From: Marasmius tenuissimus
Taxonomy: Eukaryota > Basidiomycota > Agaricomycetes > Agaricales > Marasmiaceae
Assembly: GCA_029532415.1 (NCBI GenBank)
Contig: JAQOTA010000015.1
Coordinates: 1,054,001 to 1,118,000 of the forward strand
Direction: 5' to 3'
Length of the DNA stretch: 64,000 bases
Positions 1 to 64,000 of this stretch are shown piece by piece. The notes beneath the pieces are model-generated. The model was not told where the DNA came from. It made no database searches and was given only the letters and a program-made list of their open reading frames with translations. The translations under genes were made by a program, and so were the position numbers. The stretch's first letter is position 1. Every line of letters begins with the position of its first letter.

Positions 1-895
1 TATATCCGACGTGGGCAGGTGTTTGGTGATTGCGCTTGCAAGGGAAGGCGCATTGGACAAAGTATCCCAGAACCAAGGATGGCTCCCAGCGACGATAAGT
101 CCAGGGATGCGTACGTGCCGCAAGGCGGTAAAAGAGACCGCAGTGTAGTCGGGCGCCGAGGTTCCCCAGTCTATAAGTGCTCTGGCGTTGAAGCGTCCGG
201 TGATCTCGAGCTCCTCGCATCGATGGAATTCAAGAGCCAATCTCTTAAATACAGACATGACGAGAGCACTGTGTTCTGTCCCGCGCCGGATGTTTGGATA
301 ATCTCCAAAATCAACCGTCAGATTCAAGACGTGACTTTTGGAATTTTGGAGGCAAAGTTCGACTAAAGGTCCAGCCCCCTTCAACTTCATGAAACCCGAC
401 AATTCGACGTATAGATAAGACCATATGCGGGGAAAGTCGAAAAGGACGGCTCTCCAACGGGAACATACGGTTGAGAGGGTTTGTGGAAGGGATGTGATGG
501 TAACTTCGCTAGCGGACTTCAAATGCCAGTCGCGGGAATGTTTGGCGACGCAGGAATAGTTCTCCCCCTCTGGGTTTGAGAAGCAAACAAGCGAAAAGAT
601 CTCCCTCCAAATCTCCACTGGGAATTTTCGTACGGCAGAAACCGAGGCACGCCGCTCGTTGATCCTCCCCACGATTGCTGCCTTCTCCGCCTCTCCCGCT
701 CGCAAAATAGCTTCGACGCGCTCCAATCGCACTATGTCCTGGTCCAAGTACTCTTTGGCTTGCTCTACTTCCTTTGCTGAGGAGATGTGGCTCCACTGGA
801 GTGAACGGGGCTCTACTGGGGGGGGCTGGAGGGGGGGAGATGCATGGCGGTTCAGTCAGGTAAAGTGGGGGTGCCACAACTAGTGCCGGTTCCAT
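1..895 (-). pseudogene. F-box-like gene copy 1, partial, with apparent frameshift
   Basis: This is a paralogue of the intact F-box-like gene at 1360-3093 and continues beyond the left window edge. Read on the minus strand, the ATG at 895 is followed by about 23 codons. The frame homologous to the second copy then resumes one base off, after a run of eight G on the plus strand (818-825). From there the frame stays open to position 1 and matches copy 2: a coiled-coil-like segment (EQAKEYLDQD), the F-box-like core (PVEIWREIFSLVCFS) and then LRR-like sequence. If the extra base is real, the ATG-initiated product is nonsense; if it is a homopolymer error, the gene is intact up to the window edge. 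F-box proteins recruit substrates to SCF ubiquitin ligases; that role here is inferred from family only. Tandem duplication is clear from the similarity along the whole overlap. Confidence 0.6.
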
Positions 896-1359
896 ATTTG
901 TTGATGTACCTTTAGACCTAAATTCATAAGTAGGTTCAATCAGTACGTTTGTATCAGGCTAGCACTAGAATACTGACCTCAGAAAGAGCAGAACGAAGGT
1001 CTTGATAGTGGTGGTCCTCCAGCAAGAAACAGAAATATTCGAATCCAATTGCCTGCCTTCGGCATGGCTAACAACGGGAAAGTTCCCGAAATTTCCTTTT
1101 TCAGAACAATACAACGCCACATTCCTTCCTTTGTCTCCCCGTGCTTTGCTCCCTCCCATGTTTCTGACTATCATGATGCCTTGGTTTTTATTAGTATACA
1201 TACCCACTACAACCATGCAAGTCGTACTAATGTCAAAACTTGTGCCCTATTTTATCACACACCCGTAGAATGCTGCGATCCTCGAGTGCAGAGATCGCAT
1301 TGGTTGTATATACAGAAGAAAGTTATATAAGATACGCTCTTCTGAACCAGCAAATCTCT
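896..1359. other. intergenic spacer between tandem F-box-like genes
   Basis: Upstream region of copy 1 and 3' flank of copy 2. I see no convincing coding sequence. The first bases upstream of the copy 1 start weakly resemble those upstream of copy 2, as expected if the duplicated unit included some 5' flank. Confidence 0.6.
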
Positions 1360-3093
1360 CTACCATGAAGTTGCATGTTCCGCCGCACGCCGGGTTACAC
1401 CATGCATCGCTGCTTCCAGCCTCGCATGGAAAGAGGGTTCGGTGAGCACTGAGCGCAACTCGGGAGACTCGTAGATGAATTGGAACTCGCTGAGGGTCGA
1501 TGATCTGTCATTGTCCGAGTCCCGCGTCGGGGCACATCTGGAAGAAACCATCGCAAGAAGTGCCTCCGCCGTGGTCAAAGCACGAGCGGACACCCACGGG
1601 AGACCGAGTCGCATCGAAAGCGACTTCAACGCCGGTACGAGAGTCGTATCGGTTTCACTCTCCGAAGTAGTCAGAGTTTCGAAGAGGTGGATAATTGGAA
1701 TGTGCACCGCCAACACATGGTCCTCCGGATGATACCGCCCCGTCCAGTCGATCGTACGCTCAGCTGAAATGCTTAGACGGGAAACGTTGGGTGTACATGA
1801 TAAGAGCCCGGCAATAGGGAACGTTGGCAAAGCGAATTCGGTATTCGTGAACGATAAAGTCAACGTTTCTGCGGAGATAGTCGACCGTTGAAATGCGGAG
1901 CGGAAGGCCGGATACCACCAAGTCTCGCTGTCGGTGAGAAGGCCTCCTGGACATCGGAGACACAAGCTCCAAAGATTGGAAAATATGAACTTTTGGAAGA
2001 GGGTGTAAAGGGTATTGGTATCATTGCCAAGACGTACTTCAAGGTCGAGCGATAGAAGGGACGGTAAAACAATTGAGTTGGTCTGAACCGTCGGCTCAGA
2101 AAGGGTATAGAGTTTGACTTTCAGGACCTGGAGGTTCCCGAGGTGTGGGAGAATCGCGAACAAAGTATGAGGGGAGTCGTCATCCAAGACTTCGAGGTGT
2201 GTGAGGGTCTTCAGAGGCAACATCTCCGACGTAGGCAAGTATTTCAAGATTGCACTTGCTAGGGAAGGTGCATGAGATAGAGCCTCCCAAAACCAAGAGT
2301 GGCCCTGAGAGGCGGTGGGTCCGTTGATACGTACACGTCGCAAGACAGGGAACGACATCGCGGTCTCGGCGCCCGAGGCTCCGCACCGTATAGGAGTGCT
2401 GGATTCGAAGTGTCCGGTGAGCTCGAGTTCCTCGCATCGGTAGAATTCAAGAGCTAATGTCTTGAATACAAACATAGCGAGGGCAATGTCTGATTCCCTG
2501 CGCCGGGGCCTCACAATTTTTCGAAGAGCGATCGTCAGTTTCAGGACGTGTGCTTTGGAATTTCGAAGGCAAAGTCCGACTGAAGGTTCGATCTTCTCCA
2601 AATTCAAGCTACCAAATAGTTCGACGTAGAGGCGGGACCATATACGGGGATAGTCAAAAATGATGGATCGCCAACGCGAACATACGGTCGAGAGTGTAAG
2701 TTGGGGAAGAGATGTGATGGTAACTTTGTCAGTGAACCTCGAACTCCGATCGCTGGAAGGTCCGACGGTGCACGAATACTTTCCATCTGAGAAGCAAACC
2801 AACAGAAATATTTCCCTCCAGATTTCCGCTGGTATCTGTCGCATGGCGGAAATTGAGGCCCGTCGCTCGTTGATTCTTGCCACGATTACTGCCTTCTCCG
2901 CCTCTCCCGCTCGCAGAATGGCCTCGACGCGATCCAATCGTGCTATGTCCTGTTTCAAATACTCTTTTGCTTGATCCACCTCCGTCCCTGAAGAGATATG
3001 GCTCCAATGAAGTGAATGTGGCTGAACTGGAGGAGCTGGAAGGGGCGCGATGCATGGTGACTCGTTCAGGCAAAATGGGCATGCCACATCCAT
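1360..3093 (-). CDS. F-box-like / leucine-rich-repeat-like protein, 577 aa
   Basis: Single-exon gene. The N-terminus has a Cys-containing stretch, then a short coiled-coil-like segment (about residues 37-75) and an F-box-like motif (QIPAEIWREIFLLVCF, about residues 85-100). This layout is very common in expanded mushroom families. The remaining ~470 residues are irregular leucine-rich sequence (LPSLLSLDLEVRL, LSRLSISAERTIDW) that probably folds as an LRR-type solenoid. In the family, the F-box binds Skp1 of an SCF ubiquitin ligase and the LRR part chooses the target; neither partner nor target can be read from the sequence. The start at 3093 is the first ATG and matches the position in the neighbouring copy. 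The gene is the downstream member of a tandem pair; the other copy (1-895) carries a frameshift. Confidence 0.85.
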   Translation of the reverse strand: MDVACPFCLNESPCIAPLPAPPVQPHSLHWSHISSGTEVDQAKEYLKQDIARLDRVEAILRAGEAEKAVIVARINERRASISAMRQIPAEIWREIFLLVCFSDGKYSCTVGPSSDRSSRFTDKVTITSLPQLTLSTVCSRWRSIIFDYPRIWSRLYVELFGSLNLEKIEPSVGLCLRNSKAHVLKLTIALRKIVRPRRRESDIALAMFVFKTLALEFYRCEELELTGHFESSTPIRCGASGAETAMSFPVLRRVRINGPTASQGHSWFWEALSHAPSLASAILKYLPTSEMLPLKTLTHLEVLDDDSPHTLFAILPHLGNLQVLKVKLYTLSEPTVQTNSIVLPSLLSLDLEVRLGNDTNTLYTLFQKFIFSNLWSLCLRCPGGLLTDSETWWYPAFRSAFQRSTISAETLTLSFTNTEFALPTFPIAGLLSCTPNVSRLSISAERTIDWTGRYHPEDHVLAVHIPIIHLFETLTTSESETDTTLVPALKSLSMRLGLPWVSARALTTAEALLAMVSSRCAPTRDSDNDRSSTLSEFQFIYESPELRSVLTEPSFHARLEAAMHGVTRRAAEHATSW

Positions 3094-3453
3094 AGTTATT
3101 GGTGTATCTTGAGATAGCTAGAAGACTTAGGATGGGTGATCTAATCAGTGCATAGGAGGCTTGTTAGCATCAAGGTGGACATCTTTGAATTTGAGGCAGA
3201 ACGATACCTGAGGTTGTGGTGGCTCTCTTGGAAGCAATAACTGGACCTCGGCACAGCACTGCATCGTGAAAGCTCCCCGAAATTTTTTTTTCAAGCAACC
3301 GAGCGAACAAATAACGCCCGAGGCACAAGACATTTTGCAGACACGTCGTAGACGCTTTATTGTGCGCGTGCGTCAAGGCAAAGCCATTATATTTGACTAC
3401 CTACGATACTTCTAACTTCCAGGCCTCTACCCTCCTCTATTATTCCTCGCTTT
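3094..3453. other. intergenic spacer
   Basis: 5' flank of the F-box-like gene and 3' flank of the FAP1-like gene, both on the minus strand. Short overlapping ORFs here have no recognisable product. Confidence 0.6.
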
Positions 3454-6400
3454 TCACGCGTCATCCTCCCAGTCATCTGGGACATCCACAGCTCCAACGT
3501 CAGGCACTGAGGGAGCAGGCGTGACATTGCTTGCAGTGGTCGTTATACCAGTCCTAGAAGTGCTAGTAACTGCTCGATCTGGTGTCCCGGTCCTACTGGG
3601 GTTGGCGCTCGGATTGGCACTGGTTGAGGAACCCGTTGGTCGTGCGCTTGCAGGTGGTGTGGGGCGCGCAACAACTGAGGTCCACCCCCTCGTCGATGAT
3701 GACGGTGTCGTAGCAGCCGGAGCAGCAATATTCGGGTTACTAGCAGCACTCGCATTCGGCTTCCGCCACGAAGGTGCGGATACAGTTCCTCCGCGAAGGT
3801 TACCAAGCTTGCCCAGACTCGGAGCAGATGGAGCAAGTGAAGCGATATATGCGGAGAGAAGAGGATGAGGGATTCGGGTGTCAACTCGGCGGATGATCTG
3901 GACACTGATTGCAATACAAACCATTAGAAGGATTTACATAGGCGACTTTCAAACTCTGCTTACCTGCGATGAGGTTCTTGGTCGACCAACTGCGTGTCAA
4001 GGCGGTATACGTGAGCAAGCTAGAGAACCGTCAGCAACCAGTTTTTGACCGTTAATACCAGGGAATCTCACGTCATGTACAAACTTTCTCCTGTCAGGCG
4101 GCATGTGGGGAAGAACTTGTGTTCTCTTCGGCGAGTTCACAAACCTGAACGAACAGAATATCAGTAAACTCGGGCAGCCTGCAAAAATAAATCGACACTC
4201 ACTCAGTGAAAGCAGTCTCCACAAGACCCAAAAACTTCATATTCGCCCTCGCAAACCCGACCAAATCGTCACTATACGTCGCTTCATTCCCTGGACTCGA
4301 TCGAGCATCCGCCTTGATCCCTAATGCGTCTGCCAAGCGAGCATTTCTCTGAGCGATGCCACACTCTGAAGTGCACTTGGGTTGCAGTCTGCTCAATCCG
4401 TTGGGACTTGAAGTGCTCTTCCCACATCGGACAGCTTGGCGAATTCGACCACAGGGACAAGTGACATATACGGAAGACTGACACGGTTCATCTTCAGGAC
4501 AGACAGCGGGGGCATGACAAAGCGCGGTGCAAGGGTGTTGTTCAGGCAGGCTGAACGATATTTGATTGAAAACGGCACAGAACCCGCGATGATTTGGACG
4601 TACCATAATTTTCGGGCTTTCCCGCACATCGATGTACAATCTCCACAGTCACCGGCATGACAAAGGCGATCACAACGATGGAATCCACATCCCATGAGCC
4701 TGTAGGTAGGAGAAAATGTGAGCAGCCGTGAAAAGATGGTAAGGTGAGAGATGCCGGTACTTACTTTCCGCATTGAGTTCCACAAGACACCTTTTCTCTC
4801 ACAAGAGAGCACTTGATGTTGCCTATCTCCTTCTTTCCACAAGCACAGAGTTTCGTAGTCAGGAAGGGACAGGGAGGACAATGGACATCCTCCGAATGAC
4901 ACGCATGGGGCGCTTTCTGATGGCCACAAGGAGGTGGAGGCTTGGAGCATGGGAAGGGACACTGCACTTTCGTCCCACAAGGAACAGGAGGCTCAAGTAC
5001 AGTGCGGCCGCACGTACAAACCAACTAATGAAGCGAAATGAGCGAGCGCTCCTGGACACGTAGAAGTGTCAAACACGTACCTCTTCAAAAGAGCTTCGTA
5101 GACAGGGTTTACAGGGCCCTTTGTGGTCTCGCTCCTCGCATTGATGGTTTCCACAAGTGAGAGTCTTCCCGCAGACTAAATCACATTCGTGCAAAGCTTT
5201 CAAAGCCTCGTCCAGTGCATCCTCGTTCATTCCAGCCTTCTTCTTCCCTTTGCCCTTTACTGGTGCTGCGAAGGAGGCCATCGGACAGCAAACGCGGTTA
5301 CACTGGTGTCTCCCACACGCCCGGAGCCCCGTACAAGGTTTGTCGCATAACACCTCACCCTGTTTTTCTTCCGGTGATATCTGACCTCCGTTAGGCCACA
5401 AATCACCGCACCTGACCTTCTTCGTTGTGGTACCGCACCGACATGGCCTAAGAATCTCGACTGAACATGGAGGACAGGGGCCGCTATGACAAGGGCTTTG
5501 GCAGGGGTGGTCGCATTGAAGGATACCGTCGTGTGTGTGTGCTTTATGACAAGGAGACCCACATGTGGGCACCGGATCGGTGCACGTTCGTCGCGGTGGG
5601 AAGACTCCGTCCGACTCGGTCGTTCTAGCGATGGCTTTCTTCCCGCACGGACATGTATGAACGCGATCGGGTGATAACGGGCAGTGTCGAAGGTCGCCCT
5701 TGTTCGAAGGATGGCAAGGCTTTTCGCAGTGATGAGTACCACAGTCGTAGAGTTTCCTGCACAAGTTTCCACAGTCGAATCCCCGTAAAGCACTTGAGAC
5801 CATAAGATGCTCGTCGGAACAACCGACTCTTTCTCCCTCCCAGACATCGCCCTCTCCGCACCTCCCTTCCCTATCGAGCTGTCCGCACCAACAACGTAGC
5901 ACCTCCCTCTCCTCGCATGGAGCGCACTCGCCCAGGTGACAGATTCTTTGACACTGATGCTTCCCGCAGGCCAAGGTCTTCGAGCAGGTAGCCCCGCATG
6001 AGACAGCCGCCTCCCTTGTCCTCCCATGCTGGTCTTTATTGTCGCCGCACTTCACAACGAGAACCTGCTTTTGGACGCATCCACAGTCAATCTCGAGGCT
6101 GACTTTACACGGAGGACATGGACCGGGATGGCATAGAAGGGAGCACGGATGTGAGCAAGAATTTCGAGGGCGCGAGCAAGGATTTCCGCAGGAATGAGGT
6201 GTTGCGAGTCGGTTATTGGGATGAGGCGTCGAACCACAGAAACACCTTCGTATATCCCGTCAGTATATATTGGGTGGCAGTCGAAAAGATAGATAATACT
6301 CACCAATAGCCATGAGTTAGAACCTTTCTTCTCCCCTGGCATCCAGGACATCTCCATTCGCCACCTCTTCCTTCCTCTCCTCTCGCTGCCCATGCAGCCT

Positions 6401-7130
6401 TGACGTCGTTGTAACTTTTCTCTGACCACGACTTGATACATTTCAAGTGAAACGTCGTCCAACAGTATTGAGGTTCGTGGTCTTCATGTCCGATTTCTCC
6501 AGCTTTCTCTTCTGCGACAATGGGTGTGAGCGGCGAACAGCTCCATGTCGGTTGGGGCGGGTGTATTGAATTAAAGCAGATCGGGCAATCCGCATATGGT
6601 GGATTGCGCAACCCACGGATGAGATTGGAGGTCAAATCATCCTCCTGAGGATCGGGGTCCCTTCTGTAGCGTTCTCGTCGAAGTTTGGATGTCGATTGAG
6701 TATCTGAAGACTCGGATTTCACTTCGTTCGATGAAGTGAGCTGGCCACCAAACTTGATCCCTTTTCGTCGACCTTGGCCTGGTGGTCGAGAAATAGTAGG
6801 TTCGGGTGTGGCTTGCTCTTCAGCATTATGAGGGCGAGGATTTGGCGGTCTCTTCCCCCTCCCCTTCCCAGTACCTCGCTCGTTTGATTTCGAGCTATCA
6901 CGACTATTTCCTCCTTCTACCGGTTTATTGTCCCTTCGGGGTGCTCTTTGTCGTGGAGGGGGTTTAGATGCATCCTTCGCAAGGGGATCGGAGGGTCCTG
7001 CTGAGCCTTCTGAAGGATTTGGACGCGGTTTACGCTTGTTATAGGCTTGTCGCGGTTGCCGTTGATTTCGAGTCGATGATTCGGCAACAGGATTCAGGAT
7101 CGAGGGACTGGATGATCCTGGTGTATCCAT
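3454..7130 (-). CDS. FAP1: FAP1/NFX1-type zinc-finger protein with R3H domain, 1091 aa
   Basis: Eight exons close in frame: 7130-6304, 6245-5081, 5024-4765, 4699-4604, 4550-4203, 4144-4072, 4019-3964, 3904-3454. The order is a basic, Pro/Ser-rich N-terminus; a RING/PHD-like finger (CPICF... with HLKC and CPGC pairs) before residue 276; the family block CFCGSTPHP right after intron 1; many NFX1-type zinc fingers with Cys-His spacing (CGKHQCQRICHLGECAPC, CGFHRCDRLCHAGDCGDC) up to about residue 800; an R3H domain (RRKFVHDLAHVYRLDTQ, about 900-950); and a Ser/Thr/Pro-rich acidic tail. In yeast the homologue FAP1 binds FKBP12 and counters rapamycin; in animals NFX1 is a DNA/RNA-binding regulator. 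The R3H domain suggests single-strand nucleic acid binding. I prefer the ATG at 7130 over the one at 7175, because the latter lies too close to the TATA element. The ORF looks intact. Confidence 0.93.
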
Positions 7131-7488
7131 ACGCGTAGGTGTGAAGAGAGCGGAAGAAATTGGTACAAGAAACAAGACTGTACGGTTTGTGTATGTGAGA
7201 GAAGAGAGTGGAGGGATTTATAAAGGGTTGCCCCGGCACACCGCGCACTACCGGCAGTGCTCACTACTCTGAGAACGTGAGTCAGCGGTACCGCCGGACT
7301 TCACGGTTTTAATATTTTCCAGAGTCAATGCAGAGACAAGTCAGTACGAGTAACTTGAAAGTTGAAGGGCGCTCGCGATCGTTGATTATCCGAGCTCTAT
7401 TCGGAGGTTACGGGAACATGCACGCCATATTCGAGCTGGGTGCAATACTACTGTTCAATGCAAGTAAAGTAATCAACCGCTCATCCAA
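7131..7488. other. intergenic region, FAP1 promoter side
   Basis: Holds the upstream region of the FAP1-like gene and the 3' flank of the first hydrolase-like gene. No coding sequence is supported. Confidence 0.6.
7215..7226 (-). promoter_or_regulatory. TATA-like element upstream of FAP1-like gene
   Basis: The minus strand reads CCTTTATAAATC about 85 bp before the chosen ATG at 7130. A TATA box normally places the transcript start 30-40 bp downstream, between the two candidate ATGs or just ahead of the upstream one. This supports using the ATG at 7130. Prediction from sequence only. Confidence 0.45.
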
Positions 7489-8752
7489 TCATTCCAATCC
7501 TTCTATCCAAGCAAGGAGGTCCCGGTTAACTTCGTCCTTCGCCTCCCATTGAACCCAGTGCCCAGTGTCGTACGAACGAATGGTCGGGTTATCACTGGTC
7601 GCCAACGTTGACTGAATCATCGGTGCGGCTGCGACTACGAAATCTTTCAAAGCGGCGCCAAAGAAGACCGGTTTGACCAGGTTGATACTCACTGGTGGTA
7701 CACCTTCACAGACGTCAGACCAAGGCACATCCGTGATCAAAAGATGAACTCACTTCCACTCACTTCCCCTTCGATACCTGAAACCGCAACTTTGTACCAT
7801 GCCAATGACGCTTCGACAGCACCGGGAACGCTATAAGCCTTCCTGTAATATGCTTCCTCCTAGTAAAGAGGAATCGAATGAGTAAGGACCAGCCTGCCCA
7901 CCGAAGGAGCGGTCCTTATTTCTGGAATCCAAACTGTAGAGGTTGATTTCCGGTCACCCTTCACCCAAGCTTCCAGCGCGCCCAACGGGGCCCAATGAGC
8001 CATCAGCTCCACCGGATCCGCGGTATGTATCAAGCTCAACCACGAATCCAAATGACTCTCAAGTATCGCATGTGCACCGCGTTGCGCCAAAAGTCTTGAT
8101 AGCCGAATGGTTCGTACCCGAATACAGCTTTCGTCTGGAGAATCCTTCAGTCCTTTATTCCTACTGATTGTTATCCGGAGATTACTTACGTTCTTGTTAA
8201 TCTCCGAGTGAGGCATCCTGAAATCCGCCCCAGGGAAGTTTCCAACCGTCAAGAAACCAAAGGCAGAAAACCTTTGGGGAAAGTAGTTCGCGAGCCTTGC
8301 AATGATTTTAGCACCCCTAATGAGTCGTAGTGAGTCTCTGGGGCTTTATTTACGCAGGAAAAGCTCGTCGACCGAGGCTCACCAGTCATGCCCGATAACG
8401 ACGGCGCTCTTGTCGATGGATTCAGCATCCAGAAGATCCACAATGTCTCTACTGATCAAACTCGATTTGTATATCTCTGGGTCCGTTGGCTTGTCTGTGT
8501 TCCCGTAGCCCAACATATCTGGTACGATCAATCCATAACCTGCTTTCTTGAAGAAGTCGATCTGAAAACGATAGTCGTACGAAAGGCCGGGCCAACCATG
8601 CAGAAAAACGAGAAAGCGCTTGTCGTTGTTGGCGGGGAAGAGAAGAAGTAGTTGTAGGTTATTCCCCGCGAGGTAGTAGTGGTTTTGTAGTTGGTTAGAT
8701 CTAGTATTCCCCGTTTGGCGAGGTCTGGGCCCTCGACGTTAGGGAGAGACAT
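7489..8752 (-). pseudogene. epoxide-hydrolase-like gene EH1, frameshifted copy
   Basis: This copy has the same exon order as the four intact hydrolases in the array, but two one-base losses break it. One lies at about 8631-8645, just after YNYFFS and before HGWPG. The other lies at about 8078-8092, inside the exon beginning TKAV. All catalytic-type motifs can still be read in separate frames: HGWPGLSYDYR, IGHDW (nucleophile Asp) and GHWVQWEAKDE (catalytic His). Unlike the other copies, the first ATG gives MSLPNVEGPDLAKRG with no signal peptide, so the secretory leader seems lost as well. Splice sites are still good (GTGAGC after GHDW, GTAAGT after EINKN), so decay looks recent. It is the leftmost member of the array. 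A sequencing error could explain one frameshift, but two independent ones plus leader loss favour a pseudogene. Confidence 0.75.
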
Positions 8753-10444
8753 TGTTGATGGGTGCGTGATTGAACGGAGAAAAAGGAACTCGATTGGATA
8801 GATATGTGTACAGTCGCGTTTCCCTATCTTCTATTCGTACCGTTCTCTAAGTTAAATTGCTAGTGACTTCACTCAACTTGAAATCTGGGCACATCTAAAT
8901 GAAAGGTTGACGATCGATTCAATCGTAAAGTCAGCTTCTCTCGGCGAATTGCGAGCTGATGCACTGACGTACTGGAGTCCCCAGGCAAAGTAGGGTAAAA
9001 CCCTTCTTAGAGCTATCCACAGATTCAGATTTTGAGGTAGGCCAGTAACTACGAGTCGCGACCTGGAACCATGACAGGAATTCACAGCCAAAACACATCC
9101 GCGAGTTGTTGTCCTGAATCTACACATGGATGAAGCGCCCCTACAGCCCTGGGACGTTAGCCTTCAGCCAATTCCTTGCTCATATCTGCGCACGCACCGT
9201 TAAACCTCAGCTAATGCTCCGACTCATCCAGCCAACCTTCAATCCCCCGGATCCGCCAATTTGACCATGTTCCAATATGGTCAACTCATCCAGTCCGGTT
9301 TCTTGCCAAGTCCACCTCGGAGCAGGATCTGAAAGAGTTGTCCGAACTGAATCATGTAAGACAACCCGGTGAGGTTAACCGCTGCGTGGCTGCAGCTGGG
9401 GTCTCTCCTGGCAGTTCAACCTTCAGAGCGTCTTCGTCTAGCGGCTCTACACGTGGGTTCAGTCCCAAAGGTGAAGTCGTGCGGACTGCAGCCAAGGGCG
9501 TTGCGCCTCCATTACGGTCACGGTGAAGTCAAGGTTATGGTGTAGGACTCTGCGAACGAAGATAACGGCGACGAGAGGAAAAGGTAGGTGAGTTGATAGT
9601 ACTGCGGTTCAACAAGAAGCACCGAATATCTCGGAGAAGAGTCCGTCTGGTAATCCGGGATGGTATTCATAGAGGGTTGTCAGGCATCTTCCTTCATCGA
9701 ACACTCGTGATATTGGACAACCTGTTCCAATGATCAGCGCGAAGACGCGGAGTGAGATCCACTGGCACGTACCATATTATCCTTGTGAGTGTCCATTTTT
9801 TCCCAAGCACAAAGTTGGAGGTTGAACACTGGGACTGGCCAGTACTAGGTCAGCCTTCTTGAGCACACGGGTTTGCTCGTGTTCTGTTCCCTAGCACTAT
9901 GGGCCCGTTAAGAGCTTATAGCCAATCCCGGAAAATGCCATGGGTATCGCGAAAGTTCAAAGGACCCATTGGGAGCTCGTGGTTGATTAAGAGAGCACGT
10001 GTGGCTGTGCACTAGGCTAAGCCTTATACAATCATTCTCCGACCACGCTCTGGGAATGGATGGCCGTCATAAAGTTGTGATAAAGAGGCCCTGTACTGCC
10101 AGTGAACTATTAGATACCTAACTCTCCAGATCTATGGCCATGGAATGGAATGCTACGAGCCCGAATAGTGAGTGAACACTTCCCCCAACGGCTTATGTTC
10201 CTCACGCTCAAAACCAAGTTTTAGTCTAGGTGGATATACTCGCCTCGCGATTACCTTTCGAAATTGAGCTAGTCATTTGATCTGTATTCGATTAGGGCAC
10301 CCACCATGGGGACGATTTATCCGCTAGAATTGAACTCTTTGTCTTTGATTTTGACCGTTGCTCGACGTATTCAAATTACGGATTGCATCAACTACTTCGT
10401 GCATGTGGCAACCTCGGGGATCGGAGCAAGCTGGATTGATTTTA
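8753..10444. other. long non-coding spacer between EH1 and EH2
   Basis: Shared upstream space of the divergent genes EH1 and EH2. I found no ORF with a recognisable product and no tRNA. A stretch near 8925-8965 (gtcagcttctctcggcgaattgc) resembles one upstream of EH3 near 13810-13835, so fragments of an ancestral EH promoter may persist here. Confidence 0.5.
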
Positions 10445-10605
10445 GCACGGCACAGACAGAGCTGACTGTACTATCAGCTTATAAACCTTCAATCTCAGTC
10501 AGCAGATTAGTTGTTGAACCTCTGGGAGTCTGGGACTATCATCTATTCGATAATACCGCTGCCTGCGGCTCTTTATGTCCGACCATGTCCTACTTAAACC
10601 CCAGG
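10445..10605 (+). promoter_or_regulatory. EH2 promoter carrying blocks shared with EH4 and EH5
   Basis: Contains GCACGGCAC, then GAGCTGACTGTACTATCAGC with TTATAAACCTTC, then CAATCTCAGTCAGC (10490-10503), and close to the gene TACTTAAACCCCAGG (10591-10605). The same blocks occur in the same order and similar spacing upstream of EH5, and partly upstream of EH4. The distal block could bind an activator and the proximal AT-rich block could be the core promoter. The matches are seen directly; the function is inferred. Confidence 0.6.
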
Positions 10606-10672
10606 CCAGGCAGAAAACAGCTCACAACGAAACAGAAGTCCTGCGGTACACTCGATCCAAGTTTCTAACACT

Positions 10673-12001
10673 ATGCGTCTCTCAATCCCCTCTCTCGCCA
10701 CCGTCTGTGTCGCCTTGGTAACTCTACCACTGGGACCCGCTGTCTCTGCAGCAGCAGCTCCGAGCCTCAGTAAACACGATTTCCTTGACCCATCCAACTA
10801 CAAAAACACGACTACCTCTCGCGGAATCGCATACAACTATTACTTCTCTCCCCCCGCCAACGACGACAGGCGTTTCCTCGTTTTCCTGCACGGATGGCCC
10901 GGACTTTCGTATGACTACCGCTTCCAGGTCGACTTTTTTAAAGAGGCTGGGTATGGAGTGATCATACCAGATATGTTGGGCTATGGAAATACAGACAAGC
11001 CAACGGACCCGGAGGTGTACAAGTCGAGCTTAATCAGTCGAGACATCGTTGACATCCTGGACGCCGAATCCGTCGATAACAACGTCGTCGTCGTTGGGCA
11101 TGACTGGTGAGTACTGAGAGCACTCCTCGCTCCAACCTCACGGACTCACCGCTTACTAGGGGTTCCAAAATTACTGCAAGGATTGCGAACTATTTTCCGG
11201 ATCGATTCTCTGCCTTTGGATTCCTGGCCGTTGGAAACCTCGGACCAGCATTCTTTGATACACCCTACCCGGTGCTGAATAACCTCGTGAGTGTATCCGG
11301 AATCCTGATTAGTATGGCTAGGGAGAACTGAACGATTTTTCAGACGAAAGCGGTAATGGGGTATGAGAGCTTCGGTTACTGGGACTTTTTCTCTCGGCCT
11401 GGTGCACATGAGATACTTGAAGACCGGCTCGAGTCATTATTTAGTCTGGCTCATACCGCGAACGCAGTCGAGACGATTGTGAATTGGGCTCCGTTAGGCG
11501 CGTTGGAGGCTTGGGTTACGAGCGATCGGAGGTCAGCATCTACTGTTTGGACACCAGAGGTAAGAATTACGCGTTTGGTATGCAGGTCAAGTTTTTCTTA
11601 CTACTTTACTTACAATAATAGGAAGAGGCACACTATCTGAAGGCCTATGGCGTCCCCGATGCCGTCGAAGCCTCGTTGGCCTGGTACAAAGTCCTGGTTT
11701 CGGGTATAGAAGCCCAAGACAACAAGAGTGAGGTCCTCTTTCATCCTATGTCGCACTACGATCTAACATCCGGCTCTCGGGGGTAGATATCTCACCGGAG
11801 AATCTTAATGTCAAGAAACCGGTCTTCTTTGGTGCCGCTTTGCAAGATTTTGTAGCTACCGCCCCATCGCAGGTCAAGGCAACGCTGGACTCCAGTGCAA
11901 ACTCGACCGTCCATTTGTATAACTCAGGGCACTGGGTTCATTGGGAGACGAAGGATGAGGTCAATCGTGATCTTCTTGCATGGATCGAAGGGCTAGAATA
12001 G
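10673..12001 (+). CDS. secreted epoxide-hydrolase-like alpha/beta hydrolase EH2, 365 aa
   Basis: Five exons (10673-11106, 11160-11286, 11344-11559, 11622-11727, 11787-12001) close in frame. Residues 1-26 form a signal peptide ending near AVSA. The hydrolase fold shows the oxyanion motif HGWP (73-76), the nucleophile Asp144 in GHDWG, a cap region with the Tyr-rich lid, and the catalytic His343 in GHWVHWE. Family enzymes open epoxides by adding water through an aspartyl-ester intermediate. Dehalogenases share the Asp nucleophile, so the substrate is open. Where EH4 and EH5 have a Lys-Arg site after the leader, this copy has SKHD, so pro-peptide cleavage may be lost. It runs towards EH3 and shares promoter blocks with EH4 and EH5. 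Confidence 0.88.
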
Positions 12002-12324
12002 ATGACCATTGGACGGTACTAGCTCTTTCCCTCAGTCAAAGGCTGCATAGAATCTTCGCGTACCAGTACATACTCTAACAAAGTTCTGTTTAGAACTCGT
12101 GTGGCGTGATCGCGGGCACGCTGGGTATGAGATTGCATTGGGCACTCACGTTAAAGTATACGCGCGTTCTTTCAAGACGGCTGGCGACGGTAGTAAGTGG
12201 GCCTGTGGCTTCAACAGTCTCGCGATGGAACGTTTGGTACATCTAATATTCATATAATCAAGGTAAGCAAACATTAGGGTACTGGGGCACAAATGACTCG
12301 AATCGCGTTAGACTACTGGCCCGT
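12002..12324. other. spacer between convergent EH2 and EH3
   Basis: 3' flanks of two convergent genes. No coding sequence or structured RNA is evident. Confidence 0.6.
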
Positions 12325-13631
12325 TCATTCCAATCCTTCGACCCAAGTGAGCAGGTCCCGATTGACTTCGTCCTTCGCCTCCCACTGAAGCCAGTGTGTG
12401 GCATCATACAGACGGATGGTTGAGTTGGCGCTGCTATCCAGGGTCGACCTGATCATCACCGGGGCGAGCACCGCGAAATCCCTCACACCCGCACCGAAGA
12501 AGACCGGTTTGACCACAACAGCGTTTTCCGGCGGAATACCTGGCCAGGTGTCAGATCAGGATGTTTTGAACTTGTAGGCGGATATCACCTTCGCTATCTC
12601 TTGCTTCAATTCCGGAGACTACGACTTTATACCAAGCTAGCGAGCCTTCCACGGCACCAGGAAGGCTATAAGCTTTAAGATAGACTTCCATTTCCTGGGC
12701 AAGCATTGTGGTGAGAAAGGAACGGACATACAAAAACAAAGCGCCCACCTCGGGAGTTATAACACTTTCATTAGTTTCAGACCTTCTGTCATTCCTCACC
12801 CAGTCTTCCAATTTACCTACTGGCGCCCAGTTAACGAGTACCTCCACCGGATCCGCAGTATAGGCCAAACTGAACATCGACTCCAAATGGTCTCCAAGCA
12901 CCTCGTGTGCGTCGGGTTGAACGAAAAAGTCCCAATAACCGAAATTTTCGTAGCCGAGCACGGCTTTTGTCTGGAAGATCGTTCAGCGAAACCAAGTCTC
13001 GTCATTAAAAATGTGCGCGAGCTGACCAGGTTATTCAATTCCGAGTAAGACGTAGAGAAAAAACTAGGTGGGGTGTTTCCGAGCGCCAGAAACCCAAAGG
13101 CCGAAAATCTTTCAGGAAAGTAATTTGCGAGTCTTGTTATGATTTTGGCGCCCCTAGAAGCAATAGAAGGAAAGACGTTCGACCATAGTAGAAAGCGGCA
13201 GAAATGATTGAAACCAACCAATCATGTCCAATGACCACAGCGTCGTTACCAACTGACTCCCCATCCAGGATATCGACAATGTCCCTGGTGATCAAACTTG
13301 ACCTGTACGCCTCCAGGTCCGTTGGTTTGTCCGTACTCCCGTATCCTAGCATGTCGGGAACAATCACTCCGTACCCTGCTTCCTTGAAAAAGTCGATCTG
13401 AAAGCGGTAGTCGTATGAAAGTCCAGGCCAACCGTGCAGGAGAACGAGGAACCGCTTGTCGCTGTTGGCAGGGGGTGTGAAGTAGTAGTTGTAGGTTATT
13501 CCGCGCGAGGTTGTAGTATTTTTGTAGTTGGTTGGATCCAAGACCCGTCTGGCAAGGTCCGAGGCACTAGAGATAGCGGGTAAGGCCAAAGCAATGACGA
13601 CTGTGGCCAGAGACGAAGCTGAGAGATGCAT
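12325..13631 (-). CDS. secreted epoxide-hydrolase-like alpha/beta hydrolase EH3, 360 aa
   Basis: Five exons (13631-13219, 13153-13027, 12970-12749, 12694-12589, 12539-12325) close in frame. Exons 2, 4 and 5 have the same lengths as in EH2. A signal peptide (MHLSASSLATVVIALALPA) is followed by a dibasic LARR site. Motifs are HGWPGLSYDYR, the nucleophile in GHDWG, and a C-terminal DATHWLQWEAKDE, where the usual Gly before the catalytic His is replaced by Thr and the second His of GHWVHW is lost. It is the most divergent intact copy, with a two-residue insertion in exon 3 and a weak first donor (GTTGGT). Its promoter also differs: a plain TATATAAAT box and none of the blocks seen at EH2, EH4 and EH5. 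Intact and probably active, possibly with changed specificity. Confidence 0.85.
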
Positions 13632-14386
13632 GGGTAAAAAGAGAGAGACTTTCTCAATCTAAGAAAAGCTCGACTGGAGGTGAAGGATTTATATAGTCGC
13701 GCCATCATTGATAACCTTGTTAGGCCTGTGATGTCGGGACCGTCAGTGACTCCATCCAACCGGAGACGAGTTCGTCTGAGTGAGAGGTTGGTAAGCTGCT
13801 CGGTGGTACAGTCAGCTGGTTCTTGGCGAATTGCTTTTGTGAGTTGCGAGTTGCTAATGCAAATGATACGGCTTCAACGAGGTGACCCAAGACATACTAG
13901 AGCCCAGTTGCGAGATCATTTGTGCGCATCGCTGGAGGAGGCATTCGTGTTTTCGTAGACCAGTGGGCCCGGACGTTAAGGTTCTACCAGCAAAGACTGG
14001 GAGGTCGTACTTGGAGCGTCGGTAGCCTTGCTGCTGCCTAAATGGCATGGAGAAGGTCATTCAATGACTGTATTTGATGAATAAGAGTCGTCACTGACCA
14101 TCGTAGGGGCAGAACGCACGTACTGAATGCTATACATATATCCTGTCTCTTACTCTTTCCTTTCCAAACAAATTTTCGGTATTCGGCACCTCGAAAAGAT
14201 GCAGCATCAAGGGGAGAAATGGCCATACACAACAGCGATGAGGGAGTGATGACTGGAGGGAGACGGGGTTAGCTCGTGGTTCGGGACAAGGTGGTGGTTC
14301 TTGATCAAATGTTGAAGCGCGTGAGTGACTCAGTGAGTCATTTTGGGGGTACGGTTTATCACTATCTTTCTTGATCATCGAACACT
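13632..14386. other. bidirectional promoter region EH3 / PGK-HET
   Basis: Space between the divergent starts of EH3 and the PGK-HET fusion. On the minus strand a TATATAAATCC element (about 13685-13697) lies 55 bp before the EH3 ATG. On the plus strand no clear TATA precedes the fusion gene; a CT-rich stretch (actatctttcttgatc) directly upstream of its ATG is typical of fungal start regions. No other gene is supported. Confidence 0.55.
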
Positions 14387-17300
14387 ATGTCCCTCGAAAA
14401 TAAACTCGCTCTTACCGACCTCGAACTCAAAGGAAAACGCGTTCTCATTCGTGTCGATTTCAACGTGCCTTTGCAGGATGGAAAGATCACCAACCCAGTT
14501 GTGAGCGCCTTCTGTGCAAGAGTCTCTTCCGACTCATGATCGACACCGACTCGATCGACAGCGTATTGCAGCTGCATTACCCACTATCCGTTATGCTCTC
14601 GAGAACGGTATTGGCCTTCAGCTATCACACGTCCTACGGAATCTCATTCTATTTGCTCAGGCGCTGCCGCTATTGTACTTATGTCCCACCTAGGTCGTCC
14701 CGATGGCAAGATTGACGACAAGAACTCCCTCAAGCCCGTCGCGGACGAGCTCGAGAAACAGCTTGGCAGATCCATTACCTTCCTGAACAATTGCGTCGGA
14801 CCTGAAATTGAGCAAGCCGTCAACTCAGCATCCGGTGGCGCCATCATTCTCTTGGAGAACCTGCGTTTTCACATCGAGGAGGAAGGTTCAGTCACTAACA
14901 AGGATGGGACGAAGATCACGGCGGATATCACCAAAGTCCGAGAGTTCGAGGAAGGTTTGACCAGGCTCGGTGATGTCTACGTCAATGATGCTTTCGGGAC
15001 TGCCCATCGTGCCCATTCCAGCATGGTGGGAGTGAAGTTGCCCCAGAGGGCCGCTGGCTTCCTCGTCAAGAAGGAACTTGAATTCTTCACCAAAGCTCTC
15101 GACAACCCCGATCGACCTTTCCTAGCTATCCTCGGTGGTGTAAAAGTCTCCGATAAGATCCAGTTGATGGAGAACTTGTTGGACAAGGTATTTTATTCTA
15201 TAATGTACTCTACAGTATGCTATCCAACCTCTCATTTCATATATACAGGTCAACATGCTCATCATCTGTGGAGGAATGGCTTTCACTTTCAAGAAGATAC
15301 TGGAAAACGTCTCCGTGAGTACCGAGACATTTTTCTTACTCTCAGTCGAATCATGCTCAATCTCCCCGCAAGATCGGAAACTCCCTGTTCGATGCCCCAG
15401 GATCGAAGAAGGTTGCCAGCTTGGTGGCAAAGGCGAAGAAGAACAACGTCGAGCTTATCTTTCCGACTGATTATATTACTGCTGACAAGTTCGACAAGGA
15501 TGCAAGGGTACGTCTCCCCACCTCCCCAGCAGCGTCATGACCGTTGGTTCTCATAAACGCGATTAGACTGGTACCGCCGCCGACTTGGAGGGCATTCCCG
15601 AGTGTTGGATGGGTCTGGATACTGGCGAAAAGAGCCGTGAGCTATACAGACAAACTGTCTTGAAAGCCAAGACGATTCTCTGGAGTGGGTAAGTCCGGGG
15701 TTCAACCCGCCCTGATGCTTACCCTCGGTTTCACTGAACGCGGCTCCTCTTCCTTTAGACCTCCGGGCGTCTTCGAATTCCCCGCCTTTGCCGACGGATC
15801 CAAAGCCTTGCTGGACGCGAACATCGAAGCTGCGCAGAAGGGCGCCGTCGTTATCGTTGCAGGTGGTGATACCGCAACCCTAGTCGCTCAACATGGTGCG
15901 CTGGAAGACAGACTCAGCCACGTTTCTACTGGTGGAGGTGCGAGTCTGGATCTTCTTGAGGGCAAGGTGGGCACCCGTGTCCCGTGTATCTATAATCGTT
16001 TCTTAAACTGTATTTACAGGTTCTTCCGGGTATTGCCGGACTGAGCGATAAGAACAAATTGCGCGACGGCATCAATATCTACCTCGTTCGCGTCAGTGAG
16101 CGCCCGGACAGATCACTCTTCATTGAACACAAACCGAACGCGACCACGAATGATGATTACATCGCCATCTCCCATGTTTGGGGCACCCCCGAGACCATTC
16201 AAAATGTTCACGTAGATGGAGCTGGTACCGTACAGCTTAGCCCGGGAAAGAAGGATATCCTATCCATCCTTAGACGAGAGGATGTCTGTGGTCGAGCTTG
16301 GTTCTGGATGGACCTGTTCTGCATTGACCAGAGTGAGGGTGCATCTATCAGCATCACAGACCAGCTTATGGCCATTCCGGCGATCTACAAGTCGAGTAAA
16401 TGTGTCAAAATCCTCATCGAGACGTCCGTTTGCGACCGTTGGCAGAATCAGGCATCTGCCGTCATCGCCCGTAGCGAGTCGACAGTTAATATGGAGGTAT
16501 TTCAGCTAGAGGAACTAGCGCACGGACGCAAGTGCCCCTACTTCCTCTTCGACGATCCTTGGTTCGAGAGACTTTGGACCCGCCAGGAAGGGCTGTATGG
16601 CTCGGTGCTGGAAGTGGTGGTTCTGAACCCTGTTTCCTGTGCTCGGTTTCAGAATCATAGCCCCGCAACGAGTGGAAGGACAGGATGGGAGGCAGAGGGG
16701 GTCAATCTTGCGAAAAGAACCGTCGCCGAGTCCTTCTTATACGATAAACTGGCGTATCATGGATTGTCGGATGCAGAAACGAAAATGTTTGATTTATATC
16801 TCGACTTTGTCTACCGACATCGCGTAGACATCGGGCGCTTTGGTGGGGTAGCTGGACCTGCTGCAAACTACTCCCCCATTACGGAGGCATGGCGAAGTGG
16901 GCGGACCACAACCAAGCCTCGGGATTATGTGCTTGCAGTCTTCCCGGATATTGCAGGGTATCGTGTGCCGCCAAATGCGCGTAAGATGCGATTCCCTGAA
17001 CTGGTTTCGAATGCACTTGAACAGGCTGCTGTTCGAGAGCATTTCAATATAGCCGCAAAAATACCAAGAGGAATGGTTACCGGCGGGACATCCTCCAAAG
17101 AGAGCACCACCCCTTGGTTCCCCAACGAGCCTTTGAGCATCAGTCAGGCCTTTGATTCACTTGTAGAACAACGTTTAGATGAGCCAAAGACCGCTGGTGC
17201 GCCGCAATCTAGGTTCTTCAGTGTTGTCCGTCGGGTAAAGCTGGAAGTGGTCGATTTCAGCCAGTCAAACATGTCTAGGATCAAGGATATTTGGGTGACC

Positions 17301-17849
17301 ACTGCAGATACGATCAAGCATGTGGCGCGCCTTTCGCCATCCGGCCCATGCACAGGAACGTCGAGGAAGAACGTGCAGATTGATCAAGGTCTACTCAATC
17401 GTTACTTTGTTCATCAGTTTTTGCCATTCGCTGTGGAACAACACTTGCCCAGAAATAAATTGGACGCCCTATACGCTGCGACAGGTGTAGTATCGTTCGA
17501 CCGGGTGAAGAATGTGTCGGATGACACCTTCATTACCGAGCTCGGACGATTTCTGGTTTGCCTTGTATGCGGCACCTCCCTGCAGACTGCGGATGTCGTT
17601 CTCGAGTCGGCCGATTTCAGAGTTGTTTGTACGGAATATGGAAAGTTATTGGCATTGCTTCGGCGGGATGTTCTGTCTATGGATACGAAGGAAGATCTCC
17701 GGCTCATCGGCACAGATGTGTGGGGATTACAAGGTTTTCTAGTCGGACACGGCACACAGAATATTCAAATCGTTGGACGGACAGTCATACCTCATTCGAA
17801 GTTCTGGGGTGAGATGACACGGGTAATGGAAAGTAGTCATACACAGTGA
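14387..17849 (+). CDS. phosphoglycerate kinase fused in frame to a HET domain, 1015 aa
   Basis: Eight exons (14387-14500, 14562-14607, 14661-15187, 15249-15314, 15373-15507, 15567-15688, 15759-15966, 16020-17849) close in frame. Residues 1-417 are a complete phosphoglycerate kinase: [89 protein letters not shown]. The family's normal C-terminal end ([11 protein letters not shown]) has no stop. The frame continues [15 protein letters not shown] into a HET domain with [33 protein letters not shown] and [11 protein letters not shown], then ~450 further residues. PGK makes ATP from 1,3-bisphosphoglycerate; HET domains trigger incompatibility-type cell death. Substitutions near the nucleotide site (WSGPPG, AGGDTAT) suggest a diverged paralogue. 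The final intron joins GGCAAG to GTTCTT, leaving no room for a PGK stop codon. Confidence 0.85.
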
Positions 17850-18371
17850 AGTCATACGACGGGGGGTGGATATACCAGCGTCGCTGTAACTAGGATCTCA
17901 TCTTGTACAAAATTATAGAGAATAACAATAATAGGATCTTTAGAGCTCGAAGTAACGGCTATACATACAAGGGCCCAGGACGACCTGGTTTATTAGGCTG
18001 AAGGTGAGTCAGGCCACAAGGAACAATGGTCATCCTTCGCTTCTTGAATCCAATCACACGTCGAATCGAAGGCAACCCCAAGCTCGTCGTAACTATGCTC
18101 GCAGGGAGTCCCTAGAAGAACATTCATCAGAAAAGAATGAGGTGCTGTACGGAGTCCATCATGATCCTGGTCAAGTTAGCAGGCTTCGGCGGCAACGAGC
18201 CGATCATCCCGGGAATGGTAAATTTGGGCGGAGAATCAAATTAACATTTCTATACATTTATTGCCCACTGAACGTTGAACGTTGAACGCTGAACTCTTAT
18301 CCTGCACATATTCGAGTCGTTTGGGCCCTGTGGCCGGGGGGAAAGAGCTAGTGCCGCCCAATGATGGTCGT
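17850..18371. other. spacer between PGK-HET and EH4
   Basis: 3' flanks of convergent genes. A short plus-strand ORF (18004-18285) lacks an ATG start and has no recognisable product. Nothing else is seen. Confidence 0.55.
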
Positions 18372-19712
18372 CTATTTTAGCCTTTCGATCCATGCAAGAA
18401 GGTCGCGGTTGACCTCATCCTTCGCCTCCCAATGAACCCAGTGTCCAGCGTTGTATAAGTGAATGGTCGAGTTCGCACTGGTATCCAGTGTTGCCTTGAT
18501 CTGCACCGGAGCAATCGCTACGAAATCTTGCAGAGCGGCACTAAATAAGACTGGCTTCTTGATAACAAGGTTCTCCGGCGGAATGTCTACACCCAAAAGT
18601 CAGAGCTCAGTACAGTGAGGATGGAGAGGCGACCTCACTCTTATTGTCCTGGGCTTCAATATCCGAAACCACGATTTTGTACCAGGCCAAAGAGGCCTCG
18701 ATAGCATCGGGAAGACTATAGGCCTGCAGATAATGTGCCTCTTCCTAACGGTATGTCGAAATACTTGAGACATAATTGACCTAACAATTGGACGTGGATT
18801 CTTACCTCTGGGGTCCAAACAGTGGATGCCGATCTCCGATCGTTCGTCACCCAAGCCTCCAGCGTACCTAACGGAGACCAATGCTCAACGAATTCGACCG
18901 CATTTGTGCTATGGACCAAACTGAACAACGACTCGAGTCGGTTTTCGAGTATCTCATGTGCACCGGGTCGGGCAAAAAAGTCCCAATAGCCGAAGTTCTC
19001 GTATCCCAAGACCGCTTTCGTCTGGAATATCGCTCAGTTCTTCTAACCATACCGACCAGGATCTGGAATGGACTCACGAGGTTGAGCGCCACCGGATACG
19101 GTGTTTCAAACTTCAAGGACGCCGCTCCAAGGTTTCCGACAGCAAGAAAACCAAAGGCAGAGAATCTCTCCGGGAAATAATTCCCAAGCCTTGAAGCGAT
19201 CTTGGAGCCCCTAGTAAACAGTGCTAGTGAGTCCCCAAAGATGTTTTGGCGAGGAATGCACCTAGTCAGTGTACTCACCAGTCGTGCCCAACGACGACGA
19301 CGTTGTTATCAACAGATTCGGCGTCCAGGATATCCACGATGTCTCGGCTGATCAGGGTGGACTTGTACATTTCTGGGTCCGTTGGCCTGTCTGTGTTCCC
19401 ATAGCCGAGCATGTCTGGTATGATCAATCCATACCCTGCCTCCTTGAAAAAGTCGGCTTGGAAGCGGTAGTCGTACGAAAGTCCGGGCCAGCCGTGCAGG
19501 AAAACGAGAAAACGCTTGTCGTTGCTGGCGGGGGGCGTGAAGTAGTAGTTATAGGTGATCCCGCGAGAGGTGGTCGCGTTCTTGTAGTTGGCTGGGTCTA
19601 GAAAATTGCGTTTACTGATGCCTGTAGCTGCGGCAGCCGACACGATAGGCGCTAATGGTAGGAATACCAAGGCGGCGATCCCGATGGTGAGAAATGTGAT
19701 TGAGAGACGCAT
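18372..19712 (-). CDS. secreted epoxide-hydrolase-like alpha/beta hydrolase EH4, 367 aa
   Basis: Five exons (19712-19279, 19210-19078, 19021-18806, 18744-18639, 18586-18372) close in frame; exon 2 is two codons longer than in EH2 and EH5. I chose the ATG that begins MRLSITF (19712), which aligns with EH2 and EH5, over an upstream in-frame ATG at 19754. A signal peptide is followed by ISKRN, a Lys-Arg site where a Kex2-type protease could cut. Motifs are HGWPG, the nucleophile in GHDWG and the catalytic His in GHWVHWEAKDE. The mature start DPANYKN matches the other copies. Upstream it shares CTACTTAAATCCCAGG and GATCTCAGTCAGC with EH2 and EH5, so joint regulation is likely. Substrate unknown. 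Confidence 0.88.
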
Positions 19713-19767
19713 ACTCATGCAAGTTTGGAGTGGACTTCCGTTTTGTTGTGACATGCTTTCTGCTTCG

Positions 19768-19920
19768 CCTGGGATTTAAGTAGTAGAGTACAGTCGGACA
19801 TCAAGGGGCGCTGGCAGGCCGCAGTAGTATATTCGAATAGAAATGTGGCCATAATCCCGACTCAAGTTCAACTTGGCTGACTGAGATCGAAGGCCTATGA
19901 GCTAGCTCCGTCGGTGCTGT
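19768..19920 (-). promoter_or_regulatory. EH4 promoter carrying shared blocks
   Basis: Minus-strand TACTTAAATCCCAGG (19768-19782) lies about 55 bp before the ATG, and CGATCTCAGTCAGC (19876-19889) about 110 bp further up, as at EH2 and EH5. The most distal block (GAGCTGACTGTACTA in the others) is only partly kept (GGAGCTAGCTCATAG). Confidence 0.55.
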
Positions 19921-20799
19921 AGAAGATTCGATACTCATTCTCGGGGACTCAGGTGATATGCGCCCAGGAGCTGCGATTTGTTTCGTACAGCTATACGTTG
20001 AGCCGAGAGAGACTAGCGAGCGCAAGCAGAGTTTACATTCGAGATGGGGAGGATCGGACTCCAAATGGGTGTACCCGGTGAGTCACTGACGAACAGCTCG
20101 ATTTCGACAGAAGATATGTAACAACGCCATAATGGGACGAGTACATTTATCTGAAGAAGGCTTTAGCAACCTGGCGCGACGGAACGATCTCCTGGAAGAC
20201 AGGTTCTATTTACTAGTTGTCGAGATCCGGGCTCGCAAAATTGGGCATCCAGTAGTTGTCCTAGCTAGCCCCGACCCTCTCGATTCCCGTAATATCCCAT
20301 CACCAGAGTGTGGGCCCAAACTCCTCGCCAGCCTGGGGTTGAGGTAGTTGAGTCTTAGAATTGCCCGACCTATTGACAGAGTGGTTCCCGGGTGAGAACG
20401 ACACGAACGGAAGGGAGGCCCAAAAAGCACTCACACGAGCATCAAGAAATTGCTGGTATCAATACGCTTGGCGCCTCCCTTCGCGTAGGGGAGATAGGCT
20501 TTATTTCTGGGACTTGAAACTGGGTATGTGGACAGTAAATGTTAGCGGTATGACTTCGTGCATGTGGAAAATCACTTGGCATAATTTCCGCGCTGACGGC
20601 AAGTTAATTGTTTGAGTCGGTGGATTCCTACGAATGATCCCAGCGTATCCAGGTCGGCCATCTTTCACATTATCATGCAGTAGTGCGCCCGCAATCAGGC
20701 CCCGCAAATTCTCATCAGAGCATGTTAAGGCATAATGATACGCAGAAATTCTATGCAGCCTCTAATCGAGGAAAAGAGCTAGTTTTATCCAGTGGCCAT
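19921..20799. other. spacer between EH4 and EH5
   Basis: Upstream flank of EH4 and 3' flank of EH5. Short ORFs lack family signal. Nothing further is supported. Confidence 0.5.
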
Positions 20800-22124
20800 T
20801 TATTCCAGCCCTTCGATCCAAGCAAGAAGATCGCGGTTGACTTCATACTTCGCCTGCCAGTGGACCCAGTGACCAGCGTCGTACAACTGAATGGTTGAAT
20901 TTGCACTGGCATCCAGTGTTGCCTTGATCTGCGCCGGAGTAACCGCTATGAAATCCTGCAAAGCAGCACCAAAGAAGACCGGTTTCTTCACAACAAGGTT
21001 CTCCGGTGGGATATCTACACCCGAACATCAGATCTCAGTATGATGCGAGCTGAAACAAAGCCTCACTCTTGTTGTCCTGGGTCTCAATATCCGAAACGAC
21101 AACTTTGTACCAGGCTAACGAGGCTTCGACGGCATTGGGAACGCTATATGCCTGCAGGTAATGTGCCTCTTCCTAATGGTATATCGAGATACTTGAGAAA
21201 TCATTGACTTTCCAATTGAACGCGAAATCCTTACCTCTGGGGTCCAAACAGTGGATGCCGACCTCCTATCAGCCGTCACCCAAGCCTCCAATGCGCCTAA
21301 CGGAGACCAATTCACGATCCACTCGACCGCATTCGCAGTATGAACCAAGCTAAACACTGACTCAAGCCGATCTTCGAGTATCTCATGTGCACTAGGCCGA
21401 GCGAAAAAGTCCCAGTAACCGAAGTTCTCGTACCCAAGTACAGCTTTCGACTGGAGAAATGGTCAGTTTTCCCTACTCATAGTGGTGAGCGGGATCCGAG
21501 ATTGGCTCACGAGGTTAACCGCCACTGGGTAAGGCGTCTCAAAGTAGGCCGGTCCAAGGTTCCCAACAGCCAAAAATCCAAAGGCAGAGAATCTTTCCGG
21601 GAAATAGTTCCCAAGCCTCGCAACAACCTTGGCACCCCTGTTGAGCAGTGAGTCCACGAAGGATTAGGGAGGAACATACTCTCTACTCACCAGTCGTGCC
21701 CAACGGCGACGACTTCATTGTCGACGGATTCAGCGTCCAGAATATCCACAATGTCTCGGGTGATCAGACTCGACTTGTACTCCTCCGGATCTGTTGGTTT
21801 GTCGGTCTGTCCGAACCCAAGCAAGTCTGGTACGATCAATCCATAACCTGCCTCCTTGAAAAAGTCGACCTGGAAGCGATAGTCGTACGAAAGTCCGGGC
21901 CAACCGTGCACGAAGAGGAGATAACGCTTGTCGTCGTTGGCTGGGGGAGAGAAGTAATAGTTGTATGTGATCCCGCGAGAGGTGGTCAGGTTCTTGTAGC
22001 TGGCTGGATCCAGTAAGTCTCGTTTACTGAGGCCCGAAGCTGCTGCCGCCGAAACAACGGGCACCAACGGTAGGGATACCAAGGCGACAAAGATGGTGGC
22101 GAGAGAGGAAATTGAGAGACGCAT
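20800..22124 (-). CDS. secreted epoxide-hydrolase-like alpha/beta hydrolase EH5, 365 aa
   Basis: Five exons (22124-21691, 21637-21511, 21450-21235, 21172-21067, 21014-20800) close in frame, with exon lengths identical to EH2. A signal peptide (MRLSISSLATIFVALVS...) is followed by LSKRD, a Lys-Arg pro-site. Motifs are VHGWPGLSYDYR (oxyanion hole), GHDWG (nucleophile) and DAGHWVHWQAKYE (catalytic His). Two acidic residues next to the His that are Glu/Asp in the sister copies are Gln and Tyr here. It has the longest set of shared promoter blocks. As a secreted enzyme with a likely Kex2-processed pro-region it should act outside the cell or in the secretory path; the natural substrate cannot be read from sequence. 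Confidence 0.88.
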
Positions 22125-22182
22125 ACTGTCGGAGTATTGGAGCGGTTATACCACAAGTCCTCTGGTTCGTTATTCTGCTTCC

Positions 22183-22350
22183 CCTGGGATTTAAGTAGTG
22201 CACGGTCGGGTATAAGGAGCCGTCGGAAGTGGTTCAGTCGAACAGAAATGATAACATATTCCCAAAAATTCCCAGACGTTTACCTTCGCCGACTGAGATT
22301 GAATAAAGGTTTATAAGCTGGTAGTACAGTCAGCTCCGCTGGTGCCGTGC
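22183..22350 (-). promoter_or_regulatory. EH5 promoter carrying blocks shared with EH2
   Basis: On the minus strand it reads GCACGGCAC, GAGCTGACTGTACTACCAGC, TTATAAACCTT, CAATCTCAGTCGGC (22288-22301) and TACTTAAATCCCAGG (22183-22197). Order and spacing parallel EH2, although the two genes lie on opposite strands 11 kb apart. Confidence 0.6.
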
Positions 22351-22685
22351 CAAAATCAATAGCTGTTGCTTTGATCTCGGAGATTGCGATATGAGTTAGT
22401 GAGCTGATGCGATTCATTGCATACAGCCGTACGTCGGGCAGCGGTCATACCAAGGCCGAGGCGAGGAAGTCGACCAGAGGTTCAACGGGTGGGGAGGCCG
22501 GAGCCCAAAACGGGTGTGGATTAGTCAAAAAATGTGTTTGATTTTGAAGGATGATAACAATGCTACATTGAGGCGAGTGCAACTAATTAAAGAAGGTTTT
22601 ATCGTGAGGGAAATGATCTCTAGAAAAATAGCGTTACTCACTGGTCGAGACCGTATCGGCGGATAGGTTTAAAATCAGGCTTATT
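22351..22685. other. spacer between EH5 and SDR
   Basis: No coding sequence is seen; this is the distal 5' flank of EH5 and the 3' flank of the dehydrogenase gene. Confidence 0.55.
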
Positions 22686-23925
22686 TTAGTCAGCCCCGGC
22701 CCTCCTCATCGCTGCCATATTCCATTCCCAGAGCGTGGCCCCAAACTCATCGTCGCCGGCTTGAGGATGGGGTAGTCGGTCTTCGAATTTCCTGGTGGAA
22801 GCCCCCATGAGCACGGCATGAACAGAAGGCGTAGTCAAAAAACAAAAACTACTCACGCAACCGGCATCAAGAACTTGCCATTTTGCGTTGGGTCGATTAT
22901 TGGAGCCGTCCCTGCATAGAGCGGTGTCAAAGCACCGTATTGGACCGTCTTGAACATTGTGTGCTGATAAAGAAGTCAGTAAACTTTCGAACACCGTGGC
23001 GAGCAACATAACGTAAATGCTCACGTTCAACACCCACAACAACGGTGCGGGAATACCAATCTTTGTCATGAAATCTGTCCCTATAGTCCCTGGATGGGGC
23101 GCAAAACTCCAGATTCCGGGATACCTCTTTGCTAGTTGCCTCGTGATGAGAATGCTCGCCAGTTTGCTGTAGGAGTAGCATTCCATAGCGGCGCCATTCT
23201 GGCCAACTGTTGGGTCATCCAGAGGGATACCGCCGGTTTTTGGGAGACGTTTTGGGGAGTCGGATGCGATGTTTACTATACGCACTGTTCCGGGAGGGAA
23301 CGACGTAGAGGTTTGGAGAAGTAAAGGGAGGAGATGGTAAGTGAAGACAAAGGGGCCGAAGACGTTTGTTGCCCAACGCTGGAAGCCCATTGTAATGAGA
23401 CTCGATCGAACAGCTAATAATTTGATTATCACGCACCAACTCGTATCCATCATCAGAGAGGACACCATTCTCCATTCCCATGATTCCGGCATTGTTGAAC
23501 AATAGGTGCAGAGCGTTTTCCTTTCTGCCCATGGGGAGTTCACGAGTCAATTCCGGTGTTGGTTTCTTTGAACATCTGTCTGACGCCGAACTCACCGTTT
23601 GAACTCGTCAGCAGCCTCTCGAGCCCCCTGCGCCGTACTCAAATCGAGTTTCAAGAACGCGATCTGCCCGGGGTTGTCTGGTTTAAGTTGATGAATTTCT
23701 TGCAACGCTTTCTCGAATTTTTCCTCTGAACGAGCAGCAAGGTACACTTTGGCACCCTTGGACGCCAGAACCAAGACGATTTGTTTGCCTATGCCACTAT
23801 TTCCACCTTGACATGGTTGAGCTGAGCCCTGTGAAGCGAGGTCGAAGTTGGCACACACCTGTGACTAGAGCTACTTTTCCAGTCAGATCAGGTATGTCGG
23901 ATTCGGCGAACGAGTTTGCTGGCAT
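22686..23925 (-). CDS. short-chain dehydrogenase/reductase, 310 aa
   Basis: Six exons (23925-23859, 23806-23596, 23524-23437, 23378-23025, 22963-22857, 22791-22686) close in frame. The N-terminal Rossmann fold has LTGKVALVTGGNSGIGK, with the cofactor motif TGGNSGIG at about residues 21-28 split by intron 1. It continues with AARSEEKFEKAL, LKLDLS and the structural motif NNAGIM. The active site is the Ser of VNIASDS and YSYSK (YxxxK) near residue 190, followed by HPGTIGTDF. The Arg after AA (LAARSEEK) points to NADP(H). Overall it resembles the retinol-dehydrogenase/WW-oxidoreductase-like SDRs common in fungi. Substrate unknown. It sits at the right edge of the hydrolase array on the same strand as EH4 and EH5, so a joint pathway is possible but only inferred. 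Confidence 0.88.
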
Positions 23926-24297
23926 TGAGATTTAGGATGAGAGGGTTACAGTGCGAGTGGGTGCAAGTTTAAAATGATGGTGATGTATTCCCATCGTGCC
24001 GTTGCCTATCATTGGATTTGTGGGACTGCATTTGAGCTGTCCGTGCGACAAATGATTCAAGAAGAATGATGAGATCCGAATAAGGTGATAGTGAAATTAG
24101 AACATCTTGAGGGCTCATGCTGGTGGCAAAGGTTGCGAAGAACCTGGCAGTGCAGCTGTAAGCTCGCCATCACAGAGGTGGCGAAATTATTATTCCGGCC
24201 CGCACATCATGATCATGATCACAAATCACGACAGATCACGAAGGATCACGGCTAGTCACACGTCGCGGTGTCACACCTCTCCTTCGAGGCCACCACC
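23926..24297. other. divergent promoter region SDR / mL54
   Basis: Intergenic space between two divergent genes. No coding sequence is seen. A run of direct near-repeats of 'atcatgatcacaa/gatcacga' at about 24207-24250 is present. Confidence 0.5.
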
Positions 24298-24759
24298 ATG
24301 ACGATGTCTTCTCTACTGCGACGTGCCCACATATCAGTACGCAATGTCTGCAAAAACCGTGGCTACGCTACATCTACTCCCAAAAGCCCAGTGACCGAAA
24401 ACACAGCTGATCCGTCTCAAAAAATAGGCCCTGCGGCGGCAAGTTAGTTCGTACCATGCGTACAGTTCAAGGCTTTCGTGGAACTGACTTATCTGTCGGA
24501 AACCTGTATTCCCTACCGATACCTAGTAATACCCAAATCTGCGTGTCTCGCTGACACCGTATTACCTGGTTTGAGTTACCTCAAAGGCCAAGAACCCGTG
24601 CTCGCGAAACCAGACGAGTGGTATCCTGAGTGGTTGTGGACTCTTTTGGAGCCAAAGAAGATTGATAACGACGGTCCTAGTGGGAAGTACGAGAAGACAC
24701 AAAGGAGGAGGGAGAATAAGCAGAGGATGAAGGAGAGGAACTTCGTGTCTACGCAATAG
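24298..24759 (+). CDS. MRPL37: mitochondrial large-subunit ribosomal protein mL54 (MRPL37), 125 aa
   Basis: Two exons (24298-24442, 24527-24759) close in frame. The N-terminus (MTMSSLLRRAHISVRNV...) is basic and Ser-rich, as expected for a mitochondrial targeting peptide. The second exon carries the family core TVLPGLSYLKGQEPV, PDEWYPEWLWTLLEPK and a basic C-terminus (RRRENKQRMKERN). It is a structural component of the mitochondrial large ribosomal subunit. A second in-frame ATG lies two codons after the first. No anomalies. Confidence 0.92.
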
Positions 24760-26145
24760 AGGTCGTTGGTTGGTGAGTGGCTTGTTGCTATTGGAAAATC
24801 CTTTTCTCATATGTCTCCCAGAACAGGCCTAAATACCGGTGATAGCATCTATTCTATGGTACTCCTAATCCAAGCTTTCTCTCTCTCTCTCTCTCTCTTT
24901 TCGTTCGCAAACAACCCCGATCGCCATAGGCTTCTCGTTTTCCATCATCTCTAATCCAAGTTATGGTCGATCATGACGCCTTATCGAATCTCGTTTCACG
25001 TTTTTTGGTGCTGGGGACGCTCGGCGCCACATCTTTGGAAGGTTCGAGGTTATCCTGCACCCGAATCATCATAGCGGTAGTACTAGGCCAGCAACATTCT
25101 GTATGCCAGTCGAAGATCTCTGTGTGACTGAAGAATCACTGGAGCTGCGTTCATTCTCGTCTTTGGAGCGTTTGGAAGAGCCTTCAGCGCCGCCAACGCT
25201 ATTTGCCCGTACTTGGACGATCGAGGCATCAGGTACTTTCCACCGCTGCGAAGGGAGAAGAGATGTCCGTACTTCGGGTTCACGGCCAGCCTCCTCAAGC
25301 CAGCGCTAGGCTTGTGCTCGAATTACTTTTGGAGGGCACTGAATGAGGAGAATCAATATCTTCAGGACAGCCAGATAATTGTATGAATAACAGGATGTAG
25401 GCGGTCTGGAGAATTCGCAGGAGTTACGACCCTACATTCAGACCCTCTGCGTAGAGGGGATAGGCTTCTTCTCTACATGATTATAGCAGCATTGAATACA
25501 CCCTTGTACCACTTTTGACATCCGTACTCCCACAAGTCGTTCAGCGTAATTTCGACATTGAAAGTGACTGTTCGGGCTGGTGAACTCCCACCAATGATCC
25601 TCAATAACCGCAACGAACATATTTATGGCGGCCGTCTTGGACGTTTTCATGACAGTATAGATACTATCTCAGCGTTATTTCTATGCACGAACAAGCACGA
25701 ATACCATCGGAATCGGATGATTGTACAATGCTCTTGCACAGCCACACACACTTTCTCTCGAACGATCCGCAACCACTAGACCCAGCTCCTAATGGGCCCT
25801 TTCGATGTACTCTTGGTTATCTCTGAGCTCATATCCGAGCTTTCAATCGGTCCAGAATGCTGGGTGCCATAAAATAAGCAGATCCGTGGGCGCAAAGAAG
25901 GCTGTCCGAATCTGGCCGTCCTTGTTTAACCTTCAACTTTGTATTCTGGTTCGGCACATGAACTCTCTCATCTGACGGCGTGGCAAAGAGCCTTACGATC
26001 CCTTCACTACCTTGTCTTTGGTTGTACTAATCAGCATGTAGGGCGGGAAAGACACCGAAAGCTTTTCAGTACCACGACCGACGCGACCCACTCGCTCCCT
26101 CGTTCACCCAAACGCGACTTCTGGCAAATTGTGCTTGAATATAGG
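24760..26145. other. non-coding region downstream of mL54
   Basis: About 1.4 kb with only short ORFs lacking ATG starts or family signal. It includes a (CT)10 microsatellite at 24879-24898. I see no RNA gene. Confidence 0.5.
24879..24898 (+). repeat. (CT)10 microsatellite
   Basis: Uninterrupted CT dinucleotide run in the 3' flank of the mL54 gene. Confidence 0.9.
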
Positions 26146-27551
26146 ATGAATATTGACAGGGATGATAAGGTGCGTGCTCATGGAGCTTACTGCGCGCTTT
26201 TGAACTGAGTCTTGACTAGGTGACGGTCGCTCAACATCACGAGGGTTCGATGGAGGAAGACGCCCCACCGGCCTCTATCAACACCATTCCAGTCGAGATA
26301 TTGACGGAAATCTTCGGTTATTTCCTCCCAAAAGGCAACGTCTTAGACCCATCAGTTTCCCCTCTCGTCACCTTCGTCTCTGTATGCAGGCACTGGCGAC
26401 ACGCCTCCCTTAACACCCCTTATCTATGGTCGACTATTCGGATGTACAATCCCAGGCCGAGCCGTATCCAGATGCTACACCAGTGGCTGGAGAGGTCGAA
26501 AACTTGCCCCCTCAGTCTGATGTTGGAAATTACCCCATTCTCTTCCGAAGATCGTGCCGAGTGGCAGGTGTTGGTCAAAACGATGGAAGAGATCCTGTTC
26601 ATTCTGATCCGATACCTTCACCGCTGGCGATCCGTGGACATTCGGGTGGACGAATTCCCCATTCATCGCAAGTCACCTCTTCTCATGTTCCCTAGATGCC
26701 CTCGTGCGGCACCTCTTCTGGAACGCGTCTCGATCCGCGACATTGGGAGCTTCACCTTGGATGCTGGTGAAAGCCTTTGGAAAACTATTGGTGGTTACCA
26801 AAGTGTCCGACGCGTCGCTTGGCGAACCGGAGTGGATGGACCAAGAGCCTGTCTCACAGAACTGGTTGCATGGAACCACATAACTCATCTCAGCTCCCAT
26901 TTCGTCCTCAGCGACGAGTTCCTAGATTTGCTTTCCCGTTTACAGGCACTGGAGGATCTTCATATCTTAGCCTTGGGGGAATCTTCGTCACCGTCTACAG
27001 CTAGGCGGCGTATCTGCTTGCCTCGGTTGGGCAGGTTCTCTATACTATCCTCCACACACCCTGTGACAAGTTCCTTCCTCGACCACATCGCGCTCCCACA
27101 GTTGAAGAGCCTACGTCTGGGTGAATTGCATAGTGGGGATCCTTGGATCAGTATGCTCCACCATTCCTCGTGTCAGGTGAAGACCTTTGCGCTGCGCGGC
27201 AGGTCTGCCTCCAATGAAGGATTAACGCAATTGCTCTCCTGCCCCGCTATGGGGCGGTTGAAGGAGCTGAGCGTAGTGCTTCGGTGCAATGCCGACGGAC
27301 TTCTCAAATTCCTGACCTGCAGCTCCGAAGTTCCACGTCTCCCTTTCCTCTGCAAGATGAATATGTCGCTCGGCGGATTCACAAACGGTCTACTCTCAGG
27401 AATGCTGAACTCGCGTTTGCTCAGCACTCCCAGTGTATTGGCGCAGCTCGATCTCATCCTGGTCTCTGCCAGAGCTTGTGGTGATATAAGGGCAGACATG
27501 TGCTTCCTGAAGCAATTGCGTGAGAGCGGGTTTGACGTCACGTATCGCTAG
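26146..27551 (+). CDS. F-box-like protein, 451 aa
   Basis: A small first exon (26146-26169, MNIDRDDK) splices by GTGCGT..CTAG to a long exon (26220-27551). An alternative start is the internal ATG at 26250 (MEEDAPP). The F-box-like motif is INTIPVEILTEIFGYFLP, near residues 28-45, followed by VSVCRHWRHASLNTPYLWS, the classic continuation in mushroom F-box-like proteins. The rest is leucine-rich (LQALEDLHILALG, LPQLKSLRLGELHSG) and likely a solenoid that binds the target of an SCF ubiquitin ligase. It is unrelated in detail to the F-box pair at 1-3093, so it is a separate family member. The first exon is less certain than the second. Confidence 0.8.
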
Positions 27552-27682
27552 TAGGAGGTACAATGATATAATAGACTACTCCTCAACTACTCCTCCATAC
27601 ACCCGGACCCCCTTCGCTAAGTAGCTCGTCCCCATGTATCCAGCAACCGAATGTTCAGCTCCTGTGTAGTGTGTGTTCCAAG

Positions 27683-29564
27683 TTACGCACTGCGTATCCG
27701 CATATTCGTGCTTGTTTCCTCAATGCGTCGAGCTTCCTCGATGCTTGATCGTAGGTAAAAGTCCTCTCCCGGAATAAGTAACTGAGTCACGGTCTCAGCC
27801 ATCGTATCAACAAGGTCCGGAAGCCTGGCGTCCCTTGACAAAAGCATCTGGCAGTCGAAGGAAAGACTCAACGATACGACGTCTAGTCGTATCGGTAAAA
27901 GATACTCGAAAAGTGCGACGACGTCCATCTCACAGCGATCCACGATATCTAACCTTTTCAGAGTAGTGCTCACCGTGCACTTGCTGGCACTTTCGGCGAG
28001 CACACAGTCCTCCACGGCGTCGCACTCGGAAAACCTCCCACTCAAACACAAGTAGTCCAAGTTAGGACACCTGGAGAGCAGTTCCCAACAATCGTTCGTC
28101 GTCATAGACACGTTCCTCAACTGAACCCTCGTCAACTGCTTGAACGCACCCTTTACCTCCCGGAAGTCAAGCAGTCGCAGAGGCGTAGGGTGCTCGGAGT
28201 CTCGCCCCACAAACGTATAAGCCTGTAAGACCGGCACCGGATACATTGGTGTCGTCGAATCGCCAGGGGCGCCTGCAGCATTCCCAGTCATGATCTCCCC
28301 CAACTCTTCAACTGTAGGAATTCGACATACTGTCCCCACCTCGTAATCATACGGGTGTTGTTCGAAACACCCAAGTTGGGGATCCAGATCCCACTTCACG
28401 AGATGAAATAGCACGGATTTCCAAGCTGTGTGGAAGTTGCATGGTCTTAACCGATGATTGTCGTTAACGGGCCACCAGAAGCTGTCGGCTGGGCGAGGCA
28501 CGATGTCGAATCCGAGTCTTTTGGAACAGCGCCCGGTTGTACAATCGAGGTAGATGGAGGGAGGGCCGTTGGGGTTGTTAATGGGAAGGCGGAGGAGTTG
28601 GTATGTCCATGAGGGGCATCTCCTAGGTGAGAGGTACTGGCGGTCCTCGTCCTCGTCCTCGCTTTCTGTGTCGCTTCTCTCGTCATCGCTTCTCTCAGCC
28701 TCGCTGTTACCACACGAGGGATTGTTCGGAGGGGAACGAGGCGAGAAGGAACGCCAGCTAAGGTATCCACCCCAGGTGAATCTTGCTTGGTGAGCCACCG
28801 GGGCAGAACGAGGAGCTCTACTTCTTTCATATATATCAGCCAAAGTGGTGGCGTCACGGTGTCGCCAAATGAACTCGGGTATGAAAGGCTTGATGTTGCC
28901 TGGTGGTGGACGATGTAATCCTGTCAAAGCAGCGAGGGATGCCGGATCTATGGACGTAGAGCCCGGGAAGCAGTCGGGAGGAGGTTTAAGCCTGAATCGG
29001 TCGCCTAGTAGCCTCTGGAGACAGATTGATGGGGTAAATGACACGCCTATGTGAGGAGCTTCGCCATCGAAAAGTTGCCTCAACGAGGAATAGACTACGA
29101 CGCCATGAGAGGGGCTAGATTGATTTTTGCGGGGGAGTGGATGTAATATTCGGGAAGGGCAGGGTGTATTGATTGAAGCAGGGCTGAGATTGATACCTGC
29201 AACATACTGGATTCATAGGAGCCTTTCGAACATAAAACCAGAAGCTCACCTATGGCCTCGTCGACGCTGGGCCGGGGGAACAGCAAGTATACGATTAGAG
29301 TGAACTAGAGAGTAACAAGGTCATATTCCCGAACGTGAAGTGAGGGCATGGACTACTCACCACAACATATCCAAGGACGAAAACCAGGATAAGGTCAGCT
29401 GAACTGAACTGGATCATGGAAGCGCTAGGGAGGGGTACTACTGGGTGGCTTTCGGCGAGAATCTTCCCTATATATGAGCAGAATATGCTTGAGAACATTG
29501 TCGCGGCAACGACACCCCTGGTAAGAGAACAAAAGGGTTGCCCAGATGACCGCCTTTGAGGCAT
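27683..29564 (-). CDS. membrane-anchored LRR/F-box-like protein of unknown function, 590 aa
   Basis: Three exons (29564-29361, 29304-29250, 29196-27683) close in frame and join parts that look unrelated when read alone. Intron 1 falls inside a hydrophobic stretch, so that exons 1 and 2 together make one transmembrane helix (ADLILVFVLGYVV + FTLIVYLLFPRP, about residues 55-80). After it come a proline/basic region, an acidic Ser/Glu/Asp tract (SDTESEDEDED) and a C-terminal half of leucine-rich segments (FKQLTRVQLRNVS, CPNLDYLCLSGRF, LDVVSLSLSFDCQM) like those of mushroom F-box proteins, but without a visible F-box. This could be an F-box-like protein whose N-terminal domain was replaced by a membrane anchor. 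I do not recognise a named family. Confidence 0.65.
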
Positions 29565-30172
29565 TGTGTTGAGCTTATTGTGATCAAGACTAAACGCACT
29601 GAACGCGTTTTTGATGGAATTTCCAGTAATGTGCAATCATTGTCAATGCTATTGTACACCTCGACCGAGACAATAAGGACTCAGGAGCACCCACAAGATC
29701 CGTTCTCTCGATCTGCAGCGCGGAGTTATTCTGTTCTATGTCCTCCAGGGGAAGGTCAATGAGAGGAATATTGGCGTAGCAGCGTTTGTAGGAGATTGAC
29801 GCTATCCGTTCACTAGCAACTGCGTCGTTGGCAAGTCCGCCCATGTCCAATTCGGGTCATGCCCATGATTGGTTATACAATTCGAATTGTATGCTCTTCC
29901 TTGTAAGCAGAAGCTTCAGCCTTCGTAAGGATATCATAGGCGACTGTTGAATTTTCAGGTTGCACTTTTGAAGAGACGTTATAGGAGGCAGAGACAAACG
30001 ATGACCTTATGTAATGCTGGCAGATTTTGCCTCTTCCCCTCGCGAGTGCCGATATTGTGCCATTCAATTTGCCGAGGAACTAGAATGGTTGTAGGCAGTC
30101 TGATTCTGGATCTGTTGCCTTGATGCCCCTTGGCAGTCCAGTGCGGCAGTGCTCTTTCATCTCCTCTCCACA
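29565..30172. other. divergent promoter region
   Basis: Intergenic space between the membrane LRR-like gene (minus) and the GH47 mannosidase (plus). Short ORFs only; nothing else is supported. Confidence 0.55.
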
Positions 30173-32992
30173 ATGCCTCTGCCATCGTACCAGTTACAAT
30201 TATGGAGGAGGAACATGGAGGACACGGCTCAGAGGTTCAAACGTGCGTGCTCTACTACATGAGATCGGGAATGCAAGTCTAATCTATTTATCCACAAATA
30301 GTCCGGCTGTCTAGGCACTCGCCATGGTCATACGTAGCATTGTTTGCAGTCTTTAGTGGATTCTCATACGTACGTGATGTGTCCTCAGTATTCCACAACA
30401 AACTCACCGGGGAAGCAAAGATTATTCTGTACTCGCCTATAGGCTTCACCAGTACCTCAACAACTCCTTTCCCGGAGGATGTAGACGTAGGGACGACACC
30501 AACAACACCGATAAATTACCCTTTCTCTCCGCACGAGCACGATCATGGACCACCCCTGTTAAAGGCAGACCCCGAGAAGCAGGAAGCGGTGGTTAATGCT
30601 TTCAAGGTGCCCTTGCAGGTTGTTCGGATTACTTGGTCACTGACGACACTCTTTGACTCGGTCAGCACGCGTGGAAAGCCTACGGTACGCAATGATGATC
30701 AAACTCGCAGTGCTGCGTGCTCACGCGCACGATCTACATCGCTGTGTTCAGAATCTCACGCGTTCGGCTCTGACGAATATCACTCTGTCTCTCATCGCGG
30801 ATCCAACTTTTCATCGGACGGAGGGGTAGGGTACACGATTGTCGATGCTTTGGACACCATGTACCTCATGGGAACCCCTTTGCGCCCCGAGTACGAACGA
30901 GCGAAAGAGTGGGTAGCGAAGGAATTGAGTTTCGATAGACGGGGCAATTTTATCACATTCGAGGTGCGTCTTCGGTTTCTGATGAGTCTATCGTTCCATT
31001 CACCCATACCATCGCACATAGACGACGATACGCGTTCTTGGAGGTCTCCTCAGCATTTGTCACCTGACTTCAACAGCAAAGGCCCCCGAAGCACAGGTCT
31101 ACCTCTCGAAGACGCTCGACCTCGCCTCGAGAATGTTCCCCGTCTTCCCTCCTGTTCCTCCGAATACTGCAAAACCCGGACAAAACCAGGGTATCCTCCC
31201 CGCAAAGTTTGTCAACCTCGCCGATCGTCAAGGATTGCCGTCCAGTGCGAGCATCGCAGAAGTTGCGACTCTTCAGCTCGAATTCAAATACGCTGCTGAG
31301 CTGTCTAAACTCGCGGGTACGGGAAAAGGAAATGAAGAGTGGTGGTTCGCAGCAGAAAGAGTCATGTCGACTGTCCGAGACGCACTGAAGAAATCCAAGT
31401 ACGGGGCTGGGGGGTTGGCTCCGATATCTATGGAGTGCGTCGCCTCTCTCTCACATGCATCTTTTGTTCTTTTGTGACGTCCTCACTTAGCACACAAACG
31501 GGCGATTTCCAGGATACCTCGGAGATTAGACTTGGATCGAACGGAGACTCGTATTATGAGTATCTATTGTGAGTATTCCCAAAACGTTTGTGGACCGATT
31601 GACTGAGTGGACCTAGGAAACAATACCTCCAAACAGTACGCACCCTTGCTTCACCTCTTCGTCTCGGAGGATCAAAGTAACGGGGTGAAACTGACAAGGA
31701 ATTCGATAGGCAAGAACGGAACCCGTGTACAAAGATGTGAGTCAGCCCTCTTTGTCCTGGGTACGATTTCAAATGCTCACTCCTTCTCGTTTTCTCGCCC
31801 GCAGATGTACAGCCAAGCAATGCAAGGCATTCACAACCACCTTGTCAAGAAGACTGCGAAGAAGGGCCTGACATACATCGCTCCCCTCACGCCCAAGCCC
31901 GGTCCCAAAGGCGTGCTAACTTGGCAGAACGGGAACAGACAAGAACATCTCGTGTGTTTCCTTGCGGGATCGCTGATGCTCGGAGCTACGAGTGTTCACT
32001 CTACTACCGGGAAAGTGTCGGTGCCGCCCACACGGGATGAACTTTCCAAGGACGGGTGGAGGGATTGGAATACAGGCGTTGAGCTTTTGGAGGGGTGCAT
32101 GAGGACGCATGAGACGAGGACGTGCGCTTGATCGTTTCTATTAGTTGTTCGAATTTGAGTTGTTAACCCTCTCTTTCTCTCCTTCTCTATTCCTTGTAGG
32201 GGCTTGTCGCCGGAAATTGCCGCGTTTGGAGTTGACCCCGATGACCCCAAGTCAGATAGGGATTGGTACATTGAGGGTAATGCGTGAGTGCTTGATCAAC
32301 GAGTCGCTCCAAAATGAGAATGGGATACTTACTGTCGACTTGTTCGTCCATCCAGACGAGGAGGCAACCCACCGTACGACGCCCGGTACATGTTACGGTG
32401 AGTGACTAGATCCCTTCCCTTACCCCCGTCAACGTGCCGTTCTTGAACTCTTTTCCTTGCAGGCCGGAGACCGTCGAATCCCTCTTCCTCGCATGGCGTC
32501 TAACTGGGGACCAGAAGTATCGGGACTACTCGTGGAAGATCTTCCAGGCTATCGAGACGTATTGTAGAATTCCTCTTGATACGGGGGGAGGATACGCAAC
32601 TGTGTTAAATGTGGATTCGCGCGATGCTGAAGGCGGAGGGAAGGTAAGGATGGACGATAAGCAGGAGACGTTCTTCTTGGTGCGTACTTGCAGTATGAGT
32701 TGATATTTCGAAAGGTCACTGACAGCTGCCCTGTACAGAGTGAAACGCTCAAATATATTTACCTGACATTTTCGGACTCAACTTTATTACCGTTGGATGG
32801 TGCGTTGTTCCTCATCCTTGTTTACCGCTTGACCGTTGGTTCTGATACCACTCGTTTGCCTGGTAGAAATCGTGTTCAACACCGAGGTCAGTTTTCTTTA
32901 ATCCTTGCGGGTTGTATGTTCTAAGCTCTTTGTTTCTGAAGGCACATCCGCTACCGGTATTCAAACCGACTATCAAGCCTAGATTTACTTAG
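30173..32992 (+). CDS. MNS1: class I alpha-1,2-mannosidase (glycoside hydrolase family 47), 644 aa
   Basis: Fifteen exons, some of only 19-27 bp, close in frame: 30173-30242, 30302-30606, 30666-30684, 30752-30963, 31022-31434, 31491-31568, 31617-31635, 31710-31736, 31805-32121, 32200-32283, 32356-32397, 32463-32679, 32739-32799, 32867-32886, 32942-32992. The N-terminus is a type II signal anchor (SPWSYVALFAVFSGFSYV). The GH47 core shows HRGSN, GYTIVDALDTMYLMG, FETTIRVLGGLL (catalytic Glu), SEIRLGSNGDSYYEYLLKQY (catalytic Asp), QEHLVCFLAGSL, RPETVESLFLAWR (Glu) and the calcium-binding Thr of FNTEAHP. It trims alpha-1,2-linked mannose from N-glycans in the ER/Golgi lumen. All catalytic positions appear intact. 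Confidence 0.93.
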
Positions 32993-33427
32993 ACCAAAGG
33001 GGATAAGCGGCGGAGTTTTCGAGTTACGGAGCAAGTAGTACAGCTTTAGGTAGTATTCATCTTTCATGCCGTAGACCCTCAAAGGCGATTGGCATTTGAA
33101 GTCAAAAAGATATCGTGTCGCTGGGCGACGAATGGCGCGACAGGGGTCTCGGAACCGCGAATCGGTAAGCAGAAATGTTCATTGTTGAAGTGCATTCGTA
33201 CTAGCCTGTATCCAAACGGGTCAAACCACCATGACCAGGCACCGGGACCCGTATACTTGGCATTGGCAACACAGACACGATTTCTATGTCTTGAATAGCG
33301 AGAAAATCACTCAGAGAACTGGCCCGATTTCGAATAATTTTGAGAAAATGGAAACATCGACCGATTACATATTGTGTTTGCCCAGCGAATGGTTCCAACA
33401 CATATAAAGACTGATACCTAGGCTGGT
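32993..33427. other. spacer downstream of GH47 gene
   Basis: No coding sequence is seen. A TATA-like sequence (acatataaag, about 33400-33408) lies near its right end. Confidence 0.5.
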
Positions 33428-34267
33428 ATGCTCGGTTCAATTTTTACCGTGTCACGCATTCGTGACAACGGACTTAGCGAAATTCCGCTCACTCGCAATT
33501 TGCCCCCACAACCACCTCCACCACTTCCACTACCTTCCTCCACGCTTTACCCTTTCGTCGAATCAACAACTACCGAGTCTTCTGATGAGCTATATATGCT
33601 GGAAAACTATACCTTCATATCAAATATCTCAATGCCAGCTTGGCGTCGCCTTACTGTCAACTCAGAAACGAGATTCGAACGAGATCTATCTTTTTTCGAA
33701 GCAACACAGGACCTCTACCTCACCAAACTCATCAACATCTCCGAAGACTCGACGCCAGTCGTAAATTATCTCTGGAATACCCTATCGACAGTCTCTACTT
33801 TTCGTTCTAGGTCCGATACTGAAGGATTTACATTATATGGACCATGGGATGGGGCTTTGTGGCGCGTATCGGTGCGTATTTCTCACAGCTATTCTTTCAC
33901 TTTAACTGTCTTCTTTATCTTCTAGCTCGTTACTATTTCAAACTTGGTTGTGTACGTCCAAGTCCAGCAACAGAACAGACCCCAAAATCTTAAACTCCTC
34001 CCAATCTCTCCGTCAAGTGCACTGCAGCGAATGCACATAGGCACAATACCTCTCAGAAAAGCAGCAGCCTGTCATACAGTACTGCTTAGTGCCCACCTTC
34101 CTCCCGTGTTACTGGTGCATGTCACATGTGACTTATTCACCTTCGGTTTCGCCCTTCACCACAATTTTCGCAATAACTTAGGTTCGTCTACATCTTCTAC
34201 CTTTTCGTGGTACCAAGGACATGTAATAGTCACTACAGACCAGGCTTATACATTTTTTATGTATTAA
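33428..34267 (+). CDS. doubtful two-exon ORF, 261 aa
   Basis: An ATG at 33428 opens 148 codons. A GTGCGT..CTAG intron (33872-33925) leads in frame to 114 more codons. The product has a proline run (PPQPPPPLPLP) and Asn-X-Ser/Thr sites, and matches no family I know. The TATA-like element sits only ~20 bp before the ATG, which argues against this start. It could be chance open frame or a small lineage-specific gene. Confidence 0.25.
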
Positions 34268-34386
34268 CATGTGTGAGGAAACGTGAGGAACAATTCTTGT
34301 GTTCGCGACAAATGTCGATCAACGAAATTTGGCTAAGTCCAAAGTCACAAATGGTCGACCCGCCAAAAAGTGAACCGAGCATACCA

Positions 34387-34472
34387 GTCGGTAGGTGAAC
34401 CTACCTCATTTCACACTCCGCAATACCATGTTTGGACGCCATCAGTAGCCCGGGTAAGGTTCACCTACCGAC
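34387..34472. repeat. perfect 16-bp inverted repeat
   Basis: GTCGGTAGGTGAACCT (34387-34402) is followed after 54 bp by its exact reverse complement AGGTTCACCTACCGAC (34457-34472), just upstream of the GNAT gene. It could form a hairpin or be a pair of protein-binding half-sites or short terminal repeats. No flanking target-site duplication is obvious. Confidence 0.8.
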
Positions 34473-34535
34473 GGCTTGCGAGTCCAGCTGATACCCATGT
34501 CAAACGGTTTAACCACATTCAGAACTTATACATCC

Positions 34536-35583
34536 ATGGGGTCAGTCAAGCACCTCACCAAGCCAACCGGTGAGTGGCAACGAACTCACGCTGGGAAGGT
34601 TTACACAGAGCGGACGCTAATCCTTGTCGACCTTTCCTCTGAAAGATGAGCAAATCCTTCAGGCCACGAAGGTCTTGCATGAAGCATTTCACCGGGGCGA
34701 GTAGTGCATCAGTCCGCCTTCTAATCTGATCTACAACTTCTAACTCCGGGGGACTTCAGAGCTCTTCTTGTTCGGTCTTCAAGATTCATCACTCGTAGAA
34801 CCTCTCATTGAATCATTCGTACGAGCATCCCTCGTGGGTGGCCAGCTCTACGTCTTCGAATCGCCGGAAAGTGGTATAATCGGGGCTGAGCTAGCCTTCG
34901 GTCCCGGCCAAGTTGCATTGGGAAGGTATGCGTATTTGGTGATGGACACAATCTTTCAGGATGGTAACTTACAGTACAATTTCATTACAAGTGAGGAACA
35001 GAAAGAACAAGGATTCAACCAATTGATGGACAAAGTCAACGAAGACGTCAGGAGGTGGTTCACCGGTTACTTCGTATGTAGAATTCTCACTTCATCTATT
35101 GGACCTGACGGTACTTACTGTTCCTTCCTCTGTCGGTTCAGGTCGATGAGATGCTCCACAGCATGCACGAACCAGTATACGGTCCTGGGGTTCAACACGA
35201 TAATTATCACATCCAACTTCTCGGTGTTCTACCTGAGCACCAAGGAAAAGGGATCGGGAAGGCCCTTCTACAGCACGTAGAAGCAAAGGTATGTGCCACG
35301 GACTGGGCCACGCGCAATATGTAGTCCTTGTTCCCGGAAAGTCTGACTGAATTGCTAGGCAAAATCAGAAAACCTGGATGTTGTCCTCGAGACACCCGAG
35401 CCGGAGAAGGTGAGCTTTGACGCCGACCAGTCGAGTAAGCAACCGGTGTGATATCATCTTTTATCCCCTGTACAGGTCGCGTTCTACCAGAAGATGGGAT
35501 ACGAGATTCAAGGAAACGGGTTTGTCAAGCACCCGACCTTCCCTGAACCTCTCAAAGTTTATGGACTGAGAAAACGTCTTTGA
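34536..35583 (+). CDS. GNAT-family N-acetyltransferase, 234 aa
   Basis: Six exons (34536-34569, 34646-34696, 34760-35073, 35142-35288, 35359-35409, 35476-35583) close in frame. The second intron (34697-34759) needs a GC donor (GCGAGT); no GT donor keeps the frame. The early part has LQATKVLHEAFH and DSSLVEPLIESFVRAS. The acetyl-CoA site is LLGVLPEHQGKGIGKALLQ (motif A, QGKGIG loop), followed by the strand VVLETPEPEK and VAFYQKMGYE (motif B). The subgroup is typical of fungal GNATs that acetylate small molecules or free amines; substrate unknown. Start chosen at the first ATG giving a continuous family-like N-terminus. Confidence 0.85.
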
Positions 35584-36107
35584 CAACTGGAACCGATTTT
35601 GTCGGCCTTTCCGTCACAGTATTCGAATTGCTCCAGACACTATCAAGTTATTGGCGAGAAGTGTATGGAAAATAAGTTAAAGAAATGCACACCACAGTTC
35701 ACAAGGTCTATTCATGGATCGGATTCATTAAACGAGTGCGAAATGATCGATATCCTGGAGGTGTTTTCGATGGGAGCCCTCGAGTGACTCAGATCTAAGG
35801 AACCGACCACCAGAAATGACCAACATCGAGGACCTCATTTCCTCGATACCCGCCTCTGTGTGAGCCCACTCGATGCGAAATAATATGCTTGACGAGTTGA
35901 GCCCAAATTTAACATTGAGATCGAGTTTTCTGATCACCGGCTGGATGCTCGTCCGTCCTACTCCCAATCGAACCAGAGGGCGTTGGACGTTGTACCCGAC
36001 TCCGGAAAAAACGCCACAACAGTAGTTCCGTATTCCACAGAAAAGCAAAAAGAAATGATAGAATAATTTTCACCATGCTGCGAACCTATCTACACTACTC
36101 TTCGAGT
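35584..36107. other. spacer between convergent GNAT and NDUFV1 genes
   Basis: 3' flanks of two convergent genes. A minus-strand ORF (35728-36048) has no recognisable product and no supporting context. Confidence 0.5.
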
Positions 36108-38083
36108 CTATGCAGGCAACTGATACCCCAAGTTATCAGGTTGCGCCAACGTCTTCTGGAAATCCTTCACATCGGATGCAAGATGTCCACCAAATGCGAC
36201 CGTTCCGTGTTCCTGTCTGAATTTCTCGATCCGGGCTTCGACTTCAGGCCGGAAGTGGCGCATGAGACCCTGTTGAAGAGATTGATTAGAGGACAAGTAC
36301 AGAAAAAAGGTGGTAAGGCTCACCTGGATTGGCCAAGCAGCAGCATCACCGAGCGCGCAAATAGTCCTTCCTTCAACCTGCTTCGTCAGCTCTAACAACA
36401 TGTCGATCTCCCTGACGTGTCCCCTGCCCTCCACAAATCGGTTCATCATGTTCATCATCCACGTCGTTCCCTCTCTGCACGGGGTACATTGTCCACAAGA
36501 CTCGTGTTTGTAAAACTACCGCGCAAAGACTATCAGAATATGAGTCAATTGGGTAAAAAATCGAGGCTTACCGAAGCAAAGCGAGCAATAGCCTTTACGA
36601 TATCCGTGCTCTTATTCATCACAATAACAGCACCGGTACCCAGACCACTCTGCGCATCCTTGAGCGAGTCGTAGTCCATAAGAACCTCAGAGCACTTGTC
36701 GATAGGTAGCACAGGGACTGAACATCCGCCAGGAATAATCCCTAGGAGGTTATCCCATCCACCAACAACGCCGCCACAGTGCCTGATGGGTAGCAAATGT
36801 TAGTTGGCGTACTCAGGTTGATATAAGCTTTTCGAACGTACTTCTCAATCAACTCCTTCAACGGAATACTCATCTCCTCCTCAACGACACAAGGGTTGTT
36901 TACGTGCCCCGAGATACAGAACAGCTTCGTCCCTTGGTTCCTTTCGCGTCCGAAACTTGCGAACCATGCACCTCCACGACGGCAGATGGTGGGGGCGACG
37001 GCGACAGTTTCGACATTGGCTACAGTGGTCGGGCACCCGAACAAGCCGACGTCGGCGGGGAAAGGAGGCTTGAGACGTGGTTTGCCTTGCTTGCCTGGGA
37101 TCGTTGTAAGTAAACGCACGCAAAAGGGGCGAGAGTGGGGATGTACCTTCGAGCGACTCAATCAAGGCGGTTTCCTCACCACAGATGTAGGCACCGGCAC
37201 CACGATGAAGGTACACATCGAAGGAGTATCCACTACCGCAGGCGTCTTTTCCAAGAAGTCCTGCGGCATAGGCTTCGTCGATAGCTTGTTGAACGCGGGA
37301 GGCTGGAAGGAAGGTTCAGTGCAATTCGACGAGAAAATGACGGGGCACTCACCCTCCTGGTAAAACTCTCCACGAATGTAAATGTAAGCAGCGTTTGCGT
37401 TCATTCCCCGCCCGGCGACTAGACAACCTTCAACAAGCTTGTGAGGGTCACCACGCATGATTTCACGGTCCTTGCAAGTCCCTGGTTCTCCTTCGTCGGC
37501 GTTGACTACAAGGTAACGAGGACTGCAAAAAAAATCAGTAACCGGTTGCTGTGCATGTAGACGGTGCCTCTATCATGCACGTACCGTTTATCGTTCTGCC
37601 AGTTGGGCTTGTTCATGAAACTCCATTTGAGACCTGAAGGAAATCCAGCGCCTCCACGACCACGCAAGCCAGAGTCTTTGATGGTTTGGATGATCCATGA
37701 GTCACCCTTGAGAAGAATGTCCTTCGTACGATGCCAGTCTCCTCGAGACTGTTGATAGATGGAAATTATGATTTAAATCATGAAGTTGGTGAGCGACACA
37801 GTGGAAGAATAATTGAGTCAACAAAGACGTTAAGCTTGAAGAATTGCAGAAAAATACACACCTTGGCACCCTTCAACCCATGATCATGCTTGCAGAAAGC
37901 ATTCGTGAAAATCCTATCCTGGTCCTTCAATCCCCCGTACCGACGAACTGGAGGGTCCGTCACTGTTGCGAATCCTCTCCGCGCGAGGGCAGGGCGAGGA
38001 AGGCGAAATGAGCGTGTAACTTTGGATGCCATTGGAATTACTTTAGTTGTTGTTGACGACGATGAGGAAGCCGTCCGGAACAT
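36108..38083 (-). CDS. NDUFV1: NADH:ubiquinone oxidoreductase 51-kDa flavoprotein subunit, 509 aa
   Basis: Eight exons (38083-37862, 37748-37585, 37522-37353, 37302-37147, 37094-36842, 36782-36572, 36515-36324, 36269-36108) close in frame. A Ser/Arg-rich mitochondrial presequence precedes [20 protein letters not shown]. The FMN/NADH region has [19 protein letters not shown] and [25 protein letters not shown] and [19 protein letters not shown] follow. The N3 4Fe-4S cluster ligands are in [11 protein letters not shown] plus the Cys of [15 protein letters not shown]. It accepts electrons from NADH at the tip of complex I in the matrix. A second in-frame ATG at 38032 (MASKVTRSF) could also serve. 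Divergent from RPL10. Confidence 0.95.
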
Positions 38084-38507
38084 CGTTGGTCGTCGACCAG
38101 GACGAGGAAGGAAATGTCGTAGACAGCACGGAGCGTGACGGGACGGGAAATTGAGCTTGACCAATCAGAGCCCTTGGTTTGGATTGGATCACCTCTGAGA
38201 CTGATGGACCGGCTTCACGGCCCGGTACGTGGTCCATGGCCTTCCATGGCTACTCGTCTCTCAAAAGTCCGAAAAGGTTGAATCCCGACAGTTTGAACAC
38301 GGAGCTTCAGCGTATCTTTACTTTCTAAAGTGACTGCCCAGCCAAAATTCAAGGAAAGGTAACCCTCTTGGCGTTGAGTTGGCAAGAGTCAACGGAGAAA
38401 CACCGGTCCCGGGACCAGGTCGCTTACTCACTAGCTGTGACACCGTAGCCTGTCACAAGGGCTTACTCATCTAACTTTCATTGGCCTTACTCATCCACAA
38501 AAAACGC
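38084..38507. other. shared divergent promoter region NDUFV1 / RPL10
   Basis: Intergenic space between two strongly expressed house-keeping genes read in opposite directions. No coding sequence is supported. Confidence 0.6.
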
Positions 38508-38515
38508 TTATAAGG
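38508..38515 (+). promoter_or_regulatory. TATA-like element of RPL10
   Basis: TTATAAGG lies about 50-60 bp before the 5' splice site of the untranslated leader intron, a sensible core-promoter position. Confidence 0.45.
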
Positions 38516-38569
38516 ACAGCGGCCGTCAACACTCCGCCCATCCTTACCCCCCCTCAAGATCAAATCTAT

Positions 38570-38958
38570 GTGAGTTATCGCTCTGTTTCGTCTATTTGGA
38601 GGTTCTGGTGGATTCGGAGGGAATTTGGATGGTTGGATGGGTCTATTTTGGATGGATTAGTCGAAGGAAACTTAGATGACGTTGCACTTCCTCTTGGATT
38701 CGATACCCTCAAACAATGAAGACTCGAAGGATTCAGGGTATTGGGATTGGCAAGTCGGAAGAACGACTTTGCAAATCTCTTAATCTATGGATCGAGGAAA
38801 ACTTGTCGGGAATTCCTCTACCTCCAAACCCTCTACCCATCTAAGCTCTTCGTAGCTTTGGAACGATATTGGCATGATCCATTTCCCCGCTGAAATTCCC
38901 CTCCTATGTCTCTTCAGTCCGGAAAATGAATGCTGATCCATAGCGTTTTGTTTGATAG
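38570..38958 (+). other. RPL10: probable intron in the RPL10 5' untranslated region
   Basis: CAAATCTAT is followed by GTGAGTTATCG, a strong donor, and the region ends TTTGATAG just before the leader ATAAAAGTTATCTACA and the ATG. At about 390 bp it is far longer than the coding introns here, as is usual for leader introns of fungal ribosomal protein genes. An ATG spanning the exon-intron junction would be destroyed by splicing. It could host a snoRNA, but I see no clear C/D or H/ACA boxes. Confidence 0.65.
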
Positions 38959-38974
38959 ATAAAAGTTATCTACA

Positions 38975-39825
38975 ATGGGTCGTCGTCCCGCTCGCTGCTA
39001 TCGTTACTGCAAGAACAAGCCGTACCCTAAGTCGAGGTACAACCGTGGTGTCCCTGACCCCAAGGTACATTCCAAATACTACTTCCTCTTTCTGTTTCTG
39101 ACCCACTCGTGGTCCGCTTGTAGATCCGTATCTTCGATTTGGGTCGTAAACGTGCCTCTGTCGATGAATTCCCTTTCTGCTGCCATCTCGTCTCCGATGA
39201 GTACGAACAACTTTCCTCGGAAGCCCTCGAAGCTGCACGTATCTGTGCCAACAAATACGTCACCAAGACTTCCGGAAAGGATTCGTTCCACATGAGGGTC
39301 AGGGTACATCCGTTCCATGTTATCCGAATCAACAAGATGTTGAGTTGTGCGGGGGCTGATCGGTGAGTTTAACCTGACTAGCTTGGCCTTTAGAGTTTCG
39401 GAAACTTTGCTGACCAACGTTACTCAGTCTCCAAACTGGTATGCGTGGTGCCTGGGGCAAGCCCTACGGAACCGTCGCCCGTGTCAACATTGGCCAAATC
39501 ATTCTTTCTATCCGTACCAAGGAGAACAACGCTGCCACCATTATCGAGGCTCTCCGCCGTGCCCGTTACAAGTTCCCTGGCAGACAGAAGATCATCGTCT
39601 CGAAGAAGTGGGGATTCACCAACGTCGACAAGACTGAGTACCAGAGACTCAAGGGCGAGAAGCGAGTGTTGCAGTGCGTATCGCGCTTTTATGCTTTCCC
39701 CTTCCTTCTGTAAGACCGCCATGGCTGACCACCTTTACCCCCACTACAGAGACGGTGCCTACGTCCAGTTCATCAGGCCGAAGGGTCCCCTGGAGGTGAA
39801 CTTGCGCAACCAGCTTCGTGCTTAA
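38975..39825 (+). CDS. RPL10: 60S ribosomal protein L10 (uL16), 216 aa
   Basis: Four exons (38975-39064, 39124-39362, 39428-39673, 39750-39825) close in frame. The protein starts [20 protein letters not shown] and keeps [55 protein letters not shown] and [13 protein letters not shown], all typical of uL16. It joins the large subunit late, in the cytoplasm, near the peptidyl-transferase and tRNA corridor. Codon usage is biased to C-ending codons, fitting high expression. Divergent from NDUFV1. Confidence 0.96.
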
Positions 39826-41760
39826 GCTTGCTTGACCTGGTTCTACCTACCGTAATCCATGTTCCTTTCCAGTGTGTCAATATATACACAGGTGTATGGT
39901 GTATGTTATGCTTTCCCATCCGCAACTGCATGCATGCTACGCATAAGCGCCGTGCCTCCGAGTCGGAGCTGTCGCGGATATTTTGGACTTGAAGCTTAAC
40001 TGACAAGGACAGGCGGAATTACTGCAATGCGTCGGGTTTCCCGTGGCACTGCCTCAGTTTGCCTTAGTAGCCTGGCAACTAAGTCAGTATATCTATATGT
40101 ACTCGTCGCTGATCTCTTTGGTTCTTTTAGAGGTTTAGGCGCACTACCTCGTTCTACCAACTTCAAGGTTCGCCGTATGTTCGGTCCCTGCCTTGGTTAT
40201 GGTCATGCTTGTCAGAGCCAAACATCAATCAGCGTGCCGGGGCCTTAGGTGCACCAAGTGAGTCTTTTTCGCTGATCTTCCGTTCGTCCTTTCGTTCCGT
40301 CTATGTTTTGCATCTTTCAATTCCGGGATGACCGGGTTTTATATTGGGATCCTCATCATTGAGGAGCATCTACCGTCTTATCATTACCACTCTTCAATAA
40401 CATCCTTCCCGCTTTCTTTTGCTTTGACAAGTCAATAGCTCATGCGGCGTGGACCCACGTTCGCACAGTGCTTCTCTACATCTGGGCATTCCGTTTAGTA
40501 CCGCCGGCATCGGGTTGCGAGTTCCATCTTTGGTTGGAACTGTCCGCTCTTTGCCACCTGAACCCTTTTTCTACTTTCAGGTCGCTTACTCCCACACATC
40601 ACTCCCGAGTTCCTGGAGGCTGACTCGTCCCTCTTCATTTGTCATCAGGCTCTGGCTTGCGGCGTTTAGACTCCATCCTTCGTGTGGAAAATGAGCGAAC
40701 ATACGTGATGGCTCGATGGTGATGCGAATCAACGCTGATCATCAAGGGTGTATGTGCTTGTTGCCCTTCGGCTTTCAGCGGAGGTCGCCTCTCGAAGGGA
40801 GGAACTCAATCTTACTCACTATCTGTTCCTGTTCCCCGTTTTCGTACCTTCTCGTTGTCATGCTTGGTCGACAGAACCCTAAATCATCGCGCAACTGAAC
40901 ATCTGCTTTTTATTTTGTCTATATCATCATGCCCTTATATTCACTGGACCATTCTTGATACCGTGGATGTTCCGGGGGAAAGGGGGCAAAGAGCAACTTT
41001 CTGTGGTTTCTTCCAGCCTATCTTCTTTTGGATAGTAGTAGTGATACTCCTGCGGTGTGTATCATTCGGGTTGGGGAGACTGTACATTTATCTCGGTGAC
41101 CTAATTACTGGACTGGAATGAAACGGCATTGCGACGTGTGGTCCTGAGTGAATAGATTGACAATATGGAGTGATGAAACTTCCACTAGTGCAATTGAGGT
41201 CAGGGAAAGAGTTTTGTGGTCGAAATTGTGCATCGCAACTCATAACCAGTAGGTTGGCGTTGGCCCTCGGGCTATCTCTGAGGCGTTCTAGGACAGGTGA
41301 GAAGAAATAAAACGAACTCAGTCCACTAGCACCACAAGGCAAATCACAAGAGTCAGTTTACTTGAGTCAGACACCACGGTGGCGTTGAATGGTTTGATCA
41401 CCGCAAGAGTAATGACAATCGTCATATGCTTACCTCGAGCTTATGTAATCGTGCACCGATTTTCCGTGTGTACGCGGTGTCTTGCTTTGCCTTCGGTCGC
41501 CCGTGAGAGGGTCTCAGGCGCCAGTGACTAGCTTAGCCCAAATTTGACGGGGCTCTCACACCCACACTCTTGGATCTGCACCGTCATCTTCATTGCCTAA
41601 CTGTCGTTTCCGACGCACAATTTCAAATTCCAAGTTAGGGTCGCCTTCGGTGGTGGGTGGTCATAACACGTTTCTTATCATCGTGCTCGTGTTCATTTGC
41701 CGTGCAACTCCTCGTAGCTCCTGGTTCAGACGTATTCAACCGACTCATTTGGACGATAGG
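39826..41760. other. long non-coding region upstream of white collar-1
   Basis: About 1.9 kb containing the RPL10 3' flank and the wc-1 upstream region. Pyrimidine-rich tracts and several short ORFs are present, without family signal. A long promoter or leader is plausible for a light-responsive regulator; I cannot place the transcript start. Confidence 0.5.
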
Positions 41761-44700
41761 ATGGCCTACGAAGACTACAACACTGATGGTGCAGCGGTTC
41801 AGGCTCAGGGCGTTTATCAACAGTTTTATGATGCCTATGGGAATGACAATGATTCCCAACAACAGCAACGACATCAACAATCCTACATTACCGGAACGGG
41901 AACGAGTTCGAGCGAGGGAAGCGGTGAAGAATCGATGCTCGGGATGGGTGACTTTACTGAAATGGATATGAGGGAATATGGTGGTATGACTATGGACGCT
42001 CTGGGAGCAAGCATGCCAGGGATGCATCCCGTTCGAGTGTCAATTCCTCAATACATGTCGAGCACGCCAATGCTAGCTCCTGGAGGCGGGGCAGAGGTAT
42101 TGCCGGCTGGACTATTGAATTCCTCTATGGCTCCTCCGCCAGGTGTATCGTGGTACGCAAATTCCGGTTTGCTTGAGTCCATGCAGGAGTACGTTTGAGC
42201 GTTATCTTCTATCTGAAATCACACCCTAATTTCCTTCTCATCATCCAGATATTCTCCAATATCAATACAGCACCTTCACCGACAGGGTTCGCAATCGCAA
42301 TCCTCACAACCACCCTCACAAACTACGCAGTCTCCGTTTGATTATGATGCTTATCCCTCGAGCGCGACGCCAGCCACGGCGTCATCGTCGACAGTCGCTG
42401 GGACACCATCGACTCCGGCGACCTCTACAGCCGCCGATCCAGAATCTCGCCCTCCATCCTCGGTCCGTTCCCCGCCTTCACCACCCTCCTCCGCCTCCAA
42501 AGCACTCAATCTGAATATTCTAAACGGTAGTATCAACCCAGCGCACCCGATTACCGCATCGCAGTTAAGCGCTATCGGGATTAGCAGCACTGCGAATGCT
42601 AGCCCGCACGCGGGTTTGAACGCCCCTTCTTCGCTCGGTCTGCCCGTCTACAGTGCCTCGGGCTTCGATTTGCTCTCAGTCATGGCCCGTGTAGCCACAC
42701 GGCCCGACCCCAAGGTTGTCCTGGGTCCCGTAGATCTGACGAGCTCATTCGTTGTCGTCGATGTTCGGAGGCACGATTGTCCAGTCATCTACGTCAGCCC
42801 CACCTTCTGTCGTTTGACAGGATACGATGAGAGTGACGTTATCGGTCGCAATTGTCGATTTCTCCAAAGTCCCAACGGTATACAATCTCGAGGCGAGGTT
42901 CGACAATACACATCTCACGAGGCGGTTAAACACCTCAAAAAGAACCTCGTCGATAACAAGGAATGTCAAACATCGATCATCAACTACAAAAAGAATGGAG
43001 ACGCTTTTATCAACCTTGTTACAGTCATCCCTATTCGTGGTGGGGAGCTGGGGGCATCTGGCGATGAGGACAAGGTTGTTTATCATGTTGGGTTTCAGGT
43101 TGACCTAACGGAGCAACCGAATGCGATCTTGCAAAAGTTGAAGGATGGGACGTATATCGTGAACTATACGGCCAACAACCCGGTCGCTATTGCTCCTTTG
43201 AACCCATTGAACCGGTTGTTCCAGCAGCAGCAACATCGGGGACTTGGGGGCATTGGGGCTGGGAGTACAGCGGTGGGGTTAGGATTTGGAGGCGCCGCAG
43301 GTGGAGGCTTCGGAGGCGGAATGGCGGGAGCGATGGGGTACGGAGGCCTTCATACCATCAGTGCGAAGGACAGGAAGCTTCATGCGATCGGGCAGCCGGT
43401 GGTTAGTCAGGAATTTCGGAAGCTGTTGGATGAGCCAGAGTTCTTGAAGAGCTTCCCAGTCACAACGGGGGCGAATGCTGACGCTGGGGCGGCTTCTACT
43501 ACGACCACTACTGCGGCCAATTCAGGGACAGCGGACAATGAGGACACTGCAGAGTCTGGAAGTCGGAGCGGGACGCCTCCGCCACCGAATTCGAACTCGG
43601 GGAGGGACAGCCCGCAACCTAACCCCCAAAATAGTTCGTCGTCAATAACGATTCCCTCCTCCAATACTACAGTACCCCACGCATCGAGTATGAATCACCC
43701 ACTCTCATTGATCCTTCTCGAGTATACACCCGATTTCCTCCATGTCGTCTCGCTCAAAGGCGACTTCCTATACGTCGCCCCCGCCGTTCGCCGAGTGCTC
43801 GGGTACGAATCACATGAACTCGTGGGACAGAGCCTAGTCGACATCTGTCACCCAAGCGACCGAGTCCCGTTGGTCAGGGAGTTGAAGGAGAGTTCGTCCA
43901 GTTCCGTTGCGTCTGGCGCGGGGGGCGCGGATGACGGTGGTGGCTCGAAGGACAAAGACTTACCAGACGACGTACAGAGCCCCACGAACGCTTCTGATCC
44001 ACATGCCCTCATGGCTTTGCATAGGCCTAGGACTGTGGATTTGTTATTCCGAGCTTTGACCAAGTCGGGAAGGTACGTTTGGGTTGAGTGCCGTGGGAGG
44101 TTGCATGTCGAACCGGGGAAGGGACGAAAGGCAATTTTGCTCAGTGGGCGGGCAAAGGAGATGGCTGGGTTGAGATGGGAGGTCGTGAAAGGTGCAAGCG
44201 GGGGTGTCAGGGGAGTCATTCATGGTGTGGGGACGGGGGTTGGGAAGGACAAAAACAAGGAGAAGGACGGTAAAGACGGGTTGGGTAAAGAGACCAACGG
44301 GTCCAAGAAGAGGAAAAAGGCTGGTTCTGGTGGCGGCGACGAGGAACGTACGGATCCTGTGCACTCGACTACGGAAGAGGCGGACGTCAAGTCAGAGTTC
44401 TGGGGAACCATCACACGAAATGGCATCATTCTTGTTGTCACGTCTGGTGTACGCGATGTGTTAGGGTTTGAGGAAGGGGAGTTGACGGGTAAGCATATCG
44501 AACAGTTCTTAGTTACTGGCGAGGAGCACAGTCAACTGGGGCTAGTCGAGGAGATCCGAAACGTTCGTGCTTCCGTTGGGTCAGCACCTGACTGGGGCGT
44601 CAGGACATCTAGGTGCTGGATGACGCGGAAGAAACAGTCCCTCTCAGATGAAGATGTCGCATCGGAGTCTCAACCTGGACAAGGAAACGCGGTAGAAGTG

Positions 44701-45570
44701 GAGGTCGTTCTATACCCGAGCTCTGTGGACGACTCGATCCGTAATGCGGAACCACAGACGATCAGTCCTGCAAATGTGATCTACCAGATCCGTGCGGTTC
44801 AGCCTTCCTTGTCCTATTCGCAGCACCCTCATATTCAGCCTCATGTACCGGTATCACCTGTCTCTCCTCATCTACAAGCCGCCTCGTCAGACTCTCTGGA
44901 ATCTGAGCCTGATGTCCTTCATCCACTTGAAGATGACGTTTTCGAGCCTCTCGACACTACCCGTGGTTCATCATGGCAATACGAGTTGCAGCAATTACGG
45001 TTCAGAAACGATAGACTGAAAGAAGAGATCAGGGTGATGGAAGGAGAACTGGAAAAGGCTTCGCTGAGCTCCGGGGGCGTAGGACTACGGGCAAGTGTAA
45101 GCAGCTCGAGTGGTGGGAGCTTCTCGGCTAGGAGACACTCATTGCCCAACGTCATGTCCCCCACGACTGCGAACCCTCATTCTCGTCAATCTTCGGGGTC
45201 CCAGCAACAGCACCCGTATATGCAGTATTCCCCGGCGGATACAGGTGCAGGGCCCAGCCAATCACATTATCCGATCCCAGTCCCTGTTTCTATTCCAGTC
45301 AGTTATGATGCTCGTCACCAAGGCCAGCCATTAGGCTCACCCGAATACCCTTCCCAGCAGCAGGATTGGAGATCGGTGTACATGCCCCCGCCCGCTCATC
45401 CCCACACCCAGCCACACGCACAGATGCCAGTTGCTATGAACCTGACGCTCCCTCCCCGTTATGCCCAACAGTCGCAGCAGAGGTACCAGCTCCCACATCA
45501 GCCACCTACACCTTCGTCGCTGAAGAGAACGTGGGATGCTGGTGGCAATGGTGGGGGAGGGGACACTTGA
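41761..45570 (+). CDS. wc-1: white collar-1 blue-light receptor / transcriptional regulator, 1249 aa
   Basis: Two exons (41761-42188, 42249-45570) close in frame. The N-terminus is Gln/Ser/Pro-rich. The LOV domain (about residues 300-410) has YVSPTFCRLTGYDESDVIG then GRNCRFLQ with the flavin-reactive Cys345, followed by NYKKNGDAFIN and GFQVDLTEQP. A Gly-rich linker leads to PAS-B (about 625-740, LILLEYTPDFLHVVSLKG) and PAS-C (about 860-960, WGTITRNGIILVVTSG), with a Lys/Arg-rich NLS-like patch (KKRKKAG, ~828). Near the C-terminus lie a short coiled coil (LRFRNDRLKEEIRVMEGEL, ~1055-1075) and Gln/Pro-rich tails. In fungi it senses blue light through FAD and works with the zinc-finger partner WC-2. 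No GATA finger is visible, as is normal for basidiomycete WC-1. Confidence 0.95.
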
Positions 45571-48162
45571 GCGCAAATGGGGGTGTTGCTTTTGCGCGCT
45601 GCTCTCTAGGTTTTGAATGGCCTCTCCCATCGAGATCCTGTTGCGTCTCTCTAGCCTCCCACGGCCTCTATCCCGTTCCTCAAGAGCGACCCTTCGGCTT
45701 TTACATACGTCTTACGATGATTGTTGTTTTGTTTGTTTTGTTTGTTTTTCTTTTTTGTGTATCTCGCGTTGATGCCTTGGAAGGACGTGGAAAATCGCCT
45801 TTTCTATCTCTTGCTCTCTTTTACTTATTTCGTTTGGTACTCATATCTCTCAGCACCATACCCCTGAGCCATCGTGGTTGACGCTCAGGCGGAAATCCCC
45901 AAGTTTTGGTATATAATACACGGTATGATGACAGTTACATACCTTCACCAACTCGTCTCTTTTTTCTCTTCGTGTCCTCGATTCCGTAGCGTTCGCACGT
46001 ACCTCATTGTAGTTCTACTGCACTATATTTGCTGCACTTTCTTATACACCGGCTCTTTCGGTTCTGCTCAAAGGTCTAAAGTAGTGTACTGTACCAACTG
46101 TAATTATTCGTACGTCCGTACACATCTACGCACTTCAGTGCGAGATATCGATACAATGTTTATATCCCTTTTTGTCGCTGCGCTTAACGTTATCAAGCGC
46201 CTCGACACTGACCAGTGCTCGAAACATTTTGAACAACGTCTGACCCAAAGGTGCGCCACACAGTCTTCCACCTTCAACTTGGCATGTACTTGCTATTGCT
46301 TAGTTTCTCGTCAGCATAAATGGCAACGCCATCGAGAATTCAGTGAGCGACTCGATGGGACTTTCATCTGCAGGATCACGAGAACCGATTCTCGCCTACG
46401 ACGCGTTGACGTCGTGGGGCATCAAGTTGCCCGGGAAAAGGATCGTATTGTATGGGCTTCCTTTTGAATTGAGAATTTATCGGGACGAACACTCGCAAGT
46501 GGTCTGTCGAAGACTTGAGCCTCAGAGCGCGTTCCAATCCGCCGCCATTCGGACGACTCAAGTACTCATTTCTCGTGGGCCCTGTGGACGCATGTGGTCA
46601 GTCGACATGGTTCCTCACCACTTGATAATGCGTCCGACATAAATTCATTCTACCTTCCTTTGCTTTTACATTCTCTTTCCTTCCCCCGTTGTAGATGCAA
46701 ACAGGGATACCTTTCTCCCAGTGTGGATCGCTTATGGCAGTCCAACGTTCAACGTTTGAGCATGGTCACGAACCCCGTCGTCTGATTTGCTTCGTATATT
46801 AAAATGACCCCCGGCTTGTAGCCCATAAGATGTTCGTACTGACTGAGAACATCCTTTCGTTCCATACTTAGACTAGCCTACACTAATGATTTCAGCGGCT
46901 TTATATATGAATACAAGATGAGGAATGGACTATGAGATGACTGAGAACCCTGATGACCATTACATGGTACGACATGAATCACATTTGACTGACATCGACT
47001 ACGGTACATGGAATCAATATGAGCGAGGAACTTCGCCAGTGATGAATCACGTTCTGCGAACGAAAACTAAACCCTGGTAACAGAAAGAATGAGGTAAGGT
47101 AAGCACAAGGAGAGTCGAAGAATTCTAGAATACGCACCACCAGGTAGATCCAGCGCAGCAGAACAAACACTCTTCGAGAGAGAAAGGGTAGAAAAAAATT
47201 GACACAACAGACAAAGAGTAGTCTGAATCGAGTTACACAACAAGCCTCCTGTTCGCGACGCAAGAGGCTCGTATGTGCCGCGAAGTGCACTAAAGGACGG
47301 AACTCATCCCACTCCTCTTCCTGTGAAACTCTACACCGACATCTTGCACACCAACTCGTCACTGGACTACAATGTAATGGAATCGATGTCTGTTCCCGTC
47401 CGGCTCGGTATGTAATCGCTGCGAGCGCTCGAGCTCGTGCATGAACGTACGGGATCCCGTGAACCGACAGGGGACTGCATAGAAGGTAGCATTGAGCAAT
47501 GAGGCGGACTGTGCGCCGATGACCGTTTGAGGTCGTAGAAGAGCAGTGTGTGACCCGCCTGTGGCTTGAACATGAAAAGTAGGAGCAGTAGCGACCGAGG
47601 GACATGATGGGACGCATCAGAGCATTTGAGCATTGAGGGTGACTGGGAAGGGTTCAAAGATTGAGGGCCGTTCAATAGAACAACCAGGAAAGGACTGATG
47701 GCTGCAGCTCGCCGCACAAACAAAATCCAATCCCGCCCTCAACAAAGAGGGCCTCCGAAGTAGAAGAAGGAAAAGAGAATGACCGCCCGATCTTCGCAAC
47801 GAATTCCAACCATAATTCTCCAAGCCCTCGTATCTTCAGGCTGAAAAGGAAACTAAGGGGTTTTCTGATACGTTGCTTGGCTAGTGAAAGCCAGGCCCAG
47901 CAAGAGCCAATCGAGGAAGCATTGATACTCAGACCTTAGCCCACTCGCGATGAAAGGGTGGTGAAGCACCCTGTACGGAACGAGTATCGCGGCTTTCAGC
48001 CTGCTGTGGTGGTAAAGAAGAAAGTAGTCGAGACAAAGGAGTTGTCTTAAGTATGGCACGTTCAGTTTAGGGCAGGTCGGCCTGACTTAGGCGCCCGGTG
48101 CAAGCGCTCGCTGTTTTCCAAAGTTTTCGACATTCCCTTTTGACGCTCATCGAGCCAGGAAA
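45571..48162. other. long region without supported gene
   Basis: About 2.6 kb. It begins with the wc-1 3' flank (T-rich, tttgtttgttttgtttg) and ends with the RPF2 promoter. ORFs on both strands (45874-46467 plus, 46355-46642 plus, 46979-47617 minus) lack splice-consistent family signal. It may hold a non-coding transcript or a small lineage-specific gene. Confidence 0.45.
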
Positions 48163-49321
48163 ATGTTACGAGTCGTGTAAGTCTTCTCAGAAAGGCCCTT
48201 CATTCTCCGCTAACATTACAGTACCCAGGAAACCAAAAAATGCGAGGTCAAAACGTGCACTTGAGGCGAGGGAGCCGAAGGAGATCGAGGATGCACGAAC
48301 CGCAATTTTCGTGAAGGGTACGCACGCTGGGGAGGTCGTCAATAATGTCATGAAGGATCTAGTGAGTCCCTGTTATGCTCTGGAACTAGCTTCACCCTAA
48401 ATCCTGTTTAGATGGCCTTGAAAAGACCAGACGCGATCTCCTTCACGAAGAAAAATGTTATCCATCCATTCGAAGCCACCGATGCTGCCTCTGGGTCTTC
48501 TGCTGCACAATCGTTCGAGTTCTGGTCTGCGAAGAATGATGCTTCACTGTTTGCCTTCGGACACAGCACAAAAAAGCGACCGAACGGACTGACATTCGTT
48601 CGCATGTACGATGGGAAAGTACTTGATATGGTGGAGGTAGGCATAGAGAAATTCGTGAGCATGAACGATATCAAGGTGCGCTTTCAAAATGTCTATTTGG
48701 TATCGTCCCTCATGTTCTTCTCAGTCCCCAAAATCAACGCCAGGACACAAACCGCTGATGCATTTCGCATCAGAACTCTTCGAGACCCATCCACGGTTCA
48801 TGCAACTAAAATCAATACTCATGTCCTTCTTCAACGGCGAAGAAATCGAGTCGATATATCTCACTGGGATCGAGCATGTCATTAGCGTGTCGTGTGCACC
48901 AGCGCCTGCAACACTCAATACTGCATCGACATCGGAAGATACCACTTCGTTACCCAAGGTGCACATACGAGCTTACACCACCAAATTACTCTCCTCCGGA
49001 ACCCGCATTCCCCGTGTCGAACTGGTTGATATGGGTCCCTCAATAGACCTTGTTCTTCGTCGGCATGCAGAACCTGATGCAGCTATGCTCAAGCATGCCC
49101 TCAAACGGCCCAAGCTCAAAAAGACCGATATCGAGAAGGGATTGGGTAAGAAGAGGAAGAACATGGAGGTTGATGAGATGGGAGATCTCAGAGGTCGTGT
49201 GCACGTTGGGAAGCAGGACCTTCACAAACTGCAGACACGGAAGATGAAGGGATTGAAGGGCGGTGCATTCGACGCCGAGGACAGCGAGGACGCGCCCACA
49301 AAAAGGAGGAAAAATTCCTAG
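48163..49321 (+). CDS. RPF2: ribosome biogenesis factor RPF2 (Brix domain), 335 aa
   Basis: Four exons (48163-48176, 48229-48361, 48412-48675, 48725-49321) close in frame. The 14-bp first exon gives MLRVVKPKNARSKRALEAREPK, which matches the conserved RVVKPK start of the family and fixes the splice choice. The Brix domain follows: IFVKGTHAGEVV, DLMALKRPDAISFTKKN, FEFWSAKNDASLFAFGHST, KKRPNGLTFVRMYDGKVLDM, ELFETHPRFMQLKSILMSFF, PRVELVDMGPSIDLVLRRH. The C-terminus has GRVHVGKQDLHKLQTRKMKG and a Lys/Arg-rich end. With RRS1 it brings 5S RNP into early 60S particles in the nucleolus. Intact. Confidence 0.95.
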
Positions 49322-49502
49322 ATTGTCCTTGTCGCGCACTGTACATAGCTTGTATATGTACTATATCTGCTGTCCTCTGTCATCATCACGAACCCGGTAT
49401 TCATGACTCACCATTCGTCTCCATGACTGAAGATGAGTATAGTACTCAATATATTGAGATGAGTCGCAATAGGTCGCGCTCTGACTACCTTCACAACTTA
49501 CT

Positions 49503-50677
49503 ATGACCTCTGAGATGACCGAGCCGGCTACGACTGTCCCACAACCTTCACAACCTCAACCTTCGAGTTCTTCTCAACCACAGAAGAATAACAAGAAGGG
49601 AAATGCGTCTAACTCGAACAAAAAACCTACCCAAAACCAGCCGTCATCAAAATTGAGAGGACTACCTAAAGATTCTCCTGAAGTACGGATATCGAAGACG
49701 CTATCCTGGCTACTTCGACATGGTGCACAAAGCGAAGGACTTCCTATGCGTCCAGATGGATATGTTAAGGTTACCGATCTGGTATGTGTCGAGTTTAATT
49801 CGAGAATTTGACCTTTCTTTCTCATTTCCTTTAGTTACGCAACCCGAAACTTGCGTCTCAAGACGTCGATCTCGCTAGTGTGCAGGCGATCGTGCAGGCG
49901 GATGCTAAACAACGATATAGTCTTATAAGCGAAAAGGATGAATCTGGCTCGGATGAGTGGTGGATCAAAGCAAATCAAGGACATTCCATCAAGGCGAGTA
50001 TTCGAAGACTTGATGTCTCCCTCAGACGTTTAAATGGACAAACAACATACTTTGCTGAATACAGGAAGTCAAGATAGAGCTCAAACCTGTTCTTTCAGCG
50101 TCAGATATTCCATCGGGAATAGCGGTTCATGGAACCAACAAGAAGGCTTGGGATGCTATATGTACGATCCTCGAATGCTCTCAGCTCGTACCGCTCGACT
50201 GACGAAAATTCTGGCTGCTAGCCAAACAAGGCCTCTCGAAGATGAAGCGAAATCACATACATCTTGCTCAAGGTCTTTCTGGGCAAGCTATCAGCGGTTC
50301 GTTCTCTTTTGTCATATCGCAGCCCGCGTAATGAATGCTTCCTTACAGGCATGCGCAAAACCGCGACTGTGTTCATTTACATCAACGTGCTACTGGCCTT
50401 GTCAGAAGGAATAAAATTCTTCCTTTCTGATAACGGTGTAGTCTTGACCGAGGGCGACGACAAAGGCTTCCTGAGTACGCGATACTTTGAGAAGGTTGAA
50501 ATCAGAGAGCGGGACAATGTGCAGACCTTGGACGGGTGGGAGTCGAAAGCAGACGCGTCGAGAGGTGTTGGAGGTACGTCTAGCGAGGCTCAGGGCACAT
50601 CTGCGAGGACTACTTTGAAGGTCGATTCAACGAGCGAGCAGCTCCAGGAGAAGCTAGAAGATGTACATTTAACATAG
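49503..50677 (+). CDS. TPT1: tRNA 2'-phosphotransferase, paralogue A, 312 aa
   Basis: Five exons (49503-49781, 49835-49993, 50065-50161, 50222-50296, 50349-50677) close in frame. After a Gln/Ser/Pro/Asn-rich N-terminus come the Tpt1/KptA motifs: ISKTLSWLLRHGAQSEGLP, DGYVKVTDLL, WWIKANQGHSIK, GIAVHGTNKKAWDAI, RNHIHLAQGL, VFIYINVLLAL, FFLSDNGVVLTEG. The enzyme removes the splice-junction 2'-phosphate from tRNA by transfer to NAD+, giving ADP-ribose 1''-2'' cyclic phosphate. Intron 2 uses a GC donor (AAG then GCGAGT) in this model; a GT donor four bases on, with an acceptor four bases later, would change two residues only. The N-terminus has no mitochondrial-type presequence, so this is probably the nuclear/cytosolic form. 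Confidence 0.92.
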
Positions 50678-51862
50678 CAATATTCTGACTTTGTATTCCA
50701 CGCACAGCGCCCGAAGCTCTCTCAGAGAAAACTCTAAGTTTGAGTACCCGGATGGAGCTAACTGCGCAGTTGACTTCCACGATTTCGAAGCGTAAATCTG
50801 CATCGCATCTTGTCGGGTTTCGCCTTCGTTTGGAATCTAAACGGCACTCGAGATATGCCCTGGAGTCCTTCCTCATGGCCCCCATGATCATTGAAATATC
50901 ACAATCATCGAAGGGAAAGCAGCCAACTCTCAGCTCTCAGGATAGCATGTATTCCACGCCTCAGGCTGGTGACATACGTCCTGGCCAGGCAGACACCGAC
51001 ACGCATCGAACAATCTTGTGGCGGTCGCAATGGCATCGAAAACGTCCTGGGGATACTTGAAGGTCGAACGATAGGCACTTCAAGTGGCAAACCTGGAAAG
51101 GAAGCCTTGAGGGGGTATCATGAAGGGAAGGAAGTATTTGTTGAACATGCATTCTTACCTTCTGCAATACTTGTACTGAAGACTGTCTCTTTTGGAACAG
51201 GACCTCCACAGGACAGGGTACAACTCAACTTCGATGGCTGGTTTTGCTTTCTCCAAAACATGCTGTGGTGTTTATGGGCTCGCGCGCTCAGTCGGATCCA
51301 AGATTCGGTCACGAAGTGTTGGAAGCTGCGAGCTAGATTCCAATGGCACAGATACACAACAGCCAAAATATCGTCGACTTCGCGTGTTCAGACTCCAGAA
51401 TTGGCCACGCAACCCACGTCGGTTGTCTCTGCCCTCGTTCCACTCACGGGGTGCGGAAAATTTTGCAGCTAGTTCTCAGTTTCCGCGTGCATGATAAGTA
51501 TGAGCAGTCCTGAGCACTCCCTGTCCGTTTCCGGCCGCGTTGTTTAGACACATGGGCTGACATGCGGGCCTGGGTTCTAGAACTTGTCCGTTCAAGCTCT
51601 AAGAAGTTCCAAGATGGAGGATCTCTGGCGTTTCTCTCGATCGCTGCAGAAGATTGGTTCGAGTCGATGCTAAATCTGTGTTTCGGCATGAACCATTGGT
51701 ATGGCAATGGATGTCAGATTTGAAGGGAAAGGTGCGACACGTTCCGGTTTGGCAGAGTGACACAGCGTGATGGTCATGTGAAAGTAGGTGAAAGTGACCG
51801 CGTGACCGGCTTTGCAATTGATTTGTTGGGCCCCTCACAAACGCTCTTGGAATTCGACCTCG
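50678..51862. other. region without supported gene
   Basis: About 1.2 kb with several overlapping ORFs on both strands, for example 50891-51472 plus. None shows a family motif or splice structure that extends it. Confidence 0.45.
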
Positions 51863-53572
51863 ATGCCGTTCCCCTTCACCTTCAATTTTCTAGTGCCAGG
51901 TCTCTCCAATCCCTTCTCGTCTCCGTCATTAGTACCGCCTTCGGCCCATGATATACCGAGAAGCTCAAGTGGCACCGTCCGTCACCCGAATGTGAACCCA
52001 ATAGACGCCGAAAATGAAGAAGATATCCTCAATATCGGTCCTGGACCTTCCAATTCGTCCAATTTGTCATCTCGAGCGAGTCCACAGAGGACTTCACGCA
52101 AGCGAGGCTGGGAGCCATCATATGTTGAACCGAGTCAGTCTCAGACGACATTGGCGTCGTCGAACGGGTACCTGGACACCCCAGCGAAATATCGCGAATT
52201 GGTGGAGAGACAGGGGGAGGAAACATTTCAGTATATTCAGAACTCTGGAGGCGAGCTAGACGGTGCGTGTTTTCGTAAAATTTCTTTCATTTCTGTTTGT
52301 TCTATCGATCAACTTGAGCCTTGAGGCAGGCCTCGTTTTGTCCGCGAGGCTGTTTATCACATACTTCAACTGTGCGAGCGATCTGCACGCGCAATCACAC
52401 CCAACTGCATGCCTTCTCCACACATCCCAAATATTGCTCTGGCTATGCTAGAGCGTGCGCTGCGCATTTCTTCACTGATAGTACTTGGTGTAGCCAGTAT
52501 TTATACTGCGCTCGACCTATTCCTTCTCACAACAATCTTACTGCGGCCTTTTTCGTTTCCTTGTTCTCATTTTTCTCATCTCAAACTCACTTCCTTTCTC
52601 TTTATGCACCTTCTCTGCTACCTCATCAATGCAGACGCATTGGAACCACCAGCGAAACGCCGTCGCGGGCTCGCCGGCTCTATCGTCTCCACCGCTGTCA
52701 GTGCTGCCCTCATCGGTACAGCCGTCGGGCTCACCGTCTACCGACTGTCCGTCTATCAGTTTCTTTCACTCGCTTCAAGAACTTTCTCATTGATTCCCAG
52801 CTTCAGATGGCGCGACCGGGGCAAAGAGTCAGAACCTATGGCAATAGCACACGAACAAGCCCCTCCTCCCCCATATACCGAAACCGAACACGAGCCCCAG
52901 CCCCGGATTCGACCACAGTCATCGTCACTCCTGCACAGCAGTCCCGACGTTAACGTTATCCCCCCCACACCCCCACGAAAGAATCATGCACACAAAGTGC
53001 CCCGATCTACACCTCGACGACGTCGGGTTGGTCCCTCGAGGGCAGCGAACCACATTTCCTCTACGCCATCCTCCTCTTCCGGCGCCTTCTTTCCCACCCC
53101 CAGGCCTGAATTTGATTTCTCCTTCCAAGCCCCTGTTCAGTCCTCCTCTAATCAACACGACGAGGACGCAGACCAGATGGATTGGATTGGCGACAAGCTT
53201 AGCATGCTCATTGAAGAAGGCAAACGGGCACTGGGCAGGGAAATCGTTGTCGCTAGCGAAAATCCGCAAGACGAGGTGGACGATGGCCGAGGAGGATGGG
53301 TTGAGGAAGGTGATGATGAATACAACGGTGCTGGTGGACGTGGCAGGTCTTCTTCCCCCCGACGGGTGAAGAGAAAGGGTAGTCTCAGGAGGATTGGAAT
53401 CAGACACAGTCCTTCGTCGTCATCGTACTCCCAACCTGCCACCCCTCTTCTCACTTCTGCTTTCGACTCTGGTGTCCAGGAGAGTCCAGAGTTGAAAGAG
53501 ACGATGGAGAGGGCGAGACGGAAGGTTTTGGAAGCTCGAGCTGCTCGTGCTGGAGCTTCCCCATTCTCATAA
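51863..53572 (+). CDS. single-pass membrane protein of unknown function, 425 aa
   Basis: Modelled as three exons (51863-52262, 52635-52746, 52807-53572) closing in frame. The first ~130 residues are Ser/Pro-rich and end EETFQYIQNSGGELD. The second exon gives a basic patch (PPAKRRRG) and one transmembrane helix (LAGSIVSTAVSAALIGTAVG). The C-terminal ~260 residues are proline/arginine/serine-rich, with PPTPPRK, RRRRVG and the hydrophobic/acidic DQMDWIGDKLSMLIEEGKRAL, and end in ERARRKVLEARAARA. Intron 1 is 372 bp, unusually long for this window, so a small exon may be missed. Positive residues before the helix suggest the N-terminus stays in the cytosol. I do not recognise a family; orthologues in other mushrooms seem likely. 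Confidence 0.6.
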
Positions 53573-54436
53573 CCTTCCTCTCTGTACAATCTGTCAGGAA
53601 TTCCGCTTCACAACCATCTTAGAACTGTCTTTGGGCACGCCCAAACACCAACGACACTCAATGAACGCTTTGAACGACTACGAACAACAAATGTATCAAT
53701 ACTCAATCATACCTCCACCTCCCGTGTTATGTTGACCATGACCCCCAATGACCTAATGACACTTACGTTCGTTGTTAATGTAACTTACATCCCTCTTTTG
53801 TGTGGATTCTTGTGTTTTTATGCAACCTTATACTTACAGATTATTTAGGTCCAGTTTTCGGTAGAGGTATTGGTTATAGTCCTGTCTTTACTGCTATGTC
53901 GCATATTGGGGTCGTACTTTAGAAGGAAAGCATTTCAATCGATTACAAGATTCAAAGCCGTTCCAAACTCCACCGAGCGCGATGGGGAGGAGGCGCCAGG
54001 GAAATTCAATCGCTGCTTGACAGTGCTTGGGAATCAGACTCGCAACCGTCAACGCGTTACGTGTTCACCTCATATTCTTGCCACCATCTCGCACCAAGGG
54101 TCTAGGTTTGTCGGACTCTACGGTGCGCAATATATTTACCCACTGACAAGGACACGACTGTAATCAGGCAGGTATCATGAAAAGAGAACTGAATGGAAGA
54201 ATGAACTAACTCTTCTGTTGACACCGACAGAAAGCATTTCCGTCGAAGTGCTAATCTCTTCTAGATGGCAGGGAGAATGCATGGACTCATATTATTGAGG
54301 GTGCCCTTCTGACCATCCAGCGCTCTTTCATCGGGTCTTACTTGAGTTGGCATGCACTCGAAATCACTTAAATACCTCCCAAGACCCTCGTTGTATCCCC
54401 AAGAACTTCACTCTCACAAACACTGCTAGCACAACG
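53573..54436. other. spacer upstream of vWA-lectin gene
   Basis: No coding sequence with family signal. A TATA-like cttaaata lies about 70 bp before the downstream ATG. Confidence 0.5.
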
Positions 54437-56821
54437 ATGTCGAACGACCAGTTGCTGTACGTATGCATCTACCGACCTTTGAATTTCCTTCCTGACCTAG
54501 TTTAACCACTCAGTGATCTTGTCTTCGTTCTCGATGCCACAGGAAGCATGGGACCTTGGATCCGTTCTGCGGAGAACAGCATCAACAACATCGTCAAGCA
54601 GATTCACGACTCTAAGAAGCTTGCTTCTCCCGCTGCTCTTCGTGTCGGAGTTTTAGCTTATCGAGACGTCGAGAGTGAAAACTTCGTCGAGTTCCTCACG
54701 AAGCCTTGCGCGCTCACTTCCAATATCGACACGGTCCACAAGTTCTTGAAGTACCTCGGGGCTACTGGTGGCGGAGACGGTCCCGAGGCCGTAGCAACGG
54801 CGTTAGATGTTACGATCAACGACGCCAACATAATGGGCTGGCTACCCTCCAGCAAGGGCGCTCACCAAATCCTTGTTCACATCACCGACGCGCCTCCTCA
54901 CGGTCTCGAGGATGGTGACCCCAGTGAGTTGCTGACTCGATGCAAACGAGTTATTACTCAATCATCTGCCTCAGAGAACCCAACCAAAGATGCGAAGACC
55001 GCCGGAATGTTCAAGAACATAATCAGGACGAACGAAATCATGAAAAAGAATAACTTTACCTATGTATGGCTATCTTGAACATTCGTCACGTCTACAGCTG
55101 ATGTTCTTCAATAGTTCGTGGTATCTTGCGGTGAAATGGGTAAAATCTACAAGGTGTGTTTGTTTCTCGCGTTCCTTTCTCTGGGTTCAAGACTAATCGT
55201 GCAAACAGTGGGCTGTCCCATTCTACCGACGAGCAACGTCGGGAAACGGGTACATGCTTCCCCTGGTTCGCGCCGATCTTCTTCCGAATACAATCACGGC
55301 TCTCGCACTCGAGAGTTTGGCCCTTGACACCGCGCTGGAGGAAATGAGGGAAGAACTTAAGAAGCTCAACGTGGGCGAGAAGCCTTCCTTTGCCAACGAC
55401 GAAACTATACCAAAGGACCGACCGACGTTTGATGCGCTCTTACACACCGTTGTTGCGCCGGCAACGACAGAAGCATCCGAACATCGCCAGTCTACGACTA
55501 CTGAAGTAGGATTTGCCCTTTAGCTCGTATAATGGAAGTCTGACTCCTTCAAAGGCACCCATGACTCCGGAAAAGGCGATCAAAATCATTCACAAGATCT
55601 GCGAGGCGAAGGGGATCAAGGTACCGACGTTGAAGACGAACATTTCCTACAACTTTACCGGAAACGCCCTCCATAACTGGAACATCATGGAAAAGGCAAA
55701 GACACACGAAGACATTGTCGGCGGACTTCCTACGGTAAGATATTATCTTTCAGGAGTCATCGACTCTCACTTACCTTGGTGAGACAAATAGCCTGAGGGT
55801 ATACCAATCACCGGTTCTGGTAAACAGGCGGTGGAGATTGTCTACGAGCCCATTTCCGAAGCCCAAGTATGTCAGCTTAGGCAATAGTGTGGTGTTCGCG
55901 ATCTAATCATCTGCCTTTCAGGTCGAGAGAATGGCTTACAGGTACAAGGCGAAGTACATGGGTCCCCAGTCTAACAACCCTGCCGGGAAGTTAGAGGCTG
56001 CGACCTTCAACACGATGGAGATTCGCCCTTGGCAGAATCCGCAGGCACATAATGTAGGCACCATCCAGCTGAAACTTCCCAACACCTGCCCTCCGAATGT
56101 TCTCCTTGGTGTCAATTGGCTTGACATGAATATCCTCCGTATTAAGTCCCACATTCTGGAGGTTACCAACAACCGTGTCCAAGTCGACCTGGAGTCCTGG
56201 GGTGACACCGTGCAGTACTCTGCTGGAGTGTCGTTGCTCAGCATCCCGAAAAGTGATACCGATATACAGTTCGGTCGGTTCAACACGATGGATGACCACG
56301 CTTGGACGCAGCCGAAAGTGTCGACGACAAGGAGGATCACCTTCACTCGCGAGTATTCTGCCCCTCCCAAAGTTGTCGTATGGCTCGAATCTGGTGATAC
56401 TGGAGCTGCACAGAACTGTCGTATCATCACGAAAGCAGAAGATATCACCACATCCGGGTTCACTCTTCATATCGATACGTGGTCGGATACCAACATCTGG
56501 TCTGGAGGAGCGTCCTGGATTGCGTACTCCGCTAACAGGAATGACATTCGTAGTGGCACTTTTGGCACCAACGACATTCGGGTTTGGAACAACCCTCAAC
56601 TGGAGAACAGCGCCCGAATCAGTTTTAGCGGCGGACCTTTGTCCAAGACGCCACAGGTGTTCGCTGCGTTGAATATGTTGGACATCCAGAGCGGGCGGAA
56701 CATTCGAGTCAAATTGAGGGTGACCGATGTTTCGTCTGGTGGGCTGACTTGGCATCTGGATAGCTGGTACGATACGATTCAGTATGCTGCTGGAGGGTCA
56801 TACATCGCGTTCGACCATTAG
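54437..56821 (+). CDS. von Willebrand A domain protein with three tandem H-type lectin domains, 682 aa
   Basis: Seven exons (54437-54456, 54514-55063, 55115-55153, 55209-55448, 55510-55734, 55792-55866, 55922-56821) close in frame. The intron at 55449-55509 has a weak GTTGTT donor and is the least certain. Residues ~7-200 form a vWA domain with a metal site (DATGSMG, GGGDGPEA, HITDAPPHG), like the vWA part of alpha-kinase-type proteins. A middle region of ~190 residues is not recognised. From about residue 400 come three H-type lectin repeats of ~90 residues, each opening with a FNT/FGT-x-x-x-RxW-type core (TFNTMEIRPW, RFNTMDDHAW, TFGTNDIRVW) and ending in a DxW strand (DLESWGDT, HIDTWSDT, HLDSWYDT). 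H-type lectins bind GalNAc-type sugars. With no signal peptide it is probably cytosolic; binding foreign or damaged glycans is an inference. Confidence 0.85.
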
Positions 56822-57024
56822 GGATGCCCGTAACATATTTGCTCGAGAAATGTACAATATGCTCGCAAACATTTTGCTATGCAAGATCCGGCTTCCATCT
56901 TCTTCGGCTGTCCTGTACGACACCCTGATTAGTGAGAGGCAGAGCCAGACAAGAGTTAATTCAAGTCGGGGAGAAGAGAAGAGAATAGCCTGACGCCTTT
57001 GACTCTCTTCTCGTTCTCGAGTCA

Positions 57025-57668
57025 ATGTTATTGGGCTCGCGTCCGAGACTCTTTTCCTACTATCCGTCTTACGGTGTCCTGAATCCGAGCGCGGGCACTC
57101 AGAAGTCCAGCATTGTGATTGTGACTTACAATGGTCTGCTCGACTCGCAGCGTCTTGCTGTTTACATGAAGGGCCACGATAGCCCTCAGGAGAAGATACT
57201 CCTGAACTTCGTTAATCGTAGGTGCCTTTGGGTGGTTTAGGCCTGGTACGTGGGCTTGCTGTCCAATTTACGTGTTCACCGACGTCTCTCTCTAGGCCAG
57301 TTCCAGGAAGTGTACCCCCCATTTGACGATGCCTGCGGAAAAGAAACAGAGGCTCTTCTTCGCCGGAGACGCTATCACTGGTTACCACGGCTAAGTTTGC
57401 CGTTCTTATTCTATGATATTCAGGCTGACGTTCTCCGGACGTCTTCAGCTAGGTTGTTGGTGCCCTGAATAGCCCTTGGAGATGCGTTCATGCCACACTT
57501 GTTACCCACCCCGAATTGAACCCGGCCCCGAAAGAAGACATCATGGCCAATTTCATGAACCTATGGGGTGAATCAGAGTGGGACGACATCAAGGGAGCGA
57601 AACACGTCCACTTGGGCAGGGAATTGTTCAAGAGAGAGCAGGCGGCTAATCAGCTAGGGTTGCACTAG
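57025..57668 (+). pseudogene. 3' fragment of a flavin amine oxidase gene
   Basis: Only the C-terminal part of the family is present. SIVIVTYNGLLDSQRLA leads to NFVNR; after an intron come FQEVYP and, one frame over, KKQRLFFAGDAITGYHG (the FAD-contacting FAGDA motif). After a further intron come VVGALNSPWRCVHATL and a C-terminal helix ending LFKREQAANQLGLH. The last intron begins CTAAGT where GTAAGT is expected after TACCACGG, so its donor looks mutated, and the frame is broken before FAGDA. There is no N-terminal FAD-binding GxGxxG part: the preceding gene ends at 56821. Relatives oxidise amino acids or amines using FAD; this copy cannot encode an active enzyme. Confidence 0.75.
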
Positions 57669-58232
57669 CTAATGTATAACGAGGGAGGTCCTGATCCAGC
57701 AGTGGTTGTATAGTTTGATGCAAGATTACTCAATTACCGGCGCAACGAGCGCGATCTCGAATTTCTTTAATGCGAAAATGCTGATAACGAGTTTCCACAC
57801 GTACCCACGGACCTAACCAGCTTGTTGGCGAGGTTCCGTATTTCGTCCTTGAACGGGAAGGCCTACGAGGTGGTCAGAACACAAACAACCATATCTCGTG
57901 GTGTGAGACTCTGAGTTCTGCGCAGGAGGATGAGCCATGTGAGAAGGGCGAGTATGAGAACGTAATGTTGTACCGAGTGAGGCTAACTAAAGAAACTCGC
58001 TCAGTCAGGTCCTTGAGGAGAAATTCGGAGGAACGACCTCATATTCATGAGTGCTCAGCTAAGGGCGTGGAGTCTGTTCGTGGCCCCGTTTCAACTGCCG
58101 ACAGGAGATTAAGAAAGACATATGAGTATTCCGGAGTATTACGTTCACATCTAATAAATACAGAGGGCTAGAACGTCAAGTTACTTAATGCGAGAACAAG
58201 CGTAATAGCTGGCTGCTTTACCTGTGGTATCA
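57669..58232. other. spacer with possible further coding debris
   Basis: Lies between the amine oxidase fragment and the SEC72-like gene. Broken reading frames (for example around QDYSITGATSAIS at 57720-57760) look protein-like but cannot be assigned. Confidence 0.4.
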
Positions 58233-59127
58233 TTACGCTGATGATTCCTCCTTGACGTCTGATGTCAATCTGGGCTTTTCGATCGTCTTCTCAACGTCGG
58301 CAAGAAAAGCGTTAAGTTCCTGCGAAGGAGACGTCAGAAATTCCGATAGTAAGAGGTAACCTCCGTCCAACTTGCCGTATTGTTAGGCTCAAACGCTAAT
58401 CCAACCTGTAAAGCATCCCTCGCCTCCGTCGGCCGGTTGAGACCCATAAGAGCCTTGGCCTTCCTGAAATGACCTTTACTCCAATTCCTCCGTATTATGA
58501 TGACGGTGTCTGCGTCGGCAAGGGCGGAGATGTAGTCGTGAGACTCGCAGTATGCTGCCGAGCGGTTCGAGATGATGGCGGAAAGTTCTTCACGCATGAA
58601 CTGATTGGCTTCCCAGGGTGGTCGTTGTACTGCAATGGATGCTGCCATGGTATAGCGACCGATGGCTTGAGGGTGTTTTCCTTGTTTGTAAAGTTGCTAT
58701 GGATCGTGGAATTATGTGAGCAATGAATCAGGTATGCATGAGTAACGAGCCCACGTACGTTTCCCTCTTCTTTTGTATTGTTTACTGCAACAGACAGATT
58801 TTTTGAGACAACATTGCCTGGGGGCGGGGCAGCCAGGGAGGGGTTTTGGTGAAGAATTTTGGCGAGACGGTTAAGGTTGACATAGTCCTGGTCACAGTCC
58901 TTGCACTTTTCAAGCTTGTGGGTCCCGCATACCACTGAGGGAACATCATGGAGAATAGCCAAATCGACTGGTCTGTAGTCGGCATCAATGAGGGCTTGCA
59001 TTGCGGGGTCGGCGGTGGGCACGGCCATTTGTTGAGGTTGCTGAGGCCCATGACTGTGAGAATGGGATTCATCTCCATGACTGTGAGAGTGAGATTCTCC
59101 AGGAGCGTGACTATGAGAGTGCGACAT
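58233..59127 (-). CDS. SEC72: SEC72-like translocation subunit with TPR repeats, 258 aa
   Basis: Three exons (59127-58759, 58696-58376, 58319-58233) close in frame. The last intron uses a GC donor (GCAAGT); a GT alternative 15 bases on would add five residues. The N-terminus is a striking His/Ser repeat (SHSHSH blocks, residues 2-27). Then come ALIDADYRPVDLAI and CGTHKLEKCKDCDQDYVNLN, the conserved Cys-containing segment of the SEC72 family, and TPR units: LYKQGKHPQAIGRYTMA, ISNRSAAYCESHDYISALAD, GHFRKAKALMGLNRPTEARD. In yeast SEC72 belongs to the SEC62/63 complex on the ER and docks cytosolic chaperones for post-translational import. Divergent from DED1. The His-rich arm is extra relative to yeast and could bind metal. 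Confidence 0.85.
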
Positions 59128-59394
59128 CGTCAACAGTGAGCGACAGCGGCGAAAAGAACGTGGAGGTCAACGTCGAACTTGGTCCACGTCGCTGCCTTGA
59201 TCGACGTGGTCGCGTCTCGGAGGACAGGTGGCCGTGGGAACTATGCTGAGTAATGCGATGCGATGCGGGGCCTGTGCCAAGTCAAGCAGCGCCAAAATTT
59301 TCCTTCCTTACCCTCTTACCGTCACTTTACGACTGGTTTACTCTTTTTCTTCAGCTCACAAAACAATCTCTTTTCTCTTACTAGTTGCTTTAAT
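59128..59394. promoter_or_regulatory. divergent promoter region SEC72 / DED1
   Basis: 267 bp shared by two genes read in opposite directions. The DED1 side is CT-rich (ctctttttcttcagctc, caatctcttttctcttac), typical of strong fungal promoters. Confidence 0.5.
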
Positions 59395-61547
<2,153 letters not shown>

Positions 61548-62347
61548 ACGCCACTCAATCGTTCCTCACTCCTACTACATTAGCCCGGCCTATGGATCAC
61601 CGACCCAGCAATCGACGTTCCCCCATGCTTCTCGACTTCGTCTCTATCTTATGCCAACTTCATGATTTCTCGACTCCCTCTCCTCAACTCCCTCGATATA
61701 CGACTCTCATGCGCTGCTCTCAATGGCCACATCACAAAAGTTGTCTCCCTGCTGCTCGTCAAATCAATCTGCTATATTATTGCTATCTCCCGACAACCCA
61801 CATCGCTTGTACTCTTTCGTGTATCCATACAGAAGGCGTACATCCTAATTTCCTTGATCGCACCCAACATACACTATCGACTTCATTCCGTAATGCTTCT
61901 CAAGAACAATTAGACGTGGGGTTAAAGAGAACCAGCACCTTTTCTTTATTTTCGTTTCTTTTTCGCATCCTTTCTTCCTATATCAGTCTGCTTTCGTTGT
62001 CGCGATACATACACAGTACATACATTAGTATACCCACTGCCATTTTTCTACTCTATGCATTCACTACTATGTATTGCGCCACGGATCTCTTTTTTTCACT
62101 AGACTGGTATACCCTCATCTCTTTCTCTCATTTTGACATAGACTGGGCACGAGACAATTGTTTATAGAGCATCGCATTCACATCTGTAATAGTAGAGTCA
62201 CAATCGAGAACTTTTCACCTATGTATTCGAAAATTCTTGTTCGACTGATTTCGCTGAGCGGTTGTGGGAGGTTGTATCCCTGGGAGATCTGAGTCCGAAG
62301 CGCGCGGTCCGGGTCGTGTCTGTTGCGCGTCACTAAGCACCACCATC
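61548..62347. other. spacer between DED1 and second TPT1
   Basis: 3' flank of DED1 and upstream region of the second tRNA 2'-phosphotransferase. Pyrimidine-rich; no coding sequence is supported. Confidence 0.55.
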
Positions 62348-63543
62348 ATGTCTTTCCGTTCTCCAATTCCTTTTTGCAAAGGCATACGGATATTTGCAAC
62401 CAGAACAGCACACACTAATCAAAAGAAACCTGAACATCCTTCTGGAGGAGAACGTCCGAATCTGCCCACCCGAAAACAGGCTGAAAGTCGTCTTCGTGTC
62501 TCGAAAACAATGTCCTGGCTTCTGAGGCACGCTGCAGAACGAGAAGGACTTCCTGTACGCTCCGATGGTTATGTGAGAGTGAGAGATTTGGTGGGTCTTC
62601 GTCAGTTCTTTCACTCGCATGCGACAATGAACTGACTGCTCGAACCACGGTAGCTCCGAGCGACGGAACTGAACGGCCTAGACTTCCTGGGACTTGAGAA
62701 AATTGTTCAAATGGACAGGAAGCAGCGGTTTACGCTTTCGTTCGAGCCACATGGAAGTGCAGCAGGGCCCTCATCTCAACCACACATGGACAGTTGGTGG
62801 ATAAGGGCGAACCAAGGGCATTCGATGATTGTGAGTACGCGTATGTATCGTTTTAAGCAACTCAATGTTGACAACACGTGTCCAACCGAAGGCGGTCAGC
62901 AATCTGGAACTGAGAAGAATCACGTCTTCGGATGAAATTCCAATGGCAGTTCATGGGACATCAACAGAGGCTTGGAAGACGATATGTAAGGACGAAGCAC
63001 TAAGTTGACTCTCTCCGTCTCTGATGGGGCTACCTCCAGCTACACAGGGCCTCTCGCGGAAGGCTCGCAATCACATACACCTTGCTCAAGGAGTTGCAAC
63101 TGATGGAGTCATCAGTGGTACGTTGATCACTCAAATGTCTTTACGGGGCCCGCGAGACCTGAACGTGTTGCTTAGGGATGCGAAAAGGCTCTCGAATACT
63201 GATATACATCGACCTCGAGAAAGCCATAGCCGATGGGATTAAATTCTACGTCTCTACTAACGGGGTTGTCTTGACGGAAGGCGAGCACGGAATTTTGCAC
63301 CCGAAATATTTTCAGAGAGTGGAGATCTTGAAGAAAATCTACCGACCAATTCCTGGATGGGAAGGAATGACGACAGCTGGAGAGGAGGTCAAGAAGTTTG
63401 TGAAGGATACGCAGGAAGACGCTATGCGTGATGCGACTCACCCCATAGAGGCTCTGGAACCTCCGCCGTTTGACCCTGTAGAACCACGGCCACAAGGCGA
63501 TCGTTCTGTACCGAAAGTTCAGGACGAAGTCACACTGCTGTGA
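62348..63543 (+). CDS. TPT1: tRNA 2'-phosphotransfer enzyme, paralogue B with mitochondrial-type N-terminus, 319 aa
   Basis: Five exons (62348-62590, 62654-62830, 62892-62985, 63040-63117, 63176-63543) close in frame. Intron number, positions and phases equal those of paralogue A at 49503-50677. The N-terminus (MSFRSPIPFCKGIRIFATR) is basic and amphipathic, typical of mitochondrial import, and absent from A. Motifs: VSKTMSWLLRHAAEREGLP, DGYVRVRDL, WWIRANQGHSM, MAVHGTSTEAWKTI, RNHIHLAQGV, LIYIDLEKAI, FYVSTNGVVLTEGEHG. The family removes a 2'-phosphate from RNA using NAD+. The four family residues (Arg and His of LLRH, Arg of RANQGH, Arg of RNHIH) are kept in both, so both should be active. The C-terminal ~60 residues are unique. 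It would be a candidate for repair or NAD+-linked RNA chemistry in mitochondria; that is inference. Confidence 0.9.
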
Positions 63544-64000
63544 ACAGAGTAGCTTCGATATCACTACGCGCATGGGTCGACCTAGGTGGAGGATTGAATT
63601 GTTGGTGGGGAGCGGCTATACTATTCTGTTCGCGAAAAAACTCGCACAGACTTCCGTTAGGACGCTGCAAGGCCGTGCAGGTATCTCCACGCAAGCCTCA
63701 TTTCCGCAGACTGCAGACCATGTTCAATTTGGCTTATGGGACCAATGGGATGTCTGGTCGTCACATCGAGTTCTGACAGCACAGTGACTCACCCGAAATC
63801 ATACAGGGGCTACTCTGCTACTGTTGTAGTTTACAGTTTCGTCGACAATTTTTCATAATTAAAGTCAAGGCTAGTACCCGGTGTCCACAACTTTCTACCG
63901 ACTTACTCTCGAGTGAACACGCGTTGTCTGCCTCGTCTGCCTCTCACTCGCATGCGACCAGGAGGCAAGCGTAGAGCGACGAGAATGAGTGTGGTCGATA
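63544..64000. other. right window edge, no supported gene
   Basis: 3' flank of the second TPT1. A short ATG-initiated ORF (63572-63787) has no recognisable product. Confidence 0.5.

What the first reader, a model, noticed from the sequence alone, without database searches (positions are those of the whole stretch)
14387..17849. In-frame fusion of complete phosphoglycerate kinase to a HET domain
Seen: the PGK exons run to the family's natural end ([11 protein letters not shown]) and, with no stop codon, straight into [12 protein letters not shown] and a HET domain; 3048 coding bases close in frame over eight exons. Known: PGK is a glycolytic enzyme; HET domains execute incompatibility or cell-death responses in fungi and are usually joined to NACHT/WD-type sensors. 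Inference: the PGK half may be a bait or metabolic sensor controlling the HET effector, or the HET half may regulate a moonlighting PGK. I know of no described protein with this layout.
Basis: partly seen in the sequence, partly recalled or inferred. Interest (0 to 1): 0.88.

Follow-up and report, generated by a model that had tools for sequence, protein, structure and literature searches.

The report
Glycolysis enzyme fused to death domain
In a mushroom-forming fungus, a spare copy of a basic sugar-burning enzyme has become joined end to end with a protein of a family linked to fungal cell suicide, and the same join exists in a second species where the enzyme half looks dead, which suggests the enzyme has been re-used as a switch or bait for the death part.

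Summary
The fused gene is real. Eight exons (14387-17849) encode 1,015 aa: complete PGK, a 3-codon linker, then a complete stand-alone HET protein. The genome, probably Marasmius tenuissimus, keeps a separate ordinary PGK with the same introns, ending ...NKL-stop exactly where the fused copy reads ...NKL-RDG. M. crinis-equi has the same fusion (P0001, 75% identity) at the same residue. In both, the HET start methionine is gone (Ile, Val), so an ATG-started complete HET domain needs the PGK frame (window). The HET half keeps its family's near-invariant residues (1 of 102 changed in each). The PGK half changed 14 (here) and 19 of 203; the worst of 117 ordinary PGKs changed 6. M. crinis-equi lost Asn25, Arg65, Arg170 and Lys219; here Asn336, Gly371 and Ala214 changed. 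Yet the PGK frame is far too conserved for neutral decay. Most likely a duplicated PGK became the N-terminal regulatory or bait domain of a HET effector. The layout is firm; the mechanism is inferred. No transcript data. No paper found describes it.

The parts
14387..14500 (+). PGK-HET exon 1 (start codon; PGK N-terminal domain)
   Evidence: same 114-nt exon in the canonical PGK paralogue
14562..14607 (+). PGK-HET exon 2
   Evidence: 46 nt in both copies
14661..15187 (+). PGK-HET exon 3
   Evidence: 527 nt in both copies
15249..15314 (+). PGK-HET exon 4
   Evidence: 66 nt in both copies
15373..15507 (+). PGK-HET exon 5
   Evidence: 135 nt in both copies
15567..15688 (+). PGK-HET exon 6 (carries the Asn336-to-Ser site)
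   Evidence: 122 nt in both copies; site
15759..15966 (+). PGK-HET exon 7 (GGGD nucleotide loop, Gly371-to-Ala; one codon longer than in the paralogue)
   Evidence: 208 vs 205 nt
15967..16019 (+). intron 7, 53 nt; if retained, the frame gives a 431-aa PGK-only protein that stops at 16042-16044
16020..17849 (+). PGK-HET exon 8: last 14 PGK residues, linker, whole HET protein, stop TGA 17847-17849
16059..16073 (+). fusion junction: Leu420 (last residue of the canonical PGK) - Arg-Asp-Gly linker - ATC (Ile424) in place of the HET start methionine
16158..16589 (+). Pfam HET domain (residues 453-596)
16308..16310 (+). first in-frame ATG of the HET half; it lies past the YIAISHVWG core, so it cannot start a complete HET domain

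Best explanation
A duplicated, intron-bearing phosphoglycerate kinase gene came to lie upstream of a stand-alone HET-domain gene in an ancestor of M. tenuissimus and M. crinis-equi. The PGK stop codon and the HET start codon were both lost, giving one reading frame (shown by sequence in two species; a single fused transcript is inferred). The normal PGK stayed in place for glycolysis, so the fused copy was free to lose catalysis. The HET half remains the effector, kept under its family's ordinary constraint (constraint shown, effector role inferred). The PGK half works as an N-terminal regulatory domain: a folded two-lobed PGK body whose ligand state, domain closure or binding partner holds the HET half off or releases it (inferred). 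It would act either as a bait for something that targets PGK (an 'integrated decoy') or as a sensor of 3PG/ADP/ATP. I favour bait or partner-sensing over metabolite sensing, because the M. crinis-equi copy has lost residues that bind 3PG and that close the enzyme.
For: Same fusion at the same residue in M. crinis-equi. HET start methionine replaced in both (M1I, M1V). Only this one copy of the HET subfamily found in the genome and only two PGK loci. Asymmetric rates: of 62 differences 39 assigned to the fused PGK, 2 to the canonical, 21 ambiguous; controls against M. fiardii 9/4/25 and Dendrothele 4/5/32. Tips 0.18 and 0.25 against 0.022. Near-invariant PGK columns changed: 14 and 19 of 203, against leave-one-out median 0, maximum 6 in 117 canonical PGKs. 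HET columns changed: 1 and 1 of 102, against median 2, range 0-8 in 42 relatives. Of 18 PGK sites with no substitution in 117 canonical PGKs, 3 are changed here and 5 in M. crinis-equi (sites picked). PGK half still constrained: dN 0.083-0.093, dS 0.91-1.09; neutral runs gave 0 of 300 stop-free copies at each of three distances. Precedents, from passages: PMC12258605, PMC3618301, PMC10890737.
Against: No transcript or protein data. No test that the PGK half contacts or controls the HET half: the fusion model was poor at the junction. Changes at paper-named catalytic or closure residues are not significantly enriched over other near-invariant columns: 2 of 19 here, p 0.39; 4 of 19 in M. crinis-equi, p 0.09 (0.33 and 0.06), so fast change may be general. 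Purifying selection on the PGK half would also be expected if it only had to stay folded. HET-driven death is reported for other HET proteins, not for this subfamily. In the window copy the 3PG-side residues tested are intact, so it could still be an active enzyme. Only two species support the history; the placement beside the M. tenuissimus PGK has modest support (90/74) and the fused PGKs are long branches. No M. crinis-equi DNA was available.
Confidence: 0.5

Rival explanations
1. Promoter or carrier capture: the HET gene gained the expression signals, 5' introns and soluble fold of a duplicated PGK. The PGK half does nothing specific beyond keeping the protein expressed and folded.
For: The HET start codon is lost, so expression depends on the PGK part. 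The PGK half has lost catalytic residues yet keeps an open, constrained frame, as a foldable carrier would. Changes are not significantly concentrated in the active site.
Against: A carrier half could be shortened or lost, but both species keep it full length: 420 residues here, and Pfam profile positions 2-379 of 379 in P0001. DNA similarity to the canonical gene covers only the gene body and 24 nt upstream, so a retained PGK promoter is not seen, though with dS near 1 it could have become unrecognisable.
Confidence: 0.28
2. Bifunctional enzyme: the window copy is a working PGK, with the HET domain localising or regulating it.
For: The 3PG-side residues tested (Asp23, Asn25, Arg38, His62, Arg65, Arg122, Arg170) and Lys215/Lys219 are intact in the window copy.
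Against: Asn336, Gly371 and Ala214 changed in the window copy; Asn25, Arg65, Arg170, Lys219 and Ala214 changed in the M. crinis-equi copy. An ordinary PGK is present. The HET half, not the PGK half, keeps its family constraint.
Confidence: 0.09
3. Annotation or assembly artefact: two neighbouring genes that only look joined, with separate transcripts.
For: No RNA evidence. No protein named as M. tenuissimus was among the 47 returned for the HET half (proteins of 558-1776 aa only). Other long fungal PGK records with unrelated domains are listed (P0053, P0061), which may be merged gene models (not checked).
Against: An independent genome has the join at the same residue. No stop, no in-frame ATG before the HET core and no HET start methionine. 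The splice into exon 8 sits where the canonical PGK has its own last intron.
Confidence: 0.05
4. Dead-end chimera drifting towards loss, kept by chance.
For: The PGK half evolves fast and loses catalytic residues.
Against: Both halves are open in both species; HET near-invariant columns are intact bar one in each; dS near 1 with dN below 0.1 for the PGK half, and no stop-free neutral copy in 900 runs.
Confidence: 0.03

Closest known systems
Stand-alone HET proteins of the same subfamily (about 585 aa; e.g. Dendrothele bispora P0003, Marasmius fiardii P0005)
   Same: Same HET domain and C-terminal region over 99% of the query; 61-66% identity between these two and the two fused HET halves
   Different: They start at M-D-I-Y-L-V-R with no PGK; in the fusions PGK plus a short linker precedes that point and the methionine is replaced
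Integrated decoys in fungal NLRs (CHK-2-derived kinase domain in Sordariales NLRs; PMC12258605, passages)
   Same: A domain taken from a housekeeping protein, fused to a putative immune protein and proposed as a decoy
   Different: Those are NACHT-type NLRs in ascomycetes with the kinase at the C-terminus; here there is no NLR, and the partner is a glycolytic enzyme at the N-terminus, in a basidiomycete
UN-24/HET-6 of Neurospora crassa (PMC3618301, abstract and passages; HET-6 as a HET-domain protein: PMC10197012 and PMC12881547, passages)
   Same: A central-metabolism enzyme (ribonucleotide reductase) and a HET-domain protein, tightly linked, interact in incompatibility
   Different: Two separate genes, and UN-24 is the working enzyme; here one fused protein and a spare enzyme copy
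het-B (BH, a HET-lectin protein, plus PII-like BP) of Podospora anserina (PMC10890737, passages)
   Same: A HET protein paired with a member of a metabolite-sensor family
   Different: Two adjacent genes, PII-like rather than PGK
Multidomain and predicted-dead PGKs of kinetoplastids (PAS-PGK, PGK-CNB; PMC7729029, passages)
   Same: PGK fused to signalling domains; some copies predicted inactive
   Different: Different partner domains and lineage; no HET mentioned in the passages seen

Membership tests
Phosphoglycerate kinase (PF00162) | full-length PGK sequence | tested here: met
   residues 9-406 match profile 1-379/379, 468 bits; 357 of 419 residues identical to the genome's ordinary PGK
Active phosphoglycerate kinase | conserved substrate and closure residues | tested here: inconclusive
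   window: 15 of 18 sites kept, changed at Ala214, Asn336, Gly371; M. crinis-equi: 13 of 18 kept, changed at Asn25, Arg65, Arg170, Ala214, Lys219; no substitution in 117 canonical PGKs, 2 rows with a gap. Four further paper-named residues (Ser392, Thr393, Gly394, Ser398) are kept in both
HET-domain protein (PF06985) | Pfam HET domain above cut-off | tested here: met
   residues 453-596, full profile, 55.3 bits against a cut-off of 22.5
HET-domain protein (PF06985) | residues near-invariant in this HET subfamily | tested here: met
   1 of 102 changed in each fused copy; leave-one-out median 2, range 0-8, in 42 relatives
HET-domain protein (PF06985) | induces cell death when expressed | not testable with these tools
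   reported for other HET domains (PMC10197012 and PMC12881547, passages)
TIR-related fold | structural match to TIR domains | tested here: inconclusive
Fungal NLR (HET-NACHT-WD40) | nucleotide-binding NACHT/NB-ARC domain and C-terminal repeats | tested here: not met
   only PGK and HET found by Pfam at E <= 0.01
Integrated decoy | fused domain derived from a duplicated host protein that is still present elsewhere | tested here: met
   canonical PGK on contig C20 with all seven intron positions shared; fused pair placed beside it with modest support, 90/74
Integrated decoy | the domain is the target of a pathogen or nonself factor | not testable with these tools
   needs an interaction screen

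The most novel reading that the evidence does not exclude
An integrated-decoy or pseudo-enzyme immune protein outside the NLR world: a glycolytic enzyme duplicated, fused in frame to a HET death effector, stripped of catalysis in at least one lineage and kept as the trigger that tells the cell when PGK (or glycolysis) is being attacked or is 'non-self'.
Probability: 0.38. Interest if true: 0.88.

Novelty: new variant of a known kind. Interest (0 to 1): 0.75.

Why it matters
[quoted passage not shown] Here a HET effector is covalently joined to a protein of known structure, ligands and assay. Whether a PGK body controls a HET domain can be tested directly. It would also extend the integrated-decoy idea from NLRs to stand-alone HET proteins and from ascomycetes to a basidiomycete, with two species that have lost different parts of the enzyme's active site.

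Tried and rejected
Structure of the whole fusion: alignment A1 mixed PGK and HET rows badly, and the model of P0001 was poor around residues 420-490 (pLDDT mostly under 50; pTM 0.57), so nothing is concluded about how the halves pack. Foldseek on the HET half gave no hit at E <= 0.001.

Over-representation of changes at active-site residues in the PGK half: not significant, whether with 17 sites or with the 19 residues named in the passages seen. Loss at catalytic sites is therefore reported as relaxed catalytic constraint, not as targeted inactivation. The 18 sites were picked after one search had shown which residues changed: 15 are named in PMC3900376 or PMC7729029, while Lys215, Asp374 and Ala214 are from recall.

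Search for the protein in print: 'phosphoglycerate kinase' + 'HET domain' + 'fusion' gave 0 papers; 'phosphoglycerate kinase' + 'heterokaryon incompatibility' gave 2, on Monascus pigment and a baculovirus prion (listing only); 'HET domain' + 'fungal' + 'gene fusion' gave 6 (listing only). By title and abstract start none describes it; only open-licence PMC papers are held.

The bacterial-type promoter scan of the junction is not meaningful in a fungus and was ignored. Long members of this HET subfamily in Trichoderma (P0037, P0046) were checked as possible other fusions; Pfam finds only HET, twice, in each.

Full report
WHAT IS THERE. The gene at 14387-17849 (+) has eight exons with GT-AG introns and a 3,048-nt reading frame for 1,015 residues. 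Pfam finds a full-profile PGK (residues 9-406) and a full-profile HET domain (453-596), nothing else at E <= 0.01. The HET part lies in one open exon with 0 stops in 596 codons; the two other frames of that strand have 17 and 26.

WHERE IT COMES FROM. The genome search found one other PGK locus, on contig C20. It encodes 419 residues in eight exons. Exons 1-7 are 114, 46, 527, 66, 135, 122 and 205 nt there and 114, 46, 527, 66, 135, 122 and 208 nt in the fused copy, and all seven intron positions are shared. So the fused copy is a DNA-level duplicate, not a retrocopy. The ordinary protein is 100% identical to a database PGK named Marasmius tenuissimus whose longest contig is 1,730,079 bases, the length of C20, so the window is most likely from that species. 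M. tenuissimus and M. crinis-equi are described as thread-blight fungi of cacao (PMC8581569, search listing).

THE JOIN. The ordinary PGK ends ...VLPGVAELSEKNKL-TGA; the fused copy reads ...[24 protein letters not shown]. The ELSEKNKL tail occurs in 2 of 117 canonical PGKs examined, those of M. tenuissimus and M. fiardii, which agrees with an origin within Marasmius. The 21 stand-alone HET relatives aligned mostly start M-D/E/K-IYLVR, at the position where the fusion has Ile. The PGK stop codon and the HET start codon are thus both gone, with a complete protein on each side. The first in-frame ATG after the join, 16308, is already past the YIAISHVWG core; a start at a non-ATG codon is not excluded.

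A SECOND SPECIES. Of the 47 proteins returned for the HET half (lengths 558-1776 aa; only the 7,993 candidates sharing most words were scored), one is also a PGK: P0001 of M. crinis-equi, 1,014 aa, labelled 'phosphoglycerate kinase'. It aligns end to end with the window protein (771 of 1,022 columns identical) and joins at the same place: NKL-PDSA-V-DIYLVR. Among the 120 listed of 5,230 PGK-containing proteins of 558-1776 aa, P0001 is the only one with PF06985 (5,110 were not shown). The same join in an independent genome argues strongly against a local assembly or annotation artefact. No protein named as M. tenuissimus was returned, so the public annotation may split or miss this gene; that is unexplained.

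HOW THE TWO HALVES EVOLVE. In a tree of 29 PGKs (26 rows chosen from the 120 listed, one part of P0053, and the two fused halves), the fused PGKs form one clade (97/84). With the non-Marasmius rows as outgroup they are placed next to the M. tenuissimus canonical PGK (90/74, not a starred branch). Tip lengths are 0.18 and 0.25 against 0.022. Two long branches can attract, but the pair also shares six derived residues besides the tail and the join itself. Of 62 differences between fused and canonical PGK in the window genome, 39 can be assigned to the fused copy, 2 to the canonical and 21 are ambiguous; for M. crinis-equi the split is 49, 2 and 27, and for two canonical controls 9/4/25 (M. fiardii) and 4/5/32 (Dendrothele). 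At 203 columns near-invariant in 117 canonical PGKs (120 listed, 3 dropped for length), the window copy has 14 changes and the M. crinis-equi copy 19; the canonical rows' leave-one-out median is 0 and maximum 6. The HET half behaves differently: at 102 columns near-invariant in 42 stand-alone relatives (4 of 46 dropped for length), each fused copy has 1 change, against a leave-one-out median of 2 (range 0-8), and the two fused HET tips (0.14 each) are no longer than those of Dendrothele (0.18) or M. fiardii (0.31). At the 90% level the lost start methionine itself shows up as M1I and M1V.

THE PGK HALF IS NOT DRIFTING FREELY. Fused against canonical: dN 0.083-0.093, dS 0.91-1.09 by three methods. 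Neutral simulations to 0.3, 0.5 and 0.75 changes per base gave mean identities of 55, 39 and 27%, and 0 of 300 stop-free copies at each distance; observed identity is 85%. So the PGK body is kept, while catalysis does not seem protected.

WHICH RESIDUES WENT. Human numbering comes from the alignment to human PGK1. I examined 18 sites, picked after one search had shown which columns changed; 15 are named in the passages seen (PMC3900376, PMC7729029), and Lys215, Asp374 and Ala214 come from recall. None has a substitution in 117 canonical PGKs (two rows have a gap). M. crinis-equi has Asn25-Asp, Arg65-Cys, Arg170-Cys, Lys219-Gln and Ala214-Pro; the window has Asn336-Ser, Gly371-Ala and Ala214-Val. 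Four further named residues (Ser392, Thr393, Gly394, Ser398) are intact in both. Arg65 and Arg170 form the salt bridges that stabilise the closed active form (PMC7729029, passages). Lys219 and Asn336 are reported essential in domain closure, Asn25 is a substrate-binding residue and Gly371 lies on the ADP-to-hinge path (PMC3900376, passages). The M. crinis-equi half is therefore predicted dead, and the window half altered on the nucleotide side but not demonstrably dead. Enrichment of changes at the 19 named residues over other near-invariant columns is not significant (2 of 19, p 0.39; 4 of 19, p 0.09).

MECHANISM. Shown: one continuous reading frame after inferred splicing, its recurrence in a second species, loss of both internal signals, different constraint on the two halves. 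Inferred: one transcript; HET half as death effector; PGK half as regulator. Precedents seen in passages make a regulator plausible: a CHK-2-derived kinase domain kept as a putative integrated decoy in fungal NLRs (PMC12258605), ribonucleotide reductase UN-24 acting with the linked HET-6 in Neurospora (PMC3618301), and a PII-like protein acting with a HET protein in Podospora het-B (PMC10890737). A carrier or expression role is the main rival and is not excluded.

CONTEXT. The gene sits among alpha/beta-hydrolase genes. DNA similarity to the canonical locus spans window 14363-15976 only, i.e. the gene body, within the 10-kb stretches compared.

Noticed in passing
window 10598-11107 (+), 13140-13658 (-), 19278-19775 (-): Three alpha/beta-hydrolase gene pieces (epoxide-hydrolase-like by recall), two upstream and one downstream of the fusion; the PGK-HET gene sits between the second and third.
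   Followed up: partly
window 42217-45567 (+): Long exon with at least two PAS regions in a 1,117-aa open frame, possibly a white-collar-1-type light sensor (name recalled).
   Followed up: no
window 55907-56818 (+): Open frame with three H-type lectin stretches (PF09458).
   Followed up: no
G000:C28:3463336-3523470: Five HET-domain matches within about 60 kb, a possible incompatibility or immune gene cluster.
   Followed up: no
window 15967-16019: Retaining the 53-nt last intron gives a 431-aa PGK-only product, a possible splice switch that separates the halves.
   Followed up: partly
P0053 (Moniliophthora roreri), P0061 (Termitomyces): Other fungal PGK records with helicase or Myb-type domains in the same protein; not checked, possibly merged gene models.
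   Followed up: no
P0037, P0046 (Trichoderma): The same HET subfamily occurs in proteins of 1,085 and 1,055 aa with two HET stretches each.
   Followed up: partly
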